Part shown: positions 1-47,966 of the stretch, piece by piece
Layout: every line of letters begins with the position of its first letter
Position numbering within the stretch: position 1 is the stretch's first letter
Source: Planctomycetota bacterium
GTDB taxonomy: Bacteria > Planctomycetota > Brocadiia > Brocadiales > Bathyanammoxibiaceae
Assembly (NCBI GenBank): GCA_023261505.1
Contig: JAHFOV010000010.1
Location: forward strand, 1 to 47,966
Length of the DNA stretch: 47,966 nt
Direction: 5' to 3'
The notes under the pieces: model-generated
What the model saw: the letters and a program-made list of their open reading frames with translations, nothing else
Told to the model about the DNA's origin: nothing
The model's database searches: none
Made by a program: the position numbers and the translations under genes

Positions 1-939
1 GAGCTTAAGTGGCGCTACGGCAGACAGAGCGGAAATCTGCAGGCTATGAATGACGAGGCCATGGCCTATTCCTTCCCAGGGGACAAATATATTATATCCC
101 CCGCTATAAACAAGGGCCTAGGCATGATAGAAGAGAAAGGTGTCAAGCCTGAGGATATACTCGGTAAGGGGGAAAAATTACAAGACGGACAATGGCAGTT
201 ATCATTAAATGTTATTGACATCCAGGGGGACACCTACGCACAGAGATGGATGTACAATCCAAAGTCCGGTGGTCTCATTCCTCAGCACTTTGACCATTCG
301 GCCATGGACAAGGTCCTCGCCAACTGCTTAACGGCTAAGGGAGTAAACTACACGGTACTAAAAAAGAACCCCAATTTGCAAGAATTCTTCAAAACTGTCT
401 CTTATGTGTATAAAGAGGACCTAGAGGCCCTTCCCAGAGAGGAACAAATTGCCTTCTGGATAGACGTGTATAATGCTACCGTTCTAAAGCGGGTGGGTGA
501 AAAGTATCCCATTAAGGGTGTTAAAGAGATAAAAGGCTTCTTTGACAAGGACAAGATCAAGGTTGCTGGCAAGGCCTTCACCCTTAATGACCTCCAAAAC
601 TACCTCCTTGACGATCTTAAGGAGCCTAAGGCCCTTTTCGCTTTGGTTTCAGGCACAAAAAGCTCACCTCCACTCCGCAAAGAGGCCTATTGTGGCAGAT
701 ACCTGGAGAAGCAACTAAATGATGATACTAAGACCTTCCTTAATAGTCCCGCCAACCTCTACGTCACAGAAGCGGGAATACTCTTATCCCCCATTCTAGA
801 ACCTTTGGCAAAAAGAGGCCTCTTACGTGCATTTCTCAACAGTCTCAGCGACCTCCTTCCATCAGGCGTATCCAAATCTATAATGGATGAGAAAAAAGAG
901 ATTAAGTTTATAGAATATGATTGGGGGCTGAACGAATAG
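1..939 (+). CDS. DUF547 domain protein, 5' end outside window
   Basis: The reading frame is open from base 1, and the ORF-track ATG at 46 has no convincing ribosome binding site, so I treat the gene as cut by the window edge. The C-terminal two thirds look like the DUF547 family: a conserved REEQIAFWIDVYNATVLK-type segment near residues 132-150, then a region with SGTKSSPPLR and a conserved Tyr/Cys-containing stretch. The preceding part (MYNPKSGGLIPQHFDHSA) is a linker I do not recognise. DUF547 proteins are often secreted or envelope-linked and have no firm biochemical role. No signal peptide can be judged because the N-terminus is missing. It ends with TAG and is followed by 500 bp of repeat-rich non-coding DNA. 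Confidence 0.75.
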   Translation, partial: ELKWRYGRQSGNLQAMNDEAMAYSFPGDKYIISPAINKGLGMIEEKGVKPEDILGKGEKLQDGQWQLSLNVIDIQGDTYAQRWMYNPKSGGLIPQHFDHSAMDKVLANCLTAKGVNYTVLKKNPNLQEFFKTVSYVYKEDLEALPREEQIAFWIDVYNATVLKRVGEKYPIKGVKEIKGFFDKDKIKVAGKAFTLNDLQNYLLDDLKEPKALFALVSGTKSSPPLRKEAYCGRYLEKQLNDDTKTFLNSPANLYVTEAGILLSPILEPLAKRGLLRAFLNSLSDLLPSGVSKSIMDEKKEIKFIEYDWGLNE

Positions 940-1054
940 GAATCGAAGAGTCTCCTCTGGAAGTCATCGTAAAGGGCAGGGTACGGCAACCTTCAGGTAT
1001 GCTTTTAAGCAACGCTGAAGGCTTGACTCACTATTTAACGTGTTTTAAATCTAC

Positions 1055-1240
1055 CACCCCTTTCCCCTCCTTACAAAGGAGGGGATTAAGGGGAGGTTAA
1101 AGCCGAATGTCGAAGCTCAAATTACATGATGAAATGCAAAGCCCAAATCAAAAATTGTCCTCCCCTTTTCCCCTCTAAAAAGAGGGGACCAAGGGGTGTG
1201 TACTTTCCCCTCTTACAAAGGAGGGGATTAAGGGGAGGTT
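1055..1240. repeat. cluster of CCCCTCC...GGAGGGG palindromic repeats
   Basis: Two near-identical units (about 1060-1100 and 1203-1240) contain a CCCCTCCTTACAAAGGAGGGG hairpin-type core followed by ATTAAGGGGAGGTT. A third, shorter variant lies between them at about 1158-1198. The same core recurs at 14690-14777, and relatives occur at 14142-14191 and inside aroC. The gap 940-1440 holds these repeats and no gene that I can support. A TATAAT-like hexamer at 1413-1418 is a weak promoter candidate for the next gene. Confidence 0.8.
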
Positions 1241-1440
1241 AAAAAATTTGCAGGTGCTCTTTTTGTATTATCAGGTCAAAAACTGCAGGTTCTTGGGGTC
1301 TTAAGTAGGCAGAATCATGCAATATGAAATAGGAGGTTGGCCCATAGTCCGCAAACAATGGCTGTGACTGGTCGCATTTAAGTTGTTCATTTCTACGAGG
1401 CCAAAATTCAATTATAATAAAAAAAGCTGGAGGAGAATTT

Positions 1441-2595
1441 ATGATAGAGTGGGATGAGTTTGGCCCGGAGAAAGTGCTCGAGGTTTATGACCCTGTAATG
1501 GGGATGCATGGGTTTCTGGTCATTGATAATACTGCCCTTGGCCCTGGAAAGGGGGGAATCAGGATGACCTCCAGCGTAACTGTTCAGGAGGTGTTTCGTC
1601 TGGCCAGGACTATGACCTGGAAAAATGCCCTGGCTAAGATACCCTTTGGCGGGGCCAAATCAGGCATAGTTGCTGAACCTCGGGAAATCACCGCTGAAAC
1701 TAGAAAAGCTCTCATTCAATCCTTCGCCAGGGCTATTAAACCCCTCTCGCCTTCTCTTTATATCGCCGGGCCTGACGTAGGTACTGGACAGGAAGATATG
1801 CGCTGGTACGCCGAGGCCAACGGCTCCCTCAAATCCTGCACAGGCAAACCCGCCGAAATGTGCGTCAAGCCAGGCGAAGAATGTGGCATACCCCACGAGT
1901 TCGGTTCAACTGGCTTCGGAGTGGTACATTCTACCGCCGAGACAATTTCCTTTCTCGGACTTAATATAAAGGACATTACAGTGGCCATCGAAGGCTTCGG
2001 TAACGTGGGTTCCTTTGTAGCCAGGCATATTTCAGTACTGGGGGCAAGGGTGGTAGCAGTCTCCGATAGAAAAGGTACTGTTTATAATGAGGCAGGTCTT
2101 GAGATAGAGACTCTGATAAAACGAAAAGAGGCGACGGGGAGCGTCACAAACTATAAACCAGGAACCGTATTACCGACAAAAGAACTTTTTGAATTGAAGG
2201 TAGACATTCTCATCCCTGCTGCCCTTTCCGATGTGATTACTTCTGAGAACGTAAATAAAATAAAAGCAAGATTGATAGTGGAGGGCTCCAATATCCCAAT
2301 GACCCCCAATATGGAAGAAATTCTCCATAAAAAGGGTATACTGGTGGTGCCAGACCTTGTGGCCAATGCAGGTGGGGTAATATCCTCCTATGCTGAGTAC
2401 AGGGGTTATAATCCCAAAAAGATGTTTGAGATGGTTGAAAGAAAAATCAAGAATAATACACGCACAGTGCTGGAACATGCCAGGTCTAAAGGTATAAAAC
2501 CGAGGGACGCCGCCATGGAGATAGCCGTGGAGCGGGTCAGAAAGGCAACCCGCCTCCGGCGGGAAACACTGGAGGTGGCACATGTACGAGGATGA
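1441..2595 (+). CDS. gdhA: Glu/Leu/Phe/Val-type amino-acid dehydrogenase, probably glutamate dehydrogenase
   Basis: Interconverts glutamate and 2-oxoglutarate plus ammonia with NAD(P)(H) in the cytoplasm. Visible landmarks are the substrate-binding GGIRM and MTWKNA segments, the catalytic-lysine block PFGGAKSGI, the AGPDVGTG motif and the Rossmann dinucleotide motif GFGNVG at about residue 187. The 384-residue length is a little short for GDH (about 410-450) but normal for leucine/phenylalanine-dehydrogenase relatives, so substrate choice is not certain. The start is well supported by GGAGGAG about 6 nt before the ATG. The stop overlaps the start of the following methyltransferase gene by 14 nt, which suggests co-transcription. 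Confidence 0.85.
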   Translation: MIEWDEFGPEKVLEVYDPVMGMHGFLVIDNTALGPGKGGIRMTSSVTVQEVFRLARTMTWKNALAKIPFGGAKSGIVAEPREITAETRKALIQSFARAIKPLSPSLYIAGPDVGTGQEDMRWYAEANGSLKSCTGKPAEMCVKPGEECGIPHEFGSTGFGVVHSTAETISFLGLNIKDITVAIEGFGNVGSFVARHISVLGARVVAVSDRKGTVYNEAGLEIETLIKRKEATGSVTNYKPGTVLPTKELFELKVDILIPAALSDVITSENVNKIKARLIVEGSNIPMTPNMEEILHKKGILVVPDLVANAGGVISSYAEYRGYNPKKMFEMVERKIKNNTRTVLEHARSKGIKPRDAAMEIAVERVRKATRLRRETLEVAHVRG

Positions 2596-3253
2596 AAAGT
2601 TTGCCCAGGTCTTTTACGATGAATTGGAAGGAGGGGGGTTGGGAACCCTCTCTTTTGTAGGCAGGATGGTCTTTGACATAAGTGGATTTTTCTATGTAGG
2701 AAATCTATTGAGACACTGCAGATTAAGGTCCAGCCATCGAGTTTTAGAGATTGGCTGTGGGGCGGCCAGCATCCTTACCAGGGCCTATTCTGTGAATGGC
2801 TCTAATAAAACATACTTTGGCATAGATATTTCACCTGTCATGTTAGATAGGGCAAGACAAAACATTCAGAAGAAGGGATTAAATGACCGCATATTCCTGG
2901 TAGAATCTCCAGCCTCCACCTTGCCCTTCAAGTCCCAGAGCTTTGACCTCGTGTTCCTGGCCTATGTAATAAAACATTTATCAGATGAGAGTCTGGCCTC
3001 ATGCCTGAGGGAGGCATATAGAGTGCTGATTCCCGGGGGAAACCTGGCCCTTTGGGAATTTTTGCCCTCGCCAATTTCATGGATAAATAGATATATTTAT
3101 GCTATTACAAGGGCCCAAAAGTTAAGGACATTGCCTGAGGTCCTTTCCTTCCTGGGAGACGGTGGTTTTCCTGTGGCAAGGAGTTTTACAGTCATAGCCC
3201 CCTGGCTACCCACAAAGACCCTGGCCCTGGTAGCGGGGGAAAATAGGAGTTAG
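2582..3253 (+). CDS. class I SAM-dependent methyltransferase
   Basis: A 223-residue cytoplasmic protein with the methyltransferase motif I VLEIGCGAAS (about residues 54-63), an acidic ribose-binding FGIDIS loop, motif II-like SFDLVFLAYV and the post-motif RVLIPGG typical of UbiE/Methyltransf_11 proteins. The substrate cannot be read from the sequence. Translationally coupled to gdhA by a 14-nt overlap. The last codons run into a TTAGGGGTCAGGGATTAGGGG tract that resembles a repeat also found at the 3' end of selA, so the extreme C-terminus may be repeat-derived. Confidence 0.8.
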   Translation: MYEDEKFAQVFYDELEGGGLGTLSFVGRMVFDISGFFYVGNLLRHCRLRSSHRVLEIGCGAASILTRAYSVNGSNKTYFGIDISPVMLDRARQNIQKKGLNDRIFLVESPASTLPFKSQSFDLVFLAYVIKHLSDESLASCLREAYRVLIPGGNLALWEFLPSPISWINRYIYAITRAQKLRTLPEVLSFLGDGGFPVARSFTVIAPWLPTKTLALVAGENRS

Positions 3254-3330
3254 GGGTCAGGGATTAGGGGTTAGTTTCTGCTAGCCCCTGTCCTTTTAGT
3301 CCCTAATTATTGATAAAGGTAGAATAGACA

Positions 3331-4404
3331 ATGAGACCCTTGAAAAAGTGCAGGGCTACCCAATTTTCCTCACCCTTGAGGGGGGAGGGTAGGGTCGGGG
3401 TGAACATCACCCTCCCCCCGCCTAAAAGATGGCGGATTTTCAACCTTCCCCCTCACGTCAAGGGAGGGGGACTATCAAAGTACAAGCTAGTAGCTTTTTT
3501 GGTGGGTTTGCTGATTTTCCTATCTCCCTGCCTCTTAGGAGCCGAAGAGGCTGAGGCGTTTCTACAAAAAGGCCGCTCTTACCTTCAAGAGGGGCGGCTG
3601 GATGAGGCCCTTGCGGAGTTAAAGAGGGCAGTAGAAATTGACCCGAAACTCTCAGAAGCCAGAAAACTCCTGGGCCAGGCATGTAAGGAAAAGGGATTTT
3701 TGGACGAGGCTGTAATCCAGTTCAAGAATGCCATAACCCTTGACCCAAAAGACGCAGAACTTAGGTCCCTGCTCGGCTACACGTATTTAGAGAAGGGGAA
3801 CAGGGAAGAGGCTATTAATGAGTTCAACCAGGCAATAAAACTGAAACCTAAAGAGGGTAAATATCAGATGGCTCTCGGACTGGCCTTCCTCCAGGAGGGG
3901 AATTATGAAGAGGCTATGCACCATCTAAAGAAGGCCATCAAGCTGCAACCCACCCTGGCAGAGGCTCACATGCACTTAGGGGAGATTTACCTGGCCACAA
4001 CGGAATTAGATGAGTCTATAAAAGAGCTGCAAGAGGCCGTAAAGCTAGACCCCTTTCATGCCTCATGGTACACCCTCCTGGGCAGTGCCTATTTTGCCAA
4101 AGGACTTTACAACGAGGCGGTGAAAGAATACATGGAGTCCCTTAGAGCGGACCCAAATCAGGTAGAACCCCATCTCCTCATAGGCCGGGCCTATACTGCT
4201 ATGGGCCTTTTTGATGAGGCTATCGGAGAGTACAAAAAAGCCCTTGGGCTAGACCCCAACTCTCCAGAGGCCCACATGCACCTTGCCTCCATATACCGAA
4301 AATTGGGCAGAAACGCAGAGGCAGACAGGGAGTTCAGGAGGTACCAGGAGATTATGAAGGAGAGAGAGAAAAGCAGAGGCCAAGGGTTAGGAATTGTGAA
4401 GTAA
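3331..4404 (+). CDS. secreted tetratricopeptide-repeat protein with repeat-derived N-terminal extension
   Basis: From about residue 72 onward the protein is made of roughly eight TPR units (patterns such as EALAELKRAVEIDPK and EAIGEYKKALGLDPN), a helical scaffold for protein-protein contacts. A hydrophobic signal-like segment LVAFLVGLLIFLSPCLLGA lies at about residues 53-71, so the mature TPR part is probably exported. The first 50 residues are peculiar: they are translated from a G/C-rich palindromic repeat (3361-3475) that also occurs inside the MTAP-like gene at 44512-44663. The native start may have been lost or may be a non-ATG codon near the signal segment. No good ribosome binding site precedes the ATG at 3331. 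Confidence 0.8.
   Translation: MRPLKKCRATQFSSPLRGEGRVGVNITLPPPKRWRIFNLPPHVKGGGLSKYKLVAFLVGLLIFLSPCLLGAEEAEAFLQKGRSYLQEGRLDEALAELKRAVEIDPKLSEARKLLGQACKEKGFLDEAVIQFKNAITLDPKDAELRSLLGYTYLEKGNREEAINEFNQAIKLKPKEGKYQMALGLAFLQEGNYEEAMHHLKKAIKLQPTLAEAHMHLGEIYLATTELDESIKELQEAVKLDPFHASWYTLLGSAYFAKGLYNEAVKEYMESLRADPNQVEPHLLIGRAYTAMGLFDEAIGEYKKALGLDPNSPEAHMHLASIYRKLGRNAEADREFRRYQEIMKEREKSRGQGLGIVK
3361..3475 (+). repeat. dispersed G/C-rich repeat inside coding sequence (copy 1)
   Basis: Contains GGGTGAAC...CCCTCCCCCC, then AAAAGATGGCGGATTTTCAA, then a CCCCCTC...GAGGGGG pair. The same order of blocks appears on the minus strand at 44512-44663. It encodes the amino-terminal extension of the TPR protein. 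The two copies are translated in different frames after the GGGGTGAA block, as expected for DNA whose sequence is not selected as protein. Confidence 0.75.
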
Positions 4405-4465
4405 ATACTTAATAAATTAAATCCCTTTAATGCCTAAATAGGTGGGCTTTTCACAGCGACAACTC

Positions 4466-5068
4466 CTATATGAGCCCTTTGGCATTTTGAACGTTCTTTG
4501 CCATTTCAACGTGGAGTATACCCTTTAAAAGCGCCTCAGTGAAATCAGTATCATAAAGGTCGGCCTCATTTAGGTCGGCCCCTTCAAGGACAGCCTTCCT
4601 CAGGTTGGCCCCGCTTAGGTTGGCCTTCCTAAGGATAGCTCCTCTCATGTTGGCCCCGCTAAGGTCAACCCCGCTCAGAGTAGCCCCGACCAAGCTGGCC
4701 TTGTTTAAGTCACTCCCTCTTAGGTTGGCCTTGCTGAGGTTAGCCCCGGTCAGGTTGGCCCCGCGAAGGTCTGCCTCGCTAAGGTTTGCCCCGCTAAGGT
4801 TGGCCTCGTTCAGATCGGCATCTCTCAGGTCAGCCCCGCTAAGGTTGGCCCCGCTAAGGTTGGCCCCGCGCAGGTCGGCCTCGCTTAGGTCGGCCGCGGT
4901 CAGGTCGGCCTCGCTAAGGTTGGCCTTGACCAGGTAGCACCTGCTCAGGTCTAGCCTATGCAGATGCATCTTGCTTAAGTTTTTATACCCAAAATCTTTA
5001 CTTATTTTACTGATCTGTTTTACTTGTTCCAAGGTCAGTCTATCAGGGTAATCAGGCATAGTTTTCAT
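4466..5068 (-). CDS. pentapeptide-repeat protein
   Basis: After about 45 N-terminal residues the 200-residue protein is an almost unbroken series of A(D/N)Lxx pentapeptides (ANLSE, ADLRG, ANLSG and so on, roughly 27 units). This predicts a right-handed quadrilateral beta-helix. Functions in this family range from DNA mimicry to unknown structural roles, and nothing here picks one. The start ATG at 5068 is preceded by AGGAG about 6 nt upstream (CTAGGAGATGAAAAC context), although a second ATG follows closely. The long ORF on the opposite strand (4605-4937) is a shadow of the repeats. It stands alone, convergent with the TPR gene. Confidence 0.85.
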   Translation of the reverse strand: MKTMPDYPDRLTLEQVKQISKISKDFGYKNLSKMHLHRLDLSRCYLVKANLSEADLTAADLSEADLRGANLSGANLSGADLRDADLNEANLSGANLSEADLRGANLTGANLSKANLRGSDLNKASLVGATLSGVDLSGANMRGAILRKANLSGANLRKAVLEGADLNEADLYDTDFTEALLKGILHVEMAKNVQNAKGLI

Positions 5069-5153
5069 CTCCTAGAAACTTCAAGTGCTACCTTAGCCTT
5101 AGTGAGACTCGATCTTTACCGGAGCTTAGTTTAGAGCCATTGGCCACTAATTA

Positions 5154-5213
5154 CTAATCTTCCAACGTAGAGAGGTCACCTTCCGGCAGGCCCAGTTCCC
5201 TGGCCTTGAGTAG
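5154..5213 (-). pseudogene. orphan duplicate of the last 19 codons of the acetyl-CoA synthetase gene
   Basis: The minus strand encodes LLKARELGLPEGDLSTLED followed by TAG. This is exactly the C-terminus of the acetyl-CoA synthetase gene whose stop lies at 7603. The DNA differs mostly at third codon positions (for example GAA/GAG, CCG/CCA, ACG/ACA), so this looks like the tail of a once-functional paralogue, not a fresh copy. It lies just past the stop of the DnaJ/HtrA gene. That gene is therefore bounded on both sides by acs 3' ends. Confidence 0.8.
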
Positions 5214-5229
5214 CCCGAACCTAGTACCT

Positions 5230-7584
5230 CTAATCTGGGCCAAGATAAATAAGAATCCAATCCAACCTCTTCTCCAAAAGGGTACCTTTTCTCAAGATTA
5301 ACAGATTAACTTCTGTTGTTCTCCCGTTTTCTTCAGATACTTTAACAAACTCTTCCAGTGTCTTCACTTTTTGCCCATTTATGACCAGAATGAGATCCTC
5401 TACCTGCAACCCTGCCCTCGCAGAAGGGCATCCAGGTTTAATTTCTATCACCCTTACCCACTGCTCACCCTGGGAAACTACAAGTCCTGTAAAAAGGCTT
5501 AGAGGAGGTGGGCTTTCCGATACTTTTGGAATACTAAGAGTGTATTTCTTCTCAAACCTATCTTTTAGAAGTTGCCTTAATTGAGGAGAGTCTTGGTAGC
5601 CCTCAGAGGTAAGTGCTTTTATCATATCTTCTACATATGATTCTAGTGTTGGCATTGTTCCCTCACTTTGAAGGGAAATAACATATTCGATTGGTACTGC
5701 AAAATTGAGGTTTTGACCCTTCTCGACATACATTGTCGCAATACCTACACACTGCCCTAACATATTTATTACTGGACTACCACTTGACCCAGGAGAAATA
5801 GGCGCACTTATTTGCAAGATTTTAATTCTTTTATCTTCTGAAACTCTAATGGCAGATACAATTCCCTCCGTGACTGTATTTTGTAATCCGAGCAGACTCC
5901 CAATAACTACTATCTTATCCCCAACAGATATTTTACCTGACTCTCCTAAGGGTATTATGGGAAGATTGTCAGCCTTTATCTTTAAAATAGCAATATCATT
6001 GATACTGTCCCTCTTTAAAACACTTGCATAATAATAAGTCTTATTGGGAAAGATTATAAGGGGCGTCTGACCAGGTTTTACGACATGATTATTGGTAACT
6101 ATTACCCCATCAGGGCTGACCACAAACCCGCTTCCTTGTCCCACATTTTGTGAATAAGAGTCATAGGTCGAAATTGAAACTGCTGAGTTCCAATACATGG
6201 AGGCAATATCTTGGGTGGACAATGTGCTAGTTCCAGTTTCTTGACGGGGTAACGACGATCTTTCGGCGTGCTTTGGTGGTTGTGCGACCATGGAAACTTG
6301 TGAAGGAGTAGTTTTTTCAAAATTTTCTTTACGTGCTGCAGACTCCACCCATGCCCAAAAAATCAGTAGTCCTATTGGTAGAACAAATCTAATTCTTGCA
6401 ACTTTTCTTATTTGTAAGACTTGTGTTTTTATAATCACATCTGCAATACTTTGTTTTGAATTTAAAAGAGAAGGTATAGTCGCTAAACCATAAAAAGGTA
6501 TTAAACAGCATAAATACCTTAATACGGCTTTCTTTTTTGTGAGCAGTGCTTCGGAAAGTGGAAAAACTTTAATACCTACAAATCTTTCACCGATGGTCTG
6601 TCTGCCGTGTGATTGCAGAAACATGAAGTAGACAAAATATAGTGGAAAGACTAGAAAATACCCAAGAAATATTACTTGGTTAGGATAAATCGAAAGATAT
6701 ACATACCACAAAAGAGCTTCCATACCACACGCAAGAATTGAAAAATCTATAGTGTAGGCAAAAACCCTTAACCAAATGCCTATTCTAGGTAACTCACCAG
6801 AGGTGGGTGGCTCAGCTTGTTTAGATTTCTCTCCCATACCCTCACGGGACTTATTTTGATACTGAAATTGCTCATCCCAACTCCGTTCTGTTCCACGATG
6901 CTCTTCTTTAGGTGTTTCTTCAATTTTTATCCTTAAATCTTTTCCCAAAGGGCTTTGATAGTACTCATAAACTTTGTCATCTCTGAAAATTATGTATGAA
7001 GAGCCATAATACCACTTTCTACTTACCGAGAAAGATATTGATACCGATAGCGTAGTTTTATCGGGTTGACCAAGCACCTCTAAAACCTCTTCTTTTGAAG
7101 AACCTATAGTAATAAAATCTTTTTTCTTAGAGTGTTCTGTAAAGGGATATACGAAGATTTCATCACAAGAAGGACATCGAACTTGCAAAACCTGTCCCTC
7201 AGGCACTCGGAGTTTCTGCTCGCAGTATGGGCAAGTAATAACTACCCCCTCTCGCTCTTGTTCAGTATCGGGTTCTTCATCTGCACTTGGCGCTTCGTGG
7301 TAATCCTTCGCATGATATTTACTTGCTTTCTCTGTCTCTCTGAGAACCTCTAGGTAGGCATCGTATTGCCTCCGTTTCTCTGGGTCGCTTAAAACACAAT
7401 AGGCCTCATTTATCTCCTTAAACTTCTCCTGTGCCTCATGCTTTAATCGTGACAGATCTAAGGGAACTCTATCAGGGTGGTATTCTTTAGATAGTCGCCG
7501 AAATGCAGTGGAAATTTCTTCCTGGCTTGCTGTTTCATTAACTTCTAAGATTTTATAATAATGAGGATTATCAAACGTACGCAT
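5230..7584 (-). CDS. J-domain / zinc-ribbon / RDD membrane / HtrA-like serine protease / PDZ multidomain protein
   Basis: Domains in order: a J domain at residues 1-80 with the HPD motif at 36-38; a two-CxxC zinc ribbon (CPYC ... CPSC, about 118-140); a SmpA/BamE-like module ([17 protein letters not shown] ... WYYG, about 155-205); an RDD-type membrane domain with several transmembrane helices (about 265-395); one more hydrophobic segment; then a trypsin-like HtrA protease with His in TNNHVV, Asp in NDIAIL and Ser in GSSGSP; and a C-terminal PDZ domain (about 690-775). The J domain would recruit Hsp70 in the cytosol, while HtrA proteases usually act outside the membrane, so this may be a membrane-spanning quality-control protein. 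The gene looks more AT-rich than its neighbours and sits between two acs gene ends, which hints at later insertion. Confidence 0.85.
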
Positions 7585-7602
7585 TTCACAAAATGTATAA
7601 CC

Positions 7603-9357
7603 TCAATCTTCCAGTGTTGAAAGGTCCCCCTCTGGCAGGCCCAGCTCCCTGGCCTTGAGTAATCGTCGCATTATCTTGCCACTGCGGGTCTTGGGGATGC
7701 CGTCCATGAATTGTATCTCTCTTGGGTAAGCGTGGGCGGAGAGGCGATGCTTGATGAACTCCTTTATATCTTCCTCCAATTCTTTGGAGGGTTTAAACCC
7801 GTGCCTTAGGACGATGAAGGCCTTGATAATCTCCCCTCGCTCTGGGTCTGGTTTACCGATAACTCCGGACTCGGCCACCGCCCTATGCTCCACGAGTGCG
7901 CTCTCTACCTCAAAGGGGCCTACCCTGTGGCCCGCAGTCATTATTACATCATCAGCACGCCCGATAAACCAGAAGTAGCCTTCATTATCCATATAGGCGG
8001 TATCCCCTGTGGTGTACCAGCCAGGAATCGTAAAGTACTCTTTGTATCGTTTCTCATCCCCCCAAAGGGCCCGCATCATAGAGGGCCAGCCGGGCTTCAG
8101 GGCCAGGATACCACGGGTTCCAGGTGGAAGCTTGTTGCCCTTATTATCAATAATGGCCGCCTCTGTTCCAGGGAAGGGTTTCCCCATTGAACCGGGTCTT
8201 ACTGGCATGCTGGGGTAATTGGCTATCATTATAGCTCCGGTCTCCGTCTGCCACCAGGTATCGTGGATGCACAGACCAAAGACCTCCAGCCCCCAGCGAA
8301 TCACCTCAGGGTTAAGGGGTTCTCCCACGCTCAGGATATACCGAAGGCCCTTGAGGTTATACTTCTTCACTACCTCCGGGCCTGCCTTCATGAGCATCCT
8401 GAGGGCTGTCGGTGCAGTGTACCAGACTGTCACGCCGTAGTGCTCAATGATAGAGTACCAGTGTTCCGCATCGAAACGGCCCTCAAAGGTTACCTGAGAA
8501 CAACCATTTAGCCAGGGCCCCCAAATACCATAGACCGTACCTGTTACCCACCCCGGGTCAGCCGTGCACCAGTAGACATCTTCTTCCCTCAAATCCAGCA
8601 CCAATTTAGTGGTAATATAGTGTGAAACCATATCGTGGCAAACATGCACGACCCCCTTTGGCTTCCCTGTGGTGCCAGAGGTGTAAAGGATGTACAGAGG
8701 GTCTTCCAGGTCCATATCCTCCACCTCCAGTTCCCTGGAAGACTTCTCTACCTCCCTTTCAAAACTTACCTCCCCTTTCCATAGTCTGTCCCTATCTCCC
8801 ACCACTACCACATGTTTTAGCTCCGGCAGTTCATCCCACACCTGATGTATTCGTTCTCTGAGAGAGGCATGGGTGATAAGTACCCTGGCACCACTATCCA
8901 GGAGGCGGTCCCTGATGGCCTCTGGCCCGAAGGCCGAGAACATCGGCCCCGCCACTGCCCCTATCTTTGCTATGGCAATAATACTGGTGTAAAGTTCTGG
9001 TATTCTCGGTAGGAAGACAAATACCCTGTCACCCCGCCTTACCCCCAGGTTAAGCAGCATATTGCCTATACGGTTGGATTCGGTACTCAACTCGGCGAAG
9101 GTAAAGTTGCGGCCTGAACGCATGTCTGCCTCTGGCTGATTACTGCCTCGCCCTCTTGCCCCTTCCCAATAGAGGGCTACCTTGTTCTTCCTCCATGACC
9201 CTGTATGCTGGTCAATGGCCTTAATAGCGATGTTAAGTTTTCCAGAGTCGAGGGCTAGCTCCTTCCCTACCGCCTCCCAACGAAAGCCATGGCATGTCTT
9301 TTTGTAGTCGGCAAGGTGGGGTATAAAGCGGTTCTCTTTATGTATCTCTTTTTCCAT
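7603..9357 (-). CDS. acsA: acetyl-CoA synthetase (AMP-forming), AcsA type
   Basis: Activates acetate (or another short acid) with ATP and CoA to acyl-CoA, AMP and PPi. The adenylate-forming P-loop YTSGTTGKPKG, the DTWWQTETG motif, the YTTGD motif and the C-terminal TRSGKIMRR with the acetylatable catalytic lysine are all present. The 584-residue length and the short N-terminus match Bacillus AcsA-type enzymes better than the 650-residue Acs type. It follows mtnP by 15 nt, so the two genes are probably one transcript. The last 19 codons recur at 5154-5213. Acetate is the best guess, but propionate or related acids are possible. Confidence 0.85.
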   Translation of the reverse strand: MEKEIHKENRFIPHLADYKKTCHGFRWEAVGKELALDSGKLNIAIKAIDQHTGSWRKNKVALYWEGARGRGSNQPEADMRSGRNFTFAELSTESNRIGNMLLNLGVRRGDRVFVFLPRIPELYTSIIAIAKIGAVAGPMFSAFGPEAIRDRLLDSGARVLITHASLRERIHQVWDELPELKHVVVVGDRDRLWKGEVSFEREVEKSSRELEVEDMDLEDPLYILYTSGTTGKPKGVVHVCHDMVSHYITTKLVLDLREEDVYWCTADPGWVTGTVYGIWGPWLNGCSQVTFEGRFDAEHWYSIIEHYGVTVWYTAPTALRMLMKAGPEVVKKYNLKGLRYILSVGEPLNPEVIRWGLEVFGLCIHDTWWQTETGAIMIANYPSMPVRPGSMGKPFPGTEAAIIDNKGNKLPPGTRGILALKPGWPSMMRALWGDEKRYKEYFTIPGWYTTGDTAYMDNEGYFWFIGRADDVIMTAGHRVGPFEVESALVEHRAVAESGVIGKPDPERGEIIKAFIVLRHGFKPSKELEEDIKEFIKHRLSAHAYPREIQFMDGIPKTRSGKIMRRLLKARELGLPEGDLSTLED

Positions 9358-9372
9358 CGGCTTTCAGTTTCT

Positions 9373-10233
9373 CTAACCCGTTACATACTTCCCTATAATT
9401 AGGTCTAGCTCTTCTTTTCGATTCTGGGGGATGGCCTCTGGCCTGGTGATAATTGCATCCTTTAGGGCAACGGAGCAGGGGCAGTTGCGTACCATAGGTA
9501 GTTGGGGAATGGCCACCTTGATAATCTTTTTGGCGTTTTCTACATTCTTCTTTAGGTTTGCTATAACCATCTCGGCTGTAACTGGTTTCTCTTCCGCATG
9601 CCAGCAGTCGTAATCTGTTGATAACGCCAGGGTAGCGTAGCATATCTCAGCCTCTCTGGCCAGCCTGGCCTCCTGGAGGTTGGTCATACCAATTACTGAT
9701 ACGCCTAGCATACGATAGACAAGGGATTCTGCCCTGGTGGAGAATTGGGGACCCTCAATACAGATGTAAGTACCTCCCTTGTGAACCCTTAAGCTTAACT
9801 CTTTTGCAGCCCTATGAAGACCATCTGCTACCCCAGCGCACACAGGATCGGCCATGCTAACATGGGCCACAATCCCATCCCCAAAGAAGGTATCTACGCG
9901 GGCCTTAGTGCGGTCAAAAAATTGGTCAGGTATGACAATATCCAGGGGCCTTATCTCCTCCTTCATACTTCCTACGGCGCTAACAGCAATAATCTGCACC
10001 ACCCCCAATTTCTTCATCCCATAGATATTAGCCCTGAAAGGTAGCTGAGTGGGAGCGATGGTGTGCCCTGAGCCATGCCTTGGAAGAAAAACCACTTCCC
10101 TTCCTGAGAGTTTCCCCATAGTAAAGACATCCGAAGGCTTTCCATAAGGCGTTCCTACCTCTACCTTCTGAATGTCCTTTATGCCCTCTATATCGTAAAG
10201 CCCACTACCGCCGATAATCCCTACCCTATTCAT
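9373..10233 (-). CDS. mtnP: S-methyl-5'-thioadenosine phosphorylase
   Basis: Cleaves 5'-methylthioadenosine with phosphate to adenine and methylthioribose-1-phosphate in methionine salvage. Typical landmarks are IGGSGLYDI at the N-terminus, the phosphate-binding PRHG block, an FRANIYG segment, and the substrate region IEGPQFSTRAES followed by GMTN (MTAP-type, lacking a purine-specific change). The length of 286 residues is normal. A paralogue with two repeat-derived insertions is encoded at 43708-44838. The stop is 15 nt from the acsA start. A palindromic repeat lies directly upstream. Confidence 0.88.
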   Translation of the reverse strand: MNRVGIIGGSGLYDIEGIKDIQKVEVGTPYGKPSDVFTMGKLSGREVVFLPRHGSGHTIAPTQLPFRANIYGMKKLGVVQIIAVSAVGSMKEEIRPLDIVIPDQFFDRTKARVDTFFGDGIVAHVSMADPVCAGVADGLHRAAKELSLRVHKGGTYICIEGPQFSTRAESLVYRMLGVSVIGMTNLQEARLAREAEICYATLALSTDYDCWHAEEKPVTAEMVIANLKKNVENAKKIIKVAIPQLPMVRNCPCSVALKDAIITRPEAIPQNRKEELDLIIGKYVTG

Positions 10234-10253
10234 TGGACATTTCTCCCATTAAT

Positions 10254-10308
10254 GTAGGGACAGACCTTTAGGTCTGTCCGATGGACAGGTCTAAAGACCT
10301 GTCCCTAC
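10254..10308. repeat. palindromic element: inverted repeats enclosing two hairpins
   Basis: Terminal GTAGGGACAG (10254-10263) and CTGTCCCTAC (10299-10308) are perfect inverted repeats. Inside lie two hairpins, GACAGACC..GGTCTGTC and GACAGGTC..GACCTGTC. The layout matches the elements at 13310-13400, 24857-24929 and 28489-28550. It lies between aroC and mtnP, at the 5' side of mtnP. Confidence 0.85.
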
Positions 10309-10328
10309 GTGTCTTTTCTTGCAGACTG

Positions 10329-10352
10329 GCCCGCCCGGGGTGGGCTTTTTTT
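10329..10352 (+). terminator. Rho-independent terminator-like hairpin in plus orientation
   Basis: GCCCGCC pairs with GGTGGGC around a CGG loop (one G-U pair), followed by seven T residues at 10346-10352. The orientation is odd. The T-run reads on the plus strand, while both flanking genes (aroC and mtnP) are on the minus strand and no plus-strand gene lies upstream. It may block antisense transcription or belong to a repeat. Confidence 0.55.
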
Positions 10353-10435
10353 ATATGTCATTTCCCTTCTAAAATCAACGGCAAATGAAAATCCGCAAAT
10401 TTTTAGTATGTAATTTGTAATTTGTAATTATTTTT

Positions 10436-11614
10436 TTAAAGGCCCTTTATCTGCCCCAGGTAACCCGTATAATTCCTTTTCACCTCCTGCAGAGAGTCAC
10501 CCCCAAATTTTTCCAGGAAGGCGGAGGCTAGTTCAAAGGCCACCACTGCCTCCACCACTACGGAGGCGGCGGGGACGGCGCAGACATCGGAACGCTCCGC
10601 AGCCGCTTGCACAGGCGTTTTGCTAGAGAGTTCTACTGAGGAAAGGGGCTTTCTGAGGGTAGGTATGGGCTTCATGGCAGCCCTTAAGACTACAGGTTCT
10701 CCATTTGTTACGCCTCCTTCAAGACCGCCTGCGTTATTGGTCTTTCTGTAGAACCCGCTTGTCAGGCCCTTTAATGCCCCTATATCCCCCTTTTCTAAAG
10801 GGGGACTAAGGGGAATTTTATCATAAAATATCTCATCATGCACCAGGGAGCCTAACCTTTCTGCCACCTCAAAGCCTAGCCCTATCTCTACCCCCTTTAT
10901 GGCCTGGACGGCCATGACAGCCCTTGCCAACCTCCCGTCCAGCCTCTCCGTCCATTGGGCATAACTGCCCAGGCCAGGTGGCACCCCAAAGGCCGCCACC
11001 TCTATTATCCCCCCCACAGTATCCCCTGCCTTTTCAGCCTCCTTTATCCTCCCCATCATACCCCTTTCTGCCTCTTTATCAGGACAGTAGAGGGGGCTTG
11101 AGTCCCTACAGCGTTGTAACTCCTGAGGGTCACCCGGGATGGCGGTAGCCAGAAAACCTCCAATACCCACAACATATCCCAGTACATCGATATTGAATTC
11201 CTTGAGGAGTGTCTTTGTAAGCGCACCCGCGGCCACCCGGGCGGCAGTCTCCCTGGCGCTGGCCCTCTCCAGGACATTACGCATGTCGTGAAACCCATGC
11301 TTCATGGCCCCCGCCAAATCGGCATGGCCAGGCCTTGCCCTGGTAAGCTCTGGGAGGTCCTCTATAGAATAATCCAGATTTCTTATCTTGAGGGAAACAG
11401 GGCTACCGATACTGAGGCCCTTTCTTGTGCCAGAAAGGAGTTCTACCTCATCCTTTTCGATCTTCATCCTCGGTCCACGGCCGTAGCCTCCCTGTCGTCG
11501 GACAAGTTCTGCGTTCATTGTTTCGGTATCTATCTTGAGTCCGGCGGGCAGACCCTCCACCACTGCTATCAGGCACTTGCCGTGGGACTCTCCTGCGGTT
11601 AGGTATCTCAGCAT
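10436..11614 (-). CDS. aroC: chorismate synthase with a repeat-derived internal insertion
   Basis: Catalyses the last step of the shikimate pathway, EPSP to chorismate, using reduced FMN. Family landmarks are LTAGESHG at the N-terminus, [33 protein letters not shown] and the C-terminal [10 protein letters not shown] with [11 protein letters not shown] start it at the ATG at 11614, which has GGAGGA six bases upstream; the longer ORF is an extension without support. A block reading [17 protein letters not shown] sits between VHDEIFYD and [11 protein letters not shown], where related enzymes have only a few residues. It is translated from a palindromic repeat (10771-10817). The insertion keeps the frame, so the enzyme may still work. 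Confidence 0.9.
10771..10817. repeat. CCCCCTT...AAGGGGG palindromic repeat inside aroC
   Basis: TTAATGCCCCTATATCCCCC, TTTTCTAAAGGGGGACTAAG and GGGAATTTTA form a palindrome closely matching the intergenic copy at 14142-14191 (ATTAATGCCCCTTAGTCCCC and so on). In aroC it adds about 20 residues in frame in a surface-loop position. Confidence 0.85.
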
Positions 11615-11626
11615 ATAATCCTCCAG

Positions 11627-11788
11627 TGTAGCGTGCCAGTCATGCCTTAGGTCCACCACAAAGATAGGCGGATTCGCCAATTATTATGGCGAACAGATCC
11701 GCCCTCCAAACTAATTGGCGGGCTTTCAGCCTTTGGCGGACTTGTCTGGCATGTCCTTCTATCGTGCGACACAAGGTCGCACGCTACA
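11627..11788. repeat. composite palindromic element upstream of aroC
   Basis: Bounded by TGTAGCGTGC (11627-11636) and its perfect inverse GCACGCTACA (11779-11788). Inside are an ATTCGCC...GGCGAA hairpin, GATCCGCC/GGCGGAC segments, an inverted GCCAGTCATGCC/GGCATGTC-like pair and GTGCGAC..GTCGCAC. It begins 13 bp before the aroC start codon, so it provides the gene's whole 5' leader upstream of the ribosome binding site. A single GCACGCTACAT end also occurs near 42438-42450, upstream of serS. Confidence 0.75.
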
Positions 11789-11906
11789 TTTCAATTAATA
11801 ATAGAACTCTTTAAAATTCTATCAAAATGCATTATATACTCTACAAGTTTTTATCAAAATTCATTATCTATGATAGAAATGTGTGATAAAATAGCTCACA
11901 AATACG

Positions 11907-11948
11907 AATTCCAAATAACAAATGTTCAAATTACAAATGTTCAAATGT
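11907..11948 (+). repeat. AATTCCAAAT/CAAATGTTCAAAT tandem A/T-rich repeat
   Basis: CAAATGTTCAAATTA is followed directly by CAAATGTTCAAATGT, preceded by GAATTCCAAATAA. Similar tracts occur at 24820-24850, at 37365-37400 and inside the penicillin-acylase gene (38688-38802). It overlaps the 5' end of the LolC/E-like gene and creates its start context. Confidence 0.7.
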
Positions 11949-13204
11949 ATAAATTTTTCATAGCCTTACGGTATTTAAAGAAGAAAAAGAGCAGCTACAT
12001 AGCAGTTGCTGCCGTAGCCCTTAGTGTAATGACATATATTATTGTTATCTCTGTTATGAGCGGATTTGACAGGGAGCTAAGGACAAGAATACGTGGTACC
12101 CTCGCCCATGTGGTTATCATGAAGATAGGTGGGCTTTATGCCTTTGATAACTATAAAGAGGTTATGGAAGTGGTAAAGGGCGTTGAACATGTAAAGGCCT
12201 GCGCTCCCTTTGTGGAAGGGCCTGCCCTGGCCAGGGTAAGGGGAAACAGGGAGTTTGCTTATTTCAGAGGTATAGACCCCGTACAGGAGGCAAAGGTGGG
12301 GGATTTCGCCTCCTATATAGGCAAGTTTGGTAAGAAGCCGGAAGACCTCCTTAAGGTGCACGGGGAAACCAATGCACCCAGCATCTTCGGAGGTACGGAA
12401 CTCCTGAGGCTAGCACCAGGAGACACTGTGAAAAACCCCGAGAGTTTCATACCTGCGGGGGAGAAAATTACATTAGTGACGGTAAAAGGCTGGGACAAGA
12501 TAAGCGTAAAGGCCTTTGTGATAGAGGGAATGTTCCAATCTGGGATGTACGACTTTGATAAGACCTCTGTATATATCCCGCTGGAGGCCGCCCAGGAACT
12601 GGTGGGCGCTTCTAATGCCGTAACAGGGATAAGTCTGCAATTAGATGATTACCGCCACGGCCCTCAAGTAAGGGAAAACCTACAGAAGCAATTGGGCCCT
12701 GGCTATTTTGTACAGACCTGGGAAGATTTACGCAAGACCTTCCTAAGGGCGGTGACACTGGAAAGGAGGGTCATGGCTGTCATTCTCTTTTTCTTCCTTC
12801 TAGTGGCGGCTTTCTGCATTATGGCTATCCTTCGTATGATAGTCTTTATTGTCGCCAAGGATATAGGCATCCTGAAGGCCCTGGGCGCCACTCAGACAGG
12901 CATCTCAAGCATCTTCCTCTTTAAAGGTTTTTCTATCGGGTTTATCGGTGCCGCTATTGGTGTGGGATTTGGATTATTGATAGTTGCTCAAGTGAACTGG
13001 TTTGAAGGCCAGCTCTATCACATCACAGGTTGGAGGCCCTTTCCACCCGAAGTCTATTACTTTGAAAAAATACCTACTGAAGTAAACCCCTGGAGTATAG
13101 CCATTATAGCCGGAGTGGCTATATTCCTAAGCACCCTTGCCAGCGTTTACCCCGCCGTGAAAGCTGCCAGGTTGGACCCCGTGGAGATACTCCGCTACGA
13201 GTAA
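11945..13204 (+). CDS. FtsX/LolC-LolE-type ABC transporter permease
   Basis: A 419-residue protein with the LolC/E layout: an N-terminal membrane helix (SYIAVAAVALSVMTYIIVISVMSG), a large periplasmic MacB-like core of about 230 residues, then three C-terminal helices ending in the FtsX segment with the motif PAVKAARLDPVEILRYE. In Gram-negative bacteria such subunits pull lipoproteins from the inner membrane with the ATPase LolD. No ATPase gene is visible beside it. I prefer the ATG at 11945 (MYKFFIALRYL, typical LolC/E start). The ORF-track start adds 25 residues translated from an A/T-rich CAAATNNCAAATGTTC repeat. Neither start has a clear ribosome binding site. Confidence 0.8.
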   Translation: MYKFFIALRYLKKKKSSYIAVAAVALSVMTYIIVISVMSGFDRELRTRIRGTLAHVVIMKIGGLYAFDNYKEVMEVVKGVEHVKACAPFVEGPALARVRGNREFAYFRGIDPVQEAKVGDFASYIGKFGKKPEDLLKVHGETNAPSIFGGTELLRLAPGDTVKNPESFIPAGEKITLVTVKGWDKISVKAFVIEGMFQSGMYDFDKTSVYIPLEAAQELVGASNAVTGISLQLDDYRHGPQVRENLQKQLGPGYFVQTWEDLRKTFLRAVTLERRVMAVILFFFLLVAAFCIMAILRMIVFIVAKDIGILKALGATQTGISSIFLFKGFSIGFIGAAIGVGFGLLIVAQVNWFEGQLYHITGWRPFPPEVYYFEKIPTEVNPWSIAIIAGVAIFLSTLASVYPAVKAARLDPVEILRYE

Positions 13205-13309
13205 ATTCGACTGAGATCCCCGAGCGGCTATCTATATTGTTTAACAGCCCAAATATATTCGTTGGTAGTCATTGTTTTGAACCATTGTATTATCTTATGT
13301 AGGGCTTAT

Positions 13310-13400
13310 GTAGGGGCGAACCTATGTGTTCGCCCCTTTTGTGTTTAACCGATAACGGCTTGATGCACGAGTCAGGGCAGACACACAGGTCTGCCCCTAC
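13310..13400. repeat. GTAGGGGC-bounded palindromic element with two hairpins
   Basis: GTAGGGGC (13310-13317) and GCCCCTAC (13393-13400) enclose a GGGGCGAAC..GTTCGCCCC hairpin and a GGGCAGAC..GTCTGCCC hairpin, the same plan as 24857-24929 with the two hairpins in swapped order. The surrounding gap 13205-13567 between the convergent LolC/E-like and DUF116 genes shows nothing else that I can name. Confidence 0.85.
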
Positions 13401-13567
13401 GATGGCCAAAATTCCGTGAGAATCGTTGGGCATGAGAACGTATTCGTCCGTCTCAACCAAGGGAAATTTATGTGGCACCCCTTCGCGCTTGTAGTTAATT
13501 GAAAGGAAGCGGCGGCAGATAATAACAAGAGGCAAAAAAATACAATCGAGGATGGGCTTAAAGCGGA

Positions 13568-14056
13568 TTACTTGTTTTCCTGGTCTTCCAGGAACATGAG
13601 GAGTTGTTTTTCTACCTCTTCCATGGTAACGTCGGTGTCTTTGCAGTAACCATGGGGGCGGAGGTTCGGGACGGCCATGATGGCCTTGGGCAGGGCGGCC
13701 ATTAGTCCAATGCGCAATTCCTTTTCGCAGGCTACCGCTATTACCCCGCGGATTTCCTCCGACTTCACCTTCTGAAGTGCTAACCTTCCGCCTGTGGCCA
13801 CCGCAATCTGCACCCCATATTTTTCTGAAAGCTCTAAAAGGTTTTTCACCTTGCATTTGCCACAGCGTTTGCATTCGCCAAGGTCAAGGGTAATCTTCTG
13901 AGGACATTTGGAATACTGGATACAATGGGGAAATAGTATGAGAAGGCTGCTAGGGGGGTGCTTGGCCGCCCTCAGCCTATTTACCAGATTGCTCAGCGAT
14001 ACAAATTTCGCATCAATGGTCTCACTTATTGTCATAGTAACCAAGATTTTACCCAC
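13568..14056 (-). CDS. DUF116 family cysteine-rich protein
   Basis: A 162-residue protein with the DUF116 pattern: FPHCIQ, a following C, then CKRCGKCK, an ATGG stretch, VACEKEL and a C-terminal NLRPHGYCKDT. The ordered cysteines suggest metal or Fe-S binding, but the family function is unknown. It has no evident membrane segment, whereas many DUF116 proteins carry an N-terminal membrane region, so this is a short form. It is monocistronic as far as I can see, convergent with the LolC/E-like gene. A DUF2325 protein with a similar ligand/metal-sensing flavour is encoded next upstream on the same strand. Confidence 0.8.
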   Translation of the reverse strand: MGKILVTMTISETIDAKFVSLSNLVNRLRAAKHPPSSLLILFPHCIQYSKCPQKITLDLGECKRCGKCKVKNLLELSEKYGVQIAVATGGRLALQKVKSEEIRGVIAVACEKELRIGLMAALPKAIMAVPNLRPHGYCKDTDVTMEEVEKQLLMFLEDQENK

Positions 14057-14141
14057 CCAGATAGGAAAGTCAAGAAAGTTCTGTAGAAATCGATGGTCGT
14101 TGCGAACCGGCTCAGGCGGAGAAGCAATTCACTGAGTTTCC

Positions 14142-14191
14142 ATTAATGCCCCTTAGTCCCCCTTTAGGAAAGGGGGATTTAGGGGGGATTT
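14142..14191. repeat. CCCCCTTT..AAAGGGGG palindromic repeat (intergenic copy)
   Basis: GTCCCCCTTT and AAAGGGGGAT pair around a short loop, flanked by CCCCTTA and TAGGGGGG. It is the intergenic counterpart of the copy inserted in aroC. The gap 14057-14372 shows no other feature. Confidence 0.8.
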
Positions 14192-14372
14192 GTTGTGTCT
14201 CAAGCCACTGTTTTCTCACACACGCCGCTCAAGAGATTATCCTCTAGAGACGGAACCGCTAGTTTGTTTATCGGACTTTGGGATTACGCCGACGAAATCG
14301 AAATATTATGAGATAAAGACCCAATGAAGAGCCAATGGACTTTTGCTTAATTTCCTGTAGGCTAATTTGGCG

Positions 14373-14657
14373 TTACCTTAGACCTACCAGATTTAGCTTT
14401 TGGTATATAGAAGACCATGACCTCCTGGCAAACAGGATAGGTATGCTTTTTGATCTTGCGAGGTCTTTTACCCTTTGGGTAAGGTTATGGCTGGCGTAAT
14501 CGTAAAGGACTATTATAAGGTCCATGCTTTCAGGCAGTCCATTCCTGAATCCAGATTGGTCCCTACCGCTTAAGTGGATTAGACGCGTAACTCCCAGCTT
14601 GTTCAGCTCCCTCGGTATAGAACCTAAATGGTCACCTCCAACTATGAGAACAGACAT
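14373..14657 (-). CDS. DUF2325 domain protein
   Basis: A 94-residue single-domain protein with a Rossmann-like start MSVLIVGGDHLGSIP, a middle LSGRD segment, MDLIIVLYDYASHNLTQRVKDLA and a C-terminal PILFARRS, the usual order of DUF2325 proteins. These are small, widespread in anaerobes and of unknown role. The start is firm: AAGGAGGTT lies about 7 nt before the ATG. The usual SH pair (YASHN) is kept, but the cysteine often found just before it in the family appears to be replaced. A repeat cluster lies directly upstream. Confidence 0.75.
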   Translation of the reverse strand: MSVLIVGGDHLGSIPRELNKLGVTRLIHLSGRDQSGFRNGLPESMDLIIVLYDYASHNLTQRVKDLARSKSIPILFARRSWSSIYQKLNLVGLR

Positions 14658-14689
14658 CTTTTAACCTCCTTTCAATTTAAAGTGTTCTA

Positions 14690-14777
14690 ACCTCCCCTTT
14701 ATCCCCTCCTTTGTAAGAAGGGGAAAATACACACCCCTTAATCCCCTCTTTCTAGAGGGGAAGAGGAGAGGTAAATA
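14690..14777. repeat. CCCCTCCTTT..AGAAGGGG and CCCCTCTTTC..GAGGGG repeats
   Basis: Two palindromic units separated by ACACACCCCTTA. They are the inverted-orientation relatives of the cluster at 1055-1240, including the same ACACACCCCTT spacer. Confidence 0.8.
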
Positions 14778-14824
14778 TAAATGTATTGAAGTTGAGTCTC
14801 AATCGCACCAACTTCTAAAATTTT

Positions 14825-15361
14825 TTACTCCTCGTTTACCATCCCTTTCCACCCCTCCTCTCTAATGCCCCACATCTCGTACATAGGACACGCAATATAC
14901 ACAATTAAGGTGGAAGCCAATACAATGTATGAAAAAAGGAGCAGTAGAGAAAACCCCGGATATACATACCTGACCAACCACGGCCCTATAAGGATGCAGC
15001 CAATACCCACGAAGGAGGCCACGTAAGTGGCCATCTTTACTCCCTCTCTTATCGTCGTCATAGAAAGAATCCTGGATAGTACAAAAAATATCAATGGTAT
15101 TGAAAAGGTGTGCACGTGGGTCACTTCTAGCAGTTCCCTTCTTGTCTTGGGGAAGAGCATGCCTTCTTTGGGAAGTGGCGCATCCTCCGGCTCGCCCTCC
15201 CGAAGGTTGCCCAGATAATAGCTCTCCACCTTTTCTGGGCTGAATTTCGTTCTTTCTATGAAATTCAGAAAGGCAACGCCCATGCTTATTCCCATGAAAA
15301 TGAGAAAGAAGCTGAAGAATACCTTATTACTCAAGGAGGCTGAGGCTAAGCCCCTTCGCAT
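14825..15361 (-). CDS. integral membrane protein of unknown function in the ApbE/FMN cluster
   Basis: A 178-residue protein with an N-terminal hydrophobic helix (VFFSFFLIFMGISMGVAFLNF), a hydrophilic loop, then three or four more transmembrane segments. The second hydrophobic stretch begins with THVHTFSIPLIFF, and these histidines at a membrane border could bind haem or a metal. The gene overlaps the end of the FMN-bind/ApbE gene by 35 nt, so the two are surely co-transcribed. That makes a part in extracytoplasmic electron transfer plausible. I do not recognise the family. Confidence 0.7.
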   Translation of the reverse strand: MRRGLASASLSNKVFFSFFLIFMGISMGVAFLNFIERTKFSPEKVESYYLGNLREGEPEDAPLPKEGMLFPKTRRELLEVTHVHTFSIPLIFFVLSRILSMTTIREGVKMATYVASFVGIGCILIGPWLVRYVYPGFSLLLLFSYIVLASTLIVYIACPMYEMWGIREEGWKGMVNEE

Positions 15362-17069
15362 CCTTTTGGACCCTCTTGCTTTCTTCCTTTAAAATCTTTT
15401 CCATACCTCTTGTAACCTTGAGGTTTATCTCGCCATCCCTTTCACAAACAACGATTGCTGAGGTCCCCTTAAGGCTTTCCAGAAGTTCCCGCCCATTTTC
15501 CTCCCCAAGCACAAAAACACTGGTAGATAGGGCGTCAGCCTCGGTGGCGTCGGGTGCAACCACCGTTACGCTCACCATCCCCTCCACCGGCCACCCTGTC
15601 CTTGGGTCCAAAATATGGCAGTATCTCTTACCGTTTACGTTAAAGAATCTCTCATAATCTCCAGAGGTAGCCACCGCACAATCTTTTAACTCCAGATGGC
15701 CCAGCAGGCGGCCTTTTTCTCGGGGGTGCTGGACTCCTATCTTCCAACAGTCCCTGCCTGGAGGGCTTCCAAGGGCGTAAATATTACCCCCAAGGTTGAC
15801 GCAGGCAGCCTCTATGCCATTATCTTTTAATGCCTCCACTGCCCTATCTACGGCATAACCCTTGCCAATAGCGCCCAGGTCTAGCCTGGTGGAGGGATTA
15901 TTAAAGGAGACGCTCCCTTTCCCGCCCGATGCCGATTCACTGCCAGCTTGCTTTTGAATGATTATATTCTTGTAAGATACAGCAGGGAGCACCGACTTTA
16001 TATCTTCCTGAGAGGGGATACTTACTTTGCCGTCGTAGAAGCCCCATAGATTCACCAAAGGCTCCACGGTTATATCAAAGGCCCCCTGGGTTAGATTACT
16101 GTAATGTAAGGACCTTTCAATAATTGCTAAAAGCTCGCCGTCACAGTCAACTGGCCCCTTTCCAGCCTCTCTATTAATCTTAGATAGTTCGCTTTCAGGC
16201 TTATAATTGCTCATCAGCCTATCCAGCCTCTCCATCTCCCCGAAGGCCGCCTTTATCGCCTCCGACGCCGCTTCCTTATTGGGCGCATAGAGTGAGACCT
16301 CGGCATAGGTGCCCATTATAAGCCTCGCCTCTTTGTAAAGCTCTTGCGAGTTTCCATCATAAGATACAGGTCGTGTCATGTCTTGCCTACGGCAGATTCG
16401 CTGTGGCGAACCTTCGGCAGATTCGCTGTGGCGAACCTTTGGCAGATCCGCTGTGGCGGGCCTAGAATAAGGCAGTGCATGGGATAAATCCCTGCGCCCA
16501 CTGAGATAGAAATTATCTACCAGGGCCAGCACTTTCCTCACTCCTTCACACATGCACACTACTGACATGGTGGCACCGGTGATATTTATAATGTCCTTAT
16601 CTATGCTGAGAGGATTTTTCAATGACTTGCCAATGAACTGGTGGGTGAAACGCTTTCTGGCCACCTCTCCGCCACGGCTCTCCCTGTAAACCAATACGAC
16701 AATATTCTTTATCTTTCCATCTGGTCTCACTGCAACAATAAAGTCAAATGGATGGAACTTACCCACCTCCTGGGTTATCACCGCATAGCCCAGGACTTCG
16801 CCACCCTTCCTGCCGATATAGACCAGAAAGCCCTCCTCAAAGAGTTTTCTTCCAAGTCTGTCTTCCAGTGTCTTCCTATCCTCTGCGGAAAGAAGAAGTC
16901 TATCGGTCAATATCTCCTCCGCCTCCGGGAAGACCCGTTTCAGGGCCTCCTCTTCGGTGAGGAAGACTTGCACTTCATAATTATCCTGAGGCTCGGTCCC
17001 CTGGGAAACTGCATTTGCAGACAGTAAGAAAACTAAGAATACACTAAAGACACCCCAGCCCGGCCTCAT
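15327..17069 (-). CDS. fusion of an FMN-binding domain with ApbE flavin transferase
   Basis: An N-terminal signal-like helix (VFSVFLVFLLSANA) is followed by an FMN-binding domain (about residues 30-185) with the flavinylation motif NITGATMS at 162-169, the threonine of GAT being the expected attachment site. The C-terminal 320 residues are ApbE, which moves FMN from FAD onto such threonines: LIMGTYAEVSLYA, DLGAIGKGYAVD, ILDPRTGWPV and TEADALSTSVFVLG are recognisable. The protein could therefore flavinylate itself or partners outside the cytoplasmic membrane. The linker (about 205-235) is translated from a GGCAGATTCGCTGTGGCGAA repeat. The gene is coupled to the lipoprotein gene upstream (ATGA overlap) and to the membrane protein downstream. 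Confidence 0.88.
   Translation of the reverse strand: MRPGWGVFSVFLVFLLSANAVSQGTEPQDNYEVQVFLTEEEALKRVFPEAEEILTDRLLLSAEDRKTLEDRLGRKLFEEGFLVYIGRKGGEVLGYAVITQEVGKFHPFDFIVAVRPDGKIKNIVVLVYRESRGGEVARKRFTHQFIGKSLKNPLSIDKDIINITGATMSVVCMCEGVRKVLALVDNFYLSGRRDLSHALPYSRPATADLPKVRHSESAEGSPQRICRRQDMTRPVSYDGNSQELYKEARLIMGTYAEVSLYAPNKEAASEAIKAAFGEMERLDRLMSNYKPESELSKINREAGKGPVDCDGELLAIIERSLHYSNLTQGAFDITVEPLVNLWGFYDGKVSIPSQEDIKSVLPAVSYKNIIIQKQAGSESASGGKGSVSFNNPSTRLDLGAIGKGYAVDRAVEALKDNGIEAACVNLGGNIYALGSPPGRDCWKIGVQHPREKGRLLGHLELKDCAVATSGDYERFFNVNGKRYCHILDPRTGWPVEGMVSVTVVAPDATEADALSTSVFVLGEENGRELLESLKGTSAIVVCERDGEINLKVTRGMEKILKEESKRVQKDAKGLSLSLLE
16379..16464. repeat. three tandem GGCAGATTCGCTGTGGCGAACC units inside the ApbE fusion gene
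   Basis: Two nearly perfect copies, then a third ending GGCAGATCCGCTGTGGCGGG. Each contains a small TTCGC..GCGAA hairpin. The frame stays open and supplies a low-complexity linker between the FMN-binding and ApbE domains. It is related to the CCGCC..GGCGG hairpins elsewhere in the window. Confidence 0.85.
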
Positions 17070-17536
17070 TTTTCCTCCTTACTTGCCAACGTCTTTCCTA
17101 TCTCAGTAAGTAAAAATTCTTCTACTTCTCCCGTGGAGGCCTTTCTTGTCCACTTGTAGGCTTGTGTCCCGCCAGGTGCCTTTTCCTCTGCCCTGGAGCG
17201 AATATTTACCACAGTAGTATCTCCTCTCGGCGCCAGGGTCAAAAACACTTCATAACGCTCCTTCCAGTAACCTCTATGTAATATACTCATGGCCTGTTCG
17301 CCTTCTCTGTAAAACCAATTGGTTTCTATCTCCCCTGTATCCTTCTTTGCCTCTTTTATGTCTATGCCGAGTTCTTCAAGTGTCTTCATGGCACCCTGCC
17401 AGGTCTCTTCGAAGCCAGCCTTGTAGCCCCTGGAATATTGAGGCTGAGCAACCTCCAGCCCTTTTGTACTCGCACAGCCCATCAGAAGGAAAATGGAACA
17501 CAAAAGGATATAAACCATTAATTTTAAGTGAACCAA
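17066..17536 (-). CDS. predicted lipoprotein
   Basis: A 156-residue protein with a signal peptide and lipobox (ILLCSIFLLMGC, cleavage before Cys at about residue 21). The mature part is mixed alpha/beta with DTGEIETNWFYREGE and VNIRSRAEEKAPGG, reminiscent of small BamC/DUF-type outer-membrane lipoproteins, but I do not assign a family. The stop overlaps the ApbE-fusion start (ATGA), which ties it to the same transcript. It may anchor or assist the extracytoplasmic flavoprotein. Confidence 0.75.
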   Translation of the reverse strand: MVHLKLMVYILLCSIFLLMGCASTKGLEVAQPQYSRGYKAGFEETWQGAMKTLEELGIDIKEAKKDTGEIETNWFYREGEQAMSILHRGYWKERYEVFLTLAPRGDTTVVNIRSRAEEKAPGGTQAYKWTRKASTGEVEEFLLTEIGKTLASKEEK

Positions 17537-17591
17537 GCCCTCTTTACAATAGATTTAGCTAACCCTTGAAACATATATAAACCATTTAAAG

Positions 17592-18068
17592 CTAATCCAC
17601 CTCAACAGTTAAGGTTATACTAAGCTCAACAGAATCGTCTTTAAATACGCCAGCCTTGGTATAATCCCCTGAAAGGGGGAGATTTGCCCAATGACCTGTT
17701 CCTTCTCGGTAAATAAAGTTACCTTGTGCACTTTCAAGAGTGGCCTTTCCAGCGGACTTCAGGTCGGCCCTACCTGAGAAATTCAAAAGGATGGTATCTC
17801 CATTTCTATCAGTAATGGTTATCGTTCCCTTTTCCACCGCTTCTTCAGGCTCGGGCGCTAATCCATGCTTTTCTTCCCACACGAAAGTACCTGTAATGTA
17901 ACCTTCAGCTTTACCTTCCACATGTATCATTTCTACTTCTTGCTTCTTTACCACCATCCCCTTCCCGTTTAGGGTTACGGTGGTAATCGCATCCTTAGCC
18001 ACTAAGACGACTAAACCATCTATCCAGAAAAAACAAAAAAGACTTAATATGCTCAAAAGCAGTCTCAT
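17592..18068 (-). CDS. secreted protein of unknown function
   Basis: A 158-residue protein with a hydrophobic N-terminus (LLLSILSLFCFFWIDGLVVLVA). The rest is beta-rich and polar, with repeated glycine-flanked strands (VEGKAEGYITGTFVWEE, GNGDT-like loops), suggesting a beta-barrel or beta-sandwich domain in the periplasm. The start is supported by AGGAGG-like sequence just upstream (TAGGAGGAAATAAAATG). It lies between the porin and the lipoprotein gene and on the same strand. No family is recognised. Confidence 0.65.
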   Translation of the reverse strand: MRLLLSILSLFCFFWIDGLVVLVAKDAITTVTLNGKGMVVKKQEVEMIHVEGKAEGYITGTFVWEEKHGLAPEPEEAVEKGTITITDRNGDTILLNFSGRADLKSAGKATLESAQGNFIYREGTGHWANLPLSGDYTKAGVFKDDSVELSITLTVEVD

Positions 18069-18169
18069 TTTATTTCCTCCTATTCTTAACGCTTACACTG
18101 TAGGTAACCCAGAATGCCGTGCTATATTTTACTTAATTGTTTACAAAATTCACCTACAATAGCCCAACA

Positions 18170-18300
18170 TCCAGTTTATCAACAATGTGCGGAGGGCTAG
18201 CCAGCCTTAGGCGGGTTAAACCCTCCAGAGGTCTTCAGGCCGGTGGCCGTTCAATTTCGCCACAATAATTGGCGAACCGTCTTTGGCGTACCTGAAGCAC
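18170..18300. repeat. TTCGCC..GGCGAA-type repeat region between genes
   Basis: Contains a palindromic TTCGCCACAATAATTGGCGAA block at about 18255-18275, related to the TTCGCC...GGCGAA block near 11670, plus CCTTAGGCGGG and CTCCAGAGGTCTTCAGG segments. No gene is supported between 18069 and 18380. Confidence 0.6.
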
Positions 18301-18380
18301 CTGTTTTCCTCAAAGAGGATGCAGGGGTATTAGATTGATTTCTCTTTGGGAAACTCCTATCACAACTTAAAACATTCGGA

Positions 18381-19856
18381 CTAGAAATAAGTTGCCCATC
18401 CAAAGACAAAGACATTGTTGGTCCTATCGTGTCCTGATTGCTCAATGTTCCACTCGTAGTCAACCTTAAAAACGGTGTCCATCGTGTAGCGGTAGTTTAG
18501 CCCGATAGTTGCCCTCTGCCGACGACGGTCTGCCGGCTTGCCTTCTCCAACAGTAAACCCATTGCCCAGGTCAACCTGGTCCCACCTGCCGACCAGGGTA
18601 AAAGTGGAGCGCTCGGTAAAAATCTTTGGGGCAAGCTCACGCAGGAATTTTGGCATAAAGTGGAACCTGGGCTCCACGTAATAGCCAAACATGTTGCTCG
18701 GGGGTACCTCCTCCTCGCTCTTAACAATTTGTCCCCTATCGAGAAGCACAACTGCACCCTCACCCACTAGCTCAAAGGGCCCCTTCTGGTATGCAAAATC
18801 TAGGGCAGGCAGCACGAAGTTACTCTTGCCCTCACCGGTGCTTGAAAACTTATTAAAAAGCACAGACCCGCCGACCTCCAGGCCAAGGAAGGGGCTAAAA
18901 CCTACCCTTGTTACAAGGGCTGGGTTTGAGTTGTTGTCCCTATCAAACCTGAAAAGGCGTGCCTCCATCAAGCCTTGGGATGAGTTTATGTCATTACCAA
19001 AGCCGTTAGTTGCGTATATCTCGTAGTCCAGCTTGGACATCTCCGTTGGATATAACGTACCAAAGAAACCCATGCCGGCCTGCGAAAGGGTGGTGGGGAT
19101 GATGAAGGTGTCTACAAGGGGCCTATCCACCAGTTCCTGCAGGGGGGCGTCATGAACCAGGTTAAATTTGCCTAGAGGCACAAGGATAATGCCAGCCCTC
19201 ATGTTAATCCACTCTTTGATTTGGAAATCTATGGTTGCAAACTCAAGTTTTGCCTCTCCATCGAGTATAGGAACTGATTTCCCATTAACGTCAGTAGCTG
19301 CATCACCACGTACGCCCTCCTTCTCGGCCGCCCCACCGTGTTCAAACTCTATTTCGGAGGCCACCTTTACCCTGTCAGAGACATCGGCATAAATAAAGGG
19401 CACGAACCGTAGGACCTCAAACCTGTCTTTACCGGATTGTTGCATCCTGTAACTAGCATCCATATAGCCACCCAAATAGGTATTTCTCCCTGCCCTGCGG
19501 AGGAAGGGCTTTGTATATATCCCTGAGAACTGAGGGGATAAATCTTTCCCGTAGAATTCTTGGGACTTCTTTGGGAAGTAGAACTCCTCCAGGGTAAACT
19601 TCTTTTCCAGTACCTCGTGGGCCTGGCTTATCTCCTCTATCTTTTTGGTCTGCTGATTGTTCTGCTCCTCAAGTTCAGTAATCAGCGCCTGGTCTTTTGT
19701 GGCCTTTTCCTCCTGTTTGGTCAGAGCGGCCTTTAGAATCTGGAGTTCCTTTTCCATGGTCTCAACCCTGGCCTTCAAATCCTCCTCGGCGGCTAATGAA
19801 GCACCGCCACAAAAAAACGCTAGGACGAAAGGAAACAATAACACCAAAAGGTTCAT
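18381..19856 (-). CDS. outer-membrane porin with N-terminal coiled coil, OprO/OprP-like
   Basis: A 491-residue protein with a signal peptide (VLLFPFVLAFFCGGASLAA), a 70-residue coiled coil (EDLKARVETMEKELQILK and onward, rich in E/K/Q), and a long beta-barrel part with alternating strands, ending in the aromatic WATYF typical of outer-membrane proteins. The overall plan resembles phosphate-selective porins O and P, though the actual solute is unknown. I start it at 19856 because AAGGGG lies a few bases before that ATG; the longer ORF adds 16 polar residues before the signal peptide. It heads the envelope cluster and has its own promoter. Confidence 0.85.
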   Translation of the reverse strand: MNLLVLLFPFVLAFFCGGASLAAEEDLKARVETMEKELQILKAALTKQEEKATKDQALITELEEQNNQQTKKIEEISQAHEVLEKKFTLEEFYFPKKSQEFYGKDLSPQFSGIYTKPFLRRAGRNTYLGGYMDASYRMQQSGKDRFEVLRFVPFIYADVSDRVKVASEIEFEHGGAAEKEGVRGDAATDVNGKSVPILDGEAKLEFATIDFQIKEWINMRAGIILVPLGKFNLVHDAPLQELVDRPLVDTFIIPTTLSQAGMGFFGTLYPTEMSKLDYEIYATNGFGNDINSSQGLMEARLFRFDRDNNSNPALVTRVGFSPFLGLEVGGSVLFNKFSSTGEGKSNFVLPALDFAYQKGPFELVGEGAVVLLDRGQIVKSEEEVPPSNMFGYYVEPRFHFMPKFLRELAPKIFTERSTFTLVGRWDQVDLGNGFTVGEGKPADRRRQRATIGLNYRYTMDTVFKVDYEWNIEQSGHDRTNNVFVFGWATYF

Positions 19857-19960
19857 ATTACCCCTTCTTTCTGTAATTGAGTCTCTTTCTCTACAACTCC
19901 TCAAAAATTAGCCTTTTTGATATTTCAGGGATTTTAAGCGAAATAAAATATGGTATAAGT

Positions 19961-20004
19961 TGCAAATGAGTCTCAATATATACATTAAAATATTATTTTG
20001 TCAA
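19961..20004 (-). promoter_or_regulatory. sigma70-type promoter of the porin gene with overlapping partial palindrome
   Basis: On the minus strand TTGACA (20004-19999) and TATATT (19980-19975) are 18 bp apart, about 110 bp before the porin ATG. Directly after the -10 is TGAGACTCATTTGCA (19975-19961), an imperfect 7-1-7 palindrome somewhat like a Fur box. The promoter is convincing; the operator is a guess. Confidence 0.65.
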
Positions 20005-20416
20005 GGTCTTTTTACATTTTTTTTCTACCAAATATGGGGCCTACAACTAAGGGGCGGCCTCTGCCCCAGTTCTGACTTTCTTTAAAATTGCTTCTGCGGC
20101 CTCCCAGTTTGCGCCGCGCCATTCATGTAACCCTGAAAATTGTAGCTTGTATGGTCACCTATAGATTAATGGAAGTAGCTTACGTTGCTGAATACGGGCT
20201 GGATATCGATCGATAAGCTTACCCTAAAATATGTAGATGATAAAGGATTGTTATTTAGTGACCCTATACTACGCCTGTACCACAGATATAAACATACTAG
20301 CAGTAACAGGAAATGGGGATATCATCAGGGCATTTAATTCCGCATCAGAAGTGAGAAAATGTTTGTAGAAAGTGTGGAGAGTGTAGATAGGACTTCGGGG
20401 CGAACTTCAAGCGTAT
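20005..20416. other. intergenic stretch without supported gene
   Basis: I see no credible coding region here. A 43-codon ATG frame at 20237-20368 ends with TAG but has no ribosome binding site or recognisable motif. It could be a decayed gene fragment. Confidence 0.5.
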
Positions 20417-20455
20417 AAAAGGGACCCCCCACCTTTTACGGTGGGGATCCCTTTT
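20417..20455 (-). terminator. Rho-independent terminator downstream of cspA (possibly bidirectional)
   Basis: AAAGGGA..CCCCACC pairs with GGTGGGG..TCCCTTT around a TTTTAC loop. T-runs follow on both strands (TTTTT on plus, TTTTA on minus). The cspA gene ends 88 bp away on the minus strand, and no plus-strand gene enters the hairpin, so its main job is probably to end cspA transcription. Confidence 0.75.
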
Positions 20456-20542
20456 TCAGCATAAACTTATGTCGGGCTCATACGCTATAATTAGTCGTCT
20501 TTAAGAAGAAGCTTATTATATAATATGAACGTGCAACATAAA

Positions 20543-20746
20543 CTATTGCTTGACTACTTTGGCGGCCTTACGCCCTTTAGCGTCTTCGACTATATCAAAC
20601 GTCACCTTGTCACCTTCAGATAAGGACCTGAACCCCGTGGTTTCGATGGCACTCTGGTGAACAAATACGTCTTTGTCGCCACTGTCTGGGGCTATAAAAC
20701 CAAAGCCCTTAGCGTCGTTAAACCATTTCACTGTACCTGTAGCCAT
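20543..20746 (-). CDS. cspA: cold-shock domain protein
   Basis: A 67-residue OB-fold nucleic-acid chaperone with RNP1 (GFGFI) and RNP2 (VFVHQSAI) motifs and the typical start [19 protein letters not shown] use the ATG at 20746, preceded by a strong AAAGGAGGTGATAAAGAT context; the longer ORF includes 21 untypical residues upstream. Such proteins bind single-stranded RNA and DNA, and some are expressed at all temperatures. The long A/T-rich leader upstream (20747-20900) may carry RNA-level regulation, as in other csp genes, but I cannot fold it reliably. Confidence 0.92.
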
Positions 20747-21131
20747 ATCTTTATCACCTCCTTTCCTTTTTCCAAAAAGTCTAGAATTCACAAAAAACTC
20801 AAAAGCCACTATACTAGGAAGGCGGTGAAGATTTTCACTTTCAGGCGTCTCGCTATCCCACCTTCAAATTAAAGTTCCAAATTATACCATTTTACGGTTT
20901 ATATTTAAAGGTTAAAATCCTACGTGTATTCTTTACTTGTTGAAAATCACAACGCCTTATCGTAAACTGGGACAGCTTTGTAGTCTATAAAGGAATTCAA
21001 ACGGTAAGAAAGAAGAGGACCACTTTCAGAAATAAGATACGATCCTGGTTTAGCCTGTTAAAAAATCCGATAGGCCAAAATTTTCTTTAAAAAAATTTTT
21101 TCCACCCCCTCAAGGGGAAAAGGAGGAAAAA

Positions 21132-21599
21132 GTGGTAAGCCTATCTACATTCTTTGAAAGAAAGGGCGTACCTGTAAAAAAGCGTCCTTATCCGGCGGGA
21201 AGTAGGATATTCTCTCAAGCAGACCTAGCCAACGAAATCTATTTCCTTGAGTCGGGGCAGGTAAATATAACTAAGAAAGCACTCTTAGGCCAGAAGGAGA
21301 TAAACCTGGCCACTCTGGGACCGGGAGACTTCTTTGGTGTCTTATCCTTTACTTCGGGAAGTACTCGCCTAGCCGATGCTACTGCCTTAACAGACTGTAC
21401 CTTGTGGGAGATAGACAAAAAAGCCTTCGAAGAGGCGCTGGATATCAGTCCAGAATTCTCCATGTTTTTTATAAGTGACCTAGCAAAGAGATTGGAGAGT
21501 CTAAACAAAAGGATGCTTGAGATATCGGATGGTTTAAGAGAGTTCACCAGACGCATTGAAGACCTCTCTACCCTTTGGCAATCCCTGATACCAATGTGA
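21132..21599 (+). CDS. stand-alone cyclic-nucleotide-binding-domain protein (first of a tandem pair)
   Basis: A 155-residue protein that is essentially one cNMP-binding beta-roll (residues 15-115: GSRIFSQADLANEIYFLESGQV, GPGDFFGVLSF) followed by a C-terminal helix of about 35 residues (LAKRLESLNKRMLEISDGLR). No helix-turn-helix or other output domain is present, so it is not a CRP-type regulator. It starts with GTG behind AGGAGG at a good distance. The phosphate-binding Arg of the usual RxA motif is represented by STRLADA. It probably senses a nucleotide or works as a protein partner. Confidence 0.8.
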   Translation: MVSLSTFFERKGVPVKKRPYPAGSRIFSQADLANEIYFLESGQVNITKKALLGQKEINLATLGPGDFFGVLSFTSGSTRLADATALTDCTLWEIDKKAFEEALDISPEFSMFFISDLAKRLESLNKRMLEISDGLREFTRRIEDLSTLWQSLIPM

Positions 21600-21702
21600 G
21601 GATTAGGATAAAAAAAGAGATATGCTTTTTTTCACTACAACAAGGTCGTTCATAGCGAAGTCCTAGGGGCGACTCTTTAATGCAGATTTAAGGAGAAAAG
21701 AG

Positions 21703-22170
21703 ATGAACGTAATATCAGAGTGGCTCAAGAAGAATGTGCCAACCAGGAGGAAGAACTACCCCGCAGGCGCTTTAATTTTCTCAACAGGAGATAGCGCTAA
21801 CATAGTATACTTTATTGAGTCTGGGGATGTAAGGATAACACGAAAGATGCCTGATATCGGTAGCGATATAAGTCTTGGCGTTCTAGGGCCAGAGGAATTG
21901 TTTGGAATTATCGCCTTTATGACGGGAAAGCCACGAACAGCCGACGCAAGGGCCGTAACAGATTGTGTCCTCTGGGAGATCGATAAGGAGACCTTTCGTG
22001 AAGCAGTAACTAAAGATCCAAAATTTACCAGGTTTGTTATAAAAGGGATGACAAGGAGGCTTGAAGACCTTCACACCAAATTAAAGAATACCACTGAGTT
22101 GATGACGGACTTCACCCGACGGATGGAAGACCTCTCTGTCGTCTGGCATTCTTTGATCACATGGGGATGA
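21703..22170 (+). CDS. stand-alone cyclic-nucleotide-binding-domain protein (second of a tandem pair)
   Basis: Same length and plan as its upstream neighbour (155 residues, about 40-45 percent identical by eye): GALIFSTGDSANIVYFIESGDV, GPEELFGIIAFMTGKPRTADARAV, then a C-terminal helix ending MEDLSVVWHSLITWG versus IEDLSTLWQSLIPM. The pair clearly arose by tandem duplication. Here the ligand loop keeps the KPRTADARA form nearer to the classic cAMP site. A GGGTCT..AGACCC hairpin follows the stop (22172-22200) and may terminate the pair. Confidence 0.8.
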   Translation: MNVISEWLKKNVPTRRKNYPAGALIFSTGDSANIVYFIESGDVRITRKMPDIGSDISLGVLGPEELFGIIAFMTGKPRTADARAVTDCVLWEIDKETFREAVTKDPKFTRFVIKGMTRRLEDLHTKLKNTTELMTDFTRRMEDLSVVWHSLITWG

Positions 22171-22377
22171 GGGTCTTAAAAGGGTTCCCTTTCTCAGACC
22201 CCTTCAGGTTATCATAACTCCTTAAAAATCAAGGCTTGGGAATAGCCATTGTCTGTTACCTTTTTTAGACTCCCGCTACGGTTGAATAAGGAAGCTCTGG
22301 ATACGAGTACAAAATAGACCTTTTTGATGCATGCTTTTTCACACTTGGATTGTCCCTTAATTGTCAATCTCGCTAAA

Positions 22378-22420
22378 AACAAAAAAGGCTTGCACTTAGG
22401 TCATAAGTACAAGCCTTTGT
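22378..22420 (-). terminator. Rho-independent terminator of the tRNA transcript
   Basis: On the minus strand AAAGGCTTGTACTT pairs with AAGTGCAAGCCTTT (14 bp, one mismatch or wobble) around ATGACCT, followed by a T-rich run TTTTTTGTTTTTAG. It lies 10 bp after tRNA-Glu and ends the minus-strand tRNA unit. Confidence 0.9.
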
Positions 22421-22427
22421 TTAAGAA

Positions 22428-22502
22428 TGACCCCTATGGGATTTGAACCCATGTTCTCAGATCGAAAATCTGATGTCCTAGACCGGGCTAGACGAAGGGG
22501 CC
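22428..22502 (-). tRNA. tRNA-Glu (anticodon UUC)
   Basis: All four arms fold: acceptor GGCCCCT/AGGGGTC with one G-U pair, a D-arm, anticodon stem TCAGA/TCTGA with loop TTTTCGA giving UUC, and T-stem ATGGG/CCCAT with loop TTCAAAT. Discriminator A. The CCA end is not encoded. It lies 97 bp downstream of tRNA-Lys on the same strand and just before a strong terminator. Confidence 0.95.
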
Positions 22503-22599
22503 ATATCCAGATTTTGATTACCCATATATGGGGTCTTGCTTAAATACCTCTAGCAACTACAACCTTAAACCCTATCCGCCCGAGACGGAAGAAGCCCGA

Positions 22600-22672
22600 T
22601 GAGGGCAGCAGGATTCGAACCTGCGACCTACGGCTTAAAAGGCCGTTGCTCTACCAACTGAGCTATGCCCCC
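22600..22672 (-). tRNA. tRNA-Lys (anticodon UUU)
   Basis: Acceptor GGGGGCA/TGCCCTC with one G-U pair, D-arm TAGCTCAGTTGGTAGAGC, anticodon stem ACGGC/GCCGT with loop CTTTTAA giving UUU, and T-arm GCAGG TTCGAAT CCTGC. CCA is not encoded. Its first 49 bases are repeated exactly at 23279-23327. The gene sits 13 bp after the toxin stop, so it has no room for its own promoter and is probably read from upstream. Confidence 0.95.
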
Positions 22673-22685
22673 CAAGTCTACAAAT

Positions 22686-22997
22686 CTAAAACCTGTATAT
22701 CTCCCTCCGATGCTTTACAAGATGAATAGTGATTACTTTCTCGATAGAATAGGATTTTTTGGAAAAAGGTTCAGAAAGTAATTTTTCTTCACTCCCAATA
22801 GTGTAAAGAACCCTCCAATCCCCTACCCTGAGTTTACAGACCTCGGTGTATTTACCTTTCAAGGGTGTGGGGTGGATGTTATTAACATTCTGGGAGAGCC
22901 ATCTAATTTTCTCTAATATCCTCTGCGCAACTGCCTTATCTAACCTTCCCAAACCCTCTCTACCCTTAGGGGTAAAGTTAACCTTGCAGGCTACCAT
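22686..22997 (-). CDS. RelE/ParE-superfamily toxin of a type II toxin-antitoxin pair
   Basis: A 103-residue basic protein with the RelE fold pattern: an N-terminal strand (CKVNFTPKGREGLGRLD), a helical pair (AQRILEKIRWLSQNV), HPTPLKGKYTEVCKLRVGDWRVLYTI and a C-terminal VITIHLVKHRREIY. Proteins of this kind mostly cut mRNA on the ribosome or poison gyrase; which one is unknown here. The start ATG overlaps the antitoxin stop (ATGGTAG), the usual antitoxin-first coupling. The pair lies between a complete tRNA-Lys and a partial duplicate of it. Confidence 0.85.
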   Translation of the reverse strand: MVACKVNFTPKGREGLGRLDKAVAQRILEKIRWLSQNVNNIHPTPLKGKYTEVCKLRVGDWRVLYTIGSEEKLLSEPFSKKSYSIEKVITIHLVKHRREIYRF

Positions 22998-23194
22998 TTA
23001 AGCCCTAATTCCTTGGCTACATCCTCAACTGGTATCCTCTCCTTGGAAGCTAAAGACGCCTTTATCTCCTCTAAAATATCTTCCTTTAACTCCAGTTCTT
23101 TATCTGGGTCTTCTAGGAGTCCTTCAATCTCCTCTCTGACCGCCTCCTTAATCAATGCTTTTAATTCTTCCAGAGTTAAATCACTTACCTTCAT
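22991..23194 (-). CDS. antitoxin partner of the RelE-like toxin
   Basis: A 67-residue, strongly charged helical protein (MKVSDLTLEELKALIKEAV, then EEIEGLLEDPDKELELKE, and a C-terminal RIPVEDVAKELGLKW). The small size, acidic helical N-terminus and 7-nt overlap with the toxin gene make the assignment good, although the DNA-binding fold is not evident. The DPDKELELKEDILEEI pattern is common in antitoxins that pair with RelE/ParE toxins of this size. Confidence 0.8.
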   Translation of the reverse strand: MKVSDLTLEELKALIKEAVREEIEGLLEDPDKELELKEDILEEIKASLASKERIPVEDVAKELGLKW

Positions 23195-23278
23195 AATCCC
23201 TACATCTATGTTACAGCGAAAATGATAGGCGGAGCCATGCCAGAAACAATTCCATCTCTGACGGACTTTCCACCAGCC

Positions 23279-23327
23279 CGACCTACGGCTTAAAAGGCCG
23301 TTGCTCTACCAACTGAGCTATGCCCCC
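23279..23327 (-). pseudogene. partial duplicate of tRNA-Lys (bases 1-49 only)
   Basis: Identical over 49 bp to 22624-22672, covering the 5' acceptor strand, D-arm, anticodon arm and the first variable-loop bases. The T-arm and 3' acceptor strand are absent. With the intact gene it forms a 49-bp direct repeat, 655 bp apart, that brackets the toxin-antitoxin pair. The upstream flank (ATAAGCTCCTTATGATATAAG) may hold the original tRNA promoter. Confidence 0.9.
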
Positions 23328-23753
23328 ATAAGCTCCTTATGATATAAGTTTTTTACCTCTATATCAATATAATTTTCAAGTTAGTTTTCATCTTCCCCAC
23401 ACAGAAAACCTTGCAACCCAATTAATATTTATTCAACGTTGAGAATTATTCATTAACTTATTTTGAAAATTTAAAGACTTGACAACTACAGCTATATTTG
23501 GTATTTTTTTGTATCCCATATATTTTGGATGGGGGTTTATTACATCCAGACTTGGGACAAACTTTGAATCTTACGCCGCCAAGCAAAAGAGGGTCCTTCC
23601 TACCTAATGGGATTCTCTGTTGTGCAACTGCCCCCGTTGCATAGCTCTTGGCGGCTTTTTTCACAACTTCAACGAAACAGTACTTTTAGCAATCTTTTAA
23701 ATAACGATTTCTATAAAGTTCATCAAGGTATTTTTTGTACCCTAAAGAGCTTT
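23328..23753. other. A/T-rich region without a supported gene
   Basis: Contains a Fur-box-like 15-mer TGAGAATTATTCATT at 23440-23454 and a 68-codon minus-strand ORF (23458-23664) without recognisable motif or ribosome binding site. I treat the latter as unproven. Confidence 0.4.
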
Positions 23754-24003
23754 TTATCTTGTATTCTTAAAGAAACTAACAATCTCTGGCAATATTTCTC
23801 CAGCCTTCCCTAGGAGGGCATAATCGGAAACGGGTGGGGTATTGGTGTTGGCCCAAAGCCCGGTCTGGGCATCTCTGAAGGTCGTTATGCCGCTTTCTTG
23901 TGACACTCCCGAACCTGTAAGAGCCACCACGAAGCTGACCCGGCTCAGGCGGTTGAGGATTTCTTTGGTGCCGGCAACAAGCACAGATAGAGACCTCTGC
24001 AAA
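23754..24003 (-). pseudogene. sirtuin (Sir2-type deacetylase) remnant with internal deletion
   Basis: The minus strand reads VVALTGSGVSQESGITTFRD followed by AQTGLW, the NAD-binding start of Sir2 proteins, then jumps to NTPPVSDYALLGKAGEILPE, which resembles the Sir2 C-terminus. The central 150 or so residues, including the catalytic His and the Cys4 zinc site, are missing. The GAG of the usual GAG(I/V)S motif is GSG. The 5' part of the ORF beyond about 24003 is repeat DNA. This cannot be an active deacetylase. Confidence 0.8.
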
Positions 24004-24130
24004 ATGCAAAATTTTAGAGTCCCCGCCTGCGGCGGATTTTCAACATTGATCCGCCTAAGGCTGACAATGGAATATTTCCCATCCGCCTGAGGCGGACTGG
24101 ACTCCATAAAAGGGAGGTTTTCAGAGGTCT
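23991..24130. repeat. composite palindromic element with nested inverted repeats and three hairpins
   Basis: AGACCTCTG (23991-23999) and CAGAGGTCT (24122-24130) are perfect outer inverted repeats. GAGTCC and GGACTCC form an inner pair. Inside lie CCGCC-TGC-GGCGG, a decayed CCGCC-TAA-GGCTG and CCGCC-TGA-GGCGG hairpins, all with three-base loops. The inner plan (GAGTCC, three hairpins, GGACTCC) is the same as the element at 43793-43875. Confidence 0.8.
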
Positions 24131-24202
24131 AAGATAATACAATATACCAAAAAATCCTTTCTGGCTTGTAATTTTTAGTAGCATTATTTATAATTTTGTG
24201 TC

Positions 24203-24817
24203 ATGGAGACATTAGTACTATCAGCGCTGGGCATTGGTTTGATTCACTCCCTTGCCCCAGATCATTGGGCGCCCTTTGCTTCCCTGGCCAAGGCACAGGG
24301 ATGGTCAAAGAAGAAGCTGCTTTTTATAAGTTTCCTGGCAGGGCTAGGTCACGTGGGTTCCAGTTTTATCCTGGGGGCTATTGGTATTGTCCTCGGTATG
24401 GGGCTAGCCCGCCTTGAAGGCATAGAATCCTTCAGGGGCAATATTGCTGGTTTTCTCCTTATCGGTTTTGGCGTTGCGTATGCGCTCTGGGGGCTCAAGC
24501 ACATAAGGGACCAGCATTTCCATCTCACCAAAGAGCAAATGATTACCTTATGGACACTTATGGCCATTTTTGTCTTCGGTCCCTGCGAACCTCTCATACC
24601 GTTGATGTTCCTCGCTGTCCAGCATGGCTGGACTGGAATATGGCTAACTACAATAGCCTTTTCTGTAACCACCGTATTTATGGTGGTGGCCCAGAGTATG
24701 CTGGCCTTTATGGGGTTTAATCTTTTACCCCAGCATTCGCTTGAGAAATGGTCTCACGTCATGGCGGGTGGGGTTATAGCACTTACCGGGCTTGCAGTTA
24801 TGCTGCTTGGCATATAA
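24203..24817 (+). CDS. nickel/cobalt-transporter-like membrane protein (HxxxxDH motif)
   Basis: A 204-residue protein with six predicted transmembrane helices. The first helix carries LIHSLAPDHWAPF, containing the HxxxxDH signature of NiCoT/NicO-type heavy-metal carriers. Later motifs include GLGHVGSS and FVFGPCEPLIPLMF with a Pro-Cys pair in a membrane segment. A paralogue (36727-37350) has FHTIQPHHWIPF and FSPCVDLLPIFL at the same places. The real substrate may be nickel, cobalt or another soft element. The gene is convergent with the candidate selenoprotein gene. No clear ribosome binding site precedes the ATG. Confidence 0.75.
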   Translation: METLVLSALGIGLIHSLAPDHWAPFASLAKAQGWSKKKLLFISFLAGLGHVGSSFILGAIGIVLGMGLARLEGIESFRGNIAGFLLIGFGVAYALWGLKHIRDQHFHLTKEQMITLWTLMAIFVFGPCEPLIPLMFLAVQHGWTGIWLTTIAFSVTTVFMVVAQSMLAFMGFNLLPQHSLEKWSHVMAGGVIALTGLAVMLLGI

Positions 24818-24856
24818 CTCTAATTCCAAATTTCAAAATCCAAATTCAGATGATAA

Positions 24857-24929
24857 TGTAGGGGCAGACCTGTGTGTCTGCCCAAAAATCAAATTATTCG
24901 GGGGACGAACACATAGGTTCGCCCCTACA
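24857..24929. repeat. TGTAGGGGC-bounded palindromic element with two hairpins
   Basis: TGTAGGGGC (24857-24865) and GCCCCTACA (24921-24929) enclose GGGCAGAC..GTCTGCCC and CGAACACATAGGTTCG hairpins. Preceded by an AATTCCAAATTTCAAAATCC tract (24822-24841) of another repeat family. Its right end supplies the TAG stop codon of the recoded methyltransferase gene. Confidence 0.85.
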
Positions 24930-25668
24930 AAGAAATTTGTATGGGTTTTTTCGCCGTGAAGGTGGCACCAATTGTGTAGCGTGAGGTACGATAACCTGTC
25001 TTGCCTATCATCTTCACATCTACAAAACCTGTCTTTTCTAATAGCTCCAGGAAGGACCTCCCTGAGATGGTACCGCAGATTCAGTCGGACCACTGGCCCA
25101 ACTTCTCTACCGTTGCCTGGGCTACTCCTTCTTCCAGTATGATGTCGGCTGCATAAATACGTCCCCCAGGCCTCAAGACCCTGTAAATCTCTGCCACCAC
25201 TTGGCCTTTTTGAGGTGAGAGATTTAAAAGCCCGTTGAAAATGACCAAATTCACAGAGTCATTTTCCAGAGGGAGCTTTTCTGCCAATCCTTCACGAAAC
25301 TCTGCGTTGGTAATACCAAGCCTCTGCCGATTGGTCTCCGCCTTCTCTACCATCTCTGGGGTCATATCTACGCCTATGACTTTTCCCCTGGGTCCTACCC
25401 GCCTTGAAGCGAGAAATGCGTCCAGACCGGCACCAGAGCCTATATCGAGAACCGTTTCCCCTTCGCATACAGGGCCTAGGCCTAAGGGATAGCCCACCCC
25501 CGCGAAGGATTCGGTAACAGGGGAGGGCATGGAGTCTATCTCCTGCGGGTCGTAGCCCAAATTTTTGGCGCTTTCAGGGCCTACAGAAAACCTTGTTTCT
25601 GAGGATGGCTCACTGGCAATCCGTCGGAAACGGGCCTGAACTTGTTCCTTTATATCTTTATCTTCCAT
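24925..25668 (-). CDS. ArsM-like SAM methyltransferase, candidate selenoprotein (in-frame UGA = Sec196)
   Basis: The ORF track ends this gene at a TGA (25083-25081). The frame then continues for 51 codons that look like the missing C-terminus of the family: FLELLEKTGFVDVKMIGKTG, then YRTSRYTIGATFTAKKP. The UGA follows QWSD and precedes ICG, matching the place of a conserved, arsenic-binding cysteine (W-x-x-C-I) in arsenite methyltransferases. A bSECIS-like hairpin sits 23 nt downstream, and selA/selB are in the same window. N-terminal landmarks are LGYDPQEI, VLDIGSGAGLDAFLA, GVDMTPEMV and FNGLLNLSP. The usual GCGNP cysteine near residue 70 is absent (VGYPLG), so the substrate may not be arsenite. 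I start at 25668; the 16 preceding codons are repeat DNA. Predicted length is 247 residues. Confidence 0.82.
25045..25066 (-). promoter_or_regulatory. candidate bacterial SECIS element
   Basis: Directly 3' of the UGA, the mRNA CUCAGGGAG-GUC-CUUCCUGGAG can form nine base pairs (one G-U) with a single bulged G and a GU-containing apical loop. Twenty-three bases separate the UGA from the loop. Bacterial SECIS hairpins for SelB typically have a small apical loop with a G/GU at about 16-37 nt from the UGA, so both form and distance fit. Confidence 0.65.
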
Positions 25669-25684
25669 TAGTACGTTGTAGGGA

Positions 25685-25755
25685 TAGGTCTCTAGTCCGC
25701 CTGAGGCAAATCCCAACTATAAATGGATAGACCTTCAGGTCTGTCCCTACATTTC
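25685..25755. repeat. partial repeats: CCGCCTGAGGC and GACCTTCAGGTCTGTCCCTAC
   Basis: A decayed CCGCC..GGC hairpin and one arm of the GTAGGGACAG family (ending CTGTCCCTACA) lie just upstream of the methyltransferase. They supply the spurious 16-codon extension of the ORF-track start. Confidence 0.6.
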
Positions 25756-25769
25756 TTTAGATGACTATA

Positions 25770-27080
25770 CTACTCCTCTTTACCCACCACACTCAGGCCG
25801 CTGAAGTAGAGGGCGGGGACATAGTTAGAACCGTACCACTCGGGCCGGCTTCCTATGGCGGCAAGCTTGTTGAAGACCTCGTAAACGTTCCCTGCAATCA
25901 TGCAGTCCTTTACCCTGCCTACTAGTTCTCCCTTTTCAATGAGGAATCCAAGGTCGAGGTTTACTGAAAACTCCCCGGCCAGTGTGTTACTCTGTCCACC
26001 ACCGAGTACCTGGTCTACCAGAACCCCGTACTTTATGTCTTTTATCATATCCTCCAGTTTCATGTCCCCTGGCTCTATGGTTATATTAGTACAAGCGGGG
26101 GCAGGCTGGGAGGAAAAGCCACGGATTCCATTTCCTGTTGACCTGGCGGACAACATCCCTGCCGTTTGCAGGTCAAAGAGATAGTTTTTTAGCACCCCTC
26201 TTTCCAGAAGGGGTTTGCGCTGGGACTGGACTCCCTCACCGTCCAGGGGGTAGCTCCCCAGGGCAAAGTCTATTGTAGGGTCGTCATAGATGGTCAGCCT
26301 TTCGTCTGCTATCTTTTCGCCAAGCCGGCCTATAAGGGGTGAGGCGCCTTTTTGGATTAGCTTACCGTTGCAACCCATTTCCAGAGGTGCCACTAAGAGT
26401 CCCACTGCCTTTGGAGTAAAGATTACAGGAAGGATACCAGAATTTATTTTGACCTCTTGCTCCGCCAGTCGGAGCTTTTCCAGAACCTTTTCAGTAACCC
26501 TCAGCAGCCCATCTATTTTTCTCCTGGAACTCTCCCCCTCTCCAACCCAAACTAATCCCTTATCCTTTACCAATACAATGTCTATACCCATTCCGTAGAA
26601 GGTGGAGTTCCTGGAGACATCTAATCCTCTGGAGTTCAGAAGACGGCGTGTGCCAAAAGACTTTCCAACTTCCACCGAGCACTGATAATCAGGGCAGACG
26701 CTGAGGGCCTTATCAATGGCTTCTTTACCAAAGCTTATAGCATTTTCGATAGGAAAATCTATTACCTCTTTGTCAAAGATTTTTACCTCAAAAAATTTGC
26801 TCGGTGAAGGGAACTCAAACTTGGCCTCCTGGCCGAACTGTGCAGAAGCGAGGGCCCTTTCTACAAGCTTTTCTGGGATCCTGAGGTCTGTAGTGCTGGA
26901 AAAGCCTATCTTGCCGTTCTTTATAATCCTCAGGCCCACCCCACGAATGGACTTGTTATGGATATATTTTAGTTTGTTGTGATCAAAACTTACCGAGCGG
27001 GATTCCCCTTCTTCGTATATGACCTCCACAGCATCGGCCAGTTTTAAGGCTGTTTCGAGTATCTTTTCTTCAACTTTCAC
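25770..27080 (-). CDS. tldE: TldE/PmbA subunit of the TldD-TldE metalloprotease
   Basis: A 436-residue member of the U62/PmbA family. Landmarks: EEGESRSVSFDHNKLKYIHN at the N-terminus, DGEGVQSQRKPLLERGVLKN in the middle, GGGQSNTLAGEFSVNLDLGF and MIAGNVYEVFNKLAAIG near the end. It lacks the HExxxH motif, as expected for TldE, which forms a heterodimer with TldD to trim peptides such as modified RiPP precursors. It lies 33 bp after tldD on the same strand. That gap is filled with TTGAACCCTTGAACC-type tandem sequence. Confidence 0.9.
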   Translation of the reverse strand: MKVEEKILETALKLADAVEVIYEEGESRSVSFDHNKLKYIHNKSIRGVGLRIIKNGKIGFSSTTDLRIPEKLVERALASAQFGQEAKFEFPSPSKFFEVKIFDKEVIDFPIENAISFGKEAIDKALSVCPDYQCSVEVGKSFGTRRLLNSRGLDVSRNSTFYGMGIDIVLVKDKGLVWVGEGESSRRKIDGLLRVTEKVLEKLRLAEQEVKINSGILPVIFTPKAVGLLVAPLEMGCNGKLIQKGASPLIGRLGEKIADERLTIYDDPTIDFALGSYPLDGEGVQSQRKPLLERGVLKNYLFDLQTAGMLSARSTGNGIRGFSSQPAPACTNITIEPGDMKLEDMIKDIKYGVLVDQVLGGGQSNTLAGEFSVNLDLGFLIEKGELVGRVKDCMIAGNVYEVFNKLAAIGSRPEWYGSNYVPALYFSGLSVVGKEE

Positions 27081-27113
27081 GTTTGAACCCTTGAACCTTT
27101 TAGCCCTTGAACC

Positions 27114-28475
27114 TTATCTACCGCCTACCACCACGTTCCTTATACGGATGTGCGGGCCTCCATCGCTCACCCTGAGCGGAAATTGTCCACCCTTACCGCA
27201 CCCACCGAGCCCCCCATGCAGTTTTAGGTCGTTCCCTATGGCCTCTATATTCATTAGAGTCTCAAAGACGTTGCCTGTAAGTACTACGTCCCTCAACCTC
27301 TCGGCCAGCTTTCCATTTCTTATGCGAAAGGCCTCGGCTGGGCTGAAGGTGAACATTTCCATATTGGTCTGTCCGCCTAAGGCCCCCTTACAATAGATAC
27401 CCTCGGGGGTATCCTCTAGCATCTTCTCGAAGCTCCAATCTCTTGGTTCCATGTAGGTATTGGACATCCTGATTATTGGCTCGTTAACGTAACCAAGGGC
27501 CCTGGCATTGCCTGTAGGTTTTTCTCCCATCTTTGCGGCAGTTTCTCTTGAATGGAGCCGGCTGGTAAGGATTCCATTCTTTATAAGATAAATTTTCTGA
27601 GTGGGTGTGCCTTCGTTGTCATACTTATTAGTACCCGCCTCTCCTGGGAGTGTCCCATCATCTATAATAGAAAGTTCGTCTCTACCGAAGCGCTTGCCGA
27701 TTTGCATTATCTCCAGGAGCTTCTCGTTCTCGTAGATAAAGTCAGCCTCACTGAGATGGCCGAAGGCCTCGTGAGTGAATACCCCGCAGAGCAGGGGGTC
27801 TGCTATCACAGTATAAATCCCACCTTCCACAGATTCAGCATGTAGCAGGTCAACGGCGCGTTGCGTAATTTCCTCACATTTTGCCTCTAACCCGAGGACG
27901 TTCTGGTAGCCCCTAAGGTCTCCCACTGATTCAAAGGCCCTCTGTACGTTTGCCCCTTCTTTGGCAATGGCCAGCAGGGACATCCCGCAGAAAATTGTTT
28001 CCTGGGCTATATAGCCGCCCTCTGAGTTCGCAAAGTAGGTGAACCCGTAGGAGTCCATGTAACGAACACTGGAGGTCTGGATGAGTTTGGAGGAGAGGAT
28101 GATATTATTATATTTCTGGCAGATGGCGTGTTTTTTAGACAGAGGTATATCCCTGGGGTCTATATTCACACTGGCCTTTACATACTCAGTGGTAATTGGA
28201 ATGGGGGCGAGGGATATGGGGGAATTTCTTAGAATTGAAGCCTGCTCAACGGCAGCCACGACATGGTCGGGCAGGTTTTCGATATCGTTGAATGCCACGA
28301 AACCCCAGCCCCCTTTTACAAGGGCCCGCACACAGCCACCAATACTATCACTCTCGGAGATGGCCTCTAGCTCTTTACCTGTATAGTTTATGTTGGTAAC
28401 AGAGCCTTCGTGGATTCTAATCTCTAGATAATCCGCTTTGGCAGTTTTTAATGCGCGTTTGATGCGTTCTTCCAT
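27114..28475 (-). CDS. tldD: TldD metalloprotease subunit
   Basis: Catalytic partner of TldE: the zinc-binding motif HEAFGHLSE (HExxxH) is intact, with DDGTLPGEAGTNKYDNEGTPT downstream and the terminal LHGGLGGCGKGGQ segment typical of TldD. Length 453 residues from the ATG at 28475. The ORF track starts eight codons earlier, inside a palindromic repeat, which I reject. No RiPP precursor or maturation gene is visible nearby, so a housekeeping peptide-degrading job is as likely as a dedicated one. Confidence 0.9.
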   Translation of the reverse strand: MEERIKRALKTAKADYLEIRIHEGSVTNINYTGKELEAISESDSIGGCVRALVKGGWGFVAFNDIENLPDHVVAAVEQASILRNSPISLAPIPITTEYVKASVNIDPRDIPLSKKHAICQKYNNIILSSKLIQTSSVRYMDSYGFTYFANSEGGYIAQETIFCGMSLLAIAKEGANVQRAFESVGDLRGYQNVLGLEAKCEEITQRAVDLLHAESVEGGIYTVIADPLLCGVFTHEAFGHLSEADFIYENEKLLEIMQIGKRFGRDELSIIDDGTLPGEAGTNKYDNEGTPTQKIYLIKNGILTSRLHSRETAAKMGEKPTGNARALGYVNEPIIRMSNTYMEPRDWSFEKMLEDTPEGIYCKGALGGQTNMEMFTFSPAEAFRIRNGKLAERLRDVVLTGNVFETLMNIEAIGNDLKLHGGLGGCGKGGQFPLRVSDGGPHIRIRNVVVGGR

Positions 28476-28488
28476 GCGTATTTTCCAA

Positions 28489-28550
28489 TGTAGCCGCAAC
28501 CTTTAGGTTGCGTTATTTTATCAGATCGCAGGCTAAAGCCTGCGGCTACA
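28489..28550. repeat. TGTAGCCGCA-bounded palindromic element with two hairpins
   Basis: TGTAGCCGCA (28489-28498) and TGCGGCTACA (28541-28550) are perfect 10-bp inverted repeats. Inside are GCAACC-TTTA-GGTTGC and CGCAGGC-TAAA-GCCTGCG hairpins. It abuts the 5' end of tldD. Confidence 0.9.
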
Positions 28551-28572
28551 GTGCAACTGCGTTTACGCTAAT

Positions 28573-28905
28573 TTAAAACCCATGCCTTTTTGCAAAGGCA
28601 GCAGCCCATTCATATTGCCGCATCTTAGTAGCTTGAGCATACATCTCATCGAGCATTTCCTTTTTGAATTTCAAAGACAATGTATTTTCCAGGCTATGCT
28701 CTGCAACCAGGTTATCAACTTTCTTAAGATGCTCCTCAAACAATTCTTTATCTATTTTTTCGAAATCTTCCACCTTGCGAGCGGAGCGTATCTTACTCAA
28801 TAGCTCTCCCCTTAATCTTTCCACGGCTCTTAACGCTGCTTCCTGTGCCTTTGATCTTACGGCTTCCGGCTCCCGTTTCTTAAACACACCCTTAAACTTT
28901 AACAT
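28573..28905 (-). CDS. small alpha-helical protein of unknown function
   Basis: A 110-residue, highly charged and almost wholly helical protein (EAALRAVERLRGELLSKI, then a long K/E-rich helix, ending YEWAAAFAKRHGF). The start is well supported by GGAGGAAACACC before the ATG. I recognise no family. It sits between ligA and tldD on the same strand and could be in one transcript with ligA. No signal peptide or membrane segment. Confidence 0.65.
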   Translation of the reverse strand: MLKFKGVFKKREPEAVRSKAQEAALRAVERLRGELLSKIRSARKVEDFEKIDKELFEEHLKKVDNLVAEHSLENTLSLKFKKEMLDEMYAQATKMRQYEWAAAFAKRHGF

Positions 28906-28998
28906 GGTGTTTCCTCCAAAAGCGTTTTAATTCTATGTGGACTCTAAAATCCTGACAATTCCTGTCGTACGGCAAGCTCATACCCTACATATTACGCA

Positions 28999-31062
<2,064 letters not shown>

Positions 31063-31249
31063 TCAGGAAGGTATTAACTCTTCAGGCCAAGTTCAAGTAT
31101 ATCATTTATACTAGACCTGTCAATTAACCGTCCGCGAGGGAAAACAAGCACAGTCATACATTGTTGGTTATCTGAGGGCCTTTTACGATAAAAGAATTTA
31201 TTCGCATAAAGGCGGTCCGTATCTTTCCAAAATTCAGGCCAATAAATGC

Positions 31250-31277
31250 TTGACAAGAGGGGCGATTTTGGTATAAA
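31250..31277 (+). promoter_or_regulatory. sigma70-type promoter
   Basis: TTGACA (31250-31255) and TATAAA (31272-31277) are separated by 16 bp, 83 bp before the SPOR-protein ATG. It is the best promoter in this part and probably drives the three-gene plus-strand group up to 33177. Confidence 0.75.
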
Positions 31278-31360
31278 AGGAATTTAGGCGTTCTCCAGCC
31301 ATGGGATTCTTATTTTTGCAAAGGTAAGAAGCTAGATAACTTACGCAAAGGGGAAGTAAA

Positions 31361-32122
31361 ATGACTAAGGAAGGTAAGACCTTTTTTGAGGTCTTTAGCC
31401 AGAGTGGTGTTGGGAAGGAGGGAAAGGGTTCGGCTGGAGGGCGGCCTGGAGAAGACCTCCTGGTAGTTTCCGAGGTTAGCAATAGTAACAAGCCCAAGAG
31501 GAGTTGGAGAGGGCCTTACAGGGTCGGATTAGAGACCATAGTGCTAGGGGCAGTTGGCGGCGTACTCCTGGCGGTAGGTTGTTTTTTTCTGGGACATAAG
31601 TTAGGAACATACAAAGCCTTATCCAAAGCTCAAGCCAAGACAGAAAAGATTGCATATAATGAGAAAACCATTCCCAAGCAAGCTTCTTCCAGTCTTAAGC
31701 CAACTTCAGCCAGCTCCAAGCCAGCTTCTCCTGTATCTAAAGCGAATCATGAGAAGCCACAGCAGGTACCTACAGAAACTGCTAAAGCACAGCATGAGAA
31801 GCCACAGCAGGCATCAACAGAGAAGGTATCCCTTACCCCAAAGACTGTTGCCCCTAGTAAAGATATATGGAGTCTAAGGGTGATTTCTTTCAAAGAAGGG
31901 ACTAAGAGTGAGGAGAAGGCTTCTGACCTTGCTAAAGTCCTTAAAGAACGTACAGGACAAAGTGCCTTCGTGGCAAAACAGGGTTCTCAGATAGTGGTAT
32001 GTGTTGGAGAGTTTGATTCAAAGGATAGCGCCCAATTGACGGAACTCCAGAAGCAAATTAAAGAGTTTAAGCATGAAGGTAAAGTGCAATTTGCAGGGTG
32101 CTACCCTGTAAGAGTAAAGTAA
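31361..32122 (+). CDS. membrane-anchored SPOR-like domain protein
   Basis: A 253-residue bitopic protein: a 60-residue cytoplasmic N-terminus, one membrane helix (TIVLGAVGGVLLAVGCFFLGHKL), a low-complexity linker rich in S/P/K/Q with an imperfect internal repeat (HEKPQQVPTETAKAQ then HEKPQQASTEK), and a C-terminal region of about 75 residues (IWSLRVISFKEG ... KVQFAGCYPVRVK) with the strand-helix layout of SPOR domains. SPOR domains bind denuded septal peptidoglycan, so a cell-envelope or division role is likely. A clear promoter precedes it. Confidence 0.7.
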   Translation: MTKEGKTFFEVFSQSGVGKEGKGSAGGRPGEDLLVVSEVSNSNKPKRSWRGPYRVGLETIVLGAVGGVLLAVGCFFLGHKLGTYKALSKAQAKTEKIAYNEKTIPKQASSSLKPTSASSKPASPVSKANHEKPQQVPTETAKAQHEKPQQASTEKVSLTPKTVAPSKDIWSLRVISFKEGTKSEEKASDLAKVLKERTGQSAFVAKQGSQIVVCVGEFDSKDSAQLTELQKQIKEFKHEGKVQFAGCYPVRVK

Positions 32123-32189
32123 CGATCTAACTGTACTTACTATACTGCTTATGGCAGTGTTTATTTGAAGCATAAAGGAGTAGTAACCA

Positions 32190-32357
32190 TTGAGCATAGA
32201 CAAGAGCCTTGTTATTAAAGGTCGATTAGCTGAAAAGAAGAGTGTCCTGAGAAGGGCAGAGAGACTAAAAATACTTAAGCAAGAAGGAAAGTGGAAGGAA
32301 GGGGCATCCATTTTTGGCCTCCCAAAGGTCAAGGTGCTAAAAGCGAGTAAAAAATAA
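32190..32357 (+). CDS. small basic protein (PVC-type), TTG start
   Basis: A 55-residue protein missed by the ORF track because it begins with TTG at 32190, behind AAAGGAG at a good distance. The sequence begins SIDKSLVIKGRLAEKK, continues with VLRRAERLKILKQEGKW and ends with FGLPKVKVLKASKK. This matches from memory a small, highly basic protein family reported in planctomycetes, verrucomicrobia and chlamydiae (I think TIGR04137). The family is suspected to be nucleic-acid or ribosome associated, with no proven function. It is a useful taxonomic clue. It lies 67 bp after the SPOR gene. Confidence 0.8.
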   Translation: MSIDKSLVIKGRLAEKKSVLRRAERLKILKQEGKWKEGASIFGLPKVKVLKASKK

Positions 32358-32412
32358 ATTTTGATAAGCTTCCACTTAAATAGCTTTGCAGGCCTTATGG
32401 AGTAAAAGTGCT

Positions 32413-33177
32413 GTGTCACGACTATGTTCCATAATAACAGCTTCTTTCCTAGTCTTCCTTTTGCCCTCCCGTCAAGTAGAGGCAGCTGATAACGTTCACG
32501 ACTTCCAGGTTCACGTGGATGAGGCCTCAGAGCTTTTAAACAAAGCCAAAAATAGCTACGCCAACCTGCAGGATTATGTCGCAGAGATTCACAAAGAGGT
32601 ATATAAGCACGGAGAACTAGACAAAGACGAGCGGACGATTATAAAGTTTCAGAAACCCTTCAAGCTCTACCTAAAATGGCTTTCAGGAAAAAATGATGGA
32701 GCAGAGTTGTTGTACGTGGATGGGCAAAACGACGGCAAAATGATAGTCCACAAGAAGGTGCTATTCGGCATAAACAAGACCATGAAATTAGACCCGGATG
32801 GCTTCTGGGTCAGAAATTTTAGTAAACATTCTATCACAGATGCAGGCTTTGCTGGAATTATTTCCAAGTCCTGTAAGCAGTTTGAGGATGGCAAAAAGAA
32901 TAACGACATAATAGCAATAAGTTGCACTTTAGAAGAGGTAGATGGACGCCGCGTTCATAAGATAGGCTTTGCAGTATCCCCACAGGGGAGACACAATGGC
33001 TACTACTGTTATTCAGCAGTGGAGTACTTCGACGCTGAGAATTTCCTACCAATTAAGGCCAGCTTCTGGCTGTGGGACGATGACGAGGTAGAGTCTTTCA
33101 CCTTCAGTAACGTGAAATTGAACGTGGGACTTAACGCTAAGGACTTCGACAAGGATAATAAAGAGTACAATTTTTAG
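32413..33177 (+). CDS. secreted DUF1571-type (LolA-like fold) protein
   Basis: About 254 residues with a signal peptide (LCSIITASFLVFLLPSRQVEA, cleavage before ADN). The mature part (NLQDYVAEIHKEVYKHGELDKDERTIIKFQKPFKLYLKWL and onward, in shorter blocks YYCYSAVEYFDAENFLPIKA) matches the DUF1571 plan, a domain common in planctomycetes and similar to lipoprotein carriers. I propose the GTG at 32413 with GGAG ten bases before it. The ORF track uses a TTG nine codons earlier, also possible. It probably works in the periplasm. Confidence 0.75.
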   Translation: MSRLCSIITASFLVFLLPSRQVEAADNVHDFQVHVDEASELLNKAKNSYANLQDYVAEIHKEVYKHGELDKDERTIIKFQKPFKLYLKWLSGKNDGAELLYVDGQNDGKMIVHKKVLFGINKTMKLDPDGFWVRNFSKHSITDAGFAGIISKSCKQFEDGKKNNDIIAISCTLEEVDGRRVHKIGFAVSPQGRHNGYYCYSAVEYFDAENFLPIKASFWLWDDDEVESFTFSNVKLNVGLNAKDFDKDNKEYNF

Positions 33178-33248
33178 CCCCTCTATTTAGGACCAAAAGA
33201 GCTATAACGAGGCAAATAGATTCACTAGCTCACCACAGTTTTTTGATA

Positions 33249-35168
33249 TTAAGCATTTAAATTGTGCAGAACCCTCTTGTCTCCTTCCCTCCTGGTAAAG
33301 TGTATCTTGTCAAAGTATTCCAGAAGCGGCACGGCATATTTCCTTGAGGTATTAACAATATCCCTAAGGTCTGCTACAGTTATTGAACCCCTTTCCTTTA
33401 CAAAGCTCGCAACAACCCCCTTTAATTCCTCAACTGCCTTTGCATGAAAGTAAAGACCCTCTTCCACCTTTATCAGGGTCTTTTGTTCTAGAAGTAAAGA
33501 GAGTAGGTTTTGGTGTTTCTGCCGTAAGGGAGGTTCTTGAGGTACAAGCGTTTCCAGACCGGGTGGGCTAAATTTATCCCGCAAGAAGGCCTCCTCTATC
33601 TCTTCCATTATCTTTTTTTCCTCCTGGGATAGCCTGACCTGAAAACCCACAGTAGAAATCTTGTGGTCTGTTACAGTGACAAAACCCTCCTTGCTTAACT
33701 CAGAAATGACCAGAGAAAAAAGGGAGGGGGATACCTGCCTAGGAAGTTGTAACCTTAGAAGTGACTCCTCCAGGCCTAACCTCATGGGGTTATCGGTGTG
33801 AAAATCTTCTAATTTCTTCAGTATCTCTATCTTTAAGGACTCCAACCTCTGCTTATGCGCAAACAGCACCTTTGAATCCTCTTTAATTACTGCCAGGGTA
33901 CCTTTTGCTGTTAATTCGTCTATTACCTCCTTTACTCTGGATGGGTAAATATTGAGGGATTTTACTAGCTCCTCCGAAGAGAGAAGGTAATCTTTGCTTT
34001 TGAGAAGGGCTTGCTCAATTACCTCTTTTTCGTCTCCCACGAGGAGTAACTGCAGTTCCTTGATAGCATCCTCCTTAAAGCGCCTGAGCCTGGAGGTACA
34101 GCACCTCAAGACCTTTCCCCCACCGATAGTGCGGCAGGGGGAGTAAGAGCGAATTACGTAGTGGTCGCCCCTTTCAGCCACAACAGGCCCCTCCAGGCGA
34201 AACTGAACGAAACATTCCTCTCCCGCCCTTAAGACCTCCCTATCCAGAAGTACAACCCTACCCATTACCTCAGTAGTGGCAATATGGAACCTCACCCTTT
34301 CTCCATTCTGGATGGGACGGCGAGAACTAGAGAGATGATGAAGATGACAATCTACAAGTTCAGTAGGGTCAAGGTAACCTGGTATTGACAACCCAAAACC
34401 TCGCCTGACTTCAGAGGTTTTTACACCTCCCAGGTTAAGGGCCGCCCTCTGCCCCCTTACGGCGCACTCTACTTTCTCCCCATGAACCTCTATACCCCTT
34501 ACCCTTAATACCTCCTTGACCGGAAGCAGTTCCACCTCCTCCCCCACCTTTACTTGACCGCTAAGCACGGTCCCAGTAATTACACAACCAAAGCCCTGGA
34601 TAGTAAAGGCCCTATCTATAGGAAGCCGAAAGAGGCCTTGGACAGCCTCCTCTTTGGCATTTTCCAGTAACTCTCTTATAACCCCCTTCAGCTCTGCTAT
34701 ACCTTCACCTTTTGGAGAAGCAACTTCTACCAGCGGAGCTCCTTCAAGAAATGTACCCTTTGTTAATTCCTTAATATCCTCTTTAACCAGTCCAAGCCAT
34801 TCCCTTTCCACCAGGTCCTTCTTTGTAACAACCACCACACCCTGCTTTAGCCCCAGGAGTTCAAGTATCTCCAGATGTTCTACAGTCTGGGGCATAACAC
34901 CGTCATCGGCAGCTATTACAAGGAGAGCTATATCAATACCTGTGGCTCCAGCCAGCATGTTCTTTACAAAGCGTTCGTGCCCGGGAACATCTACGATGCC
35001 TACCCTCCAGCCCCCTTCAAGGTCCATGTAGGCGAAACCCAGGTCTATAGTTATCCCACGGGCCTTCTCTTCTGGCAGGCGATCCGTATCTATCCCCGTC
35101 AGGGCCTTCACCAGGGCAGTCTTACCATGGTCTATATGCCCTGCAGTACCAATTACAACCCTCTTCAC
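33249..35168 (-). CDS. selB: selenocysteine-specific translation elongation factor
   Basis: Delivers Sec-tRNA(Sec) to UGA codons by binding a SECIS hairpin. The N-terminal GTPase has [11 protein letters not shown], a switch block [17 protein letters not shown] and TKKD; two EF-Tu-like barrels follow; and the C-terminal 260 residues contain the winged-helix repeats that bind SECIS RNA ([34 protein letters not shown]). The length of 639 residues is normal. It starts with GTG at 35168 inside a tandem TTCAAAG-type spacer. It follows selA by 71 bp. Confidence 0.93.
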
Positions 35169-35239
35169 TTTAACTCTTGAATCTTTGGACTCTTAAAACT
35201 TTGAACCCTTCAACCTTTGAACTCTTAAACCTTAAACAT

Positions 35240-36703
35240 CTAGCCCCTAACACCTGTCCCCTGACCCCTCGTATAGCAACTTACCAGTGCGGAAAGAATT
35301 TCCCATATTTCCTCTTTGTTCCTTACAGTGCGTAGGTCCAGGAGCACTCTGTCCTTTTCTATCCTTCCAAGGATTGAGGGTGCGTTCAATCTCAGCATAT
35401 CGGCTAGTTCTTGGGCGCTGTGCGGCCTGGGGTTTATAGAAAGGAGCCTTGTAGGTATCTCCTCTCCAGGGAGAGAACCCCCGCCAATAGTAGAGAACCC
35501 TTCCTCTATTGAAACCTCCACTGCGGGTGCCCTCCGTGAGAGTTCCTCTACGAACTCCTTGCACTGCCTTTCTGTCTCACCCAGAGGTCGGGCAATCATC
35601 TCCAGGATGGGAAGTGTTTCCTGGAGATTTTCCTTATCCATGTACAGCCTCAGAGTTGCCTCCAGGGCAGCAAGGGAGAGCTTACCTGTCCTCAGGGCCC
35701 TTGCAATCGGATTTTTCTTCATAAGATTAACAAATTCTTTTTTACCAACTATCAGCCCCCCTTGAGGCCCTCCCAGGAGCTTATCTGTGCTAAAGGTTGT
35801 AATACCAACCCCTGCCTCCACGCTCTCCTGGACAGTGGGTTCGTGAGAAAGGCCATATGCGGCGAAGTCAATCAGTGCCCCGCTCCCCAGGTCATACATT
35901 ACAGGGAGGCCGTGCTCTCGCCCCAGGGCTACAAGCTCTTGAGCGCTCACTGTGGCAGTGAAACCCACCATTCTAAAGTTGCTAGGGTGAACCAGGAGGA
36001 GAAGGGCTGTGTTTGGGGTTATCGCCTCTTTATAGTCAGAAAGATAAGTCTTATTCGTTGTACCTACCTCCCTGAGTATAGCCCCGCTTTTTTCCATTAC
36101 CTCAGGCATACGGAAGGAGCCTCCTATCTCTACAAGTTGGGAGCGGGATACTATTACCTCTTTGCCCCTGGCCAGGGTGTCCAGGGCGAGGAGAACCGTG
36201 GCCGCATTATTATTCACCACCATGGCCGCTTCAGCCCCAGTCAAGCTACAAATCAGGGCCTCAAGGTATTCTCCCCTGGGCGCCCTTTTTCCTGTAGAAA
36301 GGTCAATTTCCAGGGAACAGTAACCAGAGGCCAGGTCCCTGACATTTTCCAGAGCCCGCACAGGTAACGGTGAACGCCCCAGGCAGGTGTGAATGATAAC
36401 CCCTGTGGCATTGATTACCCTCTGGAAGGGGAGGCTAGCCTTTTCAATGAGCCTAGCCTTTACTTGAGAAACAATAGCGTCAGGTAGGGGCAATTCATGA
36501 ATTGCCCCTTTCAATTGTTCCCTCAGACCTTCAAGTACTTCCCTCACTGTAGATACTACTAAAGTCCTGGGATAGGTACCGTACAGATGAGTTAGCTCCT
36601 GGCTTTCCAGCAACTCATGAACAGAAGGTATGTTTCTCAGGATTTTAGATTCGCTATGCTCGTCTTCAAACTTTCCTACCTTTTTCATCCTCTTCCCTGT
36701 CAC
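35240..36703 (-). CDS. selA: L-seryl-tRNA(Sec) selenium transferase
   Basis: Converts Ser-tRNA(Sec) to Sec-tRNA(Sec) using selenophosphate and PLP. Typical features are the N-terminal domain with RNIPSVHELLES, VINATGVIIHTCLGRSPL, VNNNAATVLLAL and the PLP-lysine motif FSTDKLLGGPQGG. The length of 487 residues is normal. The last 15 codons (CYTRGQGTGVRG end) are translated from a GGGGTCAGGGGACAGG repeat, so the native C-terminus was probably a little different. The gene lies 71 bp from selB and 23 bp after the transporter-like gene. selC and selD are not in the window. Confidence 0.93.
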   Translation of the reverse strand: MTGKRMKKVGKFEDEHSESKILRNIPSVHELLESQELTHLYGTYPRTLVVSTVREVLEGLREQLKGAIHELPLPDAIVSQVKARLIEKASLPFQRVINATGVIIHTCLGRSPLPVRALENVRDLASGYCSLEIDLSTGKRAPRGEYLEALICSLTGAEAAMVVNNNAATVLLALDTLARGKEVIVSRSQLVEIGGSFRMPEVMEKSGAILREVGTTNKTYLSDYKEAITPNTALLLLVHPSNFRMVGFTATVSAQELVALGREHGLPVMYDLGSGALIDFAAYGLSHEPTVQESVEAGVGITTFSTDKLLGGPQGGLIVGKKEFVNLMKKNPIARALRTGKLSLAALEATLRLYMDKENLQETLPILEMIARPLGETERQCKEFVEELSRRAPAVEVSIEEGFSTIGGGSLPGEEIPTRLLSINPRPHSAQELADMLRLNAPSILGRIEKDRVLLDLRTVRNKEEIWEILSALVSCYTRGQGTGVRG

Positions 36704-36726
36704 CTGTTTATTGTTACTTATTCCCC

Positions 36727-37350
36727 TCAGGAATGACGAAATATAATAAGGGCCAAACCTATAAGGATTAATGCTGCGCCGACTATCTGTTTTTCATAAT
36801 CTTCAAGCCATTCTAATTTAAGTACTTTTATTCCATTATAAGCCAGGGCAGTCAAGAAGACCATCCCCAGGATATTGGCCATGGTGAAGGCAAGGGCCAT
36901 GGTCAGCAGGACTGGCCATGTAAAGCTGCTGGCCGCCAGGAATATGGGGAGGAGATCTACGCAAGGAGAGAAAACGGACATTGTAAAAAGAGAAAGGGTT
37001 GCGGTCTTATCTGAAAGAATAGGACCGGTAGCCTCATTATGATGCTCGTGTTTTCTGGCAAAGATAATAAAACCCAAACCCATAAGTATCAGTAAAACAC
37101 TTGTTAGCACTTCCCCGCCTTTCATATATCTGGTAATTTGTAGGCCTAGAAAGACCACACCAAAACCCATTGCCACACTCACAACAGATTTGCCCAGCCC
37201 GCTCACGGCAGTTATGCCCAGGGTCTTTGCCATAGACCACCTCTGCCCCCTGCCCACTAGCGCAAAGGGTATCCAGTGATGTGGCTGTATCGTATGAAAC
37301 AGGGTGATGATAAATATGGCAAAGACAAGACTAAGGGGTTGATAATGCAT
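36727..37350 (-). CDS. metal-transporter-like membrane protein, paralogue beside selA
   Basis: About 207 residues with six predicted membrane helices. The first helix has LFHTIQPHHWIPFALVGRG, an HxxxxHH variant of the HxxxxDH carrier signature. A later helix has FSPCVDLLPIFL, matching the FGPCEPLIPLMF of the paralogue at 24203-24817, and a histidine-rich loop (KHEHHNEA) could hold metal. I place the start at 37350 (MHYQPLSLVF) because AAAGGAA precedes it; the ORF-track start adds 16 residues from an A/T-rich repeat. Its position directly upstream of selA and selB suggests a link to selenium or to a metal used by selenoenzymes. Confidence 0.75.
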   Translation of the reverse strand: MHYQPLSLVFAIFIITLFHTIQPHHWIPFALVGRGQRWSMAKTLGITAVSGLGKSVVSVAMGFGVVFLGLQITRYMKGGEVLTSVLLILMGLGFIIFARKHEHHNEATGPILSDKTATLSLFTMSVFSPCVDLLPIFLAASSFTWPVLLTMALAFTMANILGMVFLTALAYNGIKVLKLEWLEDYEKQIVGAALILIGLALIIFRHS

Positions 37351-37600
37351 ACGTTCCTTTAAATTCAAGATTGGAGATTGGAAATTTAAAATTTCCAATC
37401 TTCATCCTACAATCCTCCGACAGGGGTAGATACTGCATGGGAGGTCTTCTTTAAAGAATTCTAGCAGGTTTTTCTCAGGCTTTCAAATAGTAAGGAGTAA
37501 GGGTACGTTAAGGTTGAAGCGGAAGTTTAAGAGAGGTTGCCTGACCCGAACACAATATTATTAAGTAATTGGAAACTGTGGATATAGGAAACAGGTATCT

Positions 37601-39424
37601 TTACTTTAATCCTTCTAAGTTTGTATAAAAGTAAAACGGCTTATACTGCCAGGTCTCAAATAGGGACTTTTGGTCGTTACTGTGGGGATCGGGAACTCCA
37701 CCTTCTCCAACCGTCCCACTTTCCCCAGGAGGAAGGATATTCACCGCCTGACCTCCCAATTCCACCACCTGCTGATAAGTGCCATGACTGTCTATCTTCT
37801 GCGGTACTGCCTTAAGGTCTTCATAACTCAATTTTCCCTTACCCACAGCTGATAATATCTTCGCCACTCTGTGTTGCCCCGCCCAGGGCACATTGTCGCC
37901 ATTAGGCCAATCCCTTGAGGGTTTGTTATTCCAGTTGACGAGAAGCCCTTCTGGAGGGTTTATCTTATGGGGCAGCCAATCCTGCGGTATAAATCCCCTC
38001 CACTCCTCCAGCCCAGTACCAGAAAGAGGGAGCCGGGGGTCTGCCCCAGGGGGCAATATCCTGTACTTCCCTGTATGCCAGTAACCAATCTCGCCAGTGA
38101 CTGTGGCACAAAACAGATTAAAACTGAAAGGAATGCCCTCCACGGCCTTTTCAAAATCCTCCAGATTCCCTGCCCTGTTAATACTCAAGAAGGCCCCCAG
38201 GGCACTTAACTCATCTCCCCAAAAGGTCTTCTTATGGCTAAACGCCTGCCCTTCCTCCAGGAGAAAGACAGGGCCATGGGCACTCCGGTAAAAGATTTCT
38301 CTGTGAGGTTCCGCGCCCTTCACCTTGAAGACTTCTTCTCTAGGTTCTAACTCTAACCACTCTCTTTGAAAGAGATACCTGGTGGAATCCTTTGGGTTTA
38401 ACTCTTCAACAAATACATCTACATTGTCAGACAGTCCACTGGTTACCGTCCAGGCAACGTCTTTGTTCCTCCCAATAAGCACCATAGGCACCCCCGGGAA
38501 GGTCATACCAGCCACATCAAATCCACCACCATGGAGGTCTATTTCGTAGCCTGGCTGTGGGCCTTCCAGTCCCATCTGTGGACAGCCCAGGAGCATAGCC
38601 CTGCCGCTGGTAGACCTCGCGGGCGATACCAGAACGGCATAACTTCCCAGTTTTTTTGGTAAGCCAACCCAGTCTTCACTGCGTTTAAGCTCCAAATTAC
38701 AAAGCTCAAATGCCAAAATAAATTCTTCTTTTGTCATTTGGGCTTTGGATTTTATTTGACATTTGGGCTTTGGAATTTGAAATTCCAAATTATAAGCCAC
38801 CGTAGTCGGCGCCGATGGGTCATTTAATGGATATTTCCTCTCAAATTCCTCTTTACCCAGTTTCTTTAGCTCCTTCAGGTTCTCCAGTTCCTTTCCGCCG
38901 AACTCACCAAACCTTCTGCCCGCCGCAATCATAGCCGCCAGGCAATCGGTTGCCTTCCATGGTTCAGGTTCTATTCCCCACTGCCTAAACTCCCATGGCA
39001 AATGGCCCCCTTTAATGCACTCCGCCCTCCAGCGATTTATACCCCTTGTGTAAGCCTCTATTAACCCTCCTATTTCTTTCTTTAAAGAGTGGAACTGCCT
39101 TGTGAGTTCCTCTTCAGTATAAGATTCTCTTCGTGCGGCTATATCAGCGTGAAGCATATCAGGCCCAAAGAGTTCAGCTAATTGACCCCTGGCCTCCCTT
39201 CTAGAGAGCTCCAGTTGGGTCAGACGGTCCTGGGCCACTACATAACCAAAGGCCTCAAAAAGGGCAGGGATATTGGGGGACTTGATGTGTGGCAGACCAA
39301 ACTCATCCCTGAAAATTCGTACCTCTTCACCCCCAACCGCTAATCTGGATAGCTCCTGGGACTCACAGGGCGGGCAGGATGATAAAAGGATTACAGAGAT
39401 GAGAAAGAAAGCCGAACCCTTCAT
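37601..39424 (-). CDS. penicillin-acylase-family N-terminal nucleophile hydrolase, exported
   Basis: A 607-residue member of the penicillin G acylase/acyl-homoserine-lactone acylase family, made as a precursor that cuts itself into two chains. A signal or lipoprotein leader (FFLISVILLSSC) is followed by the alpha chain (IFRDEFGLPHIKSPN, AFGYVVAQDRLTQLELSRR). After a spacer comes the likely catalytic serine in KKLGSYAVLVSPARSTSG, with YEIDLHGGGFDVAGMTFPG, TVTSGLSDNVDVF and NWNNKPS downstream. The spacer holds a 40-residue stretch translated from an A/T-rich repeat. The total is shorter than classical acylases (about 750-850). The amide substrate is unknown. Confidence 0.82.
   Translation of the reverse strand: MKGSAFFLISVILLSSCPPCESQELSRLAVGGEEVRIFRDEFGLPHIKSPNIPALFEAFGYVVAQDRLTQLELSRREARGQLAELFGPDMLHADIAARRESYTEEELTRQFHSLKKEIGGLIEAYTRGINRWRAECIKGGHLPWEFRQWGIEPEPWKATDCLAAMIAAGRRFGEFGGKELENLKELKKLGKEEFERKYPLNDPSAPTTVAYNLEFQIPKPKCQIKSKAQMTKEEFILAFELCNLELKRSEDWVGLPKKLGSYAVLVSPARSTSGRAMLLGCPQMGLEGPQPGYEIDLHGGGFDVAGMTFPGVPMVLIGRNKDVAWTVTSGLSDNVDVFVEELNPKDSTRYLFQREWLELEPREEVFKVKGAEPHREIFYRSAHGPVFLLEEGQAFSHKKTFWGDELSALGAFLSINRAGNLEDFEKAVEGIPFSFNLFCATVTGEIGYWHTGKYRILPPGADPRLPLSGTGLEEWRGFIPQDWLPHKINPPEGLLVNWNNKPSRDWPNGDNVPWAGQHRVAKILSAVGKGKLSYEDLKAVPQKIDSHGTYQQVVELGGQAVNILPPGESGTVGEGGVPDPHSNDQKSLFETWQYKPFYFYTNLEGLK
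38688..38802. repeat. A/T-rich CATTTGGGCTTTGG repeat array inside the acylase gene
   Basis: CATTTGGGCTTTGG occurs twice (about 38737-38750 and 38762-38775), flanked by CCAAATTACAAAG and GAATTTGAAATTCCAAATT. It is translated as EFQIPKPKCQIKSKAQ and following residues, with no frame loss. Related tracts lie at 11907-11948, 24820-24850 and 37365-37400. Confidence 0.8.
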
Positions 39425-39516
39425 AAAGTTTTACGGTTATGCCAGAAAAATTTTAATGTCTTCTACCTTTTCAAAATGTAAATGTTCTCTAGGTGCGTGA
39501 CGTACACATCTTACAT

Positions 39517-40395
39517 TTATGAAGTCTTTTTCTCTTCGGCCTTTTTCTCTTCAGCAGCCTTCTTTGGAGCAAAAAGGGTTTCAAATACTTCTCTGAGCTT
39601 GTCCATGGCCTCTTTAGCGAACATCCCCACAAGTCCACTAACCCCTGCAACGGAAGCCCGCATTATGTCAAGTGGATCACCCTCTTTAGGTATATGCACA
39701 TCTCCTCCAGAAAAGGCAATGAGGCCGCCCCTTATCAGAAAATAGAAGATAAGGGCCAATAAACTCCCGTATAAGGGACGGAAGAGGAGGGCCATATATC
39801 CTGCAGTGGTAAGAGAAGGCTTCTCGACCGTCCCTTCAAACAGAGACTTAAAACAGAAAATAACACTCCCTACACCCCCCATAATGAAGGCAATGATTGC
39901 ACCAATAATAATTTCATTTGGTTTCCCTCCTTGAGACTTCAGAAGAAGCGCTTCTATAGCCTTTTGATAAGAATTATCTTTTGATAGCCCTAATAGTTTA
40001 TTCTCTTCCTCTTCCGTCATAATGCCTTTGAAAATTAGGAGTTTCTTGTCATTGTCGTAATGTATCCTGTCCCCTAGGGAGTTAGTAAATTTCACCTCAG
40101 GCAGATTTTCGAGTTTTACAAAGATTTCATCCGGACCCCTAAGGGAGTAGGGCTCCGCCAACTGGTATGAGAGAAGGTAGAGGAATGGACTTGGCATAAT
40201 AACGTCTTTTTGCCAGAGTATTAATAAGACGTAGAGCATGTGAAAGGTTAAGAAAACTAATACACCCATTGTCAGCCACCATCCGAGACCTTGTCCAAGA
40301 AATTTTATATTTTGTTGAAGCCAGGAGATTAAGTCACTGAGCAGGCTTCCCTCTGGTACTTCAGGTGTCCCCTTTTTTTCTGGTTCGGTATACAT
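39517..40395 (-). CDS. integral membrane protein of unknown function
   Basis: A 292-residue protein with one helix near the N-terminus (WWLTMGVLVFLTFHMLYVLLILW), a cytoplasmic-like middle of about 100 residues (including TEEEENKLLGLSKDN), then two or three helices (IIIGAIIAFIMGGVGSVIFCF, LYGSLLALIFYFLIRGGLI), and a C-terminal amphipathic helix with AGVSGLVGMFAKEAMDKL and a lysine-rich end (KKAAEEKKAEEKK). The start is firm, with AAAGGAGG ahead of the ATG. No family is recognised. It lies downstream of the decayed HEPN gene and is probably unrelated to it. Confidence 0.65.
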   Translation of the reverse strand: MYTEPEKKGTPEVPEGSLLSDLISWLQQNIKFLGQGLGWWLTMGVLVFLTFHMLYVLLILWQKDVIMPSPFLYLLSYQLAEPYSLRGPDEIFVKLENLPEVKFTNSLGDRIHYDNDKKLLIFKGIMTEEEENKLLGLSKDNSYQKAIEALLLKSQGGKPNEIIIGAIIAFIMGGVGSVIFCFKSLFEGTVEKPSLTTAGYMALLFRPLYGSLLALIFYFLIRGGLIAFSGGDVHIPKEGDPLDIMRASVAGVSGLVGMFAKEAMDKLREVFETLFAPKKAAEEKKAEEKKTS

Positions 40396-40458
40396 CTTGC
40401 ACCTCCTTTAGGATAAAAAAAAGCTTACCTTGAAATTGGGCTAGTAGCACGCAATATT

Positions 40459-40800
40459 TTAATTCAATTCTTCTCTTATTTTTAATATCTTTTTCTTTAA
40501 ATCTGGAAGGTCGCTTACTACAACTTCCCATGCCAGCTCTAAATCTATTCCGCAATATTCGTGGATGAGAATATCTTGCATACCTGCAATCTTCTTCCGG
40601 GGAATTTCCGGATATCTTTCTTTTATTTCCTCTGGAATGTTTTTAACTGCTTCCCCAATAATTTCTATACGCCGTATAACTGCATCTTAAAGTTAGGTAG
40701 AGCTGAAGAATTCTTTTTCTGTTTTGTTTTCCGTATATTTTTCAATCAACTCAATACACTCTAATATATGTTCAATGAATATTCTGGCGTCTTTCTTCAA
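40459..40800 (-). pseudogene. HEPN (DUF86) toxin gene with two in-frame stops
   Basis: Starting with TTG at 40800 inside the MNT stop region, the frame reads KKDARIFIEHILECIELIEKY, continues to TAA-Leu-TAA after EFFSST, then goes on in the same frame as [20 protein letters not shown] to the natural stop at 40459. The order matches DUF86 HEPN ribonucleases of MNT/HEPN modules. The catalytic RxxxxH is also damaged: MQDILIHEY stands where R(D/N)xLIHxY is expected. Two stops and a lost Arg argue for a dead gene; the first stop is UAA, so it is not selenocysteine. Confidence 0.85.
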
Positions 40801-41084
40801 AAAATTACCTCTTGTTCGCTCAATATCATTTCCTTGAGGAGAGGATGGAGAGAACCGTAAGTAAGAACGTCTACCTTCCTTTTCAGCATTTCTTGAAGTT
40901 CTAATTTTAAACCTGCAAGGTCTAATAAACTTCTTTTTCCCTCAAATTCAATTAGCAAGTCAATATCACTTTCTTCGGTAGCCTCTCCCCTTACAAGAGA
41001 GCCGAAAAGCGCCGCCCTTTTTACTTTATACCTTTTCAACACCTCAACAATCATCTTCTTTATCTCATCTATCCGTTCATCCAT
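40797..41084 (-). CDS. minimal nucleotidyltransferase (MNT) antitoxin
   Basis: A 95-residue nucleotidyltransferase-fold protein with the active-site pattern GSLVRGEATEESDIDLLIEF (GSxxRGE...SDIDL) and a distal Asp in KVDVL. In HEPN/MNT modules this subunit neutralises the HEPN ribonuclease, in some cases by adding AMP to a tyrosine. The partner toxin downstream is broken, so this is an antitoxin left without its toxin. Its reading frame and motifs are intact. It lies 12 bp after serS. Confidence 0.85.
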   Translation of the reverse strand: MDERIDEIKKMIVEVLKRYKVKRAALFGSLVRGEATEESDIDLLIEFEGKRSLLDLAGLKLELQEMLKRKVDVLTYGSLHPLLKEMILSEQEVIF

Positions 41085-41095
41085 ACCCTCACCTT

Positions 41096-42427
<1,332 letters not shown>

Positions 42428-42445
42428 TCAGGCACGACTCGCACG

Positions 42446-43723
42446 CTACATAAGGCCATATCTATCGCAACATACCCTGCCCGCCACCATAGTAAAAATA
42501 ACTCTTGCCTCGGGGGATAATAACCTATCATAAACCGTGCCTTCCTTCTCGGCTAGTTCTATCACAGTGAGGTCTGCCTCCATGCCAGGCATCAGCTTGC
42601 CTATTTTTTCCTCCAATCTTAGGGCCTTTGCACCCCTCTCCGTTGCCATAGAAAAAATCTCTACAGGGTCTAATGCAGGATATCTCTCATGCACAAATTT
42701 CATCTCATCCAGGATACTCAAGGATTGGTTGCTTGCGAGGCTATCTGTACCCAGGGCCACGTTTATACCTCGGCTCAGCAAACCTCTGAATGGATGTTCC
42801 TGATGACCGAAGTATTTGCGGCTTCTGGGGCAGTATACCACACTTGCGGCAGTTTCTCCTATGATTTTTATCTCCTTTTCTGTCAAGTAATTGCAATGGA
42901 CCAATAACCAATGACCTTTTAGGGCTCCTATCGCCTTAAGATACTCTACCGGATACATCCCCGGGGCCTTCCAGTTCCCCAGCATGTTAAGGGTCCTTAG
43001 CATCGTTGCGAAACTACCTGTCCCTTCTCTTAAGAACTCCACCTCCTCTTGTGTCTCACAGATATGGGTGCATAAAAGTAAGTCTGCGCCCTGAGCAAAC
43101 AGGGCACAACCCAGGTAAAGTTTAGAACATGCGGTATAAGGGGCATGGGGTGAGAGCCCTGCTGAGCAAAGGTCATCAGATTTGCTTCGCCCGCTACAGG
43201 CTTTTTTAAAATCTGAGAGTTCCCGGATAGCCTCTTCCATCACCGCTGCCACCTTTTCTGGCTCGAAACATATCACCTCTTTGAATACCCTCTTCCGTAT
43301 GGGAAAGTTAGGAAGTATACGCAAAGAATCTCCTGTACTGCTTATATCAGCTATAGTGGTGGTGCCGGACTCCAGGCTAAAGCTCACCCCCTTTTCCACA
43401 GCATAGTCTAATGGCCTGCCAGCCTGCCTTCTTCTAAAAGCAACAATGTGTCCCAGCCATTGGGTAAAACTCTTTGGGGGTGGAATTTTATCTTGCAGGT
43501 CTGAAAGCTCCAGATGAGTATGGGCGTTTATAAGACCCGGAATAATCGCCGCATGCCCAAGGTCTATAACCTTTCCCTGGCCTGCTTCAGGCAGACTCGG
43601 CCCCACCTCTACTATCTTAGAACCACTTATTACTACCTGCCCCTTTTCTATTATTATGTCCCTACGAGGCAGTATATAAGCCGCCCTTAGCGTTGTCGCC
43701 AGCGGTGCTACCGCTTTATCCAT
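42446..43723 (-). CDS. amidohydrolase, aminofutalosine deaminase-like
   Basis: A 425-residue metal-dependent deaminase with the NAHTHLELSDL metal motif, the later SPHAPYTAC, HICET, VHCNYL, a CPRSRKYFG segment and the ALGTDSLASN aspartate block. HTHLELS plus CPRS-YFGH with TDSLASN resembles 6-amino-6-deoxyfutalosine deaminases of the futalosine menaquinone pathway more than SAH/MTA deaminases, as far as I can tell by eye. The gene overlaps the MTAP-like gene by 16 nt, so the two act in one pathway or at least one transcript. I place the start at the ATG 43723, three codons after the ORF-track TTG. The early KAVAPLA codes over an AGCGGT-GCT-ACCGCT hairpin. Confidence 0.75.
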   Translation of the reverse strand: MDKAVAPLATTLRAAYILPRRDIIIEKGQVVISGSKIVEVGPSLPEAGQGKVIDLGHAAIIPGLINAHTHLELSDLQDKIPPPKSFTQWLGHIVAFRRRQAGRPLDYAVEKGVSFSLESGTTTIADISSTGDSLRILPNFPIRKRVFKEVICFEPEKVAAVMEEAIRELSDFKKACSGRSKSDDLCSAGLSPHAPYTACSKLYLGCALFAQGADLLLCTHICETQEEVEFLREGTGSFATMLRTLNMLGNWKAPGMYPVEYLKAIGALKGHWLLVHCNYLTEKEIKIIGETAASVVYCPRSRKYFGHQEHPFRGLLSRGINVALGTDSLASNQSLSILDEMKFVHERYPALDPVEIFSMATERGAKALRLEEKIGKLMPGMEADLTVIELAEKEGTVYDRLLSPEARVIFTMVAGRVCCDRYGLM

Positions 43724-44838
43724 TTCCGCCAATCCTCTCCAATCCTCCCTTCCCGTCTATACCTTTCCATAGAAGATTGGCATGGGCATTTTATGGAGTC
43801 CGTTGACTGTGTCAACGGGGTTTTTGAGATGCCTGGCGGTGCTACCGCCCCAGCGACTATGTCGCTGGACTCCATATGCAAACGTCTGGCAATCTCCTGT
43901 ATAATTGCTGGAAATTGGGACACTGCCTGAGCCACGGCCACCTTATCCTCCTGGCTGGAAAGCCCCTCAAAGAGTTCCCCCGCCTTGAAGGGTGGCGGGG
44001 CCACCCCCGACTTCACCACCCCCTCTGCATAGTTTGATACGTAACAAAGGGCCGCATAACACATCTCTAGCTCCCTGGCCAGGAACACCTCCGGCACAAG
44101 GGTCATTCCCACCAGGTCTCCACCATAAGAGGCGAACTTCTTTATCTCAGCAGGGGTCTCAAGCCTCGGCCCCTGGGTACATACATATACACCTTTGTCT
44201 GAGAAGTTCAGTCCCTGTCCCTTTAATACCTCAACCATGAGATTTCTCAGGCTGGGACAGAAAACGGGGTTCTGACGTATGAAACCAAGCCCGCCCTTTT
44301 CAAAGAAAGTGGACTCCCTGTTCCAGGTCTCATCAATCAGGTCATCAACTACCACAAACTGCCCCACCTTATAGCGCGGGTTTATGGCACCCGGCCCCGA
44401 CCAGGCCAGTATTTTATTCACCCCCATATCCTTCAGCGCATAGATATTTGCCCTGTAATTCACGAAAGGTGCCGAGACCTCGTAGCCCCTCTCTCCGTGG
44501 CGGGAGAGGAAAAAAAATTCTACCTTAAAAATCCCCCTCCCCTGGCGGGAGGGGGTAGGTTGAAAACCCGCCATCTTTTGGGTGGGGGGAGGGGGATTCA
44601 CCCCCACCCTGCCCTCCCGCATCCCTTCGGCTTCGCTCAGGGCAGGCAAGGGGGAAGGAATCTTGTATGCACCTTCCGTTTCCTCTTTGGGAATGTCGAC
44701 AGCTAGCAGGTATATCGGCTGGGAAGGGCCGAAGGGGGTCTTCCTCTCCCCTAATCTTTTTCCCTGTATCGCCCCTCTGGAAAGGAGATCGTAGGCCTGA
44801 CTGCCTCCGATGACAGCGAATTTATATAGACCTGACAT
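43708..44838 (-). CDS. MTAP-family purine nucleoside phosphorylase with two repeat-derived insertions
   Basis: Paralogue of MtnP: KFAVIGGSQAYDLL, FFLSRHGERGYEVSAPFVNYRANIYAL, VCTQGPRLETPAEIKKFA, GMTLVPEVFLARELEMCYA and the C-terminal CPCQSSMERYRREG are all recognisable. Two stretches are foreign. The first (residues about 60-104) comes from a G/C-rich repeat, and the second (ESSDIVAGAVAPPGISKTPL and following) from a cloverleaf element just before CPCQ. Without them the length is about 300 residues, normal for the family. Lying beside a deaminase, it may split a futalosine-like nucleoside instead of methylthioadenosine. Both insertions keep the frame. Confidence 0.78.
   Translation of the reverse strand: MSGLYKFAVIGGSQAYDLLSRGAIQGKRLGERKTPFGPSQPIYLLAVDIPKEETEGAYKIPSPLPALSEAEGMREGRVGVNPPPPTQKMAGFQPTPSRQGRGIFKVEFFFLSRHGERGYEVSAPFVNYRANIYALKDMGVNKILAWSGPGAINPRYKVGQFVVVDDLIDETWNRESTFFEKGGLGFIRQNPVFCPSLRNLMVEVLKGQGLNFSDKGVYVCTQGPRLETPAEIKKFASYGGDLVGMTLVPEVFLARELEMCYAALCYVSNYAEGVVKSGVAPPPFKAGELFEGLSSQEDKVAVAQAVSQFPAIIQEIARRLHMESSDIVAGAVAPPGISKTPLTQSTDSIKCPCQSSMERYRREGRIGEDWRKWIKR
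43793..43875. repeat. cloverleaf-like element: 9-bp inverted repeats enclosing three hairpins, inside a gene
   Basis: ATGGAGTCC (43793-43801) and GGACTCCAT (43867-43875) are perfect inverted repeats. Inside lie GTTGAC-TGT-GTCAAC (43802-43816), GGCGGT-GCT-ACCGCC (43835-43849) and AGCGAC-TAT-GTCGCT (43852-43866), each a perfect 6-bp stem with a three-base loop. It encodes about 26 residues near the C-terminus of the MTAP-like protein. A similar AGCGGT-GCT-ACCGCT hairpin lies about 75 bp away at 43702-43716. Confidence 0.92.
44512..44663 (-). repeat. dispersed G/C-rich repeat inside coding sequence (copy 2)
   Basis: On the minus strand it reads GGGTGGGGGTGAATCCCCCT, then CCCAAAAGATGGCGGGTTTT, CAACCTACCCCCTC and GAGGGGGATTTTTAAGG, matching the copy at 3361-3475. 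It also carries a CCCTGAGCGAAGCCGAAGGG block, an independent short repeat type. It is translated without stops in the MTAP-like gene. Confidence 0.8.
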
Positions 44839-45031
44839 AAGAGTAAATCAACGGGTAAATGTTCAGTTTTAGACACTTTATCAGCTTGCCAAAGGTGTGT
44901 CAATGTGCAGAGGTTTGGGAGCCATCGTAAGAAAAAATATTAAAAATTAACTAAAACATGTTGAAATTGCCTTTTGTATTTAATTAAAAGAGATAAGCAT
45001 TTGTAATCTTGTTAAGCTAGAGCAAAAACTT

Positions 45032-45831
45032 ATGCCGTTCCAAGACTCGGTTAAAGAAGATGCTTTGGTAAGATCAAGACGTTGCGCTGCGTTTGTCAGG
45101 AATTTGCGGGCCTGTATACAAATGTGCATCACATAATACCAGAGTCTGATCATGGTCAAAACACTTTGGAAAATGCCATCGTTCTTTGTTCGCGATGCCA
45201 CGGCGAAGTTGGACATTACAATGTTCGCCACCCTGTAGGTAATAAATATTCTACAGAGGAGTTGTGCCGACTGCGCGATGAATGGTGGAACTGGTGCGAA
45301 AAGAATCCTGCAACCCCACTCCCGAAGCATCCAATTTCAGTCTCTCCAGGAACCATCAATCTAGGGACAAGAGGATGGAAGGTACGCTCTCTTTTTAAAG
45401 TTCACAATAAATCGAATGAAATATACTACGACATTTGGATTAAGCTAACTATTGATGCGCCGGAGATCTTTCCTCACGACATAATTATTGATACTAAAAA
45501 TGTTAAGAACCAACTTACAGCGGAAGCCGGTTCTGTCAGAGTGTGTTGGGACATCGTAAGAATCGATGGTACAGACTCAGATAATAAAAAAGTAATCTTT
45601 CTTTTATTAAAGAGTTTAGAGCCGGGAGAGGTCTTAACTTTCATGTTAAGGAACAATTCAAGACGTGCAACTTCTACGCTAACTCAGCCAAAAGTTTTAA
45701 TCGGTGTTTCTGTATTTAGCACTGAGCCTAACAAAACGGTTGAAAAACCGGGGCAGATTGCGCTAATATTTGCTCCTCCAGAAAATATGACGATAAAAAG
45801 CTTAGGCTTTATGATAAAAAGAAGTGACTAA
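45032..45831 (+). pseudogene. HNH-endonuclease-domain protein with a 2-bp frameshift near the N-terminus
   Basis: The frame from ATG 45032 (MPFQDSVKEDALVRSRRC) runs into another frame after TGC at 45083-45085. Removing GC at 45086-45087 restores SRRCCVCQEFAGLYTNVHH, the normal HNH start. The downstream part then has HHIIPESDHGQN, LENAIVLCSRCHGEVGHYN and GNKYSTEELCRLRDEWW, typical of HNH nucleases with a CxxC...CxxC zinc site. The C-terminal 145 residues are beta-rich (Ig-like, SVSPGTINLGTRGWK and onward). Downstream codon usage is undamaged. The ORF track starts at an internal TTG (45082) without support. It is either a recent frameshift mutant, a sequencing error or a phase-variable site. 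Confidence 0.75.
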
Positions 45832-45859
45832 ATTGCGCCGAGTCTCCGCCACCTTGAAT

Positions 45860-47053
45860 TTAGATGGGCAAACATTCCTTTAAATCCTCAGGACTGAAAG
45901 GGCCAGCTTCTGCGATTAGCTTACGGGCCTCGTCCACCTGCTCCCATACATTCCACAAAAGTACCCCTCTTATCCTACCATTTCGCAAATAATAGATAAC
46001 ACCCTCTCGATAAGGCTCTTTCCAGTAGGCAACCGTCTCTAGCTGGGAGTTGAGGTCACCAACAGCTTCGTACCCCAACTCAAACAGGTCAGAATAAAAG
46101 TATGGGAGGTGATGATAAGGGACAGGTTCGCCAGCCATTGACTGGCCTGCGAAACGGCCCATAGTGTTAGCATTGTCCTCGTGTTCCACTCTAATACGTT
46201 CCCCGAGGGCAGGATTATAAAAGTTTGCTACATCACCTGCAGAGTAGATGTCCGGATGGTTCGTACGCAGAAAGTCATCCACCCGTATGCCATTCCCTAC
46301 CTCTAGCCCCGCTGCCTGGGCCAGTTCTATGTTTGGCTCGATACCAAGCCCTGCCACTACACCATCAACCAAAATCTCTTTTTCTTGTAAGGTTTTAATG
46401 TTTCGGGTTTTTAAGGCAAGCTGGTCTCCCCGCTTTTCTACATCTATGGGTGATTCCCCTGCCAATACTTCTACTCGCTTCTCTCGGTAGAAGTCATTCA
46501 GAAACAGTGAAAGGTCGTGAGGGAACACATGATATCCAATTCTCTCATTCCGAAGAATCAGCACCACTTTTTTCTCGTTCATTGCCAGGGCGGCTGCGAT
46601 TTCAGAACCGATAAAGCCACCACCGATGACGGCGAAACGCTGCCCCTTTTCGGTAAGTGCGCGGAGACGCCGATAATCCTCCAGGGTGCGAAAATAAATT
46701 ATTTGACCAGTGTCAAATGGGAAGCGCCGGGGTGCGCCACCTGTTGCCAGGAGCAGTTTTTCGAAGGTATATACAGTTTCTTGTTCATCCATTACGCTTT
46801 TGTTCTGCGGGTCAATGGCCTTGACACAGCGTCCCAGATAAAGTTCTACCCCACGGGTTTCTGTCTTACGCCAGATTTTTTCAATCGGTTTCCCTTTCCA
46901 AAGGTCTTTGGTGAGAGGTGGGCGGTTATACGGAGGGTCGAGCTCAGCACTAATCAAACCTACAGAGCCCCCAGGGTCTACCTTACGGATGCCACGCACA
47001 GCGGCATCGGCTGTCATCCCCCCACCAATAATAAGGTATTTGCAGTGTGGCAA
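45860..47053 (-). CDS. FAD-dependent pyridine nucleotide-disulphide oxidoreductase (ferredoxin/rubredoxin-reductase type)
   Basis: A 397-residue flavoprotein with an FAD-binding start YLIIGGGMTADAAVRGI, an NADH-binding Rossmann motif FAVIGGGFIGSEIAAAL at about residue 142, the conserved IYSAGDVANF and an AIF-like C-terminal dimer region (GVLLWNVWEQVDEARKLI). RPPLTKDLWKG near residue 47 is typical of ferredoxin-reductase/AIF-family enzymes. No disulphide-active CxxC is present, so it probably passes electrons from NADH to a small redox protein. The partner is not adjacent. The gene is convergent with the HNH gene. Confidence 0.85.
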   Translation of the reverse strand: MPHCKYLIIGGGMTADAAVRGIRKVDPGGSVGLISAELDPPYNRPPLTKDLWKGKPIEKIWRKTETRGVELYLGRCVKAIDPQNKSVMDEQETVYTFEKLLLATGGAPRRFPFDTGQIIYFRTLEDYRRLRALTEKGQRFAVIGGGFIGSEIAAALAMNEKKVVLILRNERIGYHVFPHDLSLFLNDFYREKRVEVLAGESPIDVEKRGDQLALKTRNIKTLQEKEILVDGVVAGLGIEPNIELAQAAGLEVGNGIRVDDFLRTNHPDIYSAGDVANFYNPALGERIRVEHEDNANTMGRFAGQSMAGEPVPYHHLPYFYSDLFELGYEAVGDLNSQLETVAYWKEPYREGVIYYLRNGRIRGVLLWNVWEQVDEARKLIAEAGPFSPEDLKECLPI

Positions 47054-47629
47054 CTTTATATCCTATTGTGTCTTAAACATAAATCACCTTAAGTATAGAT
47101 ACAGCTTCTATGTTCCTCAAAGCGTGTCCCAGTATTTTGATTATGGAATTGGGTGCCATTTTGAGAACGGCCTGGTTACTATAATATATAGTAAGTATTT
47201 GATTTTACTCGGGAGGTAGACAGCGGAAATCTTCACCTGATTTCAGTTTACTTAAAAAAGGCAGAGCTAGATGAGAGACAGGGTAGAAGAGTTAAAGAGG
47301 GCACTTAAAAGAAAAACACCCTCTAAGATGCAGATATAACTGTGAACGCCCTAAAAGTTGCATTCATTCCTTCACTCCTCACACTCGTAAAAATGTTTTA
47401 ATTTGTTGGTCTAAAGCATTTTTTTCAATGTTATGTTTCATTGTATACATTGTCAAGAGGTTTTTAATGACCTTTGGAAATGGGTTCGTACAGCGCTTTT
47501 TTCGTCCAGTCGCTCTTTATTTAGTCTAAAAGTGACTAAAAATCACTCAAATGCATATCCACTGTTCCTCCTTTATGAGCCATCTTTACCAAATTTACAA
47601 CATTTTATGCACTAAGTAACGTTTTTATG
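47054..47629. other. non-coding gap upstream of the last promoter
   Basis: Six hundred bases with many stops in all frames. A 22-codon ATG frame at 47271-47339 (MRDRVEELKRALKRKTPS) has a plausible amphipathic look but lacks a ribosome binding site. I see no repeat of the families listed above, which is unusual for a gap of this size here. Confidence 0.5.
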
Positions 47630-47657
47630 TTGACAGGTGGGATTTGTGTGGTATACT
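47630..47657 (+). promoter_or_regulatory. strong sigma70-type promoter
   Basis: TTGACA (47630-47635) and TATACT (47652-47657) with a 16-bp spacer, the best match to consensus in the window. Transcription would start near 47664 and give a leader of about 110 nt before the last gene. Confidence 0.8.
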
Positions 47658-47693
47658 TTTTTTGTTTGATTGGCCGAGTTTTCGAAAGGAGGT

Positions 47694-47759
47694 GTGTGGA
47701 AACAAAACAATTCAAACAGGGGTTTGTGGAAGAGCCTTAGGTTAAAGGTTCTAAAATAA
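47694..47759 (+). CDS. possible 21-codon leader ORF before the last gene
   Basis: A GTG frame of 21 codons (WKQNNSNRGLWKSLRLKVLK after the start) ends in TAA that overlaps the GGAGGGAG ribosome binding site of the next gene. AAAGGAGG lies just ahead, but only one base from this GTG; the alternative GTG at 47696 gives 14 codons ending in TAG. The AAAGGAGG without an obvious gene of its own is the reason I list this. It may be a leader peptide or a chance. Confidence 0.3.
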   Translation: MWKQNNSNRGLWKSLRLKVLK

Positions 47760-47775
47760 GGAGGGAGAGCAAGTT

Positions 47776-47966
47776 ATGTCTAGAAGTTTGGTTTATTTAT
47801 TAGCAACTGCAGTAATATTGGCTGGTTTGACTGGTATGAGTGCTTATAGCCTCATGGCAGGTGAGCCTCAGGTAGTAGCGACCATACAGACGGGGCCGGA
47901 GTGGGAGCCGCTTGGGAGGGGAGAACCCCTCACGGTACCTGAGGTGCATTACAGGGTAAAGCACAG
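47776..47966 (+). CDS. exported protein, 3' part outside window
   Basis: Sixty-three codons are visible. A signal peptide (SLVYLLATAVILAGLTGMSAYSLMAG) is followed by EPQVVATIQTGPEWEPLGRG. The start is firm: AAGGAGGGAG lies about 7-8 nt before the ATG, and a near-consensus promoter precedes the leader. A strong promoter plus export suggests an abundant envelope or periplasmic protein. The product cannot be named from the part present. Confidence 0.75.
   Translation, partial: MSRSLVYLLATAVILAGLTGMSAYSLMAGEPQVVATIQTGPEWEPLGRGEPLTVPEVHYRVKH

Follow-up and report, generated by a model that had tools for sequence, protein, structure and literature searches.

An ArsM-like methyltransferase gene with a predicted selenocysteine codon in a Planctomycetota genome lacks two of the three arsenic-ligand cysteines

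Introduction

The classical arsenite methyltransferases ArsM and AS3MT (PDB 4fr0, 5evj, 8xt7) possess a three-cysteine arsenite site, which in CmArsM is formed by Cys72, Cys174 and Cys224. In human AS3MT, loss of the cysteine at the first site abolishes arsenite methylation, the cysteines at the second and third sites are needed for both steps studied, and dimethylarsenite binds one cysteine (PMC3877260). Selenoprotein forms of these enzymes have been listed repeatedly. ArsM-like selenoproteins appeared with eight sequences in 2008 (PMC2398784), arsenite methyltransferase selenoproteins were counted as 41 proteins in 39 organisms in 2016 (PMC5029168) and were listed again in 2022 (PMC9312934), and a list of 2026 gives the motif UxxG and places the family, citing Fomenko 2007, before those 'predicted with high confidence' (PMC13188914). 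NCBIfam furthermore holds models of fused selenoproteins in which a methyltransferase part is followed by a second C-terminal domain with its own Sec/Cys motif, namely NF041537 (ArsM/AhpD), NF041536 (ArsM/DUF2284) and NF047649 (methyltransferase/UXPK-star). Among the enzymes methylating sulfide or methanethiol, i.e. MddA, MddH, MddM1 and MddM2, no selenoprotein form is described in PMC12904073, where MddH and MddM2 are UbiE-family SAM enzymes.

The gene analyzed here, SecMT, belongs to the already established family of ArsM-like selenoproteins. Novelty at the level of the family could thus not be upheld, as the four papers and the fused-domain models cover proteins of this kind. For the joint loss of the two other ligand cysteines and for the MddA/LysR neighbourhood described below, no prior mention was found in an incomplete coverage of the literature, and earlier notice is possible.

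Results and Discussion

A methyltransferase frame with a single in-frame UGA

SecMT lies at positions 24925-25668 on the minus strand of the window, by which we mean the whole analyzed stretch of 47,966 nucleotides (contig JAHFOV010000010.1). Starting with ATG at 25668, the frame consists of 195 codons, a single UGA at 25081-25083, 51 sense codons and a TAA stop at 24927-24925. Translation of TGA as U yields an ArsM-like SAM-dependent methyltransferase of 247 amino acids with selenocysteine at residue 196 in the context QWSD-U-ICG. No counterpart was found on the plus strand of 24925-25668, so that the gene is confined to the minus strand, and it is there that the single TGA and the 51 open codons of the preliminary description, which had named no strand, are found. 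The product matches Methyltransf_31 at 2e-31, and its SAM-binding core is conserved. Standard gene callers would end the protein at residue 195 and drop the predicted active-site residue.

An open stretch of 51 codons has a chance of ~0.09 by itself and is therefore weak evidence when taken alone. Homologues with UGA at the identical codon are, however, carried by 7 of the 9 genomes of the window's family, its own included. All six other homologues from the family have the UGA at this codon and are 66-83% identical to SecMT, and one further, more distant genome of the order shares it at 44% identity. In pairwise comparisons of unsaturated pairs, dN/dS amounts to 0.05-0.29 after the UGA and to 0.05-0.15 before it. 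The residues following the UGA are under purifying selection, much like the part preceding it; a dN/dS near 1, which had been named beforehand as the outcome that would speak against readthrough, is not seen. Homologues with either UGA or Cys at residue 196, which were to be looked for, both exist: the UGA occupies the same position in the TGA-bearing relatives, and the Cys forms have cysteine there.

A SECIS-type hairpin downstream of the UGA

The UGA is followed by a hairpin of 8 bp (25047-25065, minus strand) with GGUC in its apical loop. The stem begins 15 nt and the loop is centred ~25 nt after the UGA, and the stem is conserved in seven family members. A bulged GU-loop hairpin 23 nt downstream had been proposed; the hairpin is real and its stem is unbulged. 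As a search of Rfam at SecMT returned no SECIS-type family, hairpins were scored directly, and the assignment as SECIS-type was thus judged by position and pairing rather than by a bSECIS model. Within a set of GC-rich, partly related sequences, an uninterrupted stem of at least 6 bp, centred 14-28 nt past the codon, follows the UGA in 50 of 56 Sec relatives as compared to 4 of 30 Cys relatives (P ~2e-12). Mean folding energy z-scores separate the two forms less sharply than stem length does (P 0.001). The sequences of the stems differ among groups of Sec relatives, and in one group of 12 from Desulfobacterota/Nitrospirota two-sided changes occur at four of seven pairs. Within the window's family the stem is conserved and two-sided compensation is absent, and the SECIS claim therefore rests on the wider relatives.

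Selenocysteine machinery and the reading of the UGA

The genes for SelA and SelB, already recognized in the preliminary description, lie in the window ~8 kb upstream of SecMT, and both score above the curated cut-offs: selA, selenocysteine synthase (35240-36703, minus strand), with 568 bits for TIGR00474 (cut-off 268) and selB, the Sec-specific elongation factor (33249-35168, minus strand), with 391 bits for TIGR00475 (cut-off 242). The genome also contains tRNA-Sec and SelD, which itself has an in-frame UGA in CGGUAGK, and hence all four components. In a related locus (L098) the genes are arranged in the order selA-selB, SecMT, selD. All eight intact SecMT copies among 60 genomes are found in SelB-bearing genomes (P ~0.004, uncorrected for kinship). 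A genome that is 99% complete and in which SelB was not detected at the threshold used (G023) has only a decayed copy with a missing start and a second TGA (L013; G023:C12:9145-12690).

If the UGA were a normal stop codon, or had arisen by mutation in a pseudogene, the protein would end there and the residues beyond it would not be made. Such a reading could draw on the fact that 51 open codons are expected by chance ~9% of the time, but the same UGA in 56 relatives, the selection acting after it, the hairpins, the Sec machinery and the decay of the gene where SelB went undetected render it extremely improbable. We thus consider it highly probable, as judged from these comparisons, that selenocysteine is inserted at codon 196 in vivo, as the preliminary description had assumed; the insertion would be carried out by SelB and Sec-tRNA together with the downstream hairpin.

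Fold and relation to ArsM

By sequence, the best matches of SecMT in the PDB are ArsM/AS3MT. An AlphaFold2 model has a mean pLDDT of 92, with the lowest values (~59) in the loop near residue 196, and Foldseek places ArsM/AS3MT on top (best 5evj, TMq 0.68). SecMT is a single-domain SAM methyltransferase of the ArsM fold and shares with the classical enzymes this fold, the SAM core and the third ligand position. It nevertheless scores 215.2 bits with NF008823, the model for arsenite methyltransferase ArsM, below the cut-off of 263. With the PRK11873/NF008823 selenoprotein family it has in common the ArsM-like domain, the Sec at UxxG (U-ICG in SecMT) and a Sec-decoding host; it lacks the two other arsenic ligands, in which it may differ from the reference protein of the literature, WP_011987699.1. 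The best NCBIfam models over the whole methyltransferase part are those of the fused selenoproteins, NF041537 (249 bits), NF041536 (239) and NF047649 (221), and SecMT stays far under their cut-offs of 510, 575 and 460, respectively. Unlike these proteins, it ends at residue 247, with one Sec and no second domain.

Selenolates have an affinity for soft metals, and Sec196 could be a redox residue or a ligand of mercury or another soft metal rather than part of a methyl-acceptor site, as would suit, e.g., an organometal or a thiol-redox step. Selenoproteins in which ArsM-like domains are fused to AhpD, DUF2284 or UXPK-star, whose models match SecMT best, would be in line with this role, as would a metal-binding YHS/TRASH protein adjoining SecMT in one locus (L131). 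The conserved SAM-binding core, from which methyl transfer is expected, argues against it, and a conserved UxC redox pair is missing since C198 is Ser, Gly or Ala in relatives, for which reason a U196/C198 pair was dropped as a candidate. We consider this role improbable.

Loss of two arsenic-ligand positions accompanies selenocysteine

In alignments with CmArsM, Sec196 falls on Cys224, the third arsenic-ligand position, in agreement with the earlier assignment of the UGA to a conserved ArsM cysteine. The first position (Cys72) is Val58 (25495-25497, minus strand) and the second (Cys174) is Gly146 (25231-25233, minus strand). The absence of the cysteine of the GCGNP motif had thus been recognized correctly, and the second missing cysteine, at Gly146, had been overlooked. 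In place of the three-cysteine site, SecMT has V58, G146 and U196.

This arrangement extends to the relatives. None of 56 Sec forms (48 of 80 named loci from profile searches plus eight found separately) has Cys at site 1 or 2; they have V, T or I at the first and G at the second. By contrast, 27 of the 30 Cys forms among the 80 named loci have Cys at all three sites. Two of the exceptions (L083 and L088) combine V and G with Cys and represent cysteine versions of the Sec type, i.e. natural controls, and L108 is the third Cys form without the full set. As the pattern used to gather the relatives favours GVG, the coupling was re-tested in the window's class with a query of the three-cysteine (CCC) type. 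All 48 non-TGA loci, several places being sampled twice, were CCC, three loci were of the V-G-UGA type, and every genome that contributed an intact single-TGA row has a Sec form of the V/G type. In the pooled searches, 75 of 78 Cys-form loci, some of them sampled twice, retain the three cysteines. A tree of 86 rows requires two changes between Sec and Cys labels as compared to 25 with shuffled labels. Because the three positions vary together across Sec and Cys forms, Sec has not merely been exchanged for one cysteine of an otherwise unchanged arsenite site; the whole site differs, one chalcogen ligand replacing three.

With one of three ligand positions kept, SecMT would not be expected to bind inorganic arsenite through three thiolates, and an arsenite methyltransferase function of the Sec-type branch is, on these alignments, doubtful. 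The branch, which spans Planctomycetota, Chloroflexota, Actinomycetota, Thermodesulfobacteriota, Nitrospirota and Pseudomonadota among others, resembles the database 'arsenite methyltransferase', yet in all members sampled two of the three ligands are missing. Surveys that equate arsM gene counts with arsenic methylation potential may therefore miscount it. Two genomes (G002 and G005) have a separate CCC-type ArsM match besides SecMT, which need not then be their arsenic enzyme. In G002, a Radical-SAM-like protein and a three-cysteine ArsM domain share one frame (L144, 10-2370). Such long fused frames look common in the window's class, and two genomes have one in addition to SecMT.

Gene neighbourhoods and the possible acceptor

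In several genomes of the window's family, SecMT lies between tldE/tldD/ligA and a convergent gene for a membrane protein, and in the window these neighbours (tldD/tldE, membrane protein) point to no substrate. More informative are the loci of the Planctomycetota sister group of the family (support 100/96). Here a LysR regulator matching NF040786, 'selenium metabolism-associated', lies upstream of SecMT in six loci; the two regulators examined in full (L043 and L046) score above the cut-off of this model. In four loci of this group a gene for MddA, the methanethiol S-methyltransferase, follows SecMT at a distance of 18-73 nt (324-352 bits, cut-off 270). MddA thus appears as an operon partner of SecMT in these relatives; the SAM enzymes MddH and MddM2 were compared with SecMT by description only.

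On the basis of the lost cysteines at sites 1 and 2 and of the LysR and MddA genes flanking SecMT in the sister group, we favour, at about even chances, a selenoprotein acting as a Sec-dependent methyltransferase on a small acceptor for which one ligand suffices, with selenide or sulfide as first and dimethylarsenite as second choice. In this mechanism the selenolate of Sec196, for which we infer a catalytic role, would bind or activate the acceptor, and selenide or sulfide would be converted to methylselenol or methanethiol. In the Planctomycetota relatives, the product might then be passed to MddA under control of the selenium-associated LysR regulator. These results lend weight to the earlier suggestion that the methyltransferase may have another activity than ArsM, and the neighbourhoods favour selenium or sulfur over antimony and tellurium, which had also been named. 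Counting against selenide or sulfide, the nearest solved structures and all NCBIfam names are those of arsenite methyltransferases, and MddA adjoins SecMT in just four of the 48 named Sec loci, which are related to each other and all from Planctomycetota, the window genome having no MddA above the cut-off.

Alternatively, SecMT could be a selenoprotein arsenical methyltransferase whose selenolate holds methylated arsenicals, perhaps with glutathione as further ligands, and which serves late methylation or the volatilisation of arsenic. ArsM is its nearest relative in fold and sequence, and dimethylarsenite, which needs one ligand only (PMC3877260), would also fit a single Sec. An ArsR-type regulator is encoded within 3 kb of six SecMT homologues from Chloroflexota/Actinomycetota, in three cases within 50 nt; in the member examined (L086) it is fused to rhodanese and could sense a thiol/persulfide or a metalloid. 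The other two ligand cysteines, however, are missing in 56 of 56 Sec forms, ArsP-type permeases stand beside CCC-type genes in three loci and are not among the neighbour families listed for the Sec-type loci, and selenium/sulfur genes flank SecMT in the sister group. Genes next to SecMT in GC-rich loci were called by a naive procedure, and some of the frames are spurious. We regard the arsenical function as rather unlikely, though less so than a redox or metal-ligand role.

If selenide or sulfide is the acceptor, SecMT would allow volatile gases of selenium or sulfur to be formed in a selenium-dependent way. More tentatively, the whole Sec-type branch may be a separate family that methylates reduced selenium or sulfur via one Sec, in which case the label arsenite methyltransferase would be wrong. 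Selenocysteine would then serve selenium detoxification itself, and in some lineages the dimethyl product would be formed by MddA.

Further observations on the surroundings

The small YHS/TRASH-domain protein of L131 (1588-1905, minus strand; G004) is encoded between SecMT and tldE. In the window, two related membrane proteins (36727-37398, minus strand, and 24203-24817, plus strand; 29% identity) belong to no Pfam family, and a comparison with solved structures gave no identity for the one next to SecMT. The former is encoded 23 nt upstream of selA and likewise directly precedes selA in five more of the family's genomes, and the latter is convergent with SecMT in the window and in four of those five; both are candidates for selenium-linked transporters. 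A weak Rfam tRNA match at 23241-23327 (minus strand; 39 bits, uncalled by ARAGORN) is possibly a degenerate tRNA, and a truncated SIR2 fragment at 23754-24107 (minus strand) is probably a gene remnant.
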